A stretch of DNA of 54,564 bases from Bacteroidota bacterium (GTDB lineage Bacteria; Bacteroidota; Bacteroidia; AKYH767-A; OLB10). The DNA lies in assembly GCA_947453935.1 (NCBI GenBank), contig CANGJU010000005.1, positions 1-54,564 on the forward strand, in the 5' to 3' direction. Of the stretch, positions 1 through 54,564 are shown piece after piece. The translations under genes were made by a program, and so were the position numbers. Each line of letters starts with the position of its first letter. Positions within the stretch are counted from its first letter, which is position 1. A model generated the notes under the pieces. It was given only the letters and a program-made list of their open reading frames with translations, was not told where the DNA came from and did not search any database.

Positions 1-31
1 GAAATAGGATTGTAAATTACAATGGCTTTTT

Positions 32-1912
32 TCATGGTTTGCAAATGGTATTAGTTAACATAGCTGATCTGAATTGTTGTAAATAGGATTTTAAAAGTAA
101 TTCTTCTTTGCTAAAATTGATTTTCGTTGTGATAAGGTTTTTCTTTAATAAACTATCATTAGCTAAATCATAAATCCCCGTCGATTTTTCGCCATCAAAT
201 TGTAATAATGTTTTATCATTTATCAATTGCCAGATTCCGTTACTATAACTCATGTTAAATGATTTTTCTTGATTAATCGGATTTCCAAACGCACTGAATT
301 TACCCGTATAATGAAGCATTTTTAAAGTTGTTGGAAGTATGTCTGTTTGTTGAGTAACGCTATTGCAGACTCCTTTTAATTTTAATGCTGGACAGTAATA
401 AATAATAGGAATTGTCAATTGTCCTGCAGCATTCGTATAGTAGTCCCCGTTAGAAGGACCAGTATGATCAGCAACGATGATAAATAAAGTATTACTAAAC
501 CATTTCTTTGTCGATGCTTTTTTAAAAAACGATGCTAATGCATAATCAGCATAACGCACACTTTCGTGATATTTTTCTTTTCCTTTCGGAAACTTGTTTT
601 TGAATTTAGCAGGAATTACATAAGGGTCGTGCGACGAGAGTGAAAAGAAGGCGCTGTGAAATGGTTCTTTCATTTCACTGATTTTTTCATTCATGAAATT
701 CAAGAACGAATCATCGTAAATTCCCCATCTACCATCGTCATCTTCTGCTTTGCCTTTGTATTCGTTTTTCCCAAAGTAATTTTGATAACCTGCAATCTTG
801 CTGTAGTTATCAAATCCCATTGTTCCATTGTGTCCTCCATGAAAAAAGGCAGTTGTATATCCTTCTTTTCCTAAGATAGATGCAAAAGAGTTTATACGAT
901 TTACATTATACGCTCCTGTAATAAATGGCTCATCCGTTAAATGTGGTATTGAACTTAATATAGCTGGAATTCCCTCGATCGAGCGTTTGCCATTTGCATA
1001 TGCATTCGTGCAAATCAAGCTTTCTTTCGCGAGTGAATCAAGAAAAGGTGTGTAAGTTTCATTATTAGTAAAGCTACCCACTAAGTGTTTCGAAAAACTT
1101 TCCATTACTAGTACAACTACATTCAGTTTTTGAAAGGAGATACTGTCGCGGTAGTTTTTTTCGTAGTTGAAAATATTCTTTGCCTGATTCTCGTCTAAAA
1201 ATTTTACCGACGGAATTGGGTCATCTCTCCAAGATTTTAAAATGGTAAAAGGAGTATTGAGTATTAATGGGACTTCATTCGGATTGACGCCAGAGATTGC
1301 ATTTTGTATGCTAATAGGCCGTAATTGTGTTCCTCCTCTAATTCCTATAAAGGATGCGCCAATGATTAAAATAAAAATACCGATGCGGTAAAATATTGGA
1401 GGATTAGAAAAGTTATTCGAGTTATAGCGATGATTGATTTTATTAATCATCATAATTGATAAACCCAATAGAATTAATAACACCAGTAGTAAATACCAAT
1501 AGTTTAGTAAGTAATTGCCAAGATTATTATTAACATCATCGCCTAAGCTAATCAAACTGAAAAAATCGGCAGTTGTCCGTTTGCCGGTGTATTCAAACCA
1601 TGCTGTGTCGATTAAGTTTAATAAAACACTCACAGCACTCACGGTTACCATATACCCATCTGCTAGCAATCTCCAAATTTTATTTGAATAGAGTGGCAGT
1701 GGTGCTACTTCTAGTAAAAGCACTGGCGACATTAATAAGCAGATGGCACTAATGTCAAATCGTAATCCGTAAATAAAATCAAGCAATAAACTTTCGCCAC
1801 CTGTTTGATGGTAGTTTAAATAAAACAATAATCGAAGACATGAATAAACAGTCAAAAGCAAAGCAAGCTTTAGTAGCAGTGATTTGTATTGATGATATCC
1901 GACTTTATTCAT
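32..1912 (-). CDS. LTA synthase / phosphoglycerol (phosphoethanolamine) transferase-like membrane sulfatase-fold protein
   Basis: 626 aa; N-terminal hydrophobic TM segments, then alkaline-phosphatase/sulfatase-fold motifs (VVLVMESFSKHLVGSF, ANGKRSIEGIPAILSS, FFHGGHNGTMGFDNYSKIAG, SLSSHDPYVIP, IIVADHTG). Confidence 0.88.
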   Translation of the reverse strand: MNKVGYHQYKSLLLKLALLLTVYSCLRLLFYLNYHQTGGESLLLDFIYGLRFDISAICLLMSPVLLLEVAPLPLYSNKIWRLLADGYMVTVSAVSVLLNLIDTAWFEYTGKRTTADFFSLISLGDDVNNNLGNYLLNYWYLLLVLLILLGLSIMMINKINHRYNSNNFSNPPIFYRIGIFILIIGASFIGIRGGTQLRPISIQNAISGVNPNEVPLILNTPFTILKSWRDDPIPSVKFLDENQAKNIFNYEKNYRDSISFQKLNVVVLVMESFSKHLVGSFTNNETYTPFLDSLAKESLICTNAYANGKRSIEGIPAILSSIPHLTDEPFITGAYNVNRINSFASILGKEGYTTAFFHGGHNGTMGFDNYSKIAGYQNYFGKNEYKGKAEDDDGRWGIYDDSFLNFMNEKISEMKEPFHSAFFSLSSHDPYVIPAKFKNKFPKGKEKYHESVRYADYALASFFKKASTKKWFSNTLFIIVADHTGPSNGDYYTNAAGQLTIPIIYYCPALKLKGVCNSVTQQTDILPTTLKMLHYTGKFSAFGNPINQEKSFNMSYSNGIWQLINDKTLLQFDGEKSTGIYDLANDSLLKKNLITTKINFSKEELLLKSYLQQFRSAMLTNTICKP

Positions 1913-1916
1913 GCGA

Positions 1917-1942
1917 CAAATTTAGTCAGTATAACCGAACAA
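1917..1942 (-). promoter_or_regulatory. Candidate promoter for the LTA-synthase-like gene
   Basis: Minus-strand TAAATTTG (1924-1917), exact TAnnTTTG, with TTG at 1942-1940; the -7 box ends only 4 nt before the annotated ATG. Confidence 0.4.
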
Positions 1943-1956
1943 TTTTAAAATCACAC

Positions 1957-1984
1957 TTGGTTATCCATGGAAATCTTAAATTTG
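1957..1984 (+). promoter_or_regulatory. Bacteroidota-type primary sigma promoter for the DUF985 cupin gene
   Basis: TTG (1957-1959), 17 bp, TAAATTTG (1977-1984), an exact match to the TAnnTTTG -7 consensus, 13 bp before the ATG at 1998. Confidence 0.6.
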
Positions 1985-1997
1985 AAAAAAAATCAGC

Positions 1998-2423
1998 ATG
2001 ATAGCGCAAGAAATTATTGATCAATTAGGTTTAATTGAACATCCCGAAGGTGGTTATTACAAAGAGACTTACCGAAGTGAAATGGAAGGCAATTTCGAAG
2101 GTTTTGATGGAAAACGTAATTTAGGTACTTCTATTTATTTTCTGATGTTAGGGGGGCAGGCGACTTTGCCTCATCGAATTAAGAGTGATGAAATCTGGTT
2201 TTACCAATATGGTGCATCTTGTGAAATTGTAGAGGTTGACGAAAATGGAAATGAGCGCATCATCGTTTTAGGTCCTGATTTGGCTAATTGCGAAGTTTTT
2301 CAGCATGTTGTTAAAGCAGGCCTTTGGTTTTATTCTCGCGTACATCCAGAAAAAGACTATTGCCTTGCCGCATGTCATGTAAATCCTGGTTTCGACTTTC
2401 AGGATTTTGAATTAAAACCATAA
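1998..2423 (+). CDS. Cupin domain-containing protein (DUF985 family)
   Basis: 141 aa; LGLIEHPEGGYYKETYRS, TSIYFLM, PHRIKSDEIWFYQYG, GLWFYSRV are typical of DUF985 cupins. Confidence 0.88.
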   Translation: MIAQEIIDQLGLIEHPEGGYYKETYRSEMEGNFEGFDGKRNLGTSIYFLMLGGQATLPHRIKSDEIWFYQYGASCEIVEVDENGNERIIVLGPDLANCEVFQHVVKAGLWFYSRVHPEKDYCLAACHVNPGFDFQDFELKP

Positions 2424-2450
2424 TATGCTAAATTTTTATAATTTCGAATC

Positions 2451-2873
2451 ATGAATAAGTTACATCTTTTACTTTTCAGTTTCTTTCTGTTAATCATTAC
2501 AGCCTGTACGGTTAGTGAAGAGGAAAAACAAGCAGATTTACAACGTCATCGCGATTCTGTTGCGGCTGCTGAAGCTATGATTCGATCCGCACAATTAGCC
2601 AATGAATCTAGAGCTAATGCACTTAAAGGTATTAATCAGGAAGCTTTGAAAAATGATTCTGTTATCAGAAAAGATAGTATTTTCAAAGCAATTAACGATA
2701 CTTCTAAAGTTTTAAAATCAGATACTTCCTCAGCTAAAAAGCCTGTTTCAACAAAACCAAAAACAGAGGTTAAGTCTGCGTTAAAAAAGGTCGATCAGTC
2801 TAAGTCCGTTGAAAAGAAAAAAGCAACTTCCAACAATAAAAGCACTAGCAAAAAGGCAGCACAAAAGAAATAA
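2451..2873 (+). CDS. Small putative lipoprotein with Lys/Ser-rich low-complexity C-terminus
   Basis: 140 aa; lipobox-like LLIITAC at the N-terminus; C-terminal K/S/T-rich tail. Confidence 0.6.
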   Translation: MNKLHLLLFSFFLLIITACTVSEEEKQADLQRHRDSVAAAEAMIRSAQLANESRANALKGINQEALKNDSVIRKDSIFKAINDTSKVLKSDTSSAKKPVSTKPKTEVKSALKKVDQSKSVEKKKATSNNKSTSKKAAQKK

Positions 2874-2922
2874 TCTGAATTAGTCTTTTTAATTCAACTT
2901 TTAATTAAATTTGCCTCTTGAA

Positions 2923-4995
2923 ATGATAGCCCTATCGATACAGTTCCTCGCTCCCGGATTTTTTGCAGGACTTATTTTTTTAACCATACCAATACTTATT
3001 CATTTATTTAATTTCAGAAGATACAAGAAAGTTAATTTTACCAATGTTCGTTTTCTCAAAGAATTAAAGGAGGAGACGACAAAGCTTAATAAGTTAAAGC
3101 ACCTGTTGATTTTACTTTGTCGTTTATTGGCAATCACATTTTTAGTCTTTGCTTTTACCAAGCCAATAATTCCGCTAACAGCAGAGAAAAAAATCAAGAA
3201 TCAAAAAAACATCTCCGTTTTCGTAGATAATTCATTTAGTATGGAAGGGGTGAGCAAGGATGGACCTTTACTTGAAGTCGCAAAAAAGAAGGCGATTGAA
3301 GTGGCGAATGCGTATCCATCATCAGCGCGTTTTCAATTACTGACGAATGATTTCTTATCGGTGCATCAGCGACTCTTAACAAAAGATGAATTTATTGATG
3401 AGGTCGATAGAGTAAAGGTTTCTCCAATTTCTAAAACAATGTCTCAGATTGTCGCACGACAGTTAGATGCATTTAACTTACAGGCTAGCGAAGAGAAAGA
3501 ACTTTATATTATTTCAGATTTTCAAAAGTCGGCAGCTGATATTAATCAAATTAAAATTGATTCACTGGCTCATTTAAATTTTATTGAGTTGCCTGTACAA
3601 AATTCGTCTAATGCATACATCGATTCATGTTGGATTGAAAGTCCTGTTGTGCAACTTAACAAAACAGTAGAATTAGTTGTTCGTTTGAACAATAGCGGAG
3701 AAGATGATTTGGATAATGTGCCTGTTACATTGAAAATTAATGGAACGCAAAGGGCAGTTGCTTCAAGTGCCATAGCTGCCAATAGTTCATCGCTCGTGAA
3801 GATGAGTTTTACAATCTCACAGCCCGGTTGGCAAAAAATGAAAATTTCAATTACCGATCAACCGATTGTTTTTGATGACGACTATTTTCTTTCGTTTAAT
3901 GTGAAGGAAAATTTATCTGTGATTGCTTTGGATGGTAATAATCCCGGTCCTTATTTGAAAGCACTTTATGCCAACGACCCATTTTTTAAATTCTCTTCTG
4001 TCCCAGTAAATCAGGTCGATTACTCTGTGATGCAAAACAGCCAGGTGATTGTTCTGAATCAGTTAAAGGAAATATCAAATGGACTTGCAGAAGAACTTAA
4101 AAAGTTTGTTGAGAAAGGTGGTTCTGTAATTTGTTTTCCGGATTCAGCCATCGATTTAAATTCATACTCACCTGCATTGACATCATTGGTTGGAGAGAGT
4201 TATTCTTCTCTTGTACGAACAAGTGATAAAGTTGCAAAGCTTGATTTTAAGAATGGAATTTTTAATGATGTGTTTGATGAATCAACAAAAAATCAGACGA
4301 ATCTCGATTTGCCTAAAGTCAATTCTTATTATTCGCTGAACACTGCAGTATCATCAGGTCGAAATTCATTACTTCAATTAGAGTCTGGTGCAACTTTCTT
4401 AGCTGAATATAAAATTGGAAAAGGGAAAGTGTATTTGTTTACAGTTCCTTTAAGTAGTCCGTTTTGTAATTTGTCGCAACATGCTTTGATAGTGCCGCTA
4501 TTATACAAAATGGCTATTCTAAGCATGAATCTCCCGCAGAACAGTGCAATCATTGGTGAGAAAGATGAGTTGTTTGTTAATGAAAATCTATCTGTTGGAG
4601 ATAATGTGTTACATCTTATCAATGAAGAAAACAAAACGGATATTGTTCCGCAATTAAAAACGGTGAATGGAGGAATACAAATTACTACTAATGGTTTACT
4701 AACGAATGCAGGATATTATAATCTGAAAAACGGTGATAATACCTATGCGGTTTTTTCATTCAACTATAATCGTAAAGAATCAAACATGCAATTCATGAGC
4801 GAAGATGATTTGAAGTCTAAAGCGGAAGAGTCGCATTTAATGAACTATGCTTTTTTCAACGACCAGGGTGGAAGTCTTACCAAGAAAATTAGTCGTCTAT
4901 CAGAAGGCATTGCTCTTTGGAAGTATTGTATCATTATCGCATTGCTCGCTTTTTTAGCTGAAATATTAATCATTAGAATCTGGAAAACAATATGA
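2923..4995 (+). CDS. BatA-type membrane protein (aerotolerance regulator N-terminal domain plus VWA-like domain)
   Basis: N-terminal FLAPGFFAGLIFLTIPILIHLFNFRRYKKVNFTNVRFLKEL; VWA MIDAS-like VDNSFSM (DxSxS). The ORF track starts at TTG 2911; ATG 2923 is the more likely start. Confidence 0.85.
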   Translation: MIALSIQFLAPGFFAGLIFLTIPILIHLFNFRRYKKVNFTNVRFLKELKEETTKLNKLKHLLILLCRLLAITFLVFAFTKPIIPLTAEKKIKNQKNISVFVDNSFSMEGVSKDGPLLEVAKKKAIEVANAYPSSARFQLLTNDFLSVHQRLLTKDEFIDEVDRVKVSPISKTMSQIVARQLDAFNLQASEEKELYIISDFQKSAADINQIKIDSLAHLNFIELPVQNSSNAYIDSCWIESPVVQLNKTVELVVRLNNSGEDDLDNVPVTLKINGTQRAVASSAIAANSSSLVKMSFTISQPGWQKMKISITDQPIVFDDDYFLSFNVKENLSVIALDGNNPGPYLKALYANDPFFKFSSVPVNQVDYSVMQNSQVIVLNQLKEISNGLAEELKKFVEKGGSVICFPDSAIDLNSYSPALTSLVGESYSSLVRTSDKVAKLDFKNGIFNDVFDESTKNQTNLDLPKVNSYYSLNTAVSSGRNSLLQLESGATFLAEYKIGKGKVYLFTVPLSSPFCNLSQHALIVPLLYKMAILSMNLPQNSAIIGEKDELFVNENLSVGDNVLHLINEENKTDIVPQLKTVNGGIQITTNGLLTNAGYYNLKNGDNTYAVFSFNYNRKESNMQFMSEDDLKSKAEESHLMNYAFFNDQGGSLTKKISRLSEGIALWKYCIIIALLAFLAEILIIRIWKTI

Positions 4996-6272
4996 AATTA
5001 GCATTTCACGGTGTTACAGTTGCCGACCCTCGTTCTGAATTCAATCGCAAAAAGGTTGATATTTTAATTGTTGATGGAATTATTTCAGAAATATCTGAAC
5101 ATGCTTCGGATAGACGATACAGTGAGGATGTAGATGTTAGGCATTGTGAAGGTGTTTTTATTTCTCCGGGCTGGTTAGATATGAAAGCCAATTTTAGAGA
5201 GCCAGGCTACGAACAAAAAGAAACAATTGAAACTGGACAAGCAGCAGCTGCGAAAGGTGGATTTACTGCGGTATTGTTAATGCCATCCGTAAATCCTGTC
5301 ATTCATAAAAGAGCAGATGTTGAGTTTTTAATTGGCAAATCGAAGAAGAGTAATGTAGATGTGTTTGTTGCAGGTGCATTAACAGTGAATAGAGAAGGGA
5401 AGGAGCTTGCTGAATTATACGATATGCAGTTAGGCGGTGCCGTTATATTTACTGATGATAAAAAAGCAATCAATAATAGCGGACTCTTATTAAGAGGATT
5501 ACAATATGCAGATAATATCGGTGCAAAAGTAATTGTATACGCCGATGAAAAATCACTTTCTGGTGAATCTGTCGCTAATGAAAGTGCAACAACTACCAAG
5601 CTTGGATTTAAAGGATCGCCATCAATTGCCGAAGGCATTGCTTTGGAGCGGGATATTCGTTTAGCTGAATATGCTAATACCCCATTGCATTGTAGTGGTA
5701 TTTCAACATCTGAAGCGGTAGATGCCATTCGTACTGCTAAACAAATGGGATTAACAGTAACAGCTGAAGTGAATGCTGCACATCTTTATTTTACGGATGA
5801 TGTTTTAACAACTTTTGATAGTAACTATAAAGTTAAACCTCCCTTCCGTGGTGTTACAGATAGAGATGTTTTGAAAGAAGCTTTATTGGATGGTACAATC
5901 GATTGTGTTGTAACGGATCATTCACCAGAAGATAGTGAATCGAAAGATGTAGAGTTTGAATATGCAGCATCCGGAATGATTGGATTAGAAACAGCCTATT
6001 CAGTTTTGAATTCTGCTTTTGATGGCACCATAGAGCCAGATCATATTGCCAAAGTGCTTTCAATAAATCCACGTATGGTAATTGGTGTTGATGTCCCTTT
6101 AATTACATCAGGTGCCATTGCCAATTTTACCTTGTTTAATCCAACAGCTGAAGTTGTATATGGATTAACTGATTTGAAATCTAAGTCGCGCAACACACCA
6201 TTTTTAAATCGTGTTCTTAAAGGCAAGGTAATGATGACAATTAATAAAACAGTTTTGTCGGATAATTTTTAA
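4992..6272 (+). CDS. Dihydroorotase (PyrC)-family protein, predicted catalytically degenerate
   Basis: 426 aa; amidohydrolase family layout (ISPGWLDMKANFREPGYEQKETIETG, VLLMPSVNPVI, GSPSIAEGIALERDIRLAE, CVVTDHSPED, GMIGLETAYSVL); start overlaps the stop of the upstream gene (ATGA). Confidence 0.85.
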   Translation: MKLAFHGVTVADPRSEFNRKKVDILIVDGIISEISEHASDRRYSEDVDVRHCEGVFISPGWLDMKANFREPGYEQKETIETGQAAAAKGGFTAVLLMPSVNPVIHKRADVEFLIGKSKKSNVDVFVAGALTVNREGKELAELYDMQLGGAVIFTDDKKAINNSGLLLRGLQYADNIGAKVIVYADEKSLSGESVANESATTTKLGFKGSPSIAEGIALERDIRLAEYANTPLHCSGISTSEAVDAIRTAKQMGLTVTAEVNAAHLYFTDDVLTTFDSNYKVKPPFRGVTDRDVLKEALLDGTIDCVVTDHSPEDSESKDVEFEYAASGMIGLETAYSVLNSAFDGTIEPDHIAKVLSINPRMVIGVDVPLITSGAIANFTLFNPTAEVVYGLTDLKSKSRNTPFLNRVLKGKVMMTINKTVLSDNF

Positions 6273-9200
6273 TTATTTAAAACTAAAGTTATTCGTTTGT
6301 TGCATTACAACAGGGTTTTTACTCCATGTTTCTAGTGAGTTTCTATGTCGTAAAACGATGTAGTAAGCATTGCCTAGTAGTGAAGCAGGAAGAGTACTGG
6401 TAGAATTTCCATTAGTATCAAGTGTAGATGTAACGGAATGCACTAGTGCAAATGGACTAATCACCTCATGCAGTTCAATTCGAATGGTATCTGACTCATT
6501 TGGAGAAGAAACAGCATTTAATGTTCCTCCGTTATTATAAAATCCTTCAATAAATGCTGCAACATTAAGTGTTAAGAAATTTGTTACAGTAATAGTTCCA
6601 GAGCTTGCTGCGCCACAAGGTGTAACAACACTTAGTGGTCCTGAAGTAGCACCCGTAGGTATAACAGCTGTTATTGAAGTAGGACTATTAATGGTGTAAT
6701 TGCTGATAACACCTCCGTTAATTGTAAGGCCGCTTGCATTATTAAGATTGGTTCCTGTTATTGTTATCGTGCCACCTACGGGAACCGTTGTTGGAGTTGT
6801 TGATGTGATGGTAGGTGAATTAGTAATTGATATATTGATGCTGTTGGATAGTTTAGTGCAATTACTTCCAGCATAAGGAAAGTAAATTGACCAGCTTTGA
6901 ATTCTTCCTGTATCTGTAGCGGCTCTGTCAAATGCTACTAAAGACCAATTACCATTCGGATTGATTTTGCCACCGCCTAATGATGCAAATGTTGTTGTTG
7001 TAGTTGCATTGGTACAACCTGTTACTGTGAATATTGTATTCCATGGTTTAAATAATCCGGTATAGGGCGCTCCACTTGTTCCTAATATTGCAGATCCGGA
7101 ATCTGCAAATATGGTATTCGTGAAATTATCTCCACTATTATTTGTGTTGCCTGTCTGATCGCTTAATCCTATTCTTGTTCCATCAGGCGCTTGAAGATAA
7201 ATATCTAAATCTCCCACCCATGTATGTGTGATATTCATCTTTACATAAATGCCGCTGCTTCTAATAGTACCACTGTAGCCACTAACATTAATTGTATTTG
7301 TTGCAGCTGTGCATGAATTATCTGTAATGAAAGAGGTTGAAGTTGAATTAAATGTTTGTGCACCAATTGGTGTTATCGAAGCAATCACATCATAACTTCC
7401 TGTTGTTGTGGCGAGGTAGGTATTACCAGTTGCTCCACTAATTGCATTACCATTTAATCGCCATTGGTAATTATATCCAGGTTGAGCAGTAAAATTCAAT
7501 TGAACACCTTGATTACTACATGAAGTGGTAGATCCACTTGCAGTAATTACAGGAGAAATAGGCGCGCTTGAAACATTAATTGCTAGTGTTGATGTAGATC
7601 CGCTACCGCAAGCATTTACACCTTGCACTGTAATGGTTCCTGATTGTGCAGTGTCACTGAAGTTAACCGCAATTGCATTTGTATTGCTTCCACTGATTAT
7701 TTGAGCACCACTTGATAATGTCCACAAGTAACTTGTTGCATTAGCGATGGTAGTTATTACATAGTTTATGTTATTGGTTCCTTGACAAAGTGCATTTGTT
7801 CCAGTGATAGATCCGGGAGCTGATGGTAGTGCATTTACTGTTACAGCATAATTTGCTGATGCTGGTCCATTGCCACAAACATTGCTGGCAACAACAGAAA
7901 CATTTCCACTAACCGCATTAGTTGAAGTAGAACAAGTAATTGAGTTGCTGTTTGCGCCCGCAATAATTGTAAATCCAGTTGGTAACGTCCATGAATAGGT
8001 GCTAGCGTTAGCAACTGATGTAGATGTGTAAACAACACTATTTTGTCCTTGACAAATACTGCTTAATCCTGATATTGTACCTGCGGTTGTAATTGGGTTT
8101 TGTATTGTGAGATTAGTACCATTATCGGCCCCTGTAACTGCGGGGTTCGAAGCAATAACTCGAATTCGATAACCACTGCCTGTTGGAGTATTAGAAGGGA
8201 TAATACAATTGATGCTACCAGTATTTGTTGAAGCTGATAATGTTCCGATATTTATTGGTATAGCAAAACTTCCAGTTGCGTTTGATAATTGCGCTGTAAA
8301 AATATTTCCTGCATTAGCAGGACCATCGCCAGTGTAGTTAATAATTAATGATGATCCGCTGCAATAAGTGGTAGTCGTAAGTGATGATGTGTTTAATGTC
8401 GAAAGAACAGTCGATCCTGCTGCAATGGTAAAGTTGGTATTGGATATATCAAAGAAAATATTTCCAACACTTTGCACTTTAATTCTCGCTGTAGTTGATA
8501 AGTATGCTGGGACAGTGATTGTTTCTGTACCATCATTCGGTGTTGAGCTTAGAATTGTTAGAGGGTAGGTATACCCACCATCAGTAGAAAGTAAAATAGC
8601 TACGTTAGTGCATGAAATAGGACTCGCAGTGGTGTTAGATATATTCCATGTTACTACTGCCGATTGACCAGTGTTCCAGGTTACATTGGTATTAGGACTT
8701 GTAACAGCAAATGCACTAGTAGTATTTATTACGTTTACTTTGACGGTGTCTTCAGGATGCATAACTCCACCACCGCCAATTCGGTTGTCCCTCACCGTTA
8801 TTCTGAATTTCAGTGTTCGCGCATAGCTCGGTAATAGCTCTCCTATGGTTGTTACATTGTTAACGATGTCGCTTATTTTCGGGAAAGTACGTGTTGGACT
8901 ACTAACAGGAGAAAAGGGACGAAATATTGGTGCATCTCCTACAGGCGCATTCCAGTTTCCAGTTGCGCCTAAATCATATTCTTCCCAACAATAGGTTAAT
9001 GCGTCACCGTTAGCATCGCTTCCAGATGCTGTAAGTTCAAACGGCGTTTGAAATGGAATATTATAAACTAATGTAGAAGTAACAGTAGGAGGTGTGTTTC
9101 CAGTGTTGGTTGTAGTAGGGCAAGTGCTTCCACCACCAGTGGTTATATAAGTGGTTATTTGATCAAAGCTCTTTGTGTGAAAATAAGGAATGCTATTCGG

Positions 9201-10358
9201 AGCTAAATCATTTGTTGATGTACAAATTCCTGCATAGGCCATTATCGTAATACCACTACCAGGCTCATAGGCTGTGGTCGCAGTTCTGTTTCCACTACAT
9301 GATCCTGTAGAAGCGTTAAATGTGTGTTGCGCACCAAACTGATGTCCCATTTCATGAGCTACATAATCAATGTCAAATGCATCACCAACTGGACTACCAG
9401 AACCAGTGACTCCACCTGCTTTATTCGCAGTACAGGGTACTCCAAGATAGGCAACTCCGCCACCACCAGTGCTAAATACGTGTCCAATATCGTAATTGGC
9501 AGAGCCAATTATATTATTACATGTTGTTATGTTTTCTCCAAGCATTGTTGAACCACTTGTATTGGTAAAAGGGTCTGTGGTTGCGTTTGTATAAATCAAT
9601 AATGTATCGTTAGGGACTAATGTTAGTTTGATAGCTAATTCATCTGAGTAAACAGCATTTACACGGTTGACCGAAGCAACCATTCCTGCTAGTGCACCAG
9701 CTTTTGTTCCTCCATAAAATGCTGCGTATTCTCCAGTACATGATAATGCTAATCGATAATTACGAAGCTGTGTTCCGTGAGTTCTTAAATTATTTGTTGT
9801 GCTTTTGTATGACTTTACTTCTTTTATCAGGTCATTAGTTTCACAGTTAAAACCGGTAGTTCTATTAAAGTTTTTCTTTTCATAAAGAATGCAATTCTGT
9901 GTATCAAAATTGTTTAAAGGATCATAATAAAAAACTCCTTCGGCAGATACAATCATGACATGAACTCCAATTGGTGAAATACTCAATGACAGTCGTGCTG
10001 TAGGATCGTTGATTCCTTGTCCTCGGTAGGTTCGAATTTCATCATAAACCGCATTTAAATCAGGATGCATTACATACGTCCTTTCTATTTCGAAAGTAAC
10101 AAGTTTATTAAGACTTATCGGAAGTGAAACTTGTAACGACTGTTTGTTCTTTGTGTTTTCTAGAGGGGCATTTATAAGAATTGCTTTCAAAGATGAAAAG
10201 TTATAGCTCAATCCTATATAAGATTGTGGGTAGGCGTATCTGGATGGAGCCGTTGAATATTGCTCTGTTGACCAGTAATTAAAAGGTATAATTACCTGAG
10301 CAGTTGATAAGGTATTTGAAACAATAATTAAGCAACAAGCTAATATTAAACTTTTCAT
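6273..10358 (-). CDS. Secreted reprolysin-like zinc metalloprotease with PKD-like repeats, proprotein convertase P domain and IPT/TIG-like domain
   Basis: 1361 aa; signal peptide MKSLILACCLIIVSNTLSTAQ; zinc motif HEMGHQFGAQH (HExxHxxGxxH); PKD-like repeats (SICQGQNSVVYTS / ALCQGTNNINYVI); P-domain HTWVGDLDIYLQAPDGTRIGLSDQTG. No T9SS sorting domain visible at the C-terminus. Confidence 0.9.
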   Translation of the reverse strand: MKSLILACCLIIVSNTLSTAQVIIPFNYWSTEQYSTAPSRYAYPQSYIGLSYNFSSLKAILINAPLENTKNKQSLQVSLPISLNKLVTFEIERTYVMHPDLNAVYDEIRTYRGQGINDPTARLSLSISPIGVHVMIVSAEGVFYYDPLNNFDTQNCILYEKKNFNRTTGFNCETNDLIKEVKSYKSTTNNLRTHGTQLRNYRLALSCTGEYAAFYGGTKAGALAGMVASVNRVNAVYSDELAIKLTLVPNDTLLIYTNATTDPFTNTSGSTMLGENITTCNNIIGSANYDIGHVFSTGGGGVAYLGVPCTANKAGGVTGSGSPVGDAFDIDYVAHEMGHQFGAQHTFNASTGSCSGNRTATTAYEPGSGITIMAYAGICTSTNDLAPNSIPYFHTKSFDQITTYITTGGGSTCPTTTNTGNTPPTVTSTLVYNIPFQTPFELTASGSDANGDALTYCWEEYDLGATGNWNAPVGDAPIFRPFSPVSSPTRTFPKISDIVNNVTTIGELLPSYARTLKFRITVRDNRIGGGGVMHPEDTVKVNVINTTSAFAVTSPNTNVTWNTGQSAVVTWNISNTTASPISCTNVAILLSTDGGYTYPLTILSSTPNDGTETITVPAYLSTTARIKVQSVGNIFFDISNTNFTIAAGSTVLSTLNTSSLTTTTYCSGSSLIINYTGDGPANAGNIFTAQLSNATGSFAIPINIGTLSASTNTGSINCIIPSNTPTGSGYRIRVIASNPAVTGADNGTNLTIQNPITTAGTISGLSSICQGQNSVVYTSTSVANASTYSWTLPTGFTIIAGANSNSITCSTSTNAVSGNVSVVASNVCGNGPASANYAVTVNALPSAPGSITGTNALCQGTNNINYVITTIANATSYLWTLSSGAQIISGSNTNAIAVNFSDTAQSGTITVQGVNACGSGSTSTLAINVSSAPISPVITASGSTTSCSNQGVQLNFTAQPGYNYQWRLNGNAISGATGNTYLATTTGSYDVIASITPIGAQTFNSTSTSFITDNSCTAATNTINVSGYSGTIRSSGIYVKMNITHTWVGDLDIYLQAPDGTRIGLSDQTGNTNNSGDNFTNTIFADSGSAILGTSGAPYTGLFKPWNTIFTVTGCTNATTTTTFASLGGGKINPNGNWSLVAFDRAATDTGRIQSWSIYFPYAGSNCTKLSNSINISITNSPTITSTTPTTVPVGGTITITGTNLNNASGLTINGGVISNYTINSPTSITAVIPTGATSGPLSVVTPCGAASSGTITVTNFLTLNVAAFIEGFYNNGGTLNAVSSPNESDTIRIELHEVISPFALVHSVTSTLDTNGNSTSTLPASLLGNAYYIVLRHRNSLETWSKNPVVMQQTNNFSFK

Positions 10359-10400
10359 AGTTGTGAATCTATTGGCAATATACTAATAACGTATAAAATA

Positions 10401-10434
10401 AAAAAGCCCTATAGGATGATCTACAGGGCTTTTA
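10401..10434 (-). terminator. Rho-independent terminator (near-bidirectional) downstream of the T9SS protein gene
   Basis: AAAAAGCCCTATAG gatgat CTACAGGGCTTTT; GC stem with flanking A/T tracts. Confidence 0.8.
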
Positions 10435-10450
10435 GAATTAAAAGGTTTTA

Positions 10451-13400
10451 TTACTTAGTAACAATCATTCTCTTAGTGATTGTTTTTCCATTATAATTTA
10501 ATGTGTACATGTACATTCCTTCTGAAAGGGTAGCAGTATTATAGTATACTGTATGTAAACCAGCACCTTCATTTCCATTTACAAGTACCGCAATTGTTTG
10601 TCCTAATAAATCAGTAACCGTTAAGTTAACTTGACCAAATTCAGGAATAACAAAATCGATAGCTGTATTTGTCAATGATGGGTTAGGGTAGTTTTGACTT
10701 AATCCGAAATTATCAGCTGCAATTTCATTTACACCTAAAGGAGTACATAAACCTAAGTCAGTGATACAAACATCATCAATCACCCAACCTTCGTCAACTG
10801 CTGAATAATCAGAAGCAAACTTCCAACGAACAATCATTTGTGTACTTGCACCCGGATCAATTGTTTTTTCAGTTTTGAACCAGCTTGTTCTATTTCCTGT
10901 AAATCCGAATACAGTAGGGCTGCTTGGGTTTAATGAAGTTACATAAGTGTAGTTAGGACTAGCGCCATATAATTGAATATTTGGAGTTCCTGCATAATCA
11001 ACATTGTTCCATGATTGACCATAATCAACAGAGAAATCTACACCACCACCATCAGCACCATACTCCATTTTATAACGATTCCAGAATTCAACTTTATAGC
11101 AGTGACCTTGTTCAACACGTACTAATGCTGAAAATAAACCTGCTGAATCAATGTTTGAATAGTTGCCTGATAAATTAGTAGCCCAAGCCATATTACCACT
11201 ATGCGTACCGCTTAATGTTGGTTTAGTTGGGTTACCCATTTGCCATGACTCTTGATAAGCGTAAGAATCAGAGTTTGCAGTTACCCATTGACTTCCGCTT
11301 TCAAATCCAGTACAGTAAGGTAATTGACTAGTTGTTACAGAGTCAAAAACTAATACATTAATACATGTAGTATCGTCTAATTGATAATTATCTGTTTGAT
11401 TATTTGGATCGTAAGTATAAACACAAACCTGGTGATATCCTGGTACAGCAATCCAGTTTGTGCTGAATGCATGTAACTTAGAACTATCAGTTGCTAAACC
11501 ACCAATTGCACTGTAATCTACAAAGTCAGAACTCGCAACATTGCCATCAATTGATAATACAGCCATGTGGTTGTTCACAGTAAACACACCATTATTCTTA
11601 ATGTTTCCAGAGAAATTAACTGGTTGACCAGGGAATAATAATTGATTTTGCACTGTAGTATTTACAACTGTTGGAGTTACTGATAATGGGATTGGTACAA
11701 ATAATTCGAAGTTGTCTATTGAAACTCCGTCCATTGTTCCGAAGTTGTTTGTGTATACAAAACGGAATTGAATTAAATTCGGTAATGTACCACCGTTAGT
11801 AGCATTTTCTAAGTTCTTGATTTGGCTCATTACCCATCCACCAGAAATATCATCCCAAAGAGTAACATTATTATACCAGTTTGTAGCATCTGATGTTAAA
11901 GCCGGCTGTAAAGTTGACCAAGTATTATTATTATTTAAACAATATTCAATATGGAAATCAGGGCCGAAAGTATTCATAGCGCGATTTTGCATGAAACGTA
12001 ATGTCGCACCCGCCGCACTTGTTAAATCGAAGTAAGGAGTGTATAAATAAGCTTGAGTAGCTCCTGCTACCGCACTTGTTAAGTTCATATCCCAACATGT
12101 AATAGGAGAGAATGCACCTGTTGTTACGCCAAAGTTAGGAGTACCAAATTCCCATGCATTACCTGCTGATGCTAAAGGATCAGCAGCTGGTGCCCATCCG
12201 ATATTCCCATTTTCGAAATTATCAGAATAATAATTCGTAAATGTTGGAGTAATAGTTGGCTGACCATAGATAATTGTTGATGCTGTATCATTTAAATTGT
12301 TCACATCTCCTGGTAATTCAGACCAAGCTGTAACAGTAACAGGACCTGCAATCATATTAAATGGAGGTAATGTGATATCTAAGTTTGAACATGGAGGTAA
12401 TGTACCTGTCCAAACAAAAGAAGCTGATGCACCACTTGAAGTTGTATAAGAAATTGGAACTGATGTAATAGTTTGTGTTGCACTTGCATTTGATAATGTG
12501 GCAATTAAAGATACAGGTGTTCCTGCAGGATAATTAGAAATACCGCCACCTAATACCGTAATACCAACATCATTACCATTTGTTCCGGTCACACAGAAGT
12601 CGTCTATTGTAGCACCACCGTTCAATGTGATAATACCATCAGACGAGAATGTGAAACGGAATTGAACGGCTGTTGAACTTCCTAATACGTTAGCTAAACA
12701 ACATAATTTGTATGATGGGAAAATCCATCCTGAAGTTGGACCTGACCAAGCGTCTAAAGCAGTAAAGTTTGGCATCAATGGAATATTTTCATTATACCAA
12801 TTTTTAGCACAATTCGGATCATTTGCTACATAGTTCCATGTTACACCACCATCATTTGTGTACTCTAAAATAACACCATCCCAACCTTTTTCAGCATCAT
12901 AATACAAAGCAAATTTTAATTCACCTGTAGTAATGTTACTCATGTCAAGGTATGGAGTATATAAATAAGTTAAGTCGTTGTTGCCATATGCAGCATTCAA
13001 GTTAACATCCCATGCATTAGAGCCAGAGTAGGCAGATGCTGGATTACCCGTTCCTGGTGTACCAAGTTCCCAAGTATCAGCTGGGTTTTGATTTGGTGCT
13101 ATGTTAGCAGACCATCCTTGGTTTCCACTTTCAAAGTCATCACATAAAGGAGCTGTTAGCGTAGGGATACCAACTAAACTTACGCAAACACTATCATTTG
13201 TATGATCACAATCACCAGCTAAATCTGTCCACATACAAACTGTAAATGCACCCGTTTGAGCTGTAATTGAGTTAAGAATATAGTTTATTTGTGCACCTGG
13301 TGTAAGTGGTCCCGCAACTTGAGTAGTTACAGGAGTACCGTTATTGATTGTATAGGTAAAGTTAAAATTAGATTGAGGTGCAGTACCATAGTTTTCTAAT

Positions 13401-14986
13401 GTTAAATCGATACTTACTGGTTGTCCTGCTGGTATACCTGTACCGTTTGTTGGAGAGTTAAGAGCATTGATACCAACATCGCCTGTACATGGAATAGTAA
13501 CGCAGAAGTCATCAATCCAGAATCCTAAACGTTGAACAGATATATCTGAAGTGAACTTAAAGCGGAATTGAATTGTTGGTTGTCCAGTTAAACCAGCTAC
13601 TGTTCCTAATTTATAACTTGATTTATTCCAATTAGTCGTATTCGGAACACCTGTCCAAGCATCTATAGTACCTCCTGAAATCGTTCCATTATACCAGTTT
13701 AATCCGTTAGGGTCATTTTGAACCCCAATTGTTGTCCATGTTGGACTTGCTACTGTCGGATCAGAAGAGAATTGTAATACAACTCCATCATAATTGTTTT
13801 CCAAATTAGTTACTTGCCAGAAGGTCATGTTAGCTAACGACACCCCTGAGAAATCCCAAATTGGTGTTGAAACATAAGCTTCGCTGTTATCTAAGTATGT
13901 ACCTGAAAGAGGAAATCCTAATACATTACTTCCACCGTGTGGAGTTACAATAGAAGTATTTCCAATTTCCCATGGAGTACCTGCTACTGTATTAAAGCCC
14001 CATAATTGTTGAGAGCCAGAAACATTTTCAAAATCATCACAAAAAGGAATACTTGCACCATCACTAACAATAAAACAAGAAGTATCTGAAGAGCCAATAT
14101 TGAAACATCCATCATATGCATCTATATACCAACAAACAGTGTCGCCAATGTTTGCTGGAAATAATTGACCATACCAAGTTGTATCTGGGTAGAATAAAAA
14201 CATACCACCTGTTGAGCTATAAGGACTGCTATTTACAGAATATAAAAGATCTGCAAATTGAATAGGAGTGGGAGAGTTATCGTAAATGTTTGCGTAAATA
14301 TCGTATGGTCCAGTATTGTAAACAGCATTAACCCAAGTTGGGAAGCCTGGCGTGTTTATGATTGTTGGAGGAATTAACTCACATGGGGAAGCAATAACTT
14401 CAATATCGTCTAATAACCATCCGTATCTACCATTTAAACCATTGTTACTGTTAAAGTCAACCATTGTAAATCGAACTTGAACAGAAGCTGCGTTTGCTGC
14501 TAAAACAGAGATGTCAAAACTTTCGTTTTGCCACCAGTTTGCAGCCGGAGCAGTAGGAGTTCCTGGCGCCCAAATACCATAAGAAAGCTCGCTGAAACGA
14601 TTTCCTTGATTGATAAAATCGGCAGTTCCAAGGTACGTGCTGTTGGTTCCAGTCACCTGTGTCCATGTAGCACCGTTGTCAGTGGAAACCTCGATTTTTG
14701 CAGTATCTGTAAATTCAATTTTACAAATTTGCTTGAAGTTTAAAACAACGTAGTTGTTTCCTGCTGTTGAAAATGTATTGCTTGTTAATGTAACAGTCTG
14801 GCCATTTCCATAACGACCTCTGTAAGAGTTCGGGGCACTGGTAGAATAGTTAGCATCGATGTTCCAGCCAGGATTCCCTGCTGATGTTAGACCATAAGGA
14901 CCTGGTCCGTCGAAGTTCTCTGTGAACTGCGCCTTTAACATCGTAACATTAACGAATAACAAAAGCGTAAGTATCAGTCGTTTCAT
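10451..14986 (-). CDS. Very large T9SS type A sorting-domain protein with tandem MAM/jelly-roll-like modules
   Basis: 1511 aa; signal peptide; repeated modules of the form (C)DDFE..G...W.LGTP...AW..NL...YLYTPY.D......IDDFCVT; C-terminal SQNYPNPSLTNTAIDFVIPEFGQVNLTVTDLLGQTIAVLVNG...YTLNYNGKTITKRMIVTK is a canonical T9SS type A CTD. Confidence 0.92.
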   Translation of the reverse strand: MKRLILTLLLFVNVTMLKAQFTENFDGPGPYGLTSAGNPGWNIDANYSTSAPNSYRGRYGNGQTVTLTSNTFSTAGNNYVVLNFKQICKIEFTDTAKIEVSTDNGATWTQVTGTNSTYLGTADFINQGNRFSELSYGIWAPGTPTAPAANWWQNESFDISVLAANAASVQVRFTMVDFNSNNGLNGRYGWLLDDIEVIASPCELIPPTIINTPGFPTWVNAVYNTGPYDIYANIYDNSPTPIQFADLLYSVNSSPYSSTGGMFLFYPDTTWYGQLFPANIGDTVCWYIDAYDGCFNIGSSDTSCFIVSDGASIPFCDDFENVSGSQQLWGFNTVAGTPWEIGNTSIVTPHGGSNVLGFPLSGTYLDNSEAYVSTPIWDFSGVSLANMTFWQVTNLENNYDGVVLQFSSDPTVASPTWTTIGVQNDPNGLNWYNGTISGGTIDAWTGVPNTTNWNKSSYKLGTVAGLTGQPTIQFRFKFTSDISVQRLGFWIDDFCVTIPCTGDVGINALNSPTNGTGIPAGQPVSIDLTLENYGTAPQSNFNFTYTINNGTPVTTQVAGPLTPGAQINYILNSITAQTGAFTVCMWTDLAGDCDHTNDSVCVSLVGIPTLTAPLCDDFESGNQGWSANIAPNQNPADTWELGTPGTGNPASAYSGSNAWDVNLNAAYGNNDLTYLYTPYLDMSNITTGELKFALYYDAEKGWDGVILEYTNDGGVTWNYVANDPNCAKNWYNENIPLMPNFTALDAWSGPTSGWIFPSYKLCCLANVLGSSTAVQFRFTFSSDGIITLNGGATIDDFCVTGTNGNDVGITVLGGGISNYPAGTPVSLIATLSNASATQTITSVPISYTTSSGASASFVWTGTLPPCSNLDITLPPFNMIAGPVTVTAWSELPGDVNNLNDTASTIIYGQPTITPTFTNYYSDNFENGNIGWAPAADPLASAGNAWEFGTPNFGVTTGAFSPITCWDMNLTSAVAGATQAYLYTPYFDLTSAAGATLRFMQNRAMNTFGPDFHIEYCLNNNNTWSTLQPALTSDATNWYNNVTLWDDISGGWVMSQIKNLENATNGGTLPNLIQFRFVYTNNFGTMDGVSIDNFELFVPIPLSVTPTVVNTTVQNQLLFPGQPVNFSGNIKNNGVFTVNNHMAVLSIDGNVASSDFVDYSAIGGLATDSSKLHAFSTNWIAVPGYHQVCVYTYDPNNQTDNYQLDDTTCINVLVFDSVTTSQLPYCTGFESGSQWVTANSDSYAYQESWQMGNPTKPTLSGTHSGNMAWATNLSGNYSNIDSAGLFSALVRVEQGHCYKVEFWNRYKMEYGADGGGVDFSVDYGQSWNNVDYAGTPNIQLYGASPNYTYVTSLNPSSPTVFGFTGNRTSWFKTEKTIDPGASTQMIVRWKFASDYSAVDEGWVIDDVCITDLGLCTPLGVNEIAADNFGLSQNYPNPSLTNTAIDFVIPEFGQVNLTVTDLLGQTIAVLVNGNEGAGLHTVYYNTATLSEGMYMYTLNYNGKTITKRMIVTK

Positions 14987-15144
14987 AAGTAAGTATTTGG
15001 TTTTTTCAGTTGGTTTTTTAATCTCAGATTTTGTTAATTTTCAAAAATAGAAAAATTCTGATATAACACAGCATATCCTGCTAGTTTTTTCGCATGAATT
15101 TTCAACAATTGTGATACGTCCCAATTGTCAATATCTTTTAAAGA

Positions 15145-15173
15145 TAAAAAACCGGGAATTGTCCCTGTTTTTT
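15145..15173 (-). terminator. Terminator downstream of hmgA
   Basis: AAAAACCGGGA ATTG TCCCTGTTTTTT; stem with one mismatch, T tract on the minus strand, just past the stop at 15189. Confidence 0.65.
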
Positions 15174-15188
15174 AATCCAGTATTTTAT

Positions 15189-16346
15189 TTATTCTATCCA
15201 AGATTTATAATAGTCATCCGACATGATTTTTACCCCATCCTCAGTAAGCCAAAGTGGTTTAAAAGTGTCAACCATTACAGCTAACTCCATCGTTTCTTTT
15301 TTACCGATACTTTTCTCAACAGTCCCGGGATGTGGCCCATGGGGTATTCCGGAAGGATGCAGCGTAATCTGACCTTGGGTAACTGATTTTCTACTCATGA
15401 AATCGCCATCAACATAGTATAAAACTTCATCTGAATCTACATTGCTGTGATTGTAAGGAGCAGGAATCGATAACGGATGGTAATCATACATCCTCGGCAC
15501 AAATGAACAAATAACAAAGTTGTGAGCCTCAAATGTTTGATGTATTGGTGGAGGCAAATGCAGCCTTCCAGTTATCGGTTCGAAATCCTGAATATTGAAA
15601 GCATATGGATAAAGATTGCCATCCCAGCCAATGGCATCAAACGGATGTGTAGCATAGATATACGGATAAACAATCCCTTGCTTCTTAATCATAACCTTGA
15701 AGTCGCCCGTTTCATTATGCGTCTTCATGTTTTCAGGCCTTCTGATATCACGCTCGCACATTGGTGCATGCTCTTCAAATTGCCCATAATTATTCATATA
15801 TCTCTTCGGAAACTCAATAGCCGTGAATGAATCAACAATAAAAAGTCGATTGTTCTCATCATTGAAATGTAGTTGAAAAATGGTTCCTCTCGGAATTACC
15901 AAATAATCTCCATATCCAAACTCAATATCACCATAAATAGTTTTTAAAACGCCAGATCCTTTGTGTACAAAAATCACTTCATCCGCATCTGCATTTTTTA
16001 AGTAATAATCACTAATTGATTTTCGTGGTGCAGCAAGTGAGATATGCAAATCATTATTAACAAGTACCGCTTTTTTACTCTCAATGTAATCATCCTCAGG
16101 CTGAATATTAAATCCTAAAAAGCTCTGATGTTTTAAAAAACGTTGCGCGACAATTTTGGGCTCTCTTGAAAAAGGTTCTCCTAAAGATTTAACCATTGTT
16201 GGAGGATGGCAATGGTAAATCAGCGAGTAAATATTCGAAAATCCATGTGTAGAAACTAATTCCTCAGCATATAACTTTCCTTCCTCATTTCTGAATTGTG
16301 TATGTCGTTTGCGTGGGATTGATCCTTGTTTGTGATATTGAGGCAT
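15189..16346 (-). CDS. hmgA: Homogentisate 1,2-dioxygenase
   Basis: 385 aa; MPQYHKQGSIPRKRHTQFRNEEGKLYAEELVSTHGFSNIYSLIYH, DEVIFVHKGSG, YGDYLVIPRGTIFQ, HPSGIPHGPHPGT. Confidence 0.88.
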   Translation of the reverse strand: MPQYHKQGSIPRKRHTQFRNEEGKLYAEELVSTHGFSNIYSLIYHCHPPTMVKSLGEPFSREPKIVAQRFLKHQSFLGFNIQPEDDYIESKKAVLVNNDLHISLAAPRKSISDYYLKNADADEVIFVHKGSGVLKTIYGDIEFGYGDYLVIPRGTIFQLHFNDENNRLFIVDSFTAIEFPKRYMNNYGQFEEHAPMCERDIRRPENMKTHNETGDFKVMIKKQGIVYPYIYATHPFDAIGWDGNLYPYAFNIQDFEPITGRLHLPPPIHQTFEAHNFVICSFVPRMYDYHPLSIPAPYNHSNVDSDEVLYYVDGDFMSRKSVTQGQITLHPSGIPHGPHPGTVEKSIGKKETMELAVMVDTFKPLWLTEDGVKIMSDDYYKSWIE

Positions 16347-16415
16347 AATCTTTTTTGTCTGTTGCGAATATCGGAAATATATTCACTTTTTAGTCCGACA
16401 AATTTAACCAATGGT

Positions 16416-16423
16416 TACTTTTG
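16416..16423 (+). promoter_or_regulatory. -7 box (TACTTTTG) of the FAH-family gene
   Basis: Exact TAnnTTTG match 17 nt upstream of ATG 16441; -33 element weak. Confidence 0.5.
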
Positions 16424-16440
16424 TATCCAAATTTTAAAAT

Positions 16441-17463
16441 ATGAAACTTGTTAGTATTAATACACCCAAAGGTCCCGCGGTAGCGTTTTATGTGAATGGA
16501 AAGATTTATCCGTATGCCGAAATAGCATCTGTAAAAGGTATCTCAGCTCCGTTTTCAATGAAAGAGTTATTAGAAGGAGAGGAGAAATCAATGAATGCTG
16601 CCCGTGAAATGGAATTAAATATCATCGATGGTAAAATCGATTTCGCGGGATTGGAATGGAACTCAGTTAATATGTTAGCTCCTGTTCCTCAGCCTACTTC
16701 TTGTCGCGATGGGTATGCGTTTCGTCAGCATGTGGCTGCCGCTCGTCGTAATCGCGGAGTAGAAATGATTGCTGAGTTTGATGAATATCCGATTTTCTAT
16801 TTTACGAATCATAATGCGATTCAAGGGCCCGGAGATATTTATTGTATGCCTGATCATTTTCGACAGTTGGATTTTGAATTGGAAGCAGCTGTTGTTCTTG
16901 GTAAACGCGGGAGAAATGTGAAGGCTAAAGATGCTGATCAATATATCGCAGGTTATATGATCATGAATGATATGTCGGCTCGCCTTTTACAAATGGAAGA
17001 AATGAAATTGAATTTAGGTCCTGCAAAGGGAAAAGATTTTTCAACTGTAATTGGGCCCTATATGGTGACTCCCGATGAGTTGGAAGCATTTAAAGTATCA
17101 GCTAAAAAGGATCATGAAGGAAATAATTATAACCTCGCAATGAAATGTTGGGTTAATGGGGTGCAGGTAAGTGAGGGAAATATGGCTGATATGGACTGGA
17201 CTTTTGCTGAGATTATTGAACGTTGTGCTTATGGCGCTGATATTTTCCCTGGTGATGTAATCGGTTCTGGTACCGTTGGAACAGGTTGCTTTCTGGAGTT
17301 AAACGGAACAGGGAAATTAAATGACCCGAACTATCCGGTTCAATGGCTTCAAGAAGGTGATGTGGTGGAAATGTCGATTGATGGATTAGGCTGCTTGCAA
17401 AACACTATTAAAAAGGAAAGTTCAGACTTTTCAATATTGAATCTCAAGAAGAAACAGCATTAA
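16441..17463 (+). CDS. Fumarylacetoacetate hydrolase family protein
   Basis: 340 aa; DYE FAH-domain features (DFELEAAVVLGKRGRN, GYMIMNDMSAR, KGKDFSTVIGPYMVTPDE, GDVIGSGTVGTGC); divergent from hmgA, consistent with tyrosine catabolism. Confidence 0.88.
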   Translation: MKLVSINTPKGPAVAFYVNGKIYPYAEIASVKGISAPFSMKELLEGEEKSMNAAREMELNIIDGKIDFAGLEWNSVNMLAPVPQPTSCRDGYAFRQHVAAARRNRGVEMIAEFDEYPIFYFTNHNAIQGPGDIYCMPDHFRQLDFELEAAVVLGKRGRNVKAKDADQYIAGYMIMNDMSARLLQMEEMKLNLGPAKGKDFSTVIGPYMVTPDELEAFKVSAKKDHEGNNYNLAMKCWVNGVQVSEGNMADMDWTFAEIIERCAYGADIFPGDVIGSGTVGTGCFLELNGTGKLNDPNYPVQWLQEGDVVEMSIDGLGCLQNTIKKESSDFSILNLKKKQH

Positions 17464-17466
17464 AAT

Positions 17467-17496
17467 AAAAAAGTCCAGACATTGTCTGGACTTTTT
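17467..17496 (+). terminator. Rho-independent terminator after the FAH-family gene
   Basis: AAAAAGTCCAGAC ATT GTCTGGACTTTTT; perfect stem and T tract 4 nt after the stop. Confidence 0.92.
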
Positions 17497-17522
17497 ATTT
17501 TGTGGAGATTCAGTCTTTAAAA

Positions 17523-17847
17523 ATATCAGAGGGGAGGCAAGCTCCCCTTCCGATATCAACCTAAAAACCTAACCATTTTTTTTTCATTAACTTTTGTTTT
17601 AGTCAGCCCGAAGTAGCCTTACGGGGCTACTCCATAACTGACAATCAACCTGAAAAGCTAACCATGCTTTTGATTAAAGATTTTTTAAATTTCAAGTTGT
17701 CTATTGAGAGTAGCCTTACGGGGCTACTCTCTAGACGTTTAACCTAAAACACCAAAACCATTTAATCTTGCCTTACGGGGCAAAATGTTTTTATTGTAAT
17801 TGGAAGTTTAAAAATCAAAAACCTTACGGGGTTTATAAATTTCAAAT
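17523..17847. repeat. Array of five two-part hairpins; units 2-5 share the apex CC-TTACGG-GG
   Basis: Inner stems: GGGGAG/CTCCCC (17531-17547), AGTAGCC/GGCTACT (17612-17631), GAGAGTAGCC/GGCTACTCTC (17706-17731), TTGCC/GGCAA (17768-17783), AAACC/GGTTT (17819-17834). Outer stems: ATATC/GATAT, GTCAG/CTGAC, GTCTA/TAGAC, CATTT/AAATG, GAAGTTTA/TAAATTTC (one G-U). Units 1-3 are followed by AACCTAAAAACCTAACCAT, AACCTGAAAAGCTAACCAT and AACCTAAAACACCAAAACCAT. Confidence 0.85.
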
Positions 17848-17875
17848 CCAAACAGTATCTTATTTTCAGAACGAA

Positions 17876-17894
17876 AGATTTAATTGCTAAATCT
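17876..17894. other. Small perfect hairpin downstream of the array
   Basis: AGATTTA attgc TAAATCT, 7 bp stem and 5 nt loop. Confidence 0.4.
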
Positions 17895-18023
17895 GGGTTG
17901 TCTAACGGAAGCACTTATTCTTTGGTTACATTTTTTCAAAAGTTTTTTTATTTCAATTATTGTTACGGCAAAATAGAAATCAAACAACACTATTTTGTAA
18001 TTTCGCAATCACAAAAAATTACC

Positions 18024-19241
18024 ATGGGAAGCTTTAAGTTAAATACAATTGAGGAAGCATTGCAAGATTTGCGTGAAGGGAAAATTATTATTGTTGTAGA
18101 TGATGAAGACCGAGAGAATGAAGGTGATTTTTTAATCGCCTCTCAAAGCGTTACACCAGAAGTAGTAAATTTTATGGCGACGCATGGTAAGGGATTAATA
18201 TGCGTTTCTATTTCAGAAGCTCGTTGTGAGGAGTTGCAGTTACCAATGATGGTAAATACTAATACTGCATCGCATGAAACCGCATTTACTGTTTCGGTTG
18301 ATTTGTTGGGTAATGGATGCACAACGGGTATATCGGCATCAGACCGTGCAAAAACAATTCAGGCGATGATCGATGTCAATACAAAGCCTTCTGACCTTGG
18401 TCGTCCGGGACATATTTTTCCATTGAAAGCAAAAACAGGTGGTGTACTTCGAAGAGCAGGTCATACAGAAGCTTCTATGGACCTTGCATCTTTAGCAGGT
18501 TTTTATCCATCAGGTACCATCGTTGAAATTATGAATGAAGATGGCTCAATGGCTCGACTGCCACAACTAATGGAAATAGCAGAGCGCTTTAGCATGAAGA
18601 TCATCTCAATCGAAGCACTTATAAAATACCGTTTAGAGCACGAAACATTAATCCACAGAAACATTGAAGTGGATATGCCAACTGAATACGGGAATTTTAA
18701 ATTGATAGCCTACACACAATCAAACAATGGTATGGAGCATCTGGCTTTAGTAAAAGGAGAGTGGGATAAAGATGAACCAGTTCTTGTTCGAGTGCATTCA
18801 TCTTGTTTGACAGGTGATATTTTTGGATCTTGTCGTTGTGATTGCGGTCCGCAATTGCATCAAGCCATGAAAAAAATTGAAGCAGAAGGTAAAGGTGCAA
18901 TCGTTTACATGAACCAAGAAGGAAGAGGTATTGGTCTATTGAATAAACTAAAAGCCTATAAATTACAAGAAGAAGGTTTAGATACTGTTGAAGCTAATTT
19001 GCAGCTCGGATTTAAAATGGATGAAAGAGATTATGGTGTTGGTGCACAAATTATCCGTGACTTAGGAATTGCTAAAATGAAATTGATGTCGAATAATCCT
19101 ACAAAGCGTGCAGGACTTATTGGATACGGATTAGAAATTCTGGAACGCGTTCCAATCGAAATAGAAGCAAATGAGCATAACGAATTTTATCTTAAAACTA
19201 AAAGAGATAAAATGGGACATTTATTAAAATCCAAAGATTAA
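18024..19241 (+). CDS. ribBA: Bifunctional 3,4-dihydroxy-2-butanone-4-phosphate synthase / GTP cyclohydrolase II
   Basis: Rib[32 protein letters not shown]; Rib[34 protein letters not shown]. The ORF track begins at 17898, but [20 protein letters not shown] (ATG 18024) is the likely start. Confidence 0.93.
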
Positions 19242-19247
19242 TCACGA

Positions 19248-20645
19248 ATGACACTTATAAAATCAATATCAGGAATTAGAGGCACTATTGGCGGAAGTCA
19301 AGGTGACGGATTAACACCCTTAGATGTAGTAAAGTTCACTGCAGCATATGCTGTGTGGTTGAAAAATCAAAGTGACAATCAAAGTTGTAAAGTGGTGGTG
19401 GGACGCGATGCACGTATATCAGGTGAGATGGTTTCAGGACTTGTGATCTCTACCTTGGTATCAATGGGCGTCGATGTAATCAATACCGGACTTTCTACGA
19501 CACCTACAGTTGAAATGGATGTGCCGCATCACAATGCGAGTGGAGGAATTATACTAACGGCTAGCCATAACCCTAAACAATGGAATGCATTAAAGTTATT
19601 AAACAATAAAGGCGAATTTATTTCTGCTGCCGATGGAGAAGAGTTGTTGAGAATTGCAGAAAGTGATGAGCTTGTTTTTTCTGATGTCAATAAATTAGGG
19701 AAGATTACAGAAGATAATTATTCAATCAATCGCCATATTGAAAAGATTTTAGCTCTTCCTTATGTTGATGTGAATGCAATCAGAGAAAAGAATTTTAAAG
19801 TGGCTATCGATTGTGTTAACTCAACAGGAGGTATTGCTGTGCCTGCTCTTTTAAAAGCATTAGGTGTTGAAAATATTTTAGCGCTTTATTGTGAGCCTAA
19901 CGGGCAATTCCCTCATAACCCGGAACCGCTGCCAGAGAATTTAACGGAGATAGCGAAAGAGATAAGAAAGAAGGGAGCACATGTTGGTCTTGTAGTTGAT
20001 CCAGATGTTGACAGACTTGCGATTGTTTGTGAAGATGGTGAAATGTTCGGTGAGGAGTATACGTTAGTAGCTATTGCAGATTTTATTCTTCAGCATAAAA
20101 AAGGTAATACGGTTTCTAATTTATCCTCTACGCGCGCACTTCGTGATGTCACAGAAAAACATGGATGTAGTTATTCAGCAGCTGCTGTTGGCGAGGTGAA
20201 TGTTGTAACCAAGATGAAAGAAACGAATGCTGTGATTGGAGGTGAAGGAAATGGAGGAGTGATCCTTCCTGAGTTACATTACGGCCGTGATGCGTTGGCA
20301 GGTATTGCTATTTTCTTAACCCAACTTGCAAAGTATGGTAAGAGTTGTTCAATGTTGAGAGCCTCTTATCCTGATTATTATATTTCTAAAAACAAAATCG
20401 AATTAACTCCAGAAATAAATGTAGATGAAGTGTTAGAAGGTGTGAAGAAAAAATACGCTGCGCAACCAATTAATACAATCGACGGAGTAAAAATAGAATT
20501 TAATAAAGAGTGGGTGCATCTTCGTAAATCGAATACTGAACCTATCATTAGAATTTATTCTGAAAGTGAATCAATAACAACTGCAGCTACCTTGGCAGAA
20601 AAAATAATTTCAGACATCAAAGAAATAATCACCTCACATAATTAA
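19248..20645 (+). CDS. glmM: Phosphoglucosamine mutase-like alpha-D-phosphohexomutase
   Basis: 465 aa; ILTASHNPKQWNALKLLN phosphoserine loop, VVDPDVDRLAIV metal loop, GGEGNGGVILPELHYGRDALAG sugar loop. Substrate (GlcN vs Man/Glc) cannot be decided by eye. Confidence 0.8.
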   Translation: MTLIKSISGIRGTIGGSQGDGLTPLDVVKFTAAYAVWLKNQSDNQSCKVVVGRDARISGEMVSGLVISTLVSMGVDVINTGLSTTPTVEMDVPHHNASGGIILTASHNPKQWNALKLLNNKGEFISAADGEELLRIAESDELVFSDVNKLGKITEDNYSINRHIEKILALPYVDVNAIREKNFKVAIDCVNSTGGIAVPALLKALGVENILALYCEPNGQFPHNPEPLPENLTEIAKEIRKKGAHVGLVVDPDVDRLAIVCEDGEMFGEEYTLVAIADFILQHKKGNTVSNLSSTRALRDVTEKHGCSYSAAAVGEVNVVTKMKETNAVIGGEGNGGVILPELHYGRDALAGIAIFLTQLAKYGKSCSMLRASYPDYYISKNKIELTPEINVDEVLEGVKKKYAAQPINTIDGVKIEFNKEWVHLRKSNTEPIIRIYSESESITTAATLAEKIISDIKEIITSHN

Positions 20646-20654
20646 TCGACGTTT

Positions 20655-21788
20655 ATGAAAGTTTATCTCGATAATGCCGCAACAACAGCTATTCATCCCG
20701 ATGTAGTAGAAGCGATGATTCCTGTTCTTCAAAATCAATTTGGAAATCCATCTTCTATTCACGCGTTCGGTCGTGAAGTGCGTTCTTTAATCGAATCATC
20801 ACGAAAAAAAGTCGCAACACTTTTAAAAACATCACCTGCTGAAATATTTTTTACTTCTGGCGGAACAGAAGCTGACAACATGGCTATTCGCTGTGGTATG
20901 CATGATTTAGGATTGAAGCATGCTATAACAACTGCATTAGAACATCACGCAGTATTGCATACGTTGGAAGAACTGGCACATAAAGGTGAAATCAAATTGA
21001 GTCTTGTCAATGTTGATGAGCAAGGTCATGTCGATTTAAACCATCTAGAAGATTTATTAAAAAATAACGATCGTAGTTTTGTTTCTTTAATGCATGCAAA
21101 TAATGAAATCGGAACTTTGCTTCCATTGCAGCAAGTCGGCGAGTTGTGCCGAAAATATGATGCAATTTTTCATTCGGATACGGTGCAGACGTTAGGACAT
21201 TTTGCTCATGATTTATCAACGTTACCAATTGATTTTATTACTTGTGCCGCGCATAAATTCCACGGACCAAAAGGGATTGGATTTTTATACATAAACAATC
21301 GTGTAAAAATAAAACCATTTATCACAGGTGGTGCGCAAGAGCGAAATATGCGTGGAGGAACAGAGAATGTTTATGGGATTGTTGGATTAGCAAAAGCATT
21401 AGAAATTGCTTATGCCGATATGGAAGAAGACATGGCGCATGTGAAAGGTTTGAAAAATTATATGGCCAATCGTTTAGTGAATGAAATTGAAGGTGTGAGG
21501 TTTAATGGAGATATTTCTGAAAATAGTTTGTACACTGTTTTGAATGTATCATTCCCTAAAATTGATAGTGCAGAAATGTTGTTATTTAATTTAGATATTG
21601 CTGGCATTGCCTGTTCTGCAGGAAGTGCTTGCTCATCTGGAAGTAATGTTGGTTCGCATGTGTTACGTGGAATTAACGCTGATATGTCAAGACCATCAAT
21701 TCGTTTTTCGTTTTGTCGCTTTACAACAAAAGAGGAAATTGATTACACCGTTGAGAAATTAAAGGAACTCTTTTTAGTTACTGCCTAA
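20655..21788 (+). CDS. Cysteine desulfurase (NifS/IscS family)
   Basis: 377 aa; YLDNAATT, FTSGGTEADNMAI, SDTVQTLGH, TCAAHKFHGPKGIGFLY, GIACSAGSACSSGS. Confidence 0.92.
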   Translation: MKVYLDNAATTAIHPDVVEAMIPVLQNQFGNPSSIHAFGREVRSLIESSRKKVATLLKTSPAEIFFTSGGTEADNMAIRCGMHDLGLKHAITTALEHHAVLHTLEELAHKGEIKLSLVNVDEQGHVDLNHLEDLLKNNDRSFVSLMHANNEIGTLLPLQQVGELCRKYDAIFHSDTVQTLGHFAHDLSTLPIDFITCAAHKFHGPKGIGFLYINNRVKIKPFITGGAQERNMRGGTENVYGIVGLAKALEIAYADMEEDMAHVKGLKNYMANRLVNEIEGVRFNGDISENSLYTVLNVSFPKIDSAEMLLFNLDIAGIACSAGSACSSGSNVGSHVLRGINADMSRPSIRFSFCRFTTKEEIDYTVEKLKELFLVTA

Positions 21789-22834
21789 GCGTTACAATAC
21801 TTGAGAAACAGATCTTTCATTAAAACCGAAAGGTCTGTTTTTTCTTTTAACATAGTATCCTTTCTTGTTTGAAACAGTTCTCGCAAGTTGTTTTGTTCAA
21901 TCAGCTCTTTTGTTTTTTCAAAAAGTTTCTCGCGGTCTGATGTTCTTATTCCAAATGTCAACTGATATTTTTGCTCCAGCTCTTCTAAATAACCAATCTC
22001 TCCAACAAAGTCGTTGAAGCGAATAGAAGGTGTTCCTAAAACAGCAGCCTCGGCAGCCATCGTTTGACTATCGCCAATATACATCTTAGCAAAAGCCATT
22101 GCGTGATGAATATGCAACGGATTTATACTAATACGATAGGGTTCGAGTTCTTTCGATAATTCTCTTTCACTCGTAATATAAACTCTTCCGAAGGGAGAAA
22201 TTAATTCAATTAGTTTTAAGGCTAATGCATCGTCAATGCCTTTTCTTCCTTCATCATGATGCGCGTTTAATTTTGCAAAGCGTAAAATAATAAAATCTTT
22301 TTCTGGAATATATTGCGTAACGATTGTTTCATCAGCTTTAAAATGATTCGGATGCAAATAGGCTAATTCGTGATAACTTTCATAGCCTGTTTTTTTATAA
22401 TTCCATTTGCCACAATCGCAGCAGTTAGGTGCTAATACAGTAGTAGCAAGTGGATAAGCAACTTTTGCAAATAAAGGAACCACATCAGCATCGTCTTCAT
22501 TTACAACAATAGATGGTATTCCTGTTATCTTTCCAATATGTGTTATTTCAGCAGATGTCCCCGCCATTAAATGTGGTTTGTAGTGTAATACTATTTTTAA
22601 TAGTGCTAATTCACGTTTTAATAAGGCTAATGCAATTTTGAATTTCGAATCTCCTCTTTCTTTCGAATGAATATTAGTGTAGTTCCAACCTTGGTTTTTC
22701 AGTAAGTCCTCTAATATATCTTTCTTCTTTATTAGAATTTTTACATCATGTCCTGCTTCCTTCAACAAGATAATAGTATTCTTGAATAAGTGAAAGTGAG
22801 CAGGGTGCCCCATGTATATTATTATTCTCTTCAT
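21785..22834 (-). CDS. DUF354 family (glycosyltransferase-B-like) protein
   Basis: 349 aa; MGHPAHFHLFKNTIILLKEAGHDVKILIKKKDILEDLL, MAGTSAEITHIGKITGIPSIVVNEDDADVVPLF, MYIGDSQTMAAEAAVLGTPSIRFND. Confidence 0.85.
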   Translation of the reverse strand: MKRIIIYMGHPAHFHLFKNTIILLKEAGHDVKILIKKKDILEDLLKNQGWNYTNIHSKERGDSKFKIALALLKRELALLKIVLHYKPHLMAGTSAEITHIGKITGIPSIVVNEDDADVVPLFAKVAYPLATTVLAPNCCDCGKWNYKKTGYESYHELAYLHPNHFKADETIVTQYIPEKDFIILRFAKLNAHHDEGRKGIDDALALKLIELISPFGRVYITSERELSKELEPYRISINPLHIHHAMAFAKMYIGDSQTMAAEAAVLGTPSIRFNDFVGEIGYLEELEQKYQLTFGIRTSDREKLFEKTKELIEQNNLRELFQTRKDTMLKEKTDLSVLMKDLFLKYCNA

Positions 22835-24006
22835 TTCTCTTCTTCAATTAATTCTGCTAATGCTAAAAACATCCATGCTTGTCCCCAACGGATATATGAT
22901 GTTTTATCTTTAAACCATTTATAAACCCTGTAATAAAAAAATCCTTTCTTCGATTGCATATTGTCTATTGTCCATTCGGCAATTGATTTGGCAAACGAAT
23001 GTAATTCGGTTGAATTGTTTTTTAATCGACACAAAGTGATTATGCCTTGTGCCTGATAGTGTATATCTGTTGGATATTGCTTTGGAATTCGGAACAATGA
23101 CCTACCATTTGATTCAAATTGTTCAAGTATGTAATACTTGCAACCTTTATTCAATGATTTTTCAATGTTGTCATCTATAATCTTGCAATTAGTTACAATA
23201 TTTGAAATTGATTCCAGTACAAATCCCTGATGAAAATCGGTTTGCGTTCGTTCGTTCCCGTTAGACTTATTTTTACTGTAAGCCCAATGTCCGTCGCTAT
23301 GTTGTTTGTTTACAACATAAATCACTATTTGATGGCATTTATTTTTGATAGACTCATTTTTTGTTATAGCGTAATTAATAGCCAATATTTCTCCAGCTAA
23401 CAAAGAAGCGTTATAGCAGATGTCTTTTTTTTCTGTGGAATAGCTGTAGCAAATTCCTGATTCATCCTCAGTAAAAGCTAAATCGCATAAAACAAAATCA
23501 GAAGCAGAAAGGATAATAGATTTGATTTCTTCTGTAGGATTTACTTTGTAGGCTTCATAAAATCCTTTGATGATAAATGCCGTTGCAACTGAAGTAGGAG
23601 AGTAGGGTTTTAAATATTTTTCAGGACTACACCATCCAAAATTATATCCCCAGCAATAGCCACTATAACCTTTGGTACTTAATTCTTTTAATAAGTGTAT
23701 TAGTAATTCGATTTGTTTTGAATAATCTTTGGTTGGTTGCTTTTGTTGCAATATTGAATAGGCATGCAACATTAAGCCAAGTCCCTTAGGATTATAATCT
23801 TTTTTTATTCCTAATAGGGGGCGAATATTAATTGGATTTCGTTTTTGGATTTGCGTTGCTATGATTGCTAACCACTTATTGATTCTTACAAAAGGTATAA
23901 ACGACATTAATGTATCGTATGGATCGTACCCTTTATACGATTCGTTTTCGATGTAACGCTGTAGTTTAACTAAAGAATCTTCAATGCTTGACATACTACT
24001 ATTCAA
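22831..24006 (-). CDS. EPS-locus protein with predicted alpha/alpha-toroid (terpenoid cyclase/prenyltransferase-like) fold
   Basis: 391 aa; helical repeat pattern with GYCWGYNFGWCSPEKY, SPTSVATAFIIKGFYEAY, HYQAQGIITLCRL; overlaps its neighbours by 4 to 8 nt. Confidence 0.55.
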   Translation of the reverse strand: MNSSMSSIEDSLVKLQRYIENESYKGYDPYDTLMSFIPFVRINKWLAIIATQIQKRNPINIRPLLGIKKDYNPKGLGLMLHAYSILQQKQPTKDYSKQIELLIHLLKELSTKGYSGYCWGYNFGWCSPEKYLKPYSPTSVATAFIIKGFYEAYKVNPTEEIKSIILSASDFVLCDLAFTEDESGICYSYSTEKKDICYNASLLAGEILAINYAITKNESIKNKCHQIVIYVVNKQHSDGHWAYSKNKSNGNERTQTDFHQGFVLESISNIVTNCKIIDDNIEKSLNKGCKYYILEQFESNGRSLFRIPKQYPTDIHYQAQGIITLCRLKNNSTELHSFAKSIAEWTIDNMQSKKGFFYYRVYKWFKDKTSYIRWGQAWMFLALAELIEEEK

Positions 24007-26125
24007 CCTTTAATGACTGTCCGTTGCTGCGAATAGATGTAATTGCTTTAAAAGTAGCAAGCATCGAATTGTAAATTTCATCAAAGGCAATTGGATTTGA
24101 TTTACCTTCTTTAATTGAATTGATGAATTCAGTTATTTCTTGCTGATGACCTTTGTCTTGTTTTTGTTCAATTTTTTTATTGTTTTTTCCAAACATGTTT
24201 AGCGATTTGAAATCATCGAGAATATATGTGTTACCACCATTATAAACTTCAATTCGTTCTTTAGCTAATTCTTTTGAACCATTTGCGTAATAACAAATAT
24301 TTGCAATGCTACCATTCTCCATAATCAGGTTAATAGTAACAGTATCTTCGGTATTGCCTGCCGTTAGCATGCTGAATCCAGAAACGTATTTTATTTTACT
24401 TCCTGAAATGTATGCGCATAAGTCAATAAAATGACAAACTTCTCCAATAATTCTTCCACCGCCAATTTTCGGATTTTGTGTCCAGTGATCCGCAGCTAAA
24501 GCACCTGCGTTTATTCGGTAATGAATAGAAACAGGACTATCACTGCTCGTTTTCGATTTTATAGTTTGTAATAAAGGCGCAAATCTCCTGTTGAATCCAA
24601 CCATGATGTTTCCTTTATGGTTGTCTACATCATTCTTGATAATTGTTAATTCTTCTTCACTTAAACAAAGTGGCTTTTCTACAAAAATATTTTTGCCATT
24701 TTCAATTCCTTTTTTTACGTATTCAAAATGACTATCATGACGGGTAGTGATAAAAATGGTATTGATATTTTCATCTGCAAATAGATCATTTACTTCGTTG
24801 GTGCAGTAATTGAATTTATATTTCTGCGAAATATTTATTGCATTATTCGACTTGCCAGTTGTTAATCCTATGAAGGAGCTTTCTGTTGTAGCAATTCTTG
24901 GTAATAAAATATTTTGAGCAAATGAGCCCGCTCCAACCAATCCGATATTTACTTTGCTCGATTTTTTAGTTTGGTTAAGTACAACTTTCGATTCAATCTT
25001 CTTTTCTATATCATACTTTAAAACAATGCCTGCAAATGGCTCGCTTCTTTCAAGAATTAAATCATATGCAGCTTTCGCATTTTGAAATTCAAATTCATGC
25101 GTAATGATTTTATCAATTGGAATTTTTTGTTCTTGTAATAATTTAGCAAATGCTTGCATATTGCGTGTCTCTGTCCACCTAACATAAGCGTAAGGATAGT
25201 CAATACCTTCTTCTTCAAATTCTGCATCATAACGGCCTGGGCCATACGAACACGACATTTTAAGTTCTAGTTCTTTGATGTAATAGTTCTTTCTTGAAAA
25301 TCCGGTTGGCACTGCACCAACAATAATTACTTTACCTTTCTTTCTGCACAATTCCCCTGCTAATTCTATTGGATCATTGGAGCCTGTGCTTGCTGTAATA
25401 ATTACTGCATCCGCACCGTATCCATTGGTGTATTCGTTTATTTTATTGGAAAGTAATTCATCATTTCTTGTCAATGATAAATCTGCTCCCATAATAGTTG
25501 CTTTCGCAACCTGATTTGGGTCTATATCAATAGCAATTACATTTACTCCGGATGCTTTTAAAAGAGATACGGTAATCTGTCCAATTAAACCTAATCCGAT
25601 AACAACACAATTCTCTGCTAAGCGTAAATCAGCCTGGCGAATACCTTGCATAGCAATAGCGCCAACTGTTGTAAAGCATGCTGATTTTAAATCAGCTTTA
25701 TCATCTAGTTTAACGCATAAATTAACTGAAATCGCTACAACTTCTGCATGAACAGCACCTGCTCCACCACATGCTACTTTATCTCCAACTTTAAAATCTT
25801 TCACATCCTCAGCAATAGCTATGATTTCACCAGCACAGCTATAACCTAATGCACTCGGCGCATCCAGTTTATTCATTACCATTTTATAGGTTTCTAAAAT
25901 CCCGATGGTTTTTGCTGTTTGAATAACTTTTTTTACTTCTTCTTTTCTTGCTCTTGCTTTTCCAATATAACCTAAACGCGCATCTTTTACTGTCTTTCCT
26001 TCTGTGCCTGCACTTATTAATGAATAATGATTACGAACAAGCACCTGACCTGCGTTTAGTGCAGGAAATGGGACTTGCATTATTTGCATCGCGCCATCTT
26101 TTAAATTTTGTGTCAATTGTTCCAT
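23999..26125 (-). CDS. Bi-domain oxidoreductase: zinc-type alcohol dehydrogenase fused to Gfo/Idh/MocA dehydrogenase
   Basis: 708 aa; ALGYSCAGEIIAIAEDVKDFKVGDKVACGG, VIGLGLIGQITVSLLKASG followed by VNIGLVGAGSFAQNILLP, GKNIFVEKPLCLS, VGFNRRFAPL. Confidence 0.88.
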   Translation of the reverse strand: MEQLTQNLKDGAMQIMQVPFPALNAGQVLVRNHYSLISAGTEGKTVKDARLGYIGKARARKEEVKKVIQTAKTIGILETYKMVMNKLDAPSALGYSCAGEIIAIAEDVKDFKVGDKVACGGAGAVHAEVVAISVNLCVKLDDKADLKSACFTTVGAIAMQGIRQADLRLAENCVVIGLGLIGQITVSLLKASGVNVIAIDIDPNQVAKATIMGADLSLTRNDELLSNKINEYTNGYGADAVIITASTGSNDPIELAGELCRKKGKVIIVGAVPTGFSRKNYYIKELELKMSCSYGPGRYDAEFEEEGIDYPYAYVRWTETRNMQAFAKLLQEQKIPIDKIITHEFEFQNAKAAYDLILERSEPFAGIVLKYDIEKKIESKVVLNQTKKSSKVNIGLVGAGSFAQNILLPRIATTESSFIGLTTGKSNNAINISQKYKFNYCTNEVNDLFADENINTIFITTRHDSHFEYVKKGIENGKNIFVEKPLCLSEEELTIIKNDVDNHKGNIMVGFNRRFAPLLQTIKSKTSSDSPVSIHYRINAGALAADHWTQNPKIGGGRIIGEVCHFIDLCAYISGSKIKYVSGFSMLTAGNTEDTVTINLIMENGSIANICYYANGSKELAKERIEVYNGGNTYILDDFKSLNMFGKNNKKIEQKQDKGHQQEITEFINSIKEGKSNPIAFDEIYNSMLATFKAITSIRSNGQSLKVE

Positions 26126-26127
26126 TG

Positions 26128-27225
26128 TTAAGTTGTTATTTGATTGATTATAGTTGTTAATCGTTGAACCATTTTCTCCTCAGTAAAATTCGCTTCATAA
26201 AGTGCTCTCGATTTACGACTCATCGAATTTCTTAAATTTTCATCGTTCACCAAAATGGCAATTTTATCGGCAATCTGCTCAGGTGATTTTGTTTTAACAA
26301 TAAAACCATTTTCTCCATCAATCACAGATTCAACAATAGCTCCCTCGTCAGTACTGATAACAGGTAACGAAGATGCCATAGCTTCAATGATCACCCACGG
26401 ATGTCCCTCCGGTGCACGAGGTGGGAATAAGAAAATATCTGATTGTGCCATCAATTCGAACTTACGAGTGCTTTCGTCTTGCGAGTAAAAATGGACATCA
26501 AGTTTATTGTCATTAACGATTGCTAAGCATTTATTTTTTGTTTCCTCGTTTCTCCAACCGCCAATAATATCAAAAGTGCAATTAATATTTCTTTCTGCTA
26601 ATAGTTTTGCTGCATCAATAACATCTTCGATTCCTTTTGATGGCTGTAGATTTCCAAGATAAAGCACTTTGATTTTATTGCTTGTTTTATTTTTAGCAGG
26701 TAATTGATAGGTGCCTCCATTTGGACAAACAAGTATTTTTTTCTCAGGTAAATAATCGTCGAATAAATATTTTAAATTATTACCTAGAACAATTACGCCT
26801 TCACACTTATTCAATGTTGATTTAACATACCAACGCGTTAATTTAGTTGAATGATTCATCCATATTTTGAATTCACTTCCTCTTAAATGTAAGAGAACTT
26901 TTGTGTTAAGCAATAAGCAAATATGAATATAAATGGAGTCCTTAATAAATCCAATCGTAGTTTGACTAAACGGAATCAAGGCTAATTCAGGTTTGTCGTT
27001 GCGATTAATCTTAATTAGCTTTTTATAAATAGCTAAATTCTTTTTGATTTTGTCAAAATTAAATTTGCCAATATTCTTTAAGTCGGTATTAACCTTCGTA
27101 TCTACATGTAATAAATTAAAATTACGCGACAAATCAGATTTTAATAATAATTCAGTTGCAATCGATGGCCCCATATAGGGCGGAGGTAGTTTGCCTAAGA
27201 GTAATATGTTTTTTTTATTACTCAT
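26128..27225 (-). CDS. Glycosyltransferase family 4-like
   Basis: 365 aa; LGKLPPPYMGPSIATELLL, KVLYLGNLQPSKGIEDVIDAA, FLFPPRAPEGHPWVIIEAMASSLPVISTDEGAIVE. Confidence 0.9.
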   Translation of the reverse strand: MSNKKNILLLGKLPPPYMGPSIATELLLKSDLSRNFNLLHVDTKVNTDLKNIGKFNFDKIKKNLAIYKKLIKINRNDKPELALIPFSQTTIGFIKDSIYIHICLLLNTKVLLHLRGSEFKIWMNHSTKLTRWYVKSTLNKCEGVIVLGNNLKYLFDDYLPEKKILVCPNGGTYQLPAKNKTSNKIKVLYLGNLQPSKGIEDVIDAAKLLAERNINCTFDIIGGWRNEETKNKCLAIVNDNKLDVHFYSQDESTRKFELMAQSDIFLFPPRAPEGHPWVIIEAMASSLPVISTDEGAIVESVIDGENGFIVKTKSPEQIADKIAILVNDENLRNSMSRKSRALYEANFTEEKMVQRLTTIINQITT

Positions 27226-28490
27226 GAGTACTGCATTTTTTTAGGAAGTGATGCGTATGCTACTACTGGGAACATGAAATACATCCAAGGCGCATAGAGG
27301 GTAGGGATTGTACTGACTGACCATAATAGCAATGCTGCTGTCGTTGATATTAGAAGAAACTTTTCAGGAATTAAGAGTTGAAAATAAACGGTGTTTATCA
27401 GAATAAAATAAATAGTATAAGCACCAACACCAATAAATCCTGTCAAGAATAATAAACGGACATAATCGGAGTGCATACCAGCACTAATCATATTATCTGT
27501 TTCCTTAAAGTTTGAGCTAGGTACACCTATAAAGTGATTGAGTGCTGGCATTTGTTCCCATATTTCAAAATATTTTTCCCATCGACTCATCCTTCCGTTG
27601 AGTGCTTGCGACTTATCATTTTCATTATCTACCACTTTAATTTCTTTATCAATTAAAGGAGCGATTTGTTTATTGTAAATGTCTTGGGCAAAGAAGAGTC
27701 CTCCAATGATACAAACAAAAAACACTACTATTATTCCTTTTACATTTTTTAGGTTATGTACCATTAAAAATACAAAGATGGTAAGTGTTACTGCCCATGA
27801 TGATACTTGTTTGATTTTTGTTAGTCCAAAGAATACAATCATTAAGGTGACAACAATATGAAAGGGAGTGATTTTTAATTTTGTTTTATTATAGATGTAC
27901 GTCAAGAAATAATAACTCACGGTTATAAATAAAATCTCAATGTAAATAGCGTAATTCATGATATCTGCATAAGCACCACGAATACGAGATCCACCACCAC
28001 GCCCCTCACTCACATACTCAACTGCAATAGGGTTAAAAATTGATTCATAAAACATCATTCCTAATGGGAAGATACAAGCGATTAAACATGCAAATAAAAT
28101 TCCATCGAGATCTGCTTTTGATTGCACAAACATGCGACAATAAAAGAATATTAAAGCTGGTGTAGTATACTTGATGACATCTCCAATTGAAGTTATTGAT
28201 AACTGGGTAGCATAAAAAACCAAACAGTTTCCAACTAAGAAATAGGTGAATAGTTTAAAGGGACTATCGTAAACAGATTTTTTAATACTCGCAAGCTTAT
28301 TGGATGTCGAGCTAAATAAAATCAAAATTGGAGTCAATACTCCAACAATGTAAAGCGGACTTGCTAAAGAAGATGTTTCTTTGAGCTCATAAAAGTTATC
28401 GACGATTGGTCTGATTAATATCAGAACAATGAACCACTTTTTAGTAATGTGCAGCGACTTAAACCACTTGAGCCAAATTCGAAAGTTCAT
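27222..28490 (-). CDS. O-antigen ligase / Wzy-type polymerase membrane protein
   Basis: 422 aa; polytopic; GRMSRWEKYFEIWEQMPALNHFIGVPSSNFKETDNMISAGMHSDYVRLLFLTGFIG is typical of the Wzy_C/O-antigen ligase family. Confidence 0.8.
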   Translation of the reverse strand: MNFRIWLKWFKSLHITKKWFIVLILIRPIVDNFYELKETSSLASPLYIVGVLTPILILFSSTSNKLASIKKSVYDSPFKLFTYFLVGNCLVFYATQLSITSIGDVIKYTTPALIFFYCRMFVQSKADLDGILFACLIACIFPLGMMFYESIFNPIAVEYVSEGRGGGSRIRGAYADIMNYAIYIEILFITVSYYFLTYIYNKTKLKITPFHIVVTLMIVFFGLTKIKQVSSWAVTLTIFVFLMVHNLKNVKGIIVVFFVCIIGGLFFAQDIYNKQIAPLIDKEIKVVDNENDKSQALNGRMSRWEKYFEIWEQMPALNHFIGVPSSNFKETDNMISAGMHSDYVRLLFLTGFIGVGAYTIYFILINTVYFQLLIPEKFLLISTTAALLLWSVSTIPTLYAPWMYFMFPVVAYASLPKKMQYS

Positions 28491-28539
28491 AATCTTTAAT
28501 TTTTACTCAGCAATTATGCTTATGTAAAAATAGTTTTTG

Positions 28540-29694
28540 TTAGATAAATAAGTGCAATGACGTTTTAATAGCTTTCACAAAGCCTTTTGAGGCATTCGAA
28601 AGCGAAGCGTTCTTACGGATAAAGTCCCCCGCATGTTTCCCTAATTCCGCAGCTTTTTCAGGATTTTCAATAATAAAATTGATTTTTTCCAATATATCTG
28701 CCTTGTTTTGATAATCTACTATGTAACCATTCTCTCCATTCACAATTAAATCTTCGCTGGCACCTGCATTAACCGACGAAAGGCATGGTACTCCCGCAGC
28801 CATCGCCTCGTTCAACACAAGTCCCCATATATCAAAGTCCGTTTGAAATAAAAGCGCTTTTGCTTTTGCAAAGTAGGGGGGGAGTTCCTCCTTTTGCTTA
28901 AATCCATGAAACTTTACCTGATCAGATAGTTGATATTCTTTCACCATGGACTCCAATGAATTTTTACTTTCTCCATCGCCAATAATATCGATACAGAAAT
29001 CACTGCGATGCGATTTTAATGTTTTAGCAATTTCAATTAGTTGTCCAACATTTTTTCTAGGTACTAAATAACCAAGGTAAATAAAATGATGTATTTCGTC
29101 ATCAACCAATCTTGCTCTTTGCTTTTCAGTTTCCTTTTCAAAGAAGCTTGTATCTACTGTATTGGTGGCAATAAATACTTTTTCTTCGGAAGCGCCAATA
29201 CTCATTAAATAGCTTTTCGCTTTTGTTCCGTATGCAACAAATGCATTTGCAAAACGAGTTAAAAATCTCCTTTGCACTGTCCTGATAAAACTATCTTTTC
29301 TGCCTTGTTTTGCTATCGAACCATTCCAGATAATATACGGTGTTCTGTTAATGATCGAATATAAAAATACTTTTACTGTTGCACTCGAAAATCCAGAAAC
29401 GATAATTGAATCTGGTTTTTCATTTTTTAATTGCTGAAATAATCCTTTGTAGGTGAAGTAAGAATTTTCACTATTATTCCCAACGGTGATAGCTTCATTA
29501 TTTAAATAAGAATATTCAAATTGAAAATCATTTTCGTTCAGTTGAAAGAGTCTTCTTTTATAAGTTTTATTAGCAAAAATTATTTTTAAATGAATATTAT
29601 CACTTTGTAATTGCTTCGACAACTCGTTAAATAACGGAACACGATAAGGGTTAGGAATATTGGTAATTAAAACAACCTTCTTCATTACATCCAT
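28540..29694 (-). CDS. Glycosyltransferase family 4
   Basis: 384 aa; NIPNPYRVPLFNELSKQL, FIYLGYLVPRKNVGQLIEIAK, DIWGLVLNEAMAAGVPCLSSVNAGASEDLI. Start may be the internal ATG at 29685. Confidence 0.9.
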   Translation of the reverse strand: MDVMKKVVLITNIPNPYRVPLFNELSKQLQSDNIHLKIIFANKTYKRRLFQLNENDFQFEYSYLNNEAITVGNNSENSYFTYKGLFQQLKNEKPDSIIVSGFSSATVKVFLYSIINRTPYIIWNGSIAKQGRKDSFIRTVQRRFLTRFANAFVAYGTKAKSYLMSIGASEEKVFIATNTVDTSFFEKETEKQRARLVDDEIHHFIYLGYLVPRKNVGQLIEIAKTLKSHRSDFCIDIIGDGESKNSLESMVKEYQLSDQVKFHGFKQKEELPPYFAKAKALLFQTDFDIWGLVLNEAMAAGVPCLSSVNAGASEDLIVNGENGYIVDYQNKADILEKINFIIENPEKAAELGKHAGDFIRKNASLSNASKGFVKAIKTSLHLFI

Positions 29695-31583
29695 TTTTTA
29701 AACCATTGCATTATAAAATAGATTGTCCAAAGATTATTGGTATAATCTTTCTGTCCATTTTTCATAGCATTAATTTGTGTTCTTAATCCTGACTCACTGA
29801 AGAAGCCTGCATTTTTACAAAAGCTGCTTAAGTCATTTTCGATATTTCGGATGATAATATCTTGCGACCATTCTTTTAACGGTACGCAAAATCCCATTTT
29901 TTTACGGTAAAGGATATCGTTAGGAAGCGTGCCTTCTAACGACTTTTTTAAAATGTACTTTGGTATTTTGTTTTTCGATTTTAATGAATAAGGTATGGAT
30001 AGTGCATAATCCACAAATTCATAATCTAAAAACGGATTTCTAATTTCTATACTGTGAGCCATACCAATTCGGTCCATACGATAAAGGTATTTTGCAGGTA
30101 TTAAATACTTATAGCCGAGGTAACACATCCAGTCTTTATCGCTTAACCAATTATGTTGTTCGCGAATATTTTCAAATGCGGTTAAATGTTTTTTAATTAC
30201 AGAATATGAATCCAACGAACCATGATGACTTAAAAAATCAGCAGACAGAATTTGTTTTTTGGTACTTTCTTTAAATGCTTTTGCTCCGCCCCAGAATAAT
30301 TCTTGTCCGTTAGCCGCTCTGTAAATTATTTCTTTAATGCCTGTTTTATTATCATCAAATCCAATGGAGTTGGAAGCAAGTTTTAATAAGCTCTTTGGAA
30401 GTTTGTTGAGTAGATTATAATAAGGGTAAATCTGCTCATATTTTTGCCAGCTATTGTAACCGGCCAGCAATTCATCAGCGCCATCTCCAGTTTGTACAAC
30501 AATCGTATTATGTTTTCTAGCTAATTCAGAAATGAAATAAACAGGTATACAGGTTGCATCTGCCATTGGTTCATCAAAAATAGAAACAACAGATGGAAGA
30601 AAGTTTTCGATATCTTCTTTCCCAACTATTTTCTCGTAATGGTCGGTGTTGAATTGTTTGGAAATTTTTTGAGCGTAAATCCTCTCATCGTAGTCTGGTT
30701 GTCCTTCAAATCCCACAGAAAATGTTTTGATAGTTCCAGCTGTTCTTGCTCTCATCATCGCAACAACTGCACTTGAATCTACACCACCACTTAAAAAGGC
30801 ACCTACCGGTACATCGGCTACCATTCTTAAATCTACTGCCTTGTTTAATTTATCAAATAAGGTATGTTCGATTGATTGTTCAGAGGTATGCGTTAAATTC
30901 TGATAGTTGATGTTATAGTAGGAATTTAATTCTGCAATTCCATTAGTGCTAACGGTCATGTATTCACCCGCCCCAAGTTTTTTAATCCCTTTGAAAAATG
31001 TTGATGGTGCATCAACATGATTATAAGTTAGAAAATGATAGAGTGCTTCTTCATCGAGTTCTTTTTTAATCCAGGGTAATTCGAGTAATGCTTTTATTTC
31101 TGATGAAAATGAGAATACGCCACCCATTGTAGAGTAATAGAGTGGTTTCTTTCCTGCTCGGTCTCTCGCTAATTTAAGTACATTGTTTTTATTATCGAAA
31201 TAGGCAAAAGCAAACATACCATTGAGTTTATGTAGTGCTGCATGTCCTTCTTTCTGATATAACTGTAATAAAACTTCTGTATCACTGTCCGATTTAAAAT
31301 TACAATCGGTGATATCCTTTTTGATTGATTGGTAATTATAAATCTCACCATTAAACACAATGCAGTTTCCTCGCTCATCAAACATTGGCTGATGACCAGC
31401 ATCCGACAAATCAATGATACTTAAACGTAAATGTCCAAGTGCAAGGCCTTTGTCTGTATTGATGTAAGTACCTTGATCATCCGGACCTCTATGTTGAATA
31501 CGCTGATTCATTCGTACGAGGTATTCACTTGCTTCTATTGGCAAGCTATTTCCAAGCATCATAAATCCGTTAATTCCACACAT
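29685..31583 (-). CDS. asnB: Asparagine synthase (glutamine-hydrolysing)
   Basis: 632 aa; Cys2 N-terminal nucleophile (MCGINGF), QHRGPDDQG, VFNGEIYNY, GAFLSGGVDSSAVVAMM, FSVGFEG, YRMDRIGMAHSIEIRNPFLD. Confidence 0.93.
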   Translation of the reverse strand: MCGINGFMMLGNSLPIEASEYLVRMNQRIQHRGPDDQGTYINTDKGLALGHLRLSIIDLSDAGHQPMFDERGNCIVFNGEIYNYQSIKKDITDCNFKSDSDTEVLLQLYQKEGHAALHKLNGMFAFAYFDNKNNVLKLARDRAGKKPLYYSTMGGVFSFSSEIKALLELPWIKKELDEEALYHFLTYNHVDAPSTFFKGIKKLGAGEYMTVSTNGIAELNSYYNINYQNLTHTSEQSIEHTLFDKLNKAVDLRMVADVPVGAFLSGGVDSSAVVAMMRARTAGTIKTFSVGFEGQPDYDERIYAQKISKQFNTDHYEKIVGKEDIENFLPSVVSIFDEPMADATCIPVYFISELARKHNTIVVQTGDGADELLAGYNSWQKYEQIYPYYNLLNKLPKSLLKLASNSIGFDDNKTGIKEIIYRAANGQELFWGGAKAFKESTKKQILSADFLSHHGSLDSYSVIKKHLTAFENIREQHNWLSDKDWMCYLGYKYLIPAKYLYRMDRIGMAHSIEIRNPFLDYEFVDYALSIPYSLKSKNKIPKYILKKSLEGTLPNDILYRKKMGFCVPLKEWSQDIIIRNIENDLSSFCKNAGFFSESGLRTQINAMKNGQKDYTNNLWTIYFIMQWFKKWM

Positions 31584-31584
31584 A

Positions 31585-32661
31585 TTATAAAGATAAGTAA
31601 ACTTGATTAATGGATGATTCCATTTGTGCTATTGAGAATTTCTGAGCGAATGCTTTACGATGATTTCGAAGCATAGTTTCATTTATATCGTTCGACTTTT
31701 CAATTAAAGATTCAATGAAAGCAGTAAGTTCATCAGTTGAATTATAAACCATGTTCGGTTCGCATTGATTGACTAATTCTGCTAATCCACCACCATCATT
31801 AAATACAGCAACTGCACATCCATGCGAATAAGCTTCAATTGCTACGAGTCCAAATGCTTCATTCGATGATGAAGCTATTAGTAAATCCCACTGATTGTAA
31901 TAATCTGATAAATTATTTTTGAATCCTAAAAGCTGAATAGTGTCTATTAAATTAAAAGAAATAATTTGTTGTAAAATTCCATCCTTTAATGGGCCATCTC
32001 CAATTAGTTCTACTTTAATGGTTGATTTATTTTTGATGGCCGCAATTGTTTTTAATAAACGATCAACTCGTTTAACTTCTACCAATCTACCAACAAATCC
32101 TACTCGAATTGTTTCTGATGGTTCTTTTTTATCAAAATTTGAAGTCGGTAAGTCAACACCGTTATAAACCACACTTATTGATTTTTTATGCAGTTGATAT
32201 TTTTCAATGGCTGTGTTTTTTGAAAAATGGGAGTTGAATGTTATATGATTGGTAAATTTATTTAAGAATAGTTGCTGCAGTTTTTTTGAAATTAGCTCTG
32301 CTAATCCTTGCTTTCTTTCAAACGCAAAGTTGCCATGCTCCGTAAATACAATTTTCTTTTTTGATTGAATAGCAGCTATCGCAATAATTGGATTAAATGA
32401 ATGAAGATGGAGAATATCGAACTTCTTAAATAAGCTGACACATTCGTTTAATTTTGAAATATTACTGCTTCCCTTTTTGAAATTACCTTTGATAACTTTA
32501 ATGTTTTTCTCTTTGGCTTTTTCAATTAGTGGACCTTCTGATTTAGCTGCAAAGAGTGTAGGTTTTACAATATCATTATTTTGCTGCGCTATGGCTAAAT
32601 TAAGCACAACACTTTCTATCCCTCCTATATTCGACGACCATATGATATGTAAAACTCTCAT
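31585..32661 (-). CDS. Glycosyltransferase family 4
   Basis: 358 aa; HIIWSSNIGGIESVVLNLAIAQ, RVGFVGRLVEVKRVDRLLK, SSSNEAFGLVAIEAYSHGCAVAVFNDGGGLAELV. Confidence 0.9.
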   Translation of the reverse strand: MRVLHIIWSSNIGGIESVVLNLAIAQQNNDIVKPTLFAAKSEGPLIEKAKEKNIKVIKGNFKKGSSNISKLNECVSLFKKFDILHLHSFNPIIAIAAIQSKKKIVFTEHGNFAFERKQGLAELISKKLQQLFLNKFTNHITFNSHFSKNTAIEKYQLHKKSISVVYNGVDLPTSNFDKKEPSETIRVGFVGRLVEVKRVDRLLKTIAAIKNKSTIKVELIGDGPLKDGILQQIISFNLIDTIQLLGFKNNLSDYYNQWDLLIASSSNEAFGLVAIEAYSHGCAVAVFNDGGGLAELVNQCEPNMVYNSTDELTAFIESLIEKSNDINETMLRNHRKAFAQKFSIAQMESSINQVYLSL

Positions 32662-32662
32662 T

Positions 32663-33379
32663 TTATTTTTTTGATACAGTAATATAACCTATTGGTCCGT
32701 AGCTGAATTTTTTGAATGCAGATTTCAAAATTGGTAATGGTCGTAAGGCCATATAAACCAATTGAGGAATCATAACTGTGACAAACAAAAAGGGATTATA
32801 CCATTGCCCTAATAATTTGATGCGCGTAGCTTTTGCTAGTAAATTCCAGAAACGCAATACTGGTTTAACAAGAAGTGTAATTCCAGCACCTACAACATCG
32901 CTTACAGGATAAACGGATAAATCTTTAAATCCACCTTTCTCGATTGTGTATTTTAATCCGTATTGTGTGAATCGGTAATTGTCCCATTGTCCATCAGCAA
33001 TTGGTACAAGATAAGGGGTTGTAAGAATTAAGGTCCCGCCTTTTTTTAACAAACGATAACATTCGTTGATCAATTCGGATGGCTCTTTCATGTCCTGCAT
33101 TACTTCGGTGCATAAAATACAATCAACACTTTCATCAGGCAATGGAACATCGGTAGCAGAACAGTAGATGTCTATTGCTTGTTGAGGGAATGGCATATCT
33201 GCCATTTCAGCTCCAATTGATTTATCGAAATAGTTTTTATAAATAGAATAGTAGGGGCGTGGACCACATCCTAAATCAAGAAGGGTTGCATCTTTAAATG
33301 GATTGTTCTTAAAATAGTCTTTTAAGAAATCGTATCTCCAATTATTTTCAATTAATGCTCCGGGGTTTTTTAATTCCAT
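32663..33379 (-). CDS. Class I SAM-dependent methyltransferase
   Basis: 238 aa; ATLLDLGCGPRPY, PLPDESVDCILCTEVMQDM, YRLLKKGGTLILTTPY. Confidence 0.85.
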   Translation of the reverse strand: MELKNPGALIENNWRYDFLKDYFKNNPFKDATLLDLGCGPRPYYSIYKNYFDKSIGAEMADMPFPQQAIDIYCSATDVPLPDESVDCILCTEVMQDMKEPSELINECYRLLKKGGTLILTTPYLVPIADGQWDNYRFTQYGLKYTIEKGGFKDLSVYPVSDVVGAGITLLVKPVLRFWNLLAKATRIKLLGQWYNPFLFVTVMIPQLVYMALRPLPILKSAFKKFSYGPIGYITVSKK

Positions 33380-33381
33380 TG

Positions 33382-34359
33382 TTAAACTAATTTTGACATT
33401 AAACTCGTAGTAAGTAATCCGAGTTTTGGAAAATGCGTTTGATTATACATTTTCATTTCTTTAAAGAACTGTATTCGCTTTTCTAAAATACTATTTTCTG
33501 CAATATCGGTAGTCGGCATTGAAAACTCAAACCTGTTTAACTTGTTCATAAGCTTCAATACTCTTTTTTGACCTATTGTTGCTACAAATGCTGGTAAACG
33601 TATTCCACTTCGATTATAGTTTGTAGTTGTTGATTCATTCAAAGAAATGTTTTTAGAGAAATTTCTATTTACTGATTTGGGCAAATAGATTTTATTCGTT
33701 TCAAAGGTAGATTGAATAAAGGAAGTATATGCTTTATAAAATTCCTTGAACCACAGTGTTATTTCTTTATTCCCTGGTTGTTTTAAGTGCCAATTAGTAA
33801 TCCATTCTTTGGCTTGAGCTATATACAAATCTATTGAAGTATTGGTCAGGTTTAAATAATTCAGATCATATGTTATTCCTTTTGTATGTTGAAGCAAATC
33901 TCTTAATTTTATTATTCCATACTCGTTTTGCAAAGTCAAATCGATATAATTTGTAAACAAAAATTCTAAGGCAGTTTGCTTTTTAAGTGCAATTAATTCA
34001 GATTCACTAACTAGAATTTCATCGCCCTTAGGTTCTTCGCCAACTAATAATTTTTGATTATCCCACATTGCATAGGCTTTATTTTGAAACCAATGATCTT
34101 CGGACAATGCCATAATGCCATGAGTAAATAAAGCTTTTTCTTTAGTACTTAAATTTGAAACAATATCGCCACTAAAAGTACTATCTTTTTTAAAAGTGAT
34201 AAGTAGGTCTATATCAGATATGCCCGGTTGATTAACGCCTCCAAAAGTACAGATACATTTCACATCGGAATTGTGCTTCAATGAATCAACAACCTTATCA
34301 TACAAATGAAAATAATCTTCTTTGTTATAACCGGCTAATGGATAATTGATGATCTGCAT
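33382..34359 (-). CDS. Nucleotidyltransferase-fold protein (EPS locus, unknown function)
   Basis: CICTFGGVNQPGISDIDLLITF resembles the G[GS]..SD.D nucleotidyltransferase motif. ORF opens at 34404, but the ATG at 34359 lies 1 nt past the upstream stop and is the more likely start. Confidence 0.6.
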   Translation of the reverse strand: MQIINYPLAGYNKEDYFHLYDKVVDSLKHNSDVKCICTFGGVNQPGISDIDLLITFKKDSTFSGDIVSNLSTKEKALFTHGIMALSEDHWFQNKAYAMWDNQKLLVGEEPKGDEILVSESELIALKKQTALEFLFTNYIDLTLQNEYGIIKLRDLLQHTKGITYDLNYLNLTNTSIDLYIAQAKEWITNWHLKQPGNKEITLWFKEFYKAYTSFIQSTFETNKIYLPKSVNRNFSKNISLNESTTTNYNRSGIRLPAFVATIGQKRVLKLMNKLNRFEFSMPTTDIAENSILEKRIQFFKEMKMYNQTHFPKLGLLTTSLMSKLV

Positions 34360-34360
34360 G

Positions 34361-35761
34361 CTAGAAATGAAATTTACCAATTTTAAATCCTGTGAACTTT
34401 GCATCTACCAATGTAGAATTACCTAAAGTGCTTATTGTATGTATTCCAACAATACTTTTGTTTTTAAAATCTTCTGGAGTAATTATTTCAACTTTTATTT
34501 CTGAGTAGTTCGTCTCAGACAACTCTGTTATTTCATTTAAAACTATTTGACCTCCGTATGTTATGCCACTGTTTTGCGAAGGTCTGATTATTTTATTTCC
34601 TAATTTTATAAAGCTTCCAGCTTGCCGTGCATTTGAAATAGATGTTACAATCGGATTTAAAGGATGAGGGGTCCATTCTCCAATTAATTCATCAGCGTAA
34701 AAAAGATGTAATTGATGATCCGACATTTTATGTTTTGATGTTGTGCAGAATAGCCAGTATTTGTTATTGTGTTTTAAAATAGAGTTGTCAACGCCAGGAA
34801 AATTATCAATAAGCGTTTTTATTAATTGCATTTCTTGTTTGTTATCATTCCATTTATACAAATCAATTGAATTGGTCTGATGTGTTTCAGGAATGATATA
34901 AATTTCATTTCTATCTTCGAATACAAAAGGGTAACTGAAGTGGAAATTGGCTTTTAATTTATATACAACTTTTTGTGTTAGTCGTTCAATTACTTCAATA
35001 TGTCCTTTTTGGATTTTTGAATTAAACTTCTCATAAATAACATAATCACCTTTGCCTGTTGTGAATCCAAATGGGTCAGCAATAAAGTCACGTTTGTTTT
35101 TTGTTTTTATCCATTGCACTTGTCTTAATAGCACTTTGTTTTTTACTATTTCTGAAATTGTATCTTCAATTATTCCTGTTTTCCAATAGTGGTACGTGAA
35201 GAATGTTTTCAGATAGTGCTTAATTTTGTTTGAGAAAACAACAATTTTGTAGTGTTTTAATGGAATGGATTTCGGGTGGTTATCTTGCCAGATAAGTTGA
35301 TTGTGATTGTTAAATCTTTTAATTGATTCTACAAGCAATGTTGGTATTTTATCAATAATAAACTTAAATGAGCGGCTGTAAGAATGATGAGTTAATAAAT
35401 AACGATGTTCGTGTACTTGGAAGGATTGTTTACCTGCGTATGCTTTTATCGTATTTAGCAAGAAGCTTTCATCGTTATCAATAATTCCTTGATAAAGCTC
35501 ACGTGAAATACCCGCTCTTAGGTTTGAGATAAATGGAATTTGAATTAGATTATCAAAAGGGTAATCTTTCTTAAATAAAGTGTGAGTAGTAAAATTAATT
35601 ACATACTTGTACTCACTTGCCTTAGGGAAGTTTTTACGTAAATTATGATTCCATTGAATCGTTTCTATGTTGCAATTAAAATCAGACAATAGCTGTTTTC
35701 TGCATTTCTCTATTAGTGATTGCATAAACCCTTTGTCGATTATAAAAGCTATTTTAATCAT
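34361..35761 (-). CDS. Glucosamine inositolphosphorylceramide transferase 1 (GINT1) N-terminal-like protein
   Basis: 466 aa; RDFIADPFGFTTGKGDYVIYEKFNSKIQKGHIEVIE, SYPFVFEDRNEIYIIPET, GVDNSILKHNNKYWLFCT, RQAGSFIKLGNKIIRPSQNSGITYGGQIVLNEIT. Confidence 0.7.
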   Translation of the reverse strand: MIKIAFIIDKGFMQSLIEKCRKQLLSDFNCNIETIQWNHNLRKNFPKASEYKYVINFTTHTLFKKDYPFDNLIQIPFISNLRAGISRELYQGIIDNDESFLLNTIKAYAGKQSFQVHEHRYLLTHHSYSRSFKFIIDKIPTLLVESIKRFNNHNQLIWQDNHPKSIPLKHYKIVVFSNKIKHYLKTFFTYHYWKTGIIEDTISEIVKNKVLLRQVQWIKTKNKRDFIADPFGFTTGKGDYVIYEKFNSKIQKGHIEVIERLTQKVVYKLKANFHFSYPFVFEDRNEIYIIPETHQTNSIDLYKWNDNKQEMQLIKTLIDNFPGVDNSILKHNNKYWLFCTTSKHKMSDHQLHLFYADELIGEWTPHPLNPIVTSISNARQAGSFIKLGNKIIRPSQNSGITYGGQIVLNEITELSETNYSEIKVEIITPEDFKNKSIVGIHTISTLGNSTLVDAKFTGFKIGKFHF

Positions 35762-36695
35762 TCGGTTTTATTCTTGTTAGTAGTAATTGTAAATCTGATT
35801 TCAATTCAGATAAAATAGTAATAAATTCAACTTGTGTTATTGAATTTGCTTTAAGGTTTTCAATTTTATTTTTGTTTAATTCAGATTTGCTTATTTCTTT
35901 CTGAATCCAGTTTGCTCTAATATTTTCTAATTTATTTATTATCGACTGATCGCTTGATTCGAAATGGCTTTTAATTAATTCAAAACTATCTTTTTTAGAG
36001 ATGTATTTTTGATGTTGATATTGTAAATATGAACAAGGCAGGAGTAATAATTCACTTAATAAGTTTTTGAAGAAGTATTGATTCATCCAAAGCTGGTCTT
36101 GACTCAATTTGTTTTGAATACTGTTGATTAATTTTGTCAATGAATGGCGATAATCTGCTTTTGACTGATTGCTGATTTTTATTTCGTTCAAACCATATAC
36201 TAATTTCGATTCTTTTAATAAATGGTAAGTAATATCATCGGGATTTTCGATTAGTTCCTGCTTGCCGATAACAATAATACGATGATGCTGAAGGATATCT
36301 TGCAAATGACTAATCAAATTAATTTCCTGAATGAGATTTTTTAATTTTTTAATTTTATCATGACTTGCAAATTCTTTTTCATCATAAATTAAAATTCCAT
36401 CAAAGTCGCTATAGCTTATTATTTCTTCCGAAGCAATGCTTCCGAAAATCGCAAGTGCAATAGACTTTTCTAAATTATACTTATCGCAAAGTTGTTTAAG
36501 TTCATTAACAAAATTGTTATTTGAATTTATTTTAGGTACTATGATTTTTTTTGCTTTTTCTTCCGAACTTATTTCTTTTAAGTAATAGTTGTCTACAAAC
36601 AATAATAAAATCAAACGATCAGGTAAAACCTTTGACAGGTATTTACTGGGTCGGTTGGTATAACCATAATTCAAATATTTTGAAAGGTTATTCAT
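35754..36695 (-). CDS. Nucleotidyltransferase-domain protein
   Basis: 313 aa; LAIFGSIASEEIISYSDFDGILIYD matches a GS(x)nSD.D nucleotidyltransferase signature. Confidence 0.6.
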   Translation of the reverse strand: MNNLSKYLNYGYTNRPSKYLSKVLPDRLILLLFVDNYYLKEISSEEKAKKIIVPKINSNNNFVNELKQLCDKYNLEKSIALAIFGSIASEEIISYSDFDGILIYDEKEFASHDKIKKLKNLIQEINLISHLQDILQHHRIIVIGKQELIENPDDITYHLLKESKLVYGLNEIKISNQSKADYRHSLTKLINSIQNKLSQDQLWMNQYFFKNLLSELLLLPCSYLQYQHQKYISKKDSFELIKSHFESSDQSIINKLENIRANWIQKEISKSELNKNKIENLKANSITQVEFITILSELKSDLQLLLTRIKPND

Positions 36696-39201
36696 TGCTT
36701 TCTAAAAAATTAATTATGGTTGATACTCTTATTTTAAACGTATTTTGTTGTACATCAAATCTTGCTTGACTAGCAATTATTGCTGACTTTTCTTCGTCTT
36801 CAATAGCTAACTTGATTTTCTTTGCTAATTCATTCTCGTTCTCTGGTGCTACAAAATAGCAGTTATGTTCATTTAAAATATCTTGTGTTGCTGGATAATT
36901 GGGCGTAATAATTGGGTTCCCAGTTAACATGTATTCACAAATTTTATTTGGAAAATTATAATTTACGTCATGTCCTTGTTTAGTATAATATGAAACAAGT
37001 ATGTCTGCAGCAAATTGATAATACTTAATTTTTTGATAGTCGTGAATATAGCCTGTAAATACGGCATTGTTAATACCAAGGTTTTCACACCATTCTCTCC
37101 AATAATCAACAGCTATTGGTTTTCCTCCCGTAAAAATAAATTCGTATCCAGGTAATTTCTTCGCAGCTTTGAGAATGTATTCCAATTCTAAATTGTAGTC
37201 AATTGCAAGTTTGCCAGTGTAAACAACAATTGGTTTGGAGTGATTTATATCAAGTAAGTCTCTCGCTTCTATTTTGTCAATAAAGTCATCTGCCTGATCT
37301 TGAGTAATAGGATTTGATGAAACGATTGTTTTATTAATCGGATAATTTGTTAATTGATAAATAGAGTTGATAATTGACGAGTTTGTCGCAATTATGTTAT
37401 CACACAGTCCATAACTCCAATGAAATAATTTCTTCTTGCTAAAATCATGTGCCCAATAGGTGAATTTCAAATTCTTTCTGTTAAATGCTTTTGTTATTAA
37501 GAATGGTAATAAAATGGCCAAACTTCTTGAAATAACCACATAATTGTATTGCTTATCATATGATAGTTTTCTGATTTGAAAATAATTGAGAATAACAATT
37601 CTGATAAGATTTAATTTTCCACTTACATCTGACTTGAAATTAGTTTTTAAATAATGGATGTTAAGTTTGTCTGATATGCCATATATTCTAGGTACATCAT
37701 TCTTTGAAATATTATCATCGCGTTTTACAAAAGGTACAACTAAATGAATGGTTCTGCCATTTTGCACAAATCCATCACAAAAACGAACGTCACTAAGTTG
37801 GTTAGTTCTTGGTCTTAAAATATCATATGGCGATAAGTAAATATAAATTGTTTCTCGCTTCTCGTCGCTTAGAATAATTTTCCTGTTTATTTTCTTTAAA
37901 CAATAAAATGCGAACGAAAAGTTGATAAATAAATTTGCAGTTAGTAATCCTAATGCAATACCTACTGCTCCGTAATTAGGTGTAAGTAAATAAGCGACAG
38001 CAAAATTGAAGAGGATGGCAATCAAATAAATTTTAATTCGTTTGTTTGTCAGATTAAGACTTTGCATCAATGGTGTACTCCAGAATAATATTGAACCAGA
38101 TGCTGCACCTAAAAAATGAATTGTGAACGTGGGGACGGATTTAATAAATGAAGGTCCATAAATCATCGTTATGATTTCTCCTTTGAATAATGATACAATT
38201 ACTAATGCAACCAGAGAAGGTATCATTGCAATGCTAGTTGTTTTAGCTAGCATTGTTTTAAGTTCTTTCCATTTTTCCTGAGCTACCAAATGAGATAGTT
38301 GTGGAAATATTGAAGTTACAAGTGGATCTGTGATGGCAAGAATAGCCGATGCGAGTTTTTTAGATATGGTGTAAAATCCAACTGCTGCGTTTGACCCCCA
38401 TAAATTCAATAGTAATATATCTCCTTGACCAATTAATGTTTTTAATGTATTACCGAATGAGTTTCCAAAAATAAAATGTTTTATTTCTGCGTAGTGACTT
38501 TCAATTGCATTGACAGGTGTTTTAAAATGAGGCAATAAGTCTTTTCTTAATTCAATTATTACCGATAAATTACAAATTAAAGAGTTTAATAGTTTGGTAG
38601 AAATTACGGTGTAAAAGAAATAATCAAGATTATTAGGAAAGTAGTAGATGGAGAAAGTTATTGCAGCAAACTCTACCGTGTCCATTATTATTTGAACTAT
38701 TGAATTTACTTTAAATCGATAAAATATCTTCAATACTGCTCTGCCAATATTGTCTAAAAAGCAAATGCCATTTACAATTGCATACAGTATGATGAATTTT
38801 TGTAAACCTTCAATATCAAAAAAGTGAGGGTATAAGAAATGCGTAATAATTGCAATTACAATAACTGACAGCAATGCCGATAGCATGCTATAAGTAATTC
38901 CTCTTTTTAACAGGCTGATAACTTTTTCTGGCGATTTATGAGAAATAAATTGAGCTCCGAATTTTATAATTCCTAGAGGCACGTTTAATTTAATTACTTC
39001 TTGTATAGTAAGTACAAAAGCAATTATAACTGAGTAAATACCGAGTATTTCAGCGCCTAATCCACGAGCTATTACAATTGACCTTAAAAAGGCGAGCAAT
39101 ATTCCGTAAAAATTCGCGACAAAAACCCAAACACTATTTTTGAATAGTGTTTGGGTTTCTCCGTCTAAAACAGATTTTAGTTTAGCACGAATTTGTTTCA
39201 T
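36688..39201 (-). CDS. Fusion protein: Wzx-like flippase (N-terminal) plus GT-B glycosyltransferase (C-terminal)
   Basis: 837 aa; residues about 1-430 are polytopic (VWVFVANFYGILLAFLRSIVIARGLGAEILGIYSVII; GSNAAVGFYTISKKLASAILAITDPLVTSIFPQLSHL); residues about 445-837 are a soluble GT domain (PIVVYTGKLAIDYNLELEYILKAAKKLPGYEFIFTGG; NKICEYMLTGNPIITPNYPATQDIL). Confidence 0.85.
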   Translation of the reverse strand: MKQIRAKLKSVLDGETQTLFKNSVWVFVANFYGILLAFLRSIVIARGLGAEILGIYSVIIAFVLTIQEVIKLNVPLGIIKFGAQFISHKSPEKVISLLKRGITYSMLSALLSVIVIAIITHFLYPHFFDIEGLQKFIILYAIVNGICFLDNIGRAVLKIFYRFKVNSIVQIIMDTVEFAAITFSIYYFPNNLDYFFYTVISTKLLNSLICNLSVIIELRKDLLPHFKTPVNAIESHYAEIKHFIFGNSFGNTLKTLIGQGDILLLNLWGSNAAVGFYTISKKLASAILAITDPLVTSIFPQLSHLVAQEKWKELKTMLAKTTSIAMIPSLVALVIVSLFKGEIITMIYGPSFIKSVPTFTIHFLGAASGSILFWSTPLMQSLNLTNKRIKIYLIAILFNFAVAYLLTPNYGAVGIALGLLTANLFINFSFAFYCLKKINRKIILSDEKRETIYIYLSPYDILRPRTNQLSDVRFCDGFVQNGRTIHLVVPFVKRDDNISKNDVPRIYGISDKLNIHYLKTNFKSDVSGKLNLIRIVILNYFQIRKLSYDKQYNYVVISRSLAILLPFLITKAFNRKNLKFTYWAHDFSKKKLFHWSYGLCDNIIATNSSIINSIYQLTNYPINKTIVSSNPITQDQADDFIDKIEARDLLDINHSKPIVVYTGKLAIDYNLELEYILKAAKKLPGYEFIFTGGKPIAVDYWREWCENLGINNAVFTGYIHDYQKIKYYQFAADILVSYYTKQGHDVNYNFPNKICEYMLTGNPIITPNYPATQDILNEHNCYFVAPENENELAKKIKLAIEDEEKSAIIASQARFDVQQNTFKIRVSTIINFLESNE

Positions 39202-39217
39202 CGTCTACTTTGTAAAG

Positions 39218-41698
39218 TTAGGCTTTGGAACTCTTTCGTTTAAATAGCTTTTTAAAAGTAGATTTTAAACCTTTTCTTTCTTTATCTTCTTCGTAATAAC
39301 CATAGCCGTATCCGTAACCATAGCCATATCCGTAGCCATATCCATATTCGTATCCATAACCATAGCTTCTATTCGATGCTTTAATGGCATTAAATACTAT
39401 ACAAACATTTTTAAGTTTACCATCATTATATAATTTATTGATAAAGTTCAAGTGGTGCTTTCTTGTTACGCGCTGACGAACTAAATAAATATTTATATCT
39501 ACATATTTTGATAATACCATCGCATCTGTAATTAATCCTACCGGAGGCGTATCCAAAATGATATAATCGTAGTTGGCTTTTAAATAAATAAACAACTCAT
39601 CCATCTTTGGAGAAATTATTAATTCAGATGGGTTAGGGGGCTTAGGCCCAGATAAAATAATATCCAGATTTGGAATTGTGCCGGAGTTCTGTATAATTTC
39701 TTTTTCTGTATTTAAACCAATCAAATAGTTACTTAATCCAATTTCAGAAACGAAGTCGAAACCAATTGTAATTTTAGGCTTACGTAAGTCGCAACCTACA
39801 AGAATAGTTTTACGGCCCGACATTGCCATCATACAAGCAAGGTTTACGGATGTAAAACTTTTTCCTTCTGATGAGATAGAAGAGGTAACCAGGATGGTTG
39901 CTTTCTGACTTCCCTGATTGAAATATTGTAAGTTAGTACGAATAGTTCTGAAGGCTTCAGAGATATGTGAATTTGGTTTTTCTGTAACAACTAAACTTGA
40001 TTTAGATGCACTTAATCCAATCATACCAATAACTGGAATATTCGTTCTTGCATCTAAATCATTACGGTCAATGATACGATCGTTAAACGCTGTTCTGATA
40101 TAAATAAAGAATGCAGGTAATATCAAACCGAATATAACGGCAATGGTGTAACTTAAACTTTGAATTGGTTTAAGTGGCTTTATAAATGTTCTTGCATTAT
40201 CAATTACTCGATTATCGGCTGTGGTAGATGCAAGTAATATAGCAGTTTCTGCTTTTTTCTGAAGCAAGTAAGAGTAAAGTTGTTCTTTAATATTCGAACC
40301 TCTTAACATTCCTTGTAATTCTCGTTGAGCGGTTGGTAGTCTTCTAAGCTTAGCCTCAACTCCTGTTCTTTGGTATTTAGCTTCGTTTAGTGATGCGTTA
40401 ATTCCACTTTTTAAAGATTTGATATTTTCAGATAGTGCAGCTTTGGTATTTGCAATCTCAGTATTCAAACTTACCATTAATGGATTATCCTCTTTCGATA
40501 GGTTGGACTGAGATTTTTTCTTGTTTTCTAATTCGTTTAGTTTTAAAACGAGACTTTGTAAAAGAGGATCGTTAACTAATATACTTCCTGGTGAAATATT
40601 ACCTGTTAAATTCTTGCTATCTGTTTTTACATAATCTCCGAGATAATCTAAAAAACTACTTTGTACTGCTAATTGGGAAATCTGACCATTGAAGTTTTTT
40701 ACGCTTTCTAAATAGGCATTAGCTTCAATTGATAAATCGGTAATTCCTCGGGATACTCTGAATTTTTCAACGTTAACTTCGTTTTCATTTATTTCTCCTG
40801 TTAAAGCTCCCAATTGTTGTTCAATAAAACTAAGAGTATTTACAGCATATTCGTTTTTAACTTCAATGCCTTTTTTAACATATAAATCGCATAGTTTATT
40901 TAAAAAAGCTTCATTTTTCGATGGCGTAGCTCCCTGAATTGAAATTTGTAGCATGGAAGCTTGTTTGCTGATCGGTTCTGCTTTTAAAGCGCTTTGGTAG
41001 ATATCTGTTAATAAACTTTTGTCAGCTACTTTAATTATGAAATTACGTTTGGAGAAATTTTTCGATTCGTATGGTTGACGACTGAAGTCGACTGCTTTGT
41101 CTATTGAAAATATTCCTAAATCATTGCTGATTTTTCTATTAAACAAGTAGTATCCTACATGCTCTGTGTTTCCTTTTTGATAGGTGAGTTTATACTTATT
41201 GTTATTTATTATTTCTAACTTGATAGAAGTATTGTAAGCGAGGCTATACAAAGTGTCTTCTTTTAAATCGAAAGGCTTTAATGCGAAAATTTCAGATGTT
41301 TTAACATCGCCAATTAAATAATAACTTTTGTAAAGCTGTAAGTCTTCAATTGTTTTCGAAATAAGCATTCGCGAACGAATAATTCCAATTTCATTTTCAA
41401 TTCCACCTTCGTTATTAAATGCTCCTAGCTGGGTTAATAAATCACTGCTGTTTACATTTTTCTTTTCGTCTTTTATCAGAACAGTACACGATGAGAAATA
41501 AACTCTATCTGCATACCAGTTATAAAAATAAGCAGTAACTAAGGATAGACTTAAGGTATAGATGTATAAATACCAATATCGTAAAAAATATTTATTAAAT
41601 ATTTGCGAAAGGTTAATTGTGTTTTCGCTTTCGTTTTTTTGATCGTTATTAGGGTTGTTTACTTTGTAGTCGTGCCCGTTTGTAGTTTCCTGATTCAT
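39218..41698 (-). CDS. Polysaccharide biosynthesis tyrosine autokinase (Wzc-like BY-kinase)
   Basis: 826 aa; Wzz domain, Walker A-like SSEGKSFTSVNLACMMAMSGRKTILVGCDLRKPK, DYIILDTPPVGLITDA, C-terminal Tyr/Gly cluster YGYGYEYGYGYGYG. Confidence 0.92.
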   Translation of the reverse strand: MNQETTNGHDYKVNNPNNDQKNESENTINLSQIFNKYFLRYWYLYIYTLSLSLVTAYFYNWYADRVYFSSCTVLIKDEKKNVNSSDLLTQLGAFNNEGGIENEIGIIRSRMLISKTIEDLQLYKSYYLIGDVKTSEIFALKPFDLKEDTLYSLAYNTSIKLEIINNNKYKLTYQKGNTEHVGYYLFNRKISNDLGIFSIDKAVDFSRQPYESKNFSKRNFIIKVADKSLLTDIYQSALKAEPISKQASMLQISIQGATPSKNEAFLNKLCDLYVKKGIEVKNEYAVNTLSFIEQQLGALTGEINENEVNVEKFRVSRGITDLSIEANAYLESVKNFNGQISQLAVQSSFLDYLGDYVKTDSKNLTGNISPGSILVNDPLLQSLVLKLNELENKKKSQSNLSKEDNPLMVSLNTEIANTKAALSENIKSLKSGINASLNEAKYQRTGVEAKLRRLPTAQRELQGMLRGSNIKEQLYSYLLQKKAETAILLASTTADNRVIDNARTFIKPLKPIQSLSYTIAVIFGLILPAFFIYIRTAFNDRIIDRNDLDARTNIPVIGMIGLSASKSSLVVTEKPNSHISEAFRTIRTNLQYFNQGSQKATILVTSSISSEGKSFTSVNLACMMAMSGRKTILVGCDLRKPKITIGFDFVSEIGLSNYLIGLNTEKEIIQNSGTIPNLDIILSGPKPPNPSELIISPKMDELFIYLKANYDYIILDTPPVGLITDAMVLSKYVDINIYLVRQRVTRKHHLNFINKLYNDGKLKNVCIVFNAIKASNRSYGYGYEYGYGYGYGYGYGYGYGYYEEDKERKGLKSTFKKLFKRKSSKA

Positions 41699-41726
41699 CG
41701 TCTTAATAAATTGTGTAAGTAAAATG

Positions 41727-42509
41727 TTATTTGTTAAATAACACGAATGCGCATAACGTTCCTAAACTGATAATTAAAGGAGCTATTTTGTAGAAGTTGT
41801 CCGATTGTGATACTTTGTCTTTCACCGGAGGTACATATAAAATGTCGTTTGAATGTAAGTAGTAGTATGGTGAATAAAATAAATCTCTTCTTGTTAAGTC
41901 AATTGGAATATATACTTTTTCTCCTTTTACTTCGCGAATAAGCATCACCTCTTTTCTGTTTCCAAAAATAGATAAGTCACCAGCCATTCCAATTGCTTCT
42001 GGTAATGTTAGTTTTTCATTTGTTACAGTGTAAACCCCAGGATGAGTAACTTCACCTAATAATGTTACCTTGAAGTTTTCAAAGTAGATTCTTACACTAG
42101 GTTGTTGTAAATACTTTTCTAATTGTTTTTGAATATAATCTTTGGCTTGTGTTGTGGATAAACCAGCGACTTTAATTTTACCAACTAATGGCATATCAAT
42201 ATATCCTTCTGCATCTACTAAATATCCAACATTCGGTCGGGTAGAGTAGCTGTCTCCAACAGTAGGACCTTCTGATTTACTGAACACATTAAAGAACGCA
42301 GTTGCTTCCGGATTTAAGCTGCTAACATAAATTGACAAGATGTCGTATGGCTGAATTACAGAGGTATAATGCTCTTCGATAAATTTCTGTTTACTAACAA
42401 CAGCAGTGTCCTTCGATTCTTGAAAATATGTTACCTCCATTACATTTCGGCATGATCCTAAAAACAATAATAAAGTAAGCGCAATAAAAGATTGTTGAAT
42501 CTTTTTCAT
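41727..42509 (-). CDS. Polysaccharide biosynthesis/export lipoprotein (Wza-like)
   Basis: 260 aa; lipobox [72 protein letters not shown]. Confidence 0.9.
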
Positions 42510-42639
42510 AATAGTGTGTTGGTTTGATTATAAATATGCCCTTTCGGGTGGACGTTATACTGAAAATTTTCTACGATGTTACATAAAATCTAAACATCTT
42601 CGAATAAACTTTAAGTTGACTAAAATGTTAATCTTATCT

Positions 42640-42682
42640 GACGAAACTCATTTGCGTAGGTTCGTCGTAACTATTATTTTAG
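42640..42682 (+). promoter_or_regulatory. Candidate paa promoter with overlapping inverted repeat
   Basis: Inverted repeat GACGAA (42640-42645) / TTCGTC (42661-42666) spans TTG (42652-42654); 20 bp further is TATTTTAG (42675-42682), one mismatch from TAnnTTTG; ATG at 42709. Confidence 0.4.
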
Positions 42683-42708
42683 CAAAGTTAATAAGACACG
42701 ATATTTCG

Positions 42709-43659
42709 ATGGATATAAATGTAAAAACGGATGATGTATCCGAAAAGGAAAATGCATTCAACGACAGTATTCAAGCTGGTAAAGTAATCGAGCCTAAGGA
42801 CTGGATGCCTGAAAAGTATCGAAAGCAATTATTAAGAATGATGTCACAACATGCTCATTCAGAGGTGGTTGGAATGTTGCCTGAAGGTAATTGGATTACA
42901 AGAGCTCCCTCATTAGCACGTAAAGCTATCCTAATAGCCAAGGTTCAGGATGAGGCCGGACATGGTTTATACATCTACAGTGCGGCGGAAACTTTGGGTA
43001 TGGATCGCTCTGAAATGATTGATCAACTTTTGGCTGGAAAAGCAAAATATTCTTCTATTTTCAACTATCCAACAATTTCTTGGGCTGATATCGGTGCCAT
43101 CGGATGGTTGGTTGATGGAGCTGCCATTGTTAATCAAACGGTATTGGCTAAGTGTTCATACGGACCTTATTCCCGTGCGATGTTACGTATATGCAGGGAA
43201 GAGAATTTTCATAATAAGCAAGGTTATCAGATTTTAGCTTACCTTATGAGAGGTACGCAGGAGCAAAAAGCAATGGCTCAGGATGCAATGAATCGCTGGT
43301 GGTGGCCTGCTCTTATGATGTTTGGCCCGTCTGATAAGGAGTCACCAAATAGCGCCGACCTTCTAAAATGGAAGGTAAAGTTGTTTACCAACGACGATTT
43401 ACGCCAACGTTTTATTGATAGAACGGTTGAACAAGCGCAAGCTATTGGTTTGAAAATTCCAGATGATAAACTGAAATGGAATGAAGAAACTCGCCATTAT
43501 GATTTCGGCGAAATAAATTGGGATGAGTTCTTCCAGGTTATTAATGGTAATGGTCCATGTAATAAATTACGTTTGAAACAACGTAACGATGCACATACAA
43601 ATGGTCAATGGGTGCGCGATGCTGCCAAAGCATATGCAGAAAAGAAAAAAACAAATTAA
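42709..43659 (+). CDS. paaA: 1,2-phenylacetyl-CoA epoxidase, subunit PaaA
   Basis: [72 protein letters not shown] opens at 42514, but MDINVKTDD (42709) is the likely start. Confidence 0.95.
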
Positions 43660-43679
43660 GAGTATAATAGATTAATAAA

Positions 43680-43970
43680 ATGGATTCAAATCATCAATGG
43701 CCTACATGGGAAGTGTTCACTCAAAAAAAACAAGGTGCTGCGCATGAGCATGCAGGTAGTGTTCACGCTCCTGATGGTGAAATTGCACTTTTAAATGCAA
43801 GAGATGTATATGGCAGAAGACAAGAAGGCGTTAATATTTGGGTAGTTCCAAGTAATGCAATCATTGCTTCATCTCCGGAAGATGCTGGTTCATTCTTCGA
43901 TCCTGCCAACGATAAAATGTATCGCTCTCCTAATTTTTTCAAAACTGCTGACGGTTTAAAACAAATATGA
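43680..43970 (+). CDS. paaB: 1,2-phenylacetyl-CoA epoxidase, subunit PaaB
   Basis: 96 aa; WEVFTQKKQGAAHEHAGSVHAPDGEIALLNARDVYGRRQEGVNIWVVPS. Confidence 0.95.
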   Translation: MDSNHQWPTWEVFTQKKQGAAHEHAGSVHAPDGEIALLNARDVYGRRQEGVNIWVVPSNAIIASSPEDAGSFFDPANDKMYRSPNFFKTADGLKQI

Positions 43971-44737
43971 TGACGGATTTAAATAAAGCATTAAATGAGT
44001 TTTGTCTTCGTATTGCTGATAATTCATTGATACACGCACAGCGTATTTCGGAGTGGACAGGACACGGACCCATCCTCGAAGAAGATATAGCAATGAGTAA
44101 TGTGGCGTTGGATCTTATTGGGCAGGCGCGTGGATTTTATACTTACGCTGCACAAATTGAAGCGAATGGTAAAACAGAAGATGTTTACGCTTTTCACAGA
44201 GGAGAAAGAGAGTTTAGAAATAAATTAATGGTTGAGTTACCCGATAATAAAGACTTCGGATTTACAATGATGAAATTGTTTTTGAACGGTTGTTTCGATT
44301 ATCTAATGTTTCGTGATTTGATGAAAAGTACTGACGAAACTATTTCCGGACTTGCAGCTAAATCAATTAAGGAAGTAACATATCATGTGCGTCATGCAGG
44401 TGATTGGGTTGTTCGCCTTGGTGATGGCACGCAAGAAAGTCATGAGCGTGTTCAAAATTCATTGAACGAATTATGGCCATTCACGAATGAACTCTTCGAG
44501 CAAGATAATATCGATACGTTGTTAATCACTAATGGAATTGCATTCGATAAAGAAAGTTTTAGATCCGAATGGACAAAAATGGTAACGGAGATTTTTGCAA
44601 AAGCTACTTTGTCAATTCCTGAAAATAACACGTATTTTCCTACTGGTGGCTTGAAAGGCGTGCATACCGAACATTTCGGATTTTTATTAGCGGAAATGCA
44701 ATACTTGCCTCGAATGTATCCTGATGCTGTATGGTAA
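43967..44737 (+). CDS. paaC: 1,2-phenylacetyl-CoA epoxidase, subunit PaaC
   Basis: 256 aa; QRISEWTGHGPILEEDIAMSNVALDLIGQARGFYTYAA, KEVTYHVRHAGDWVVRLGDGTQESHER. Confidence 0.95.
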   Translation: MMTDLNKALNEFCLRIADNSLIHAQRISEWTGHGPILEEDIAMSNVALDLIGQARGFYTYAAQIEANGKTEDVYAFHRGEREFRNKLMVELPDNKDFGFTMMKLFLNGCFDYLMFRDLMKSTDETISGLAAKSIKEVTYHVRHAGDWVVRLGDGTQESHERVQNSLNELWPFTNELFEQDNIDTLLITNGIAFDKESFRSEWTKMVTEIFAKATLSIPENNTYFPTGGLKGVHTEHFGFLLAEMQYLPRMYPDAVW

Positions 44738-45225
44738 CATTAGAATTGAGTGAAATCTGGGATTTGCTGAATTCTATTCCTGATCCCGAAGTTCCTGCAA
44801 TTAGTATCGTAGAATTAGGCGTAGTACGTGATGTTCGTGTAACCGATTCCAACATTGAAGTCGATATTACACCAACTTACTCTGGTTGTCCTGCACTGAA
44901 AAACATGGAGGAGCAAATTAGAGCTAAACTTTTGTTGGTTGGATTAACTCCACTAATTAAAACGATTTATAAACCAGCGTGGACAACCGATTGGATGTCG
45001 GATGAAACAAAGGAGAAATTACGAGCCTATGGTATCGCTCCACCTGAGAAATTGTCTTTCGAAAATTTGCATCCTTTTGCTAATAATGATAAAGGCCCCG
45101 TAGCTTGTCCTTTTTGTAGTTCAACAGATACTTCATTAACTAGCCGATTTGGCTCAACAGCCTGCAAAGCATTGCACTTTTGTAATGCTTGTTGTCAGCC
45201 CTTTGAGCAGTTCAAATGTCACTGA
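44731..45225 (+). CDS. paaD: Phenylacetate-CoA oxygenase subunit PaaD (MIP18-like plus Cys-rich tail)
   Basis: 164 aa; IWDLLNSIPDPEVPAISIVELGVVRDV, PTYSGCPALKNMEEQI, C-terminal CPFCSS...TACKALHFCNACCQPFEQFKCH. Confidence 0.93.
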   Translation: MVTLELSEIWDLLNSIPDPEVPAISIVELGVVRDVRVTDSNIEVDITPTYSGCPALKNMEEQIRAKLLLVGLTPLIKTIYKPAWTTDWMSDETKEKLRAYGIAPPEKLSFENLHPFANNDKGPVACPFCSSTDTSLTSRFGSTACKALHFCNACCQPFEQFKCH

Positions 45226-45292
45226 TACTTCATTCAGAATTATAGCTTAACGAACGCCTTTTTTAGTTTTCTTTGTAGTAAGAAAATTTAAT

Positions 45293-46069
45293 ATGAGTTT
45301 AATTACTGCTACGATTGAAAACGGGGTAGGCCGTATCAAGCTAAACCGCCCTGAAAAATTTAATAGTTTTAATCGCGAGATGGCCTTGCAAATGCAAGCT
45401 GCGCTCGATACATTTTCCTCTGATAATAATGTTCGTTGTATCTTAATTGATGCAGAAGGGAAAGCATTTTGTGCAGGCCAGGATTTATCAGAGGCAATTG
45501 CGCCTGATGGACCAGGAATTCAGAAAATTGTTGATGAACATTATAATCCAATTATTATTAAAATTCGCGAAGCACAAAAGCCAGTAGTTGCTGTTGTTCA
45601 TGGAGTAGCTGCAGGTGCAGGAGCTAATATCGCTCTAGCGTGCGATATCGTGCTTGCAGGTGAGTCGGCTTCATTCATTCAGGCTTTCAGTAAAATAGGA
45701 TTAATTCCTGATAGCGGCGGAACATTCTTCCTTCCACGCTTAATTGGATCTCAGAGAGCTGCAGGTTTAATGATGCTTGCTGATAAAGTAGGTGGAAAAG
45801 AAGCAGCAGAAATGGGAATGGTTTATAAATGTTTTGATGATGCTTCATTGAAATTAGAAGCCGATAAAATTTGTAATCAGCTGGCAAATATGCCTACTAA
45901 AGGTATCGCCTTAACGAAAATGCTGTTGAATCAATCTGCAACTTCAAATTTAAAAGAGCAACTTAAATTAGAAGAAGTATATCAGGCACAAGCAGGACAA
46001 ACCTATGATCATAAAGAAGGTGTTAATGCCTTTCTTGAAAAACGATTGCCGGTATTTAAAGGAGAATAA
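45293..46069 (+). CDS. paaG: Enoyl-CoA hydratase/isomerase family, PaaG-type
   Basis: 258 aa; RIKLNRPEKFNSFN, AFCAGQDLSEA, VVHGVAAGAGANIALACDIVLAGESASFIQAFSKIGLIPDSGGTFFLPRLIG. Confidence 0.85.
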   Translation: MSLITATIENGVGRIKLNRPEKFNSFNREMALQMQAALDTFSSDNNVRCILIDAEGKAFCAGQDLSEAIAPDGPGIQKIVDEHYNPIIIKIREAQKPVVAVVHGVAAGAGANIALACDIVLAGESASFIQAFSKIGLIPDSGGTFFLPRLIGSQRAAGLMMLADKVGGKEAAEMGMVYKCFDDASLKLEADKICNQLANMPTKGIALTKMLLNQSATSNLKEQLKLEEVYQAQAGQTYDHKEGVNAFLEKRLPVFKGE

Positions 46070-46070
46070 T

Positions 46071-47243
46071 ATGTTATCAGAAAAATCAATTGTAGGTGTT
46101 ATTGGTGCTGGTGCAATGGGGAGCGGAATTGCGCAAGTAGCTGCTGCTGCTGGTCATCAGGTTTTTTTATTTGATGCTAAAGAAGGAGCCGCTAGTAATG
46201 CTGTGAAAAAAACGGAAACTTCATTAGCAAAACTTGTTGAGAAAGGAAAGATGTCATCAGATGATATGACAGCTTTGTGTAAACGCATTACCGTTATAGA
46301 TTCGCTAAACGGATTTTCTTCTGCTGATTTAATCATTGAAGCAGTGGTTGAAATTTTAGAAGTTAAAAAGGAGATTTTTTCTGCTCTTGAAAAAGTAGTT
46401 AGTCCATCGTGTATTCTTGCATCTAATACTTCTTCATTATCGGTTACTTCTGTTGCCGCAGCATGTAATCATTCTGAAAGAGTGATTGGATTGCATTTTT
46501 TTAATCCTGCTCCTATAATGCCGTTAGTAGAGGTAATTCCTGCTTTGCAAACAAAAGAAGGATTAGCAGAAGAATGTAAACTATTAATGCAAGCATGGAA
46601 AAAAGTTCCTGTAATTGCTAAGGATACTCCTGGATTTATTGTGAACCGTGTAGCGCGTCCTTATTATGGCGAAGCATTAAAGATTGTTGAAGAAGGGATT
46701 GCTGATATGGTAACCGTTGATGCTGCAATGCGTGAGAAAGGTGGATTTAAAATGGGACCGTTTGAATTAATGGATTTAATAGGCAACGATATAAATTACA
46801 CTGTTACTGAAACTGTTTGGAAGCAGTTTTATTTTGATGCTCGTTTTCGTCCTTCTTTAATTCAAAAAAAAATGGTTGAGTCAGGAAGATTAGGCAGAAA
46901 GACGGGAATGGGGTATTACGATTACAGTGAAAATGCTGTTATACCCGAAGTAAAAGTAAATGATGATTTAGCAAGTGAAATTGTTATTCGTGTTTTAACA
47001 ATGCTAATCAATGAAGCTGCTGATGCATTGTATTATAAAATAGCAACGGCTGAAGATATCGATTTGTCAATGACAAAAGGAGTTAATTATCCGAAGGGAT
47101 TATTAAAATGGGCTGATGAAATAGGAGTTGAAAAAGTATTGTCATTGCTAGACTCTTTTTATGTAGAGTATCACGATGATCGTTATCGTGCTTCTGTTTT
47201 ATTGCGTCAGATGGCAAGAGAAAATAAATCCTTTTTTAATTAA
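46071..47243 (+). CDS. paaH: 3-hydroxyacyl-CoA dehydrogenase, PaaH-type
   Basis: GVIGAGAMGSGIAQVAAAAGHQVFLFD, ASNTSSLSVTSVAAACNHSERVIGLHFFNPAPIMPLVEVI, KDTPGFIVNRVARPYYGEAL; ORF track start 46005 overlaps paaG; MLSEKSIVG at 46071 is the likely start. Confidence 0.9.
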   Translation: MLSEKSIVGVIGAGAMGSGIAQVAAAAGHQVFLFDAKEGAASNAVKKTETSLAKLVEKGKMSSDDMTALCKRITVIDSLNGFSSADLIIEAVVEILEVKKEIFSALEKVVSPSCILASNTSSLSVTSVAAACNHSERVIGLHFFNPAPIMPLVEVIPALQTKEGLAEECKLLMQAWKKVPVIAKDTPGFIVNRVARPYYGEALKIVEEGIADMVTVDAAMREKGGFKMGPFELMDLIGNDINYTVTETVWKQFYFDARFRPSLIQKKMVESGRLGRKTGMGYYDYSENAVIPEVKVNDDLASEIVIRVLTMLINEAADALYYKIATAEDIDLSMTKGVNYPKGLLKWADEIGVEKVLSLLDSFYVEYHDDRYRASVLLRQMARENKSFFN

Positions 47244-47255
47244 TTCGAAGGGTTT

Positions 47256-47693
47256 ATGGATTCGAATCAAGCGAAGAAAATTGTTGCAAGAATGTATGAC
47301 CACGATTGGTTTAGTCAGTGGTTAGGTATTGAAGTACTCGAAGTAGCTCCTGGCTTTTGCAAACTAAAAATGAAAATCAGAAAGGAAATGCTCAACGGAT
47401 TTGGTATTGCTCACGGAGGAATAACCTATTCACTTGCCGACAGTGCGTTGGCATTTGCATCTAATTCGCATGGTCGCCAAAGCGTCTCTGTTGAAACGTC
47501 AATATCACATACCATCTCATTGAAAGAAGATGATGTGATTTATGCTATATCAGAAGAAAAAAGTTTAACTAATAAAATTGGAATTTATTCTATTACTGTA
47601 ACAAATGAACAATCGCAAACGGTTGCATTGTTTAAAGGAGTAGTTTACAGAACATCAAAGGAATGGTTTCCACAAGAAAAAGAAAATGATTAA
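47256..47693 (+). CDS. paaI: Hydroxyphenylacetyl-CoA thioesterase PaaI
   Basis: 145 aa hotdog fold; GFGIAHGGITYSLADSALAFASNSHG. Confidence 0.9.
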   Translation: MDSNQAKKIVARMYDHDWFSQWLGIEVLEVAPGFCKLKMKIRKEMLNGFGIAHGGITYSLADSALAFASNSHGRQSVSVETSISHTISLKEDDVIYAISEEKSLTNKIGIYSITVTNEQSQTVALFKGVVYRTSKEWFPQEKEND

Positions 47694-48894
47694 GAACGCA
47701 TACATTGTTAATGGTGTTAGAACACCAATCGGTAATTTTGGTGGTACATTGTCACCTGTTCGTGCAGATGATTTAGCTGCATTGGTATTAAGAAAGCTTG
47801 CTGAAAAAAATAGCGGAGTCGATTTTTCTTCTGTTGGCGATGTTATCATGGGTTGTGCAAATCAGGCCGGTGAAGACAATCGTAATATTGCACGCATGGC
47901 TAGTTTGCTTGCAGGATTGCCTGTGTCAATTCCAGGAGAAACAGTAAATCGTTTGTGTGCATCAGGATTGTCAGCCATTGCATCTGCAGGGCGTTCGTTA
48001 ATGTTAGGCGAAGCCGAATTAATGATTGCTGGTGGTGTTGAACATATGACGCGTGGTCCATGGGTGATTTCAAAAACATCAACTCCTTATGGACGTGATG
48101 CACAAATGTTCGATTCAAGTTTTGGATGGCGTTTTATCAATCCTTTAATGAAAGAAAAATTTGGTGTTGATGCCATGGGCGAAACTGCAGAAAATCTTGC
48201 AGTGCGTGATAATATTTCTCGCGAAGATCAAGATCAGTTTGCGCTATGGTCGCAGCAAAAAGCTACTGCCGCTCAAAAGGCTGGTAAGTTCGAAAATGAA
48301 ATTGTTGCCGTTGAAATTCCACAACGAAAAGGCGATCCTATATTGTTTACAGCAGATGAATTTGTTAAACCATCTACTTCAATAGAAGGATTAGCTAAAT
48401 TAAAACCAAGTTTTCGTAAAGACGGTACTGTTACAGCTGGTAATGCGAGTGGATTGAATGATGGTGCAGCAGCTGTTTTATTAGCTTCCGAAGAAGGTTT
48501 GAAGAAGAATAATCTGAAAGCATTAAGTAGAATTGTAGCAATTGGTATTGCTGGTGTTGAACCGCATATCATGGGTATTGGTCCCGTTGAAGCTGCGAAC
48601 AAAGCACTTAAAAATGCAGGACTTACCTGGAATGATATGGATATTATTGAACTCAACGAAGCTTTTGCTGCGCAAAGTTTAGCATGCATACGTAGCTGGG
48701 GCTTGGCTGATAACGATAGTCGTATTAATCCGAACGGTGGTGCGATTGCGTTAGGTCATCCCTTAGGAATGAGCGGAGCAAGAATTGCTTTGTCAGCTTC
48801 ACATCAATTAGCCGAGGGGAATAAGAAATATGCGATGGTTACTATGTGCATTGGTGTAGGGCAGGGGTATGCTATGATTCTTGAGCGTGCATAA
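47686..48894 (+). CDS. paaJ: Thiolase (3-oxoadipyl-CoA thiolase-type)
   Basis: 402 aa; AYIVNGVRTPIGNFGGTLS, TVNRLCASGLSAI, GGVEHMTRGPWV, NPNGGAIALGHPLGMSGAR. Confidence 0.9.
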   Translation: MIKNAYIVNGVRTPIGNFGGTLSPVRADDLAALVLRKLAEKNSGVDFSSVGDVIMGCANQAGEDNRNIARMASLLAGLPVSIPGETVNRLCASGLSAIASAGRSLMLGEAELMIAGGVEHMTRGPWVISKTSTPYGRDAQMFDSSFGWRFINPLMKEKFGVDAMGETAENLAVRDNISREDQDQFALWSQQKATAAQKAGKFENEIVAVEIPQRKGDPILFTADEFVKPSTSIEGLAKLKPSFRKDGTVTAGNASGLNDGAAAVLLASEEGLKKNNLKALSRIVAIGIAGVEPHIMGIGPVEAANKALKNAGLTWNDMDIIELNEAFAAQSLACIRSWGLADNDSRINPNGGAIALGHPLGMSGARIALSASHQLAEGNKKYAMVTMCIGVGQGYAMILERA

Positions 48895-48923
48895 AAAAAG
48901 AGCACCCTTTTGAGGTGCCCTGA
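48893..48923 (-). terminator. Rho-independent terminator downstream of the REC-histidine kinase gene
   Basis: Minus strand GGGCACC TCAAAAG GGTGCTC TTTTTTT; stem has one mismatch. Confidence 0.65.
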
Positions 48924-48938
48924 TTTCAAATTAAACAG

Positions 48939-50084
48939 CTATCTTTTTATAAATTCGAGAGGAATTAGTTCTCGTTTGTGTTCGTGTATTGGCAGACTAA
49001 AAAAGAACGTTGTCCCTTTTCCAACTTCACTACTGAGCCAGATATTTCCACCATGTGCTTCTACAATGCGCTTTGCAATGGTTAATCCTAGTCCTGTGCT
49101 TTTTTCACCGTTTGTACTTGCAACACTGGTTCTTGCAAATGGCATAAATACTCTGTGTATATCATTCGAAGGAATTCCTTGTCCCTGATCTTTTACCGAA
49201 ATTATTACATCTTCGTCTTTTCGTATTACATTAATTTCTACATGCGTGTTTCCAAATGAAAACTTAACGGCATTTGAAATTAAATTATTAAGTACCTGTT
49301 GTAAATGTATTTTATCAAAAGCTACTTGCGGAATATTATCTGCAATGTTGTAATCAAGTACAATTGATTTTGCATTGGCAGTTCTTATATTATCATTGAT
49401 AGATTTTTGAATGATGCCGGCTATTGAATCGCTTTTTAAATTTAGATTCATACTACCTGATTCAATCTTAGAAACATCTAATAAATTACTAAGCAATTCC
49501 AGCATGTCTCTTCCTGAATCATGCATCATCTGAAGCATTTCCTTCATCTCTAGCGATAATGAATCGCCTAATTCATCTTCAAGAATATGAACGAGTGATA
49601 TAATATTTCCAATCGGGTTTCTTAAATCATGAGATGCAACACCTAAGAAATAATTTTTCTCTTGATTTAATTTAGCAAGCTCTGCATTTTTAATTTCAAG
49701 TTCACGCTGTTGATCGTGCAGCTTTAATAAAGTGTTTACTTTTGCTTGTGTTATATCTACGTCAAGAGGTTTGAATAAATAATCAATACAACCTTCTTGA
49801 TAGCCCTTAAGCATGTATTTCTTTTCTTTGCTGATAGCAGTTACAAATAGTATTGGGGTCTTCTTTGTCCTATTAGTTTGCTTTAACATATGCGCGACTT
49901 CAAATCCATCCATCACTGGCATTTGAACATCAAGAAGTATTAATGCTAAGTCTTCACTAAAAGCAATCTTTAAGGCTTCTTCACCCGATGAAGCTTTAAG
50001 TATTATCCTGTTTTCATTCACGAGTATATTCTCAAGTGAATACAGATTTTCAGGGCGGTCGTCAACAAGTAAAATTTTATGCAT
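48939..50084 (-). CDS. Response-regulator receiver / histidine kinase hybrid (REC-HisKA-HATPase)
   Basis: 381 aa; KILLVDDRPENLYSLE, LALILLDVQMPVMDGFEVA, GVASHDLRNPIGNIISL, NNLISNAVKFS, STGLGLTIAKRIVEAHGGNIWL. Confidence 0.93.
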   Translation of the reverse strand: MHKILLVDDRPENLYSLENILVNENRIILKASSGEEALKIAFSEDLALILLDVQMPVMDGFEVAHMLKQTNRTKKTPILFVTAISKEKKYMLKGYQEGCIDYLFKPLDVDITQAKVNTLLKLHDQQRELEIKNAELAKLNQEKNYFLGVASHDLRNPIGNIISLVHILEDELGDSLSLEMKEMLQMMHDSGRDMLELLSNLLDVSKIESGSMNLNLKSDSIAGIIQKSINDNIRTANAKSIVLDYNIADNIPQVAFDKIHLQQVLNNLISNAVKFSFGNTHVEINVIRKDEDVIISVKDQGQGIPSNDIHRVFMPFARTSVASTNGEKSTGLGLTIAKRIVEAHGGNIWLSSEVGKGTTFFFSLPIHEHKRELIPLEFIKR

Positions 50085-50339
50085 TGGTTTGAAATATTTG
50101 ATGCAGTAAAAATACCCTGACCTGCTTGCACGATTTTAAAAATATGATTGGATTCTTACATTGTGATATTTTTAAGCAATTAGGTGATTTGAAAAATGTA
50201 AGATTCAAAAAGAAATATCATCAAATTAGCAACATTAATTTCGAGTTCTTCTCTTATAATTCAAATTTGCTGAACTAAATTGCATTGTAAGATTTCAATT
50301 GATGTTGTCGAAAAAATCAATCATGCAGATGCAATAAAA

Positions 50340-52667
50340 TTAAAAAGGATAACCAATTCCAAAGTTAAAAGTAACATCTGTTAGGTTATTTGCGCCTGCT
50401 GTCCAACGACTACCAGCAGGTTTAGATGGGTCTTTCATTTTAACTGCCGCATCTAATCGGAAAATAAAGAAAGTGAAGTCGCTTCTGATACCGACACCAG
50501 AGCCGATAGCTATTTCATCACCAAAGGTACTTATACCTACTCCAGAACCTGGTTTATCTTCCGAGTCATTTAACATCCAAATATTACCAAAATCGGTAAA
50601 GACAGCTCCTTTCAAAAACTTATACAAGTTAAATCGATATTCGACATTACCTGTGATTTTAAATTCCCCAAATTGCTGGAATAAATCTGTTGTTACATTA
50701 GAACCTGGTCCTAATGAGCGTGATCTCCAAGCTCTGATATCATTCGGGCCTCCCGCGTAAAAAGCTTTTTCAAAAGGGACTAATGTTGAATTGCCATAGG
50801 CATAACCAACACCTGACACTAATCTTGTGACTAATGAAGAGGTCTTGTTGAAGTTTAGGTAATATCTGAAATCAAAATCGGGACGAACATACTGCGCATA
50901 ACGCACCTTTCCAATCAAGCGACTATTCGATTCCGAAATTTTATAGCTGCTGGTAGGTAATAACGAAAGAGTGTTTCCTGCAAATTCAATATTGAATCGA
51001 AAGAAGGTGAAATTACCTGCTTTGCCTACAATTTGGTTGTTATATAAATAACTAAATCGACCATTAATAATTAACTGATCAGTATAGGAGTTAATCAGGT
51101 TGATATTATTATACGACAATAATTGCTCATTGAATGCAGAATCTAAATCTACTTTCAAATAGTTAATCTCTGCAGGGTAAAAATAAAAACGATTGTATTT
51201 AGATGTTCTTTTGGTGTAGTAATAGGAGAGGTTTGCTAAACGCCTGAAATACTCTGGTCGGCTTTGTACATTATAACCAATCGAAACAGAGGTAATAGGA
51301 TTACTTACTTTTCTGGAATTTCTAATTGTGAATGGCCACAACGCTCTCGGAAAGCTTAAACTTAATTCAGGTCCAAATTCAAAGGTGTTGAATAGTCCGA
51401 ATTTATAAGATTTATTTTCTTCTGTTGTTAATGAACGTTGTATTTCTAAGCCACCTCTTATTTTAAATTCTAATAACTCTGCGCCACGAAAAACATTTTT
51501 ATTTCGATATACGAAACTTCCTGATATTCCTAAGTTACCACCGCTATTCGTTCCTTCTGCTTCAAATTTATAGGACTGTCTATACTGTGGCGAAAGCATA
51601 ATCTTGCATTGATATTGATTCCTGCCAAGACTATCAAGACCATCTACCTGTTCGTATTTTATATTCACAAAACGAAACACCCCAAGGTCTGCAAGTCTCT
51701 GATACGTCAAATCTATATTCTCTTGAGAATAAAGTGAATTGGGCAAAATGTAAATATGCTCAGTTAGTCGATTGAACTTATAAAGAAATATGGAATCGCG
51801 ATTAGGGTAAAAAACATAATTATTAAATACAGAGCTGTCGGTTACAGCTACACGATTTAAGTCGATAGGTTCGTAATCCATATCAACACTAATGCTTTTG
51901 TTGACTCCTAATAGGTGTTTGGGTATGATATTATTTTTTAGCTGCTCTTCTGTTGGATTAGGATTAGAAATTAGCATGGTTACTTCTGCTTGATTTGTTT
52001 TAAATCCCGTATCTACAACAAAACGTATGTATTGTGAATTGAATGCGGCAAATCCCGTATTTCGTAATAAAGCTGTAATGCGATCTCTTTCTTTTTGTAA
52101 GGTAGTTGCTGAATAATTGTCGCCTTTGTGAATCATCGTAAGCGAATCATTTTGCAAAACAACTTGTCGTACTAATGAATCAGGTATATCGTATTTAACT
52201 TTTAAAAATGTATAAGGAGAATTCCCTTGTAGGTTATAAGACACAAATGCTTTTTTCTTCCAGTACTCAATCGAGTCAGATACAACCGCATTAAAAAATC
52301 CATTATTCTGTAGTAGGGTTAGTAATTGCTCGCTCGACTTACGTACTTTTGAAGTATCAACCAATATGGGCTCCTCGCCAACAGTTGTTTTTAGCCAATG
52401 ATTGAATTTTGTTTCTTTTCCTCCAAATGCAAAATTGTAAACGCTTAGGTGAAAACGAACAAATCCGAAAATTTTCCTGTTGGGCTTTTGCTTTATAACA
52501 GCATTAAAATTTTCTTTTAATTCGGGTCTGTCTGTTTTAATTGTATTTTTACAAAGCAAGTGCTTTCCATCAGGAACACTTTTGGTGGCTGAGCATCCCG
52601 AAAGGAATACAATCGTTAAAAAAGATAAAATGACAACTAAGTGAATATTGTCTTTATGGCTTTTCAT
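50340..52667 (-). CDS. tamL: BamA/TamA-family outer-membrane lipoprotein (TamL-like)
   Basis: 775 aa; lipobox FLSGC then SATKSVPDGKHLLCKNTIK; POTRA-like region; C-terminal barrel with YAGGPNDIRAWRSRSLGPG and GNVEYRFNL...FGIGYPF ending in F. Confidence 0.85.
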   Translation of the reverse strand: MKSHKDNIHLVVILSFLTIVFLSGCSATKSVPDGKHLLCKNTIKTDRPELKENFNAVIKQKPNRKIFGFVRFHLSVYNFAFGGKETKFNHWLKTTVGEEPILVDTSKVRKSSEQLLTLLQNNGFFNAVVSDSIEYWKKKAFVSYNLQGNSPYTFLKVKYDIPDSLVRQVVLQNDSLTMIHKGDNYSATTLQKERDRITALLRNTGFAAFNSQYIRFVVDTGFKTNQAEVTMLISNPNPTEEQLKNNIIPKHLLGVNKSISVDMDYEPIDLNRVAVTDSSVFNNYVFYPNRDSIFLYKFNRLTEHIYILPNSLYSQENIDLTYQRLADLGVFRFVNIKYEQVDGLDSLGRNQYQCKIMLSPQYRQSYKFEAEGTNSGGNLGISGSFVYRNKNVFRGAELLEFKIRGGLEIQRSLTTEENKSYKFGLFNTFEFGPELSLSFPRALWPFTIRNSRKVSNPITSVSIGYNVQSRPEYFRRLANLSYYYTKRTSKYNRFYFYPAEINYLKVDLDSAFNEQLLSYNNINLINSYTDQLIINGRFSYLYNNQIVGKAGNFTFFRFNIEFAGNTLSLLPTSSYKISESNSRLIGKVRYAQYVRPDFDFRYYLNFNKTSSLVTRLVSGVGYAYGNSTLVPFEKAFYAGGPNDIRAWRSRSLGPGSNVTTDLFQQFGEFKITGNVEYRFNLYKFLKGAVFTDFGNIWMLNDSEDKPGSGVGISTFGDEIAIGSGVGIRSDFTFFIFRLDAAVKMKDPSKPAGSRWTAGANNLTDVTFNFGIGYPF

Positions 52668-52710
52668 TTTCAGCTGTAAAAATACAATATTAAACGAATA
52701 TTAAATTTCA

Positions 52711-53472
52711 ATGGCTTCTAAATCAACGATAAGTTTTTTACGTTCCCTACAACAAAAGAAATTCAGAAATGAAGAAGGGGTTTTCATTGTAGAAGGACCT
52801 AAAATGGTTTCAGAAGTCTTGAAGTCTGATTTTAAAGTCAGACAGCTATATGCTACGAGTAGCTGGATTCCAGATCAACATGAAATCTTGCCCGTAGAAA
52901 TTATCACGGAGGCAGAGATGGAGCGGGTGAGTGGACTTCAAACACCGAACAAGGTACTTGCAGTAGTGGAGATACCTGTTTTAGAAGGCCCTATAAATAC
53001 ACTTTCGAATGGCATTCACTTATTATTAGATCAGATTCAGGATCCTGGTAACCTTGGGACAATTATTCGAATTGCAGATTGGTTTGGTATAACATCCGTT
53101 ATATGTTCACCCGACACAGCAGATGTTTTCAATCCGAAGGTGATACAAGCATCCATGGGAAGCGTGTTTAATGTAAAGATAAATTATAGTTCACTCGCTG
53201 ATGTCTTATTAAAAAATGCAGATGGGAATAAATGGCCTGTTTATGCAACGCTTTTAGCTGGTGAGAATATTTATAAATCAGAACTAAATGCATCTTGCTT
53301 TGTGATATTAGGTAACGAAAGTCGCGGAGTGAATCCTATTCTGAATACATTCATAACCCAAGGAATTCATATCCCCCGACCAGTAAATAAATCAAGTAAA
53401 GCAGAATCGTTGAATGTGGCGGTGGCTGCTGGTATTGTATGCAGCGAGTATTGTAGAAAAAATAACCCCTGA
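52711..53472 (+). CDS. TrmH/SpoU family RNA 2'-O-ribose methyltransferase
   Basis: 253 aa; LLDQIQDPGNLGTIIRIADWFG, KVIQASMGSVFNV, VILGNESRGVNP, IPRPVNKSSKAESLNVAVAAGI. Confidence 0.93.
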   Translation: MASKSTISFLRSLQQKKFRNEEGVFIVEGPKMVSEVLKSDFKVRQLYATSSWIPDQHEILPVEIITEAEMERVSGLQTPNKVLAVVEIPVLEGPINTLSNGIHLLLDQIQDPGNLGTIIRIADWFGITSVICSPDTADVFNPKVIQASMGSVFNVKINYSSLADVLLKNADGNKWPVYATLLAGENIYKSELNASCFVILGNESRGVNPILNTFITQGIHIPRPVNKSSKAESLNVAVAAGIVCSEYCRKNNP

Positions 53473-53486
53473 GATTGATTCAGGGG
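53466..53486. terminator. Possible terminator hairpin between convergent rRNA methyltransferase and apaG genes
   Basis: CCCCTGA gattgat TCAGGGG perfect 7 bp stem, overlapping the stop codon at 53470-53472; no strong T tract. Confidence 0.5.
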
Positions 53487-53510
53487 TCTTGGTTAACTGA
53501 TAATTGAGTG

Positions 53511-53933
53511 TCAGTTTAATCGTGATGGTACTACCATTTTAAACTCAGGAATTTTCACAAAAAAGAGTTTGTTATCGGTTACTCTTTCCATGAGATAGGT
53601 TCCATACATTTTTCCTATTTCGGTATTCAGATTACACCCTGAAACATAGCGAAAGGTTTCGCCCGGTGCTATAAATGGTTGCTCTCCAACAACACCTTCT
53701 CCCTCTACTTCTCTATGAGAATTATCAGAGCCGATGATATGCCAATGGCGTTTCTTCAGTTGTACGATATAGTCGCTATCGTTGGTAATTGTAATGCGAT
53801 AAGCAAAAACATACTGACTAAATCCTGGAGTGCTATGAGTTGGTTGATAAAACGTCTCTACACTTACTTTTATCCCCGCTGTTACTTCTGTAAATATATT
53901 CATGTTAGATGAATGGCTTTTTAGGTTATCCAA
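53511..53933 (-). CDS. apaG: ApaG-domain protein
   Basis: 140 aa; GIKVSVETFYQP, FAYRITITNDSDYIVQLKKRHWHIIGSDNSHREVEGEGVVGEQPFIAPGETFRYVSGCNLNTEIGKMYGTYLM. Confidence 0.93.
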   Translation of the reverse strand: MDNLKSHSSNMNIFTEVTAGIKVSVETFYQPTHSTPGFSQYVFAYRITITNDSDYIVQLKKRHWHIIGSDNSHREVEGEGVVGEQPFIAPGETFRYVSGCNLNTEIGKMYGTYLMERVTDNKLFFVKIPEFKMVVPSRLN

Positions 53934-54018
53934 AAATATAGCGGAAATGAATTACTCATGACAAAATTTGACAAAGCGCATCAAAAGTGAGGTTAATGGC
54001 TTTTATAATGGGTAAAAA

Positions 54019-54564
54019 TTAATTCTCGATTACAGCATATCCTGAAAGTCGGTCATAACGACTCCCAATGTCTCTGGAATAAAAGAAAAGCTGATAACTA
54101 TTTCTTGTTTCGAAATGAGATCCTTCAATAAGAAGAGGCGTGGGGCTACCAGAAGATTTTTCGTTCATAAAGTACAAGTAGTTGTAATAGCCTTGCTTAA
54201 CTAATAGTGTTTTGTCATAACAGCCTTCTTCTTCATTGTAGTGCATGCGGTAGGCTGGACTAAATTCCCAATTGGATAGTTGTCCAAATAGATATACATC
54301 GGCACTATCAAATTTTTCCATTACCGGTAAATTAAAATTCACATAAACATAATCGGCTTCAAGTGCGTCATCTTGTCCTTCATAAACCTTAATTAAAAAT
54401 CGTCCGTTAATGTCATCTGAAACTGCATAACGCTGCGTATTTTTTTTCTCTTCTTTTTTCAAATATACGCTCGATAATTTATTGAGCGAATCAATTTGAA
54501 TGTGATCAATATATTGTGTCAGAAATTTTACACTTCGAACATCAAAATTTCTAAATTCATTTCC
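54019..54564 (-). CDS. T9SS plug-domain (DUF5103) protein, C-terminal part, truncated by window edge
   Basis: The ORF track lists 54462 as start, but the frame stays open to the window end (GNEFRNFDVRSVKFLTQYIDHIQIDSLNKLSSVYLKKEEKK...); VYLFGQLSNWEFSPAYRMHYNEEEGCYDKTLLVKQGYYNYLY. Confidence 0.75.
   Translation of the reverse strand, partial: GNEFRNFDVRSVKFLTQYIDHIQIDSLNKLSSVYLKKEEKKNTQRYAVSDDINGRFLIKVYEGQDDALEADYVYVNFNLPVMEKFDSADVYLFGQLSNWEFSPAYRMHYNEEEGCYDKTLLVKQGYYNYLYFMNEKSSGSPTPLLIEGSHFETRNSYQLFFYSRDIGSRYDRLSGYAVIEN

Follow-up and report, generated by a model that had tools for sequence, protein, structure and literature searches.

A predicted multi-hairpin noncoding RNA gene with an ECF-type promoter, divergent from ribBA in one family of uncultured Bacteroidia

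Introduction

The CsrB and RsmZ sponge RNAs, which titrate the CsrA protein, are built of many repeated stem-loops with short linkers between them. EutX is known to sequester the ANTAR protein EutV. In enterobacteria, MicA and RybB are sigma-E dependent sRNAs that are short, Hfq-dependent and equipped with a single seed. In ANTAR RNAs, the hexaloop must carry an A at position 1 and a G at position 4 (PMC8934654). In Bacteroides, the intergenic sRNAs GibS and FopS are associated with RbpB, and GibS is transcribed from PM2, a non-canonical promoter with near-palindromic –10/–30 elements (PMC7366714, PMC11697453). Post-transcriptional regulation outside this genus is little known in the phylum. 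Control of type IX secretion genes by an ECF sigma factor, SigP, is known from Porphyromonas gingivalis (PMC4800418, PMC8265659).

The locus considered here lies in a contig of an uncultured Bacteroidota bacterium, and the window is the whole stretch of DNA that was analysed, 54,564 nucleotides in length. A first-pass annotation had described in it, upstream of ribBA, five successive two-part hairpins, four of them around the same invariant apex, and had proposed a multi-hairpin ncRNA, a long ribBA leader, a protein-binding sponge or a REP/MITE-like element. The present analysis indicates that the array most likely represents a previously undescribed predicted regulatory RNA gene of about 430 nt, with its own stress-type promoter and terminator. 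The locus is thus a conserved, well-delimited predicted RNA with promoter, modules and terminator, which, if expressed, would open RNA-based control to direct study in a group of uncultured Bacteroidia that usually lacks an RbpB-type RRM protein.

The array RNA shares with GibS and FopS the intergenic location in Bacteroidota and an intrinsic terminator at its end. However, FopS consists of a single-stranded 5′ stretch and one terminator hairpin, is multicopy and is bound by an RRM protein, whereas the array RNA occupies one locus and carries 2–5 modular hairpins, and RRM_1 proteins (PF00076) were found in only 5 of the 26 family genomes, being absent from most array carriers. An RbpB/FopS-type sRNA was therefore rejected, and the conserved partner is probably not an RRM protein of the RbpB kind. 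The repeated stem-loops and short linkers recall CsrB and RsmZ, and a titration logic would be possible, but a CsrA/RsmA sponge requires GGA in its loops and the array loops are CCGUAA, CUGUAA and CCAUAA. Likewise, the array resembles EutX (Rli55) and the ANTAR dual-hexaloop RNAs (PMC8934654) in repeating six-base-loop stem-loops within a small RNA; nevertheless, CCGUAA has C at position 1 and U at position 4 instead of A1/G4, and the loop-to-loop spacing is far larger and variable. With MicA and RybB it would share control by an envelope-stress ECF sigma factor, which for the array RNA is predicted, but no sequence or structural relationship.

The absence of a named family, as suggested by the first-pass annotation, was borne out by Rfam 15, which gave no match in the window at the gathering threshold, and in a relaxed scan the best sub-threshold matches were unrelated sRNAs and miRNAs far below their cut-offs. 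Additionally, neither tRNA nor tmRNA was found, no FMN riboswitch matched in the window, and 6S RNA (RF00013) matched neither in the window nor in six family genomes. By the tests run, the array RNA is not a member of an Rfam family, a ribBA leader, a REP element, a Csr sponge, an ANTAR RNA, a FopS sRNA or 6S RNA; in its working, it resembles a multi-module regulatory RNA.

Structure of the array

The features of the locus are given in Table 1, with the five hairpins numbered as in the first-pass annotation. The 5′ end of the RNA was inferred from the promoter, and its 3′ end was placed at the terminator.

Table 1. Coordinates of the predicted RNA gene, its parts and its neighbours in the window
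Feature	Position	Strand	Basis
Predicted noncoding RNA, ~430 nt (5′ end near 17896)	17467..17896	-	Promoter, terminator, fold, family homologues
ECF-type promoter GTAACC-N16-CGTTA (–35 AAC, –10 CGTT)	17903..17929	-	Exact motif match
5′ hairpin GATTTA-GCAAT-TAAATC	17877..17894	-	Hairpin at same place in relatives
Conserved single-stranded UCGUUCU element, 3′ of the 5′ hairpin	17868..17874	-	Present in most relatives
Small hairpin, CCGUAA loop (unit 5)	17819..17834	-	Sequence; variable among relatives
Small hairpin UUGCC-CCGUAA-GGCAA (unit 4)	17768..17783	-	Sequence
Linker AUGGUUUUGGUGUUUUAGGUUAAAC + two-part CCGUAA hairpin (unit 3)	17699..17766	-	Covariance model R1, 52.3 bits
Linker AUGGUUAGCUUUUCAGGUUGAUU + GUCAG/CUGAC outer stem + CCGUAA hairpin (unit 2)	17602..17672	-	R1, 82.3 bits (unit belongs to the R1 training set)
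Linker AUGGUUAGGUUUUUAGGUUGAU + hairpin with variant CUUGC loop (unit 1)	17525..17583	-	R1, 34.1 bits
Intrinsic terminator, bidirectional, common to FAA-hydrolase gene (+) and RNA (-)	17467..17497	both	Terminator found on both strands
ribBA promoter –7 box TAATTTCG (relatives: TAnnTTTG, consensus from PMC7366714), 3′ of array	17998..18005	+	Alignment of relatives
ribBA (DHBP synthase / GTP cyclohydrolase II), constant neighbour	18024..19241	+	Pfam PF00926, PF00925
FAA hydrolase family gene, convergent	16441..17463	+	Pfam PF01557; other genes there in relatives

The array sequence at 17523-17847 was found as the first-pass annotation had claimed. The apex sequence CCTTACGGGG occurs in four exact copies in the window (17617, 17714, 17771 and 17822), all inside the array, where 0.54 matches would be expected in the window even allowing one mismatch, and the arms differ between units yet pair. 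Both strands of the region fold far better than dinucleotide shuffles, and by these shuffle controls the five-hairpin array is real.

On the minus strand, a unit consists of a linker (for example, AUGGUUUUGGUGUUUUUAGGUUGAUU), then GUCAG and a spacer, a covarying stem closed by the CCGUAA loop and, after a second spacer, CUGAC. The hairpins with CCGUAA hexaloops, 2–5 per RNA, are connected by G/U-rich linkers containing AGGUUGAU. Nearly all genomes hold 2–5 CCGUAA-type loops per array, with CUGUAA and CCAUAA as rare variants. Most units are followed by a conserved linker (plus strand CTGACAATCAACCTAAAA..CTAACC), which means that the sequence separating them is not random. The linker types seem to depend on position, with GGGUUUUGUUUGGUUUUAGGUUGAU first, UGGUUUUGGUGUUUUUAGGUUGAUU in the middle and AUGGUUAGCUUUUCAGGUUGAUU last, suggesting that the array is ordered rather than the product of simple recent tandem duplication. 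The first-pass annotation had assigned an outer stem to every unit; in relatives, the GTCAG/CTGAC type of units 1–3 is the sole one to recur, and the small-unit stems CATTT/AAATG and GAAGTTTA/TAAATTTC are, as a rule, not retained. A small hairpin at the unit 4 position is also present in the g1, g2 and g8 genomes. The 5′ hairpin is very different in sequence among relatives, being GATTCA/TGAATC in G004, AAACCT/AGGTTT in G007 and GCAATG/CATTGC in G022.

Among the relatives, too, the arms covary while the loop stays fixed. In the inner stems of 24 distinct units, 95.5% of the cells were paired, and 26 double-change cells were counted versus 7.4 in shuffles; the covariation score reached 0.319, compared with 0.153 (sd 0.015) in shuffled sets and at most 0.106 in sliding controls. 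Base pairs thus covary beyond the controls, as in a structured noncoding RNA, and this covariation, together with the shuffle-tested folds, backs the earlier proposal of selection on RNA structure. Additionally, the closing pairs C-G and U-A covary in G001 and G004, which favours the CCGUAA hexaloop over a GUAA tetraloop with a bulge, a fold that is also disfavoured by its energy (–4.4 versus –9.5 kcal/mol for the hexaloop).

Strand and limits of the RNA

The array probably forms the body of a free-standing predicted noncoding RNA gene that is encoded on the minus strand and diverges from ribBA. Positions 17466-17893 fold with –144.7 kcal/mol (z –10.2) on the minus strand and –115.7 kcal/mol (z –6.2) on the plus strand. 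Among the non-Watson–Crick changes in all inner stems, 19 are G-U pairs if read on the minus strand versus 10 on the plus strand; in alignment A1, wobble pairs numbered 10 on minus versus 3 on plus (p = 0.09), which is weak evidence taken alone. Furthermore, the outer-stem variants CUGGC and CUGAU pair with GUCAG on the minus strand only. With minus as the most likely strand of the RNA, the apex would be GCC-CCGUAA-GGC and not CC-UUACGG-GG, and the first-pass annotation would have read the array on the wrong strand.

A plus-strand RNA, belonging either to the upstream gene as a long 3′ UTR or to ribBA as its 5′ leader, would be in keeping with the constant position of the array 5′ of ribBA in the same orientation, with the arrays that in several genomes start directly behind the preceding gene's stop codon, and with a fold that beats shuffles on the plus strand too; the outer stem given earlier for unit 5 also contains a G-T pair on that strand. 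However, such an RNA is considered very unlikely. ribBA has its own TAnnTTTG promoter 3′ of the array and close to the ribBA start codon, and the upstream gene changes among relatives. In the g7 and g6 genomes, the gene beyond the array (rlmE, lipocalin-like) points away from ribBA, and therefore no source of plus-strand read-through exists there. Terminators that work only on the minus strand, the minus-strand promoter and the weaker plus-strand fold all weigh against it as well. Hence the long ribBA leader proposed earlier was set aside, the predicted array RNA running the opposite way.

The minus-strand RNA also exceeds the limits first drawn for the array, as the feature extends to the promoter on one side and to the terminator on the other. 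The strong terminator noted at 17467-17496 was recovered and works in both directions. In eight relatives (G011, G012, G013, G016, G017, G019, G021 and G023), the far-end terminator works on the minus strand only, and in several relatives it is the CCGUAA hairpin itself, as with AAAAATGCTGCCCCGTAAGGCGGCATTTTTT in G013. Such array ends, together with the use of the apex by some genuine terminators within the family, would also suit a row of back-to-back ordinary terminators insulating ribBA from its neighbour without any RNA function. This explanation is nonetheless highly improbable, given that internal units carry no T-run on the minus strand, that the linkers and the GUCAG/CUGAC stems are conserved, and that the array has a conserved promoter of its own ahead of it. 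Ordinary intrinsic terminators sharing the CCTTACGGGG apex, such as AAAAAGCGACCTTACGGGGTCGCTTTTTG, were seen elsewhere in G006 (L149) and G022 (L152, L158 and L168).

Distribution and neighbourhood

Using blastn against 41 related genomes, the array was detected in 16, all from the family of the source genome. ribBA was found in 25 of the 26 family genomes and, as verified by reading the upstream regions and by R1, a covariance model of the unit, homologous arrays adjoin it in 24 of these 25. Of the outcomes that the first-pass annotation had named as refuting its view, those checked went the other way: homologous arrays occur in the family, covariation is strong and Rfam gave no hit at the gathering threshold. 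Its multi-hairpin ncRNA is supported. In G010, ribBA (locus L066) stands without an array, and in G009 (locus L067) two degenerate units and the promoter are left; the two genomes could possibly represent stages of array loss. When 346 Bacteroidia genomes were searched with the covariance model, every match at E 5e-4 lay within the family, and 85,488 species genomes scanned for the pattern yielded only the loci of this group plus scattered matches in unrelated taxa, such as chance would produce. Among the groups searched, the array RNA is confined to one family of uncultured Bacteroidia. Of the neighbours, ribBA alone is constant; the far side is occupied by an FAA hydrolase, a glycosyltransferase, a lipocalin-like gene or rlmE, the last three being named by reading their sequences.

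Palindromes in tandem with an identical centre could also be expected of a DNA-level element, such as a REP/MITE-like repeat, a protein-binding array or a recombination site, and CCTTACGGGG is dispersed in 49 copies in G011. However, each genome holds a single array locus beside a fixed neighbour, with no dispersed copies, which speaks against the REP/MITE-like element proposed at first; phage and plasmid collections contained no array homologues. Furthermore, the linkers are conserved and non-palindromic, a promoter and a terminator are associated with the array, and G-U pairs are tolerated, and the G011 copies that were inspected lie inside or against genes and lack stems. A DNA-level element is therefore the least probable of the explanations weighed here.

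The G011 copies of CCTTACGGGG comprise 24 in forward and 25 in reverse orientation, compared with 0 and 3 for the reversed control, whereas the other family genomes checked contain only 1–7 copies. The eight copies inspected (L151, L157, L162, L167, L171, L174, L176 and L178) are mostly extended as YCCTTACGGGGAT, as in a dispersed over-represented oligonucleotide.

The ECF-type promoter and its other occurrences

In 19 of 24 loci, the interval separating ribBA from the array contains the pattern AAC-N16/17-CGTT on the minus strand; these genomes span several genera but are related and not independent. The opposite strand has one occurrence, and in 200 shuffle sets, the mean was 0.85 and the maximum 4. 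The pattern is located 53–146 nt from the first hairpin apex, and was not found in G001 (where TACG replaces AACG), G011, G016, G017 and G021. The –35 AAC, the spacer of 16–17 nt and the –10 CGT are those of ECF sigma-dependent transcripts, as judged from the sequence. Taken together, the anatomy, strand, promoter and conservation of the RNA gene are supported by computation.

The longer motif GTAACC-N15/16-CGTTA was searched across all family genomes, where it was not commoner genome-wide than its reversed control, and the evidence for it therefore resides in its placement. The sites are mostly intergenic, most of the intergenic ones inspected lie directly before a gene and, at the inspected loci, 13 sites stand 8–60 nt before an ORF in the correct orientation versus none in the opposite direction. 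The motif precedes porV in two genera (L098 in G007 and L137 in G014) and is found 116 nt before porK/gldK in G011 (L133). It also occurs before genes for a thioredoxin-like lipoprotein and a PAS kinase, read as such from their sequences. In G012 (L100), an ECF-like promoter, GTAACCCACAAAATTATTCTGCCGTTA, lies 34 nt before the start of an rpoD-like sigma factor gene, and a near-identical site was observed in G019 (G019:C26:30491-30517). The shared motif appears to define a putative ECF regulon that includes type IX secretion genes. However, both porV sites overlap a TAnnTTTG box, and the link to the type IX secretion system (T9SS) is therefore only suggestive. In the PorXY-SigP system of P. gingivalis, the ECF sigma factor acts on por genes, much as the shared motif here precedes porV and gldK; unlike at the array locus, no RNA is described in the available parts of those reports (PMC4800418, PMC8265659).

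In several relatives, TTACATCTGTAA-like palindromes (TACAnnTGTA) or TGTAAGA repeats are found between the divergent ribBA and RNA promoters. The palindromes are reminiscent of BlaI/MecI-type operators.

Possible function and partners

Transcription from the promoter in the direction 17929-17903, directed by an alternative, ECF-type sigma factor, would yield an RNA of ~430 nt, in which a 5′ hairpin, the UCGUUCU element and several linker–hairpin modules would be followed by the terminator next to the FAA-hydrolase gene. Each module would consist of a G/U-rich single-stranded linker with AGGUUGAU and then a two-part hairpin capped by the CCGUAA hexaloop. The repeated single-stranded linkers may serve as contact sites, either as mRNA-pairing seeds or as protein sites, and the covarying hairpins may act as rigid, stable spacers, displaying the linkers while protecting the RNA. 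We infer that the predicted RNA is transcribed, is controlled by stress and acts in trans, most likely as a multivalent regulator in an envelope/secretion (T9SS-linked) ECF regulon.

As for the mode of action, base-pairing with mRNAs is put forward tentatively, protein sequestration is somewhat more doubtful, and another structural role is unlikely; pairing through the AGGUUGAU linkers and the binding of several copies of a protein are regarded as about equally plausible. A sponge or scaffold RNA, whose repeated caps or linkers would bind several copies of one protein, competes with mRNA base-pairing and not with the minus-strand RNA gene itself, and is no better than a doubtful possibility. 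It would account for the near-identical modules, repeated 2–5 times per RNA, whose apex is invariant and whose linker is nearly so, as well as for a module copy number that varies freely, as titration predicts. Nevertheless, the candidate RRM partner is as rare in the family as stated above, and the loops carry neither the GGA of CsrA sponges nor the A1/G4 of ANTAR RNAs. UUCG loops are known elsewhere as stable, and the CCGUAA loop may likewise be constant for stability instead of recognition, since the same apex caps ordinary terminators in G006 and G022; if so, the weight moves from the loops to the linkers as contact sites. A wider reading, which is speculative, is that of a new modular RNA class of Bacteroidota, ECF-sigma-driven and single-copy, whose 2–5 interchangeable modules would form a valency-tunable sponge or a multi-seed regulator. 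If this were true, the envelope/type IX secretion regulon would be linked to post-transcriptional control.

Targets were also sought by complementarity. The apex complement has few copies outside arrays, except in G011, and was rejected as an RNA target, the G011 copies inspected being mainly intragenic and in both orientations. The exact linker complement ATCAACCTAAA was not in excess outside arrays, and inspection of 20 non-array sites revealed no shared target. Most of these sites are intragenic, and two are located 21 nt before genes for exported proteins that are apparently not orthologous.
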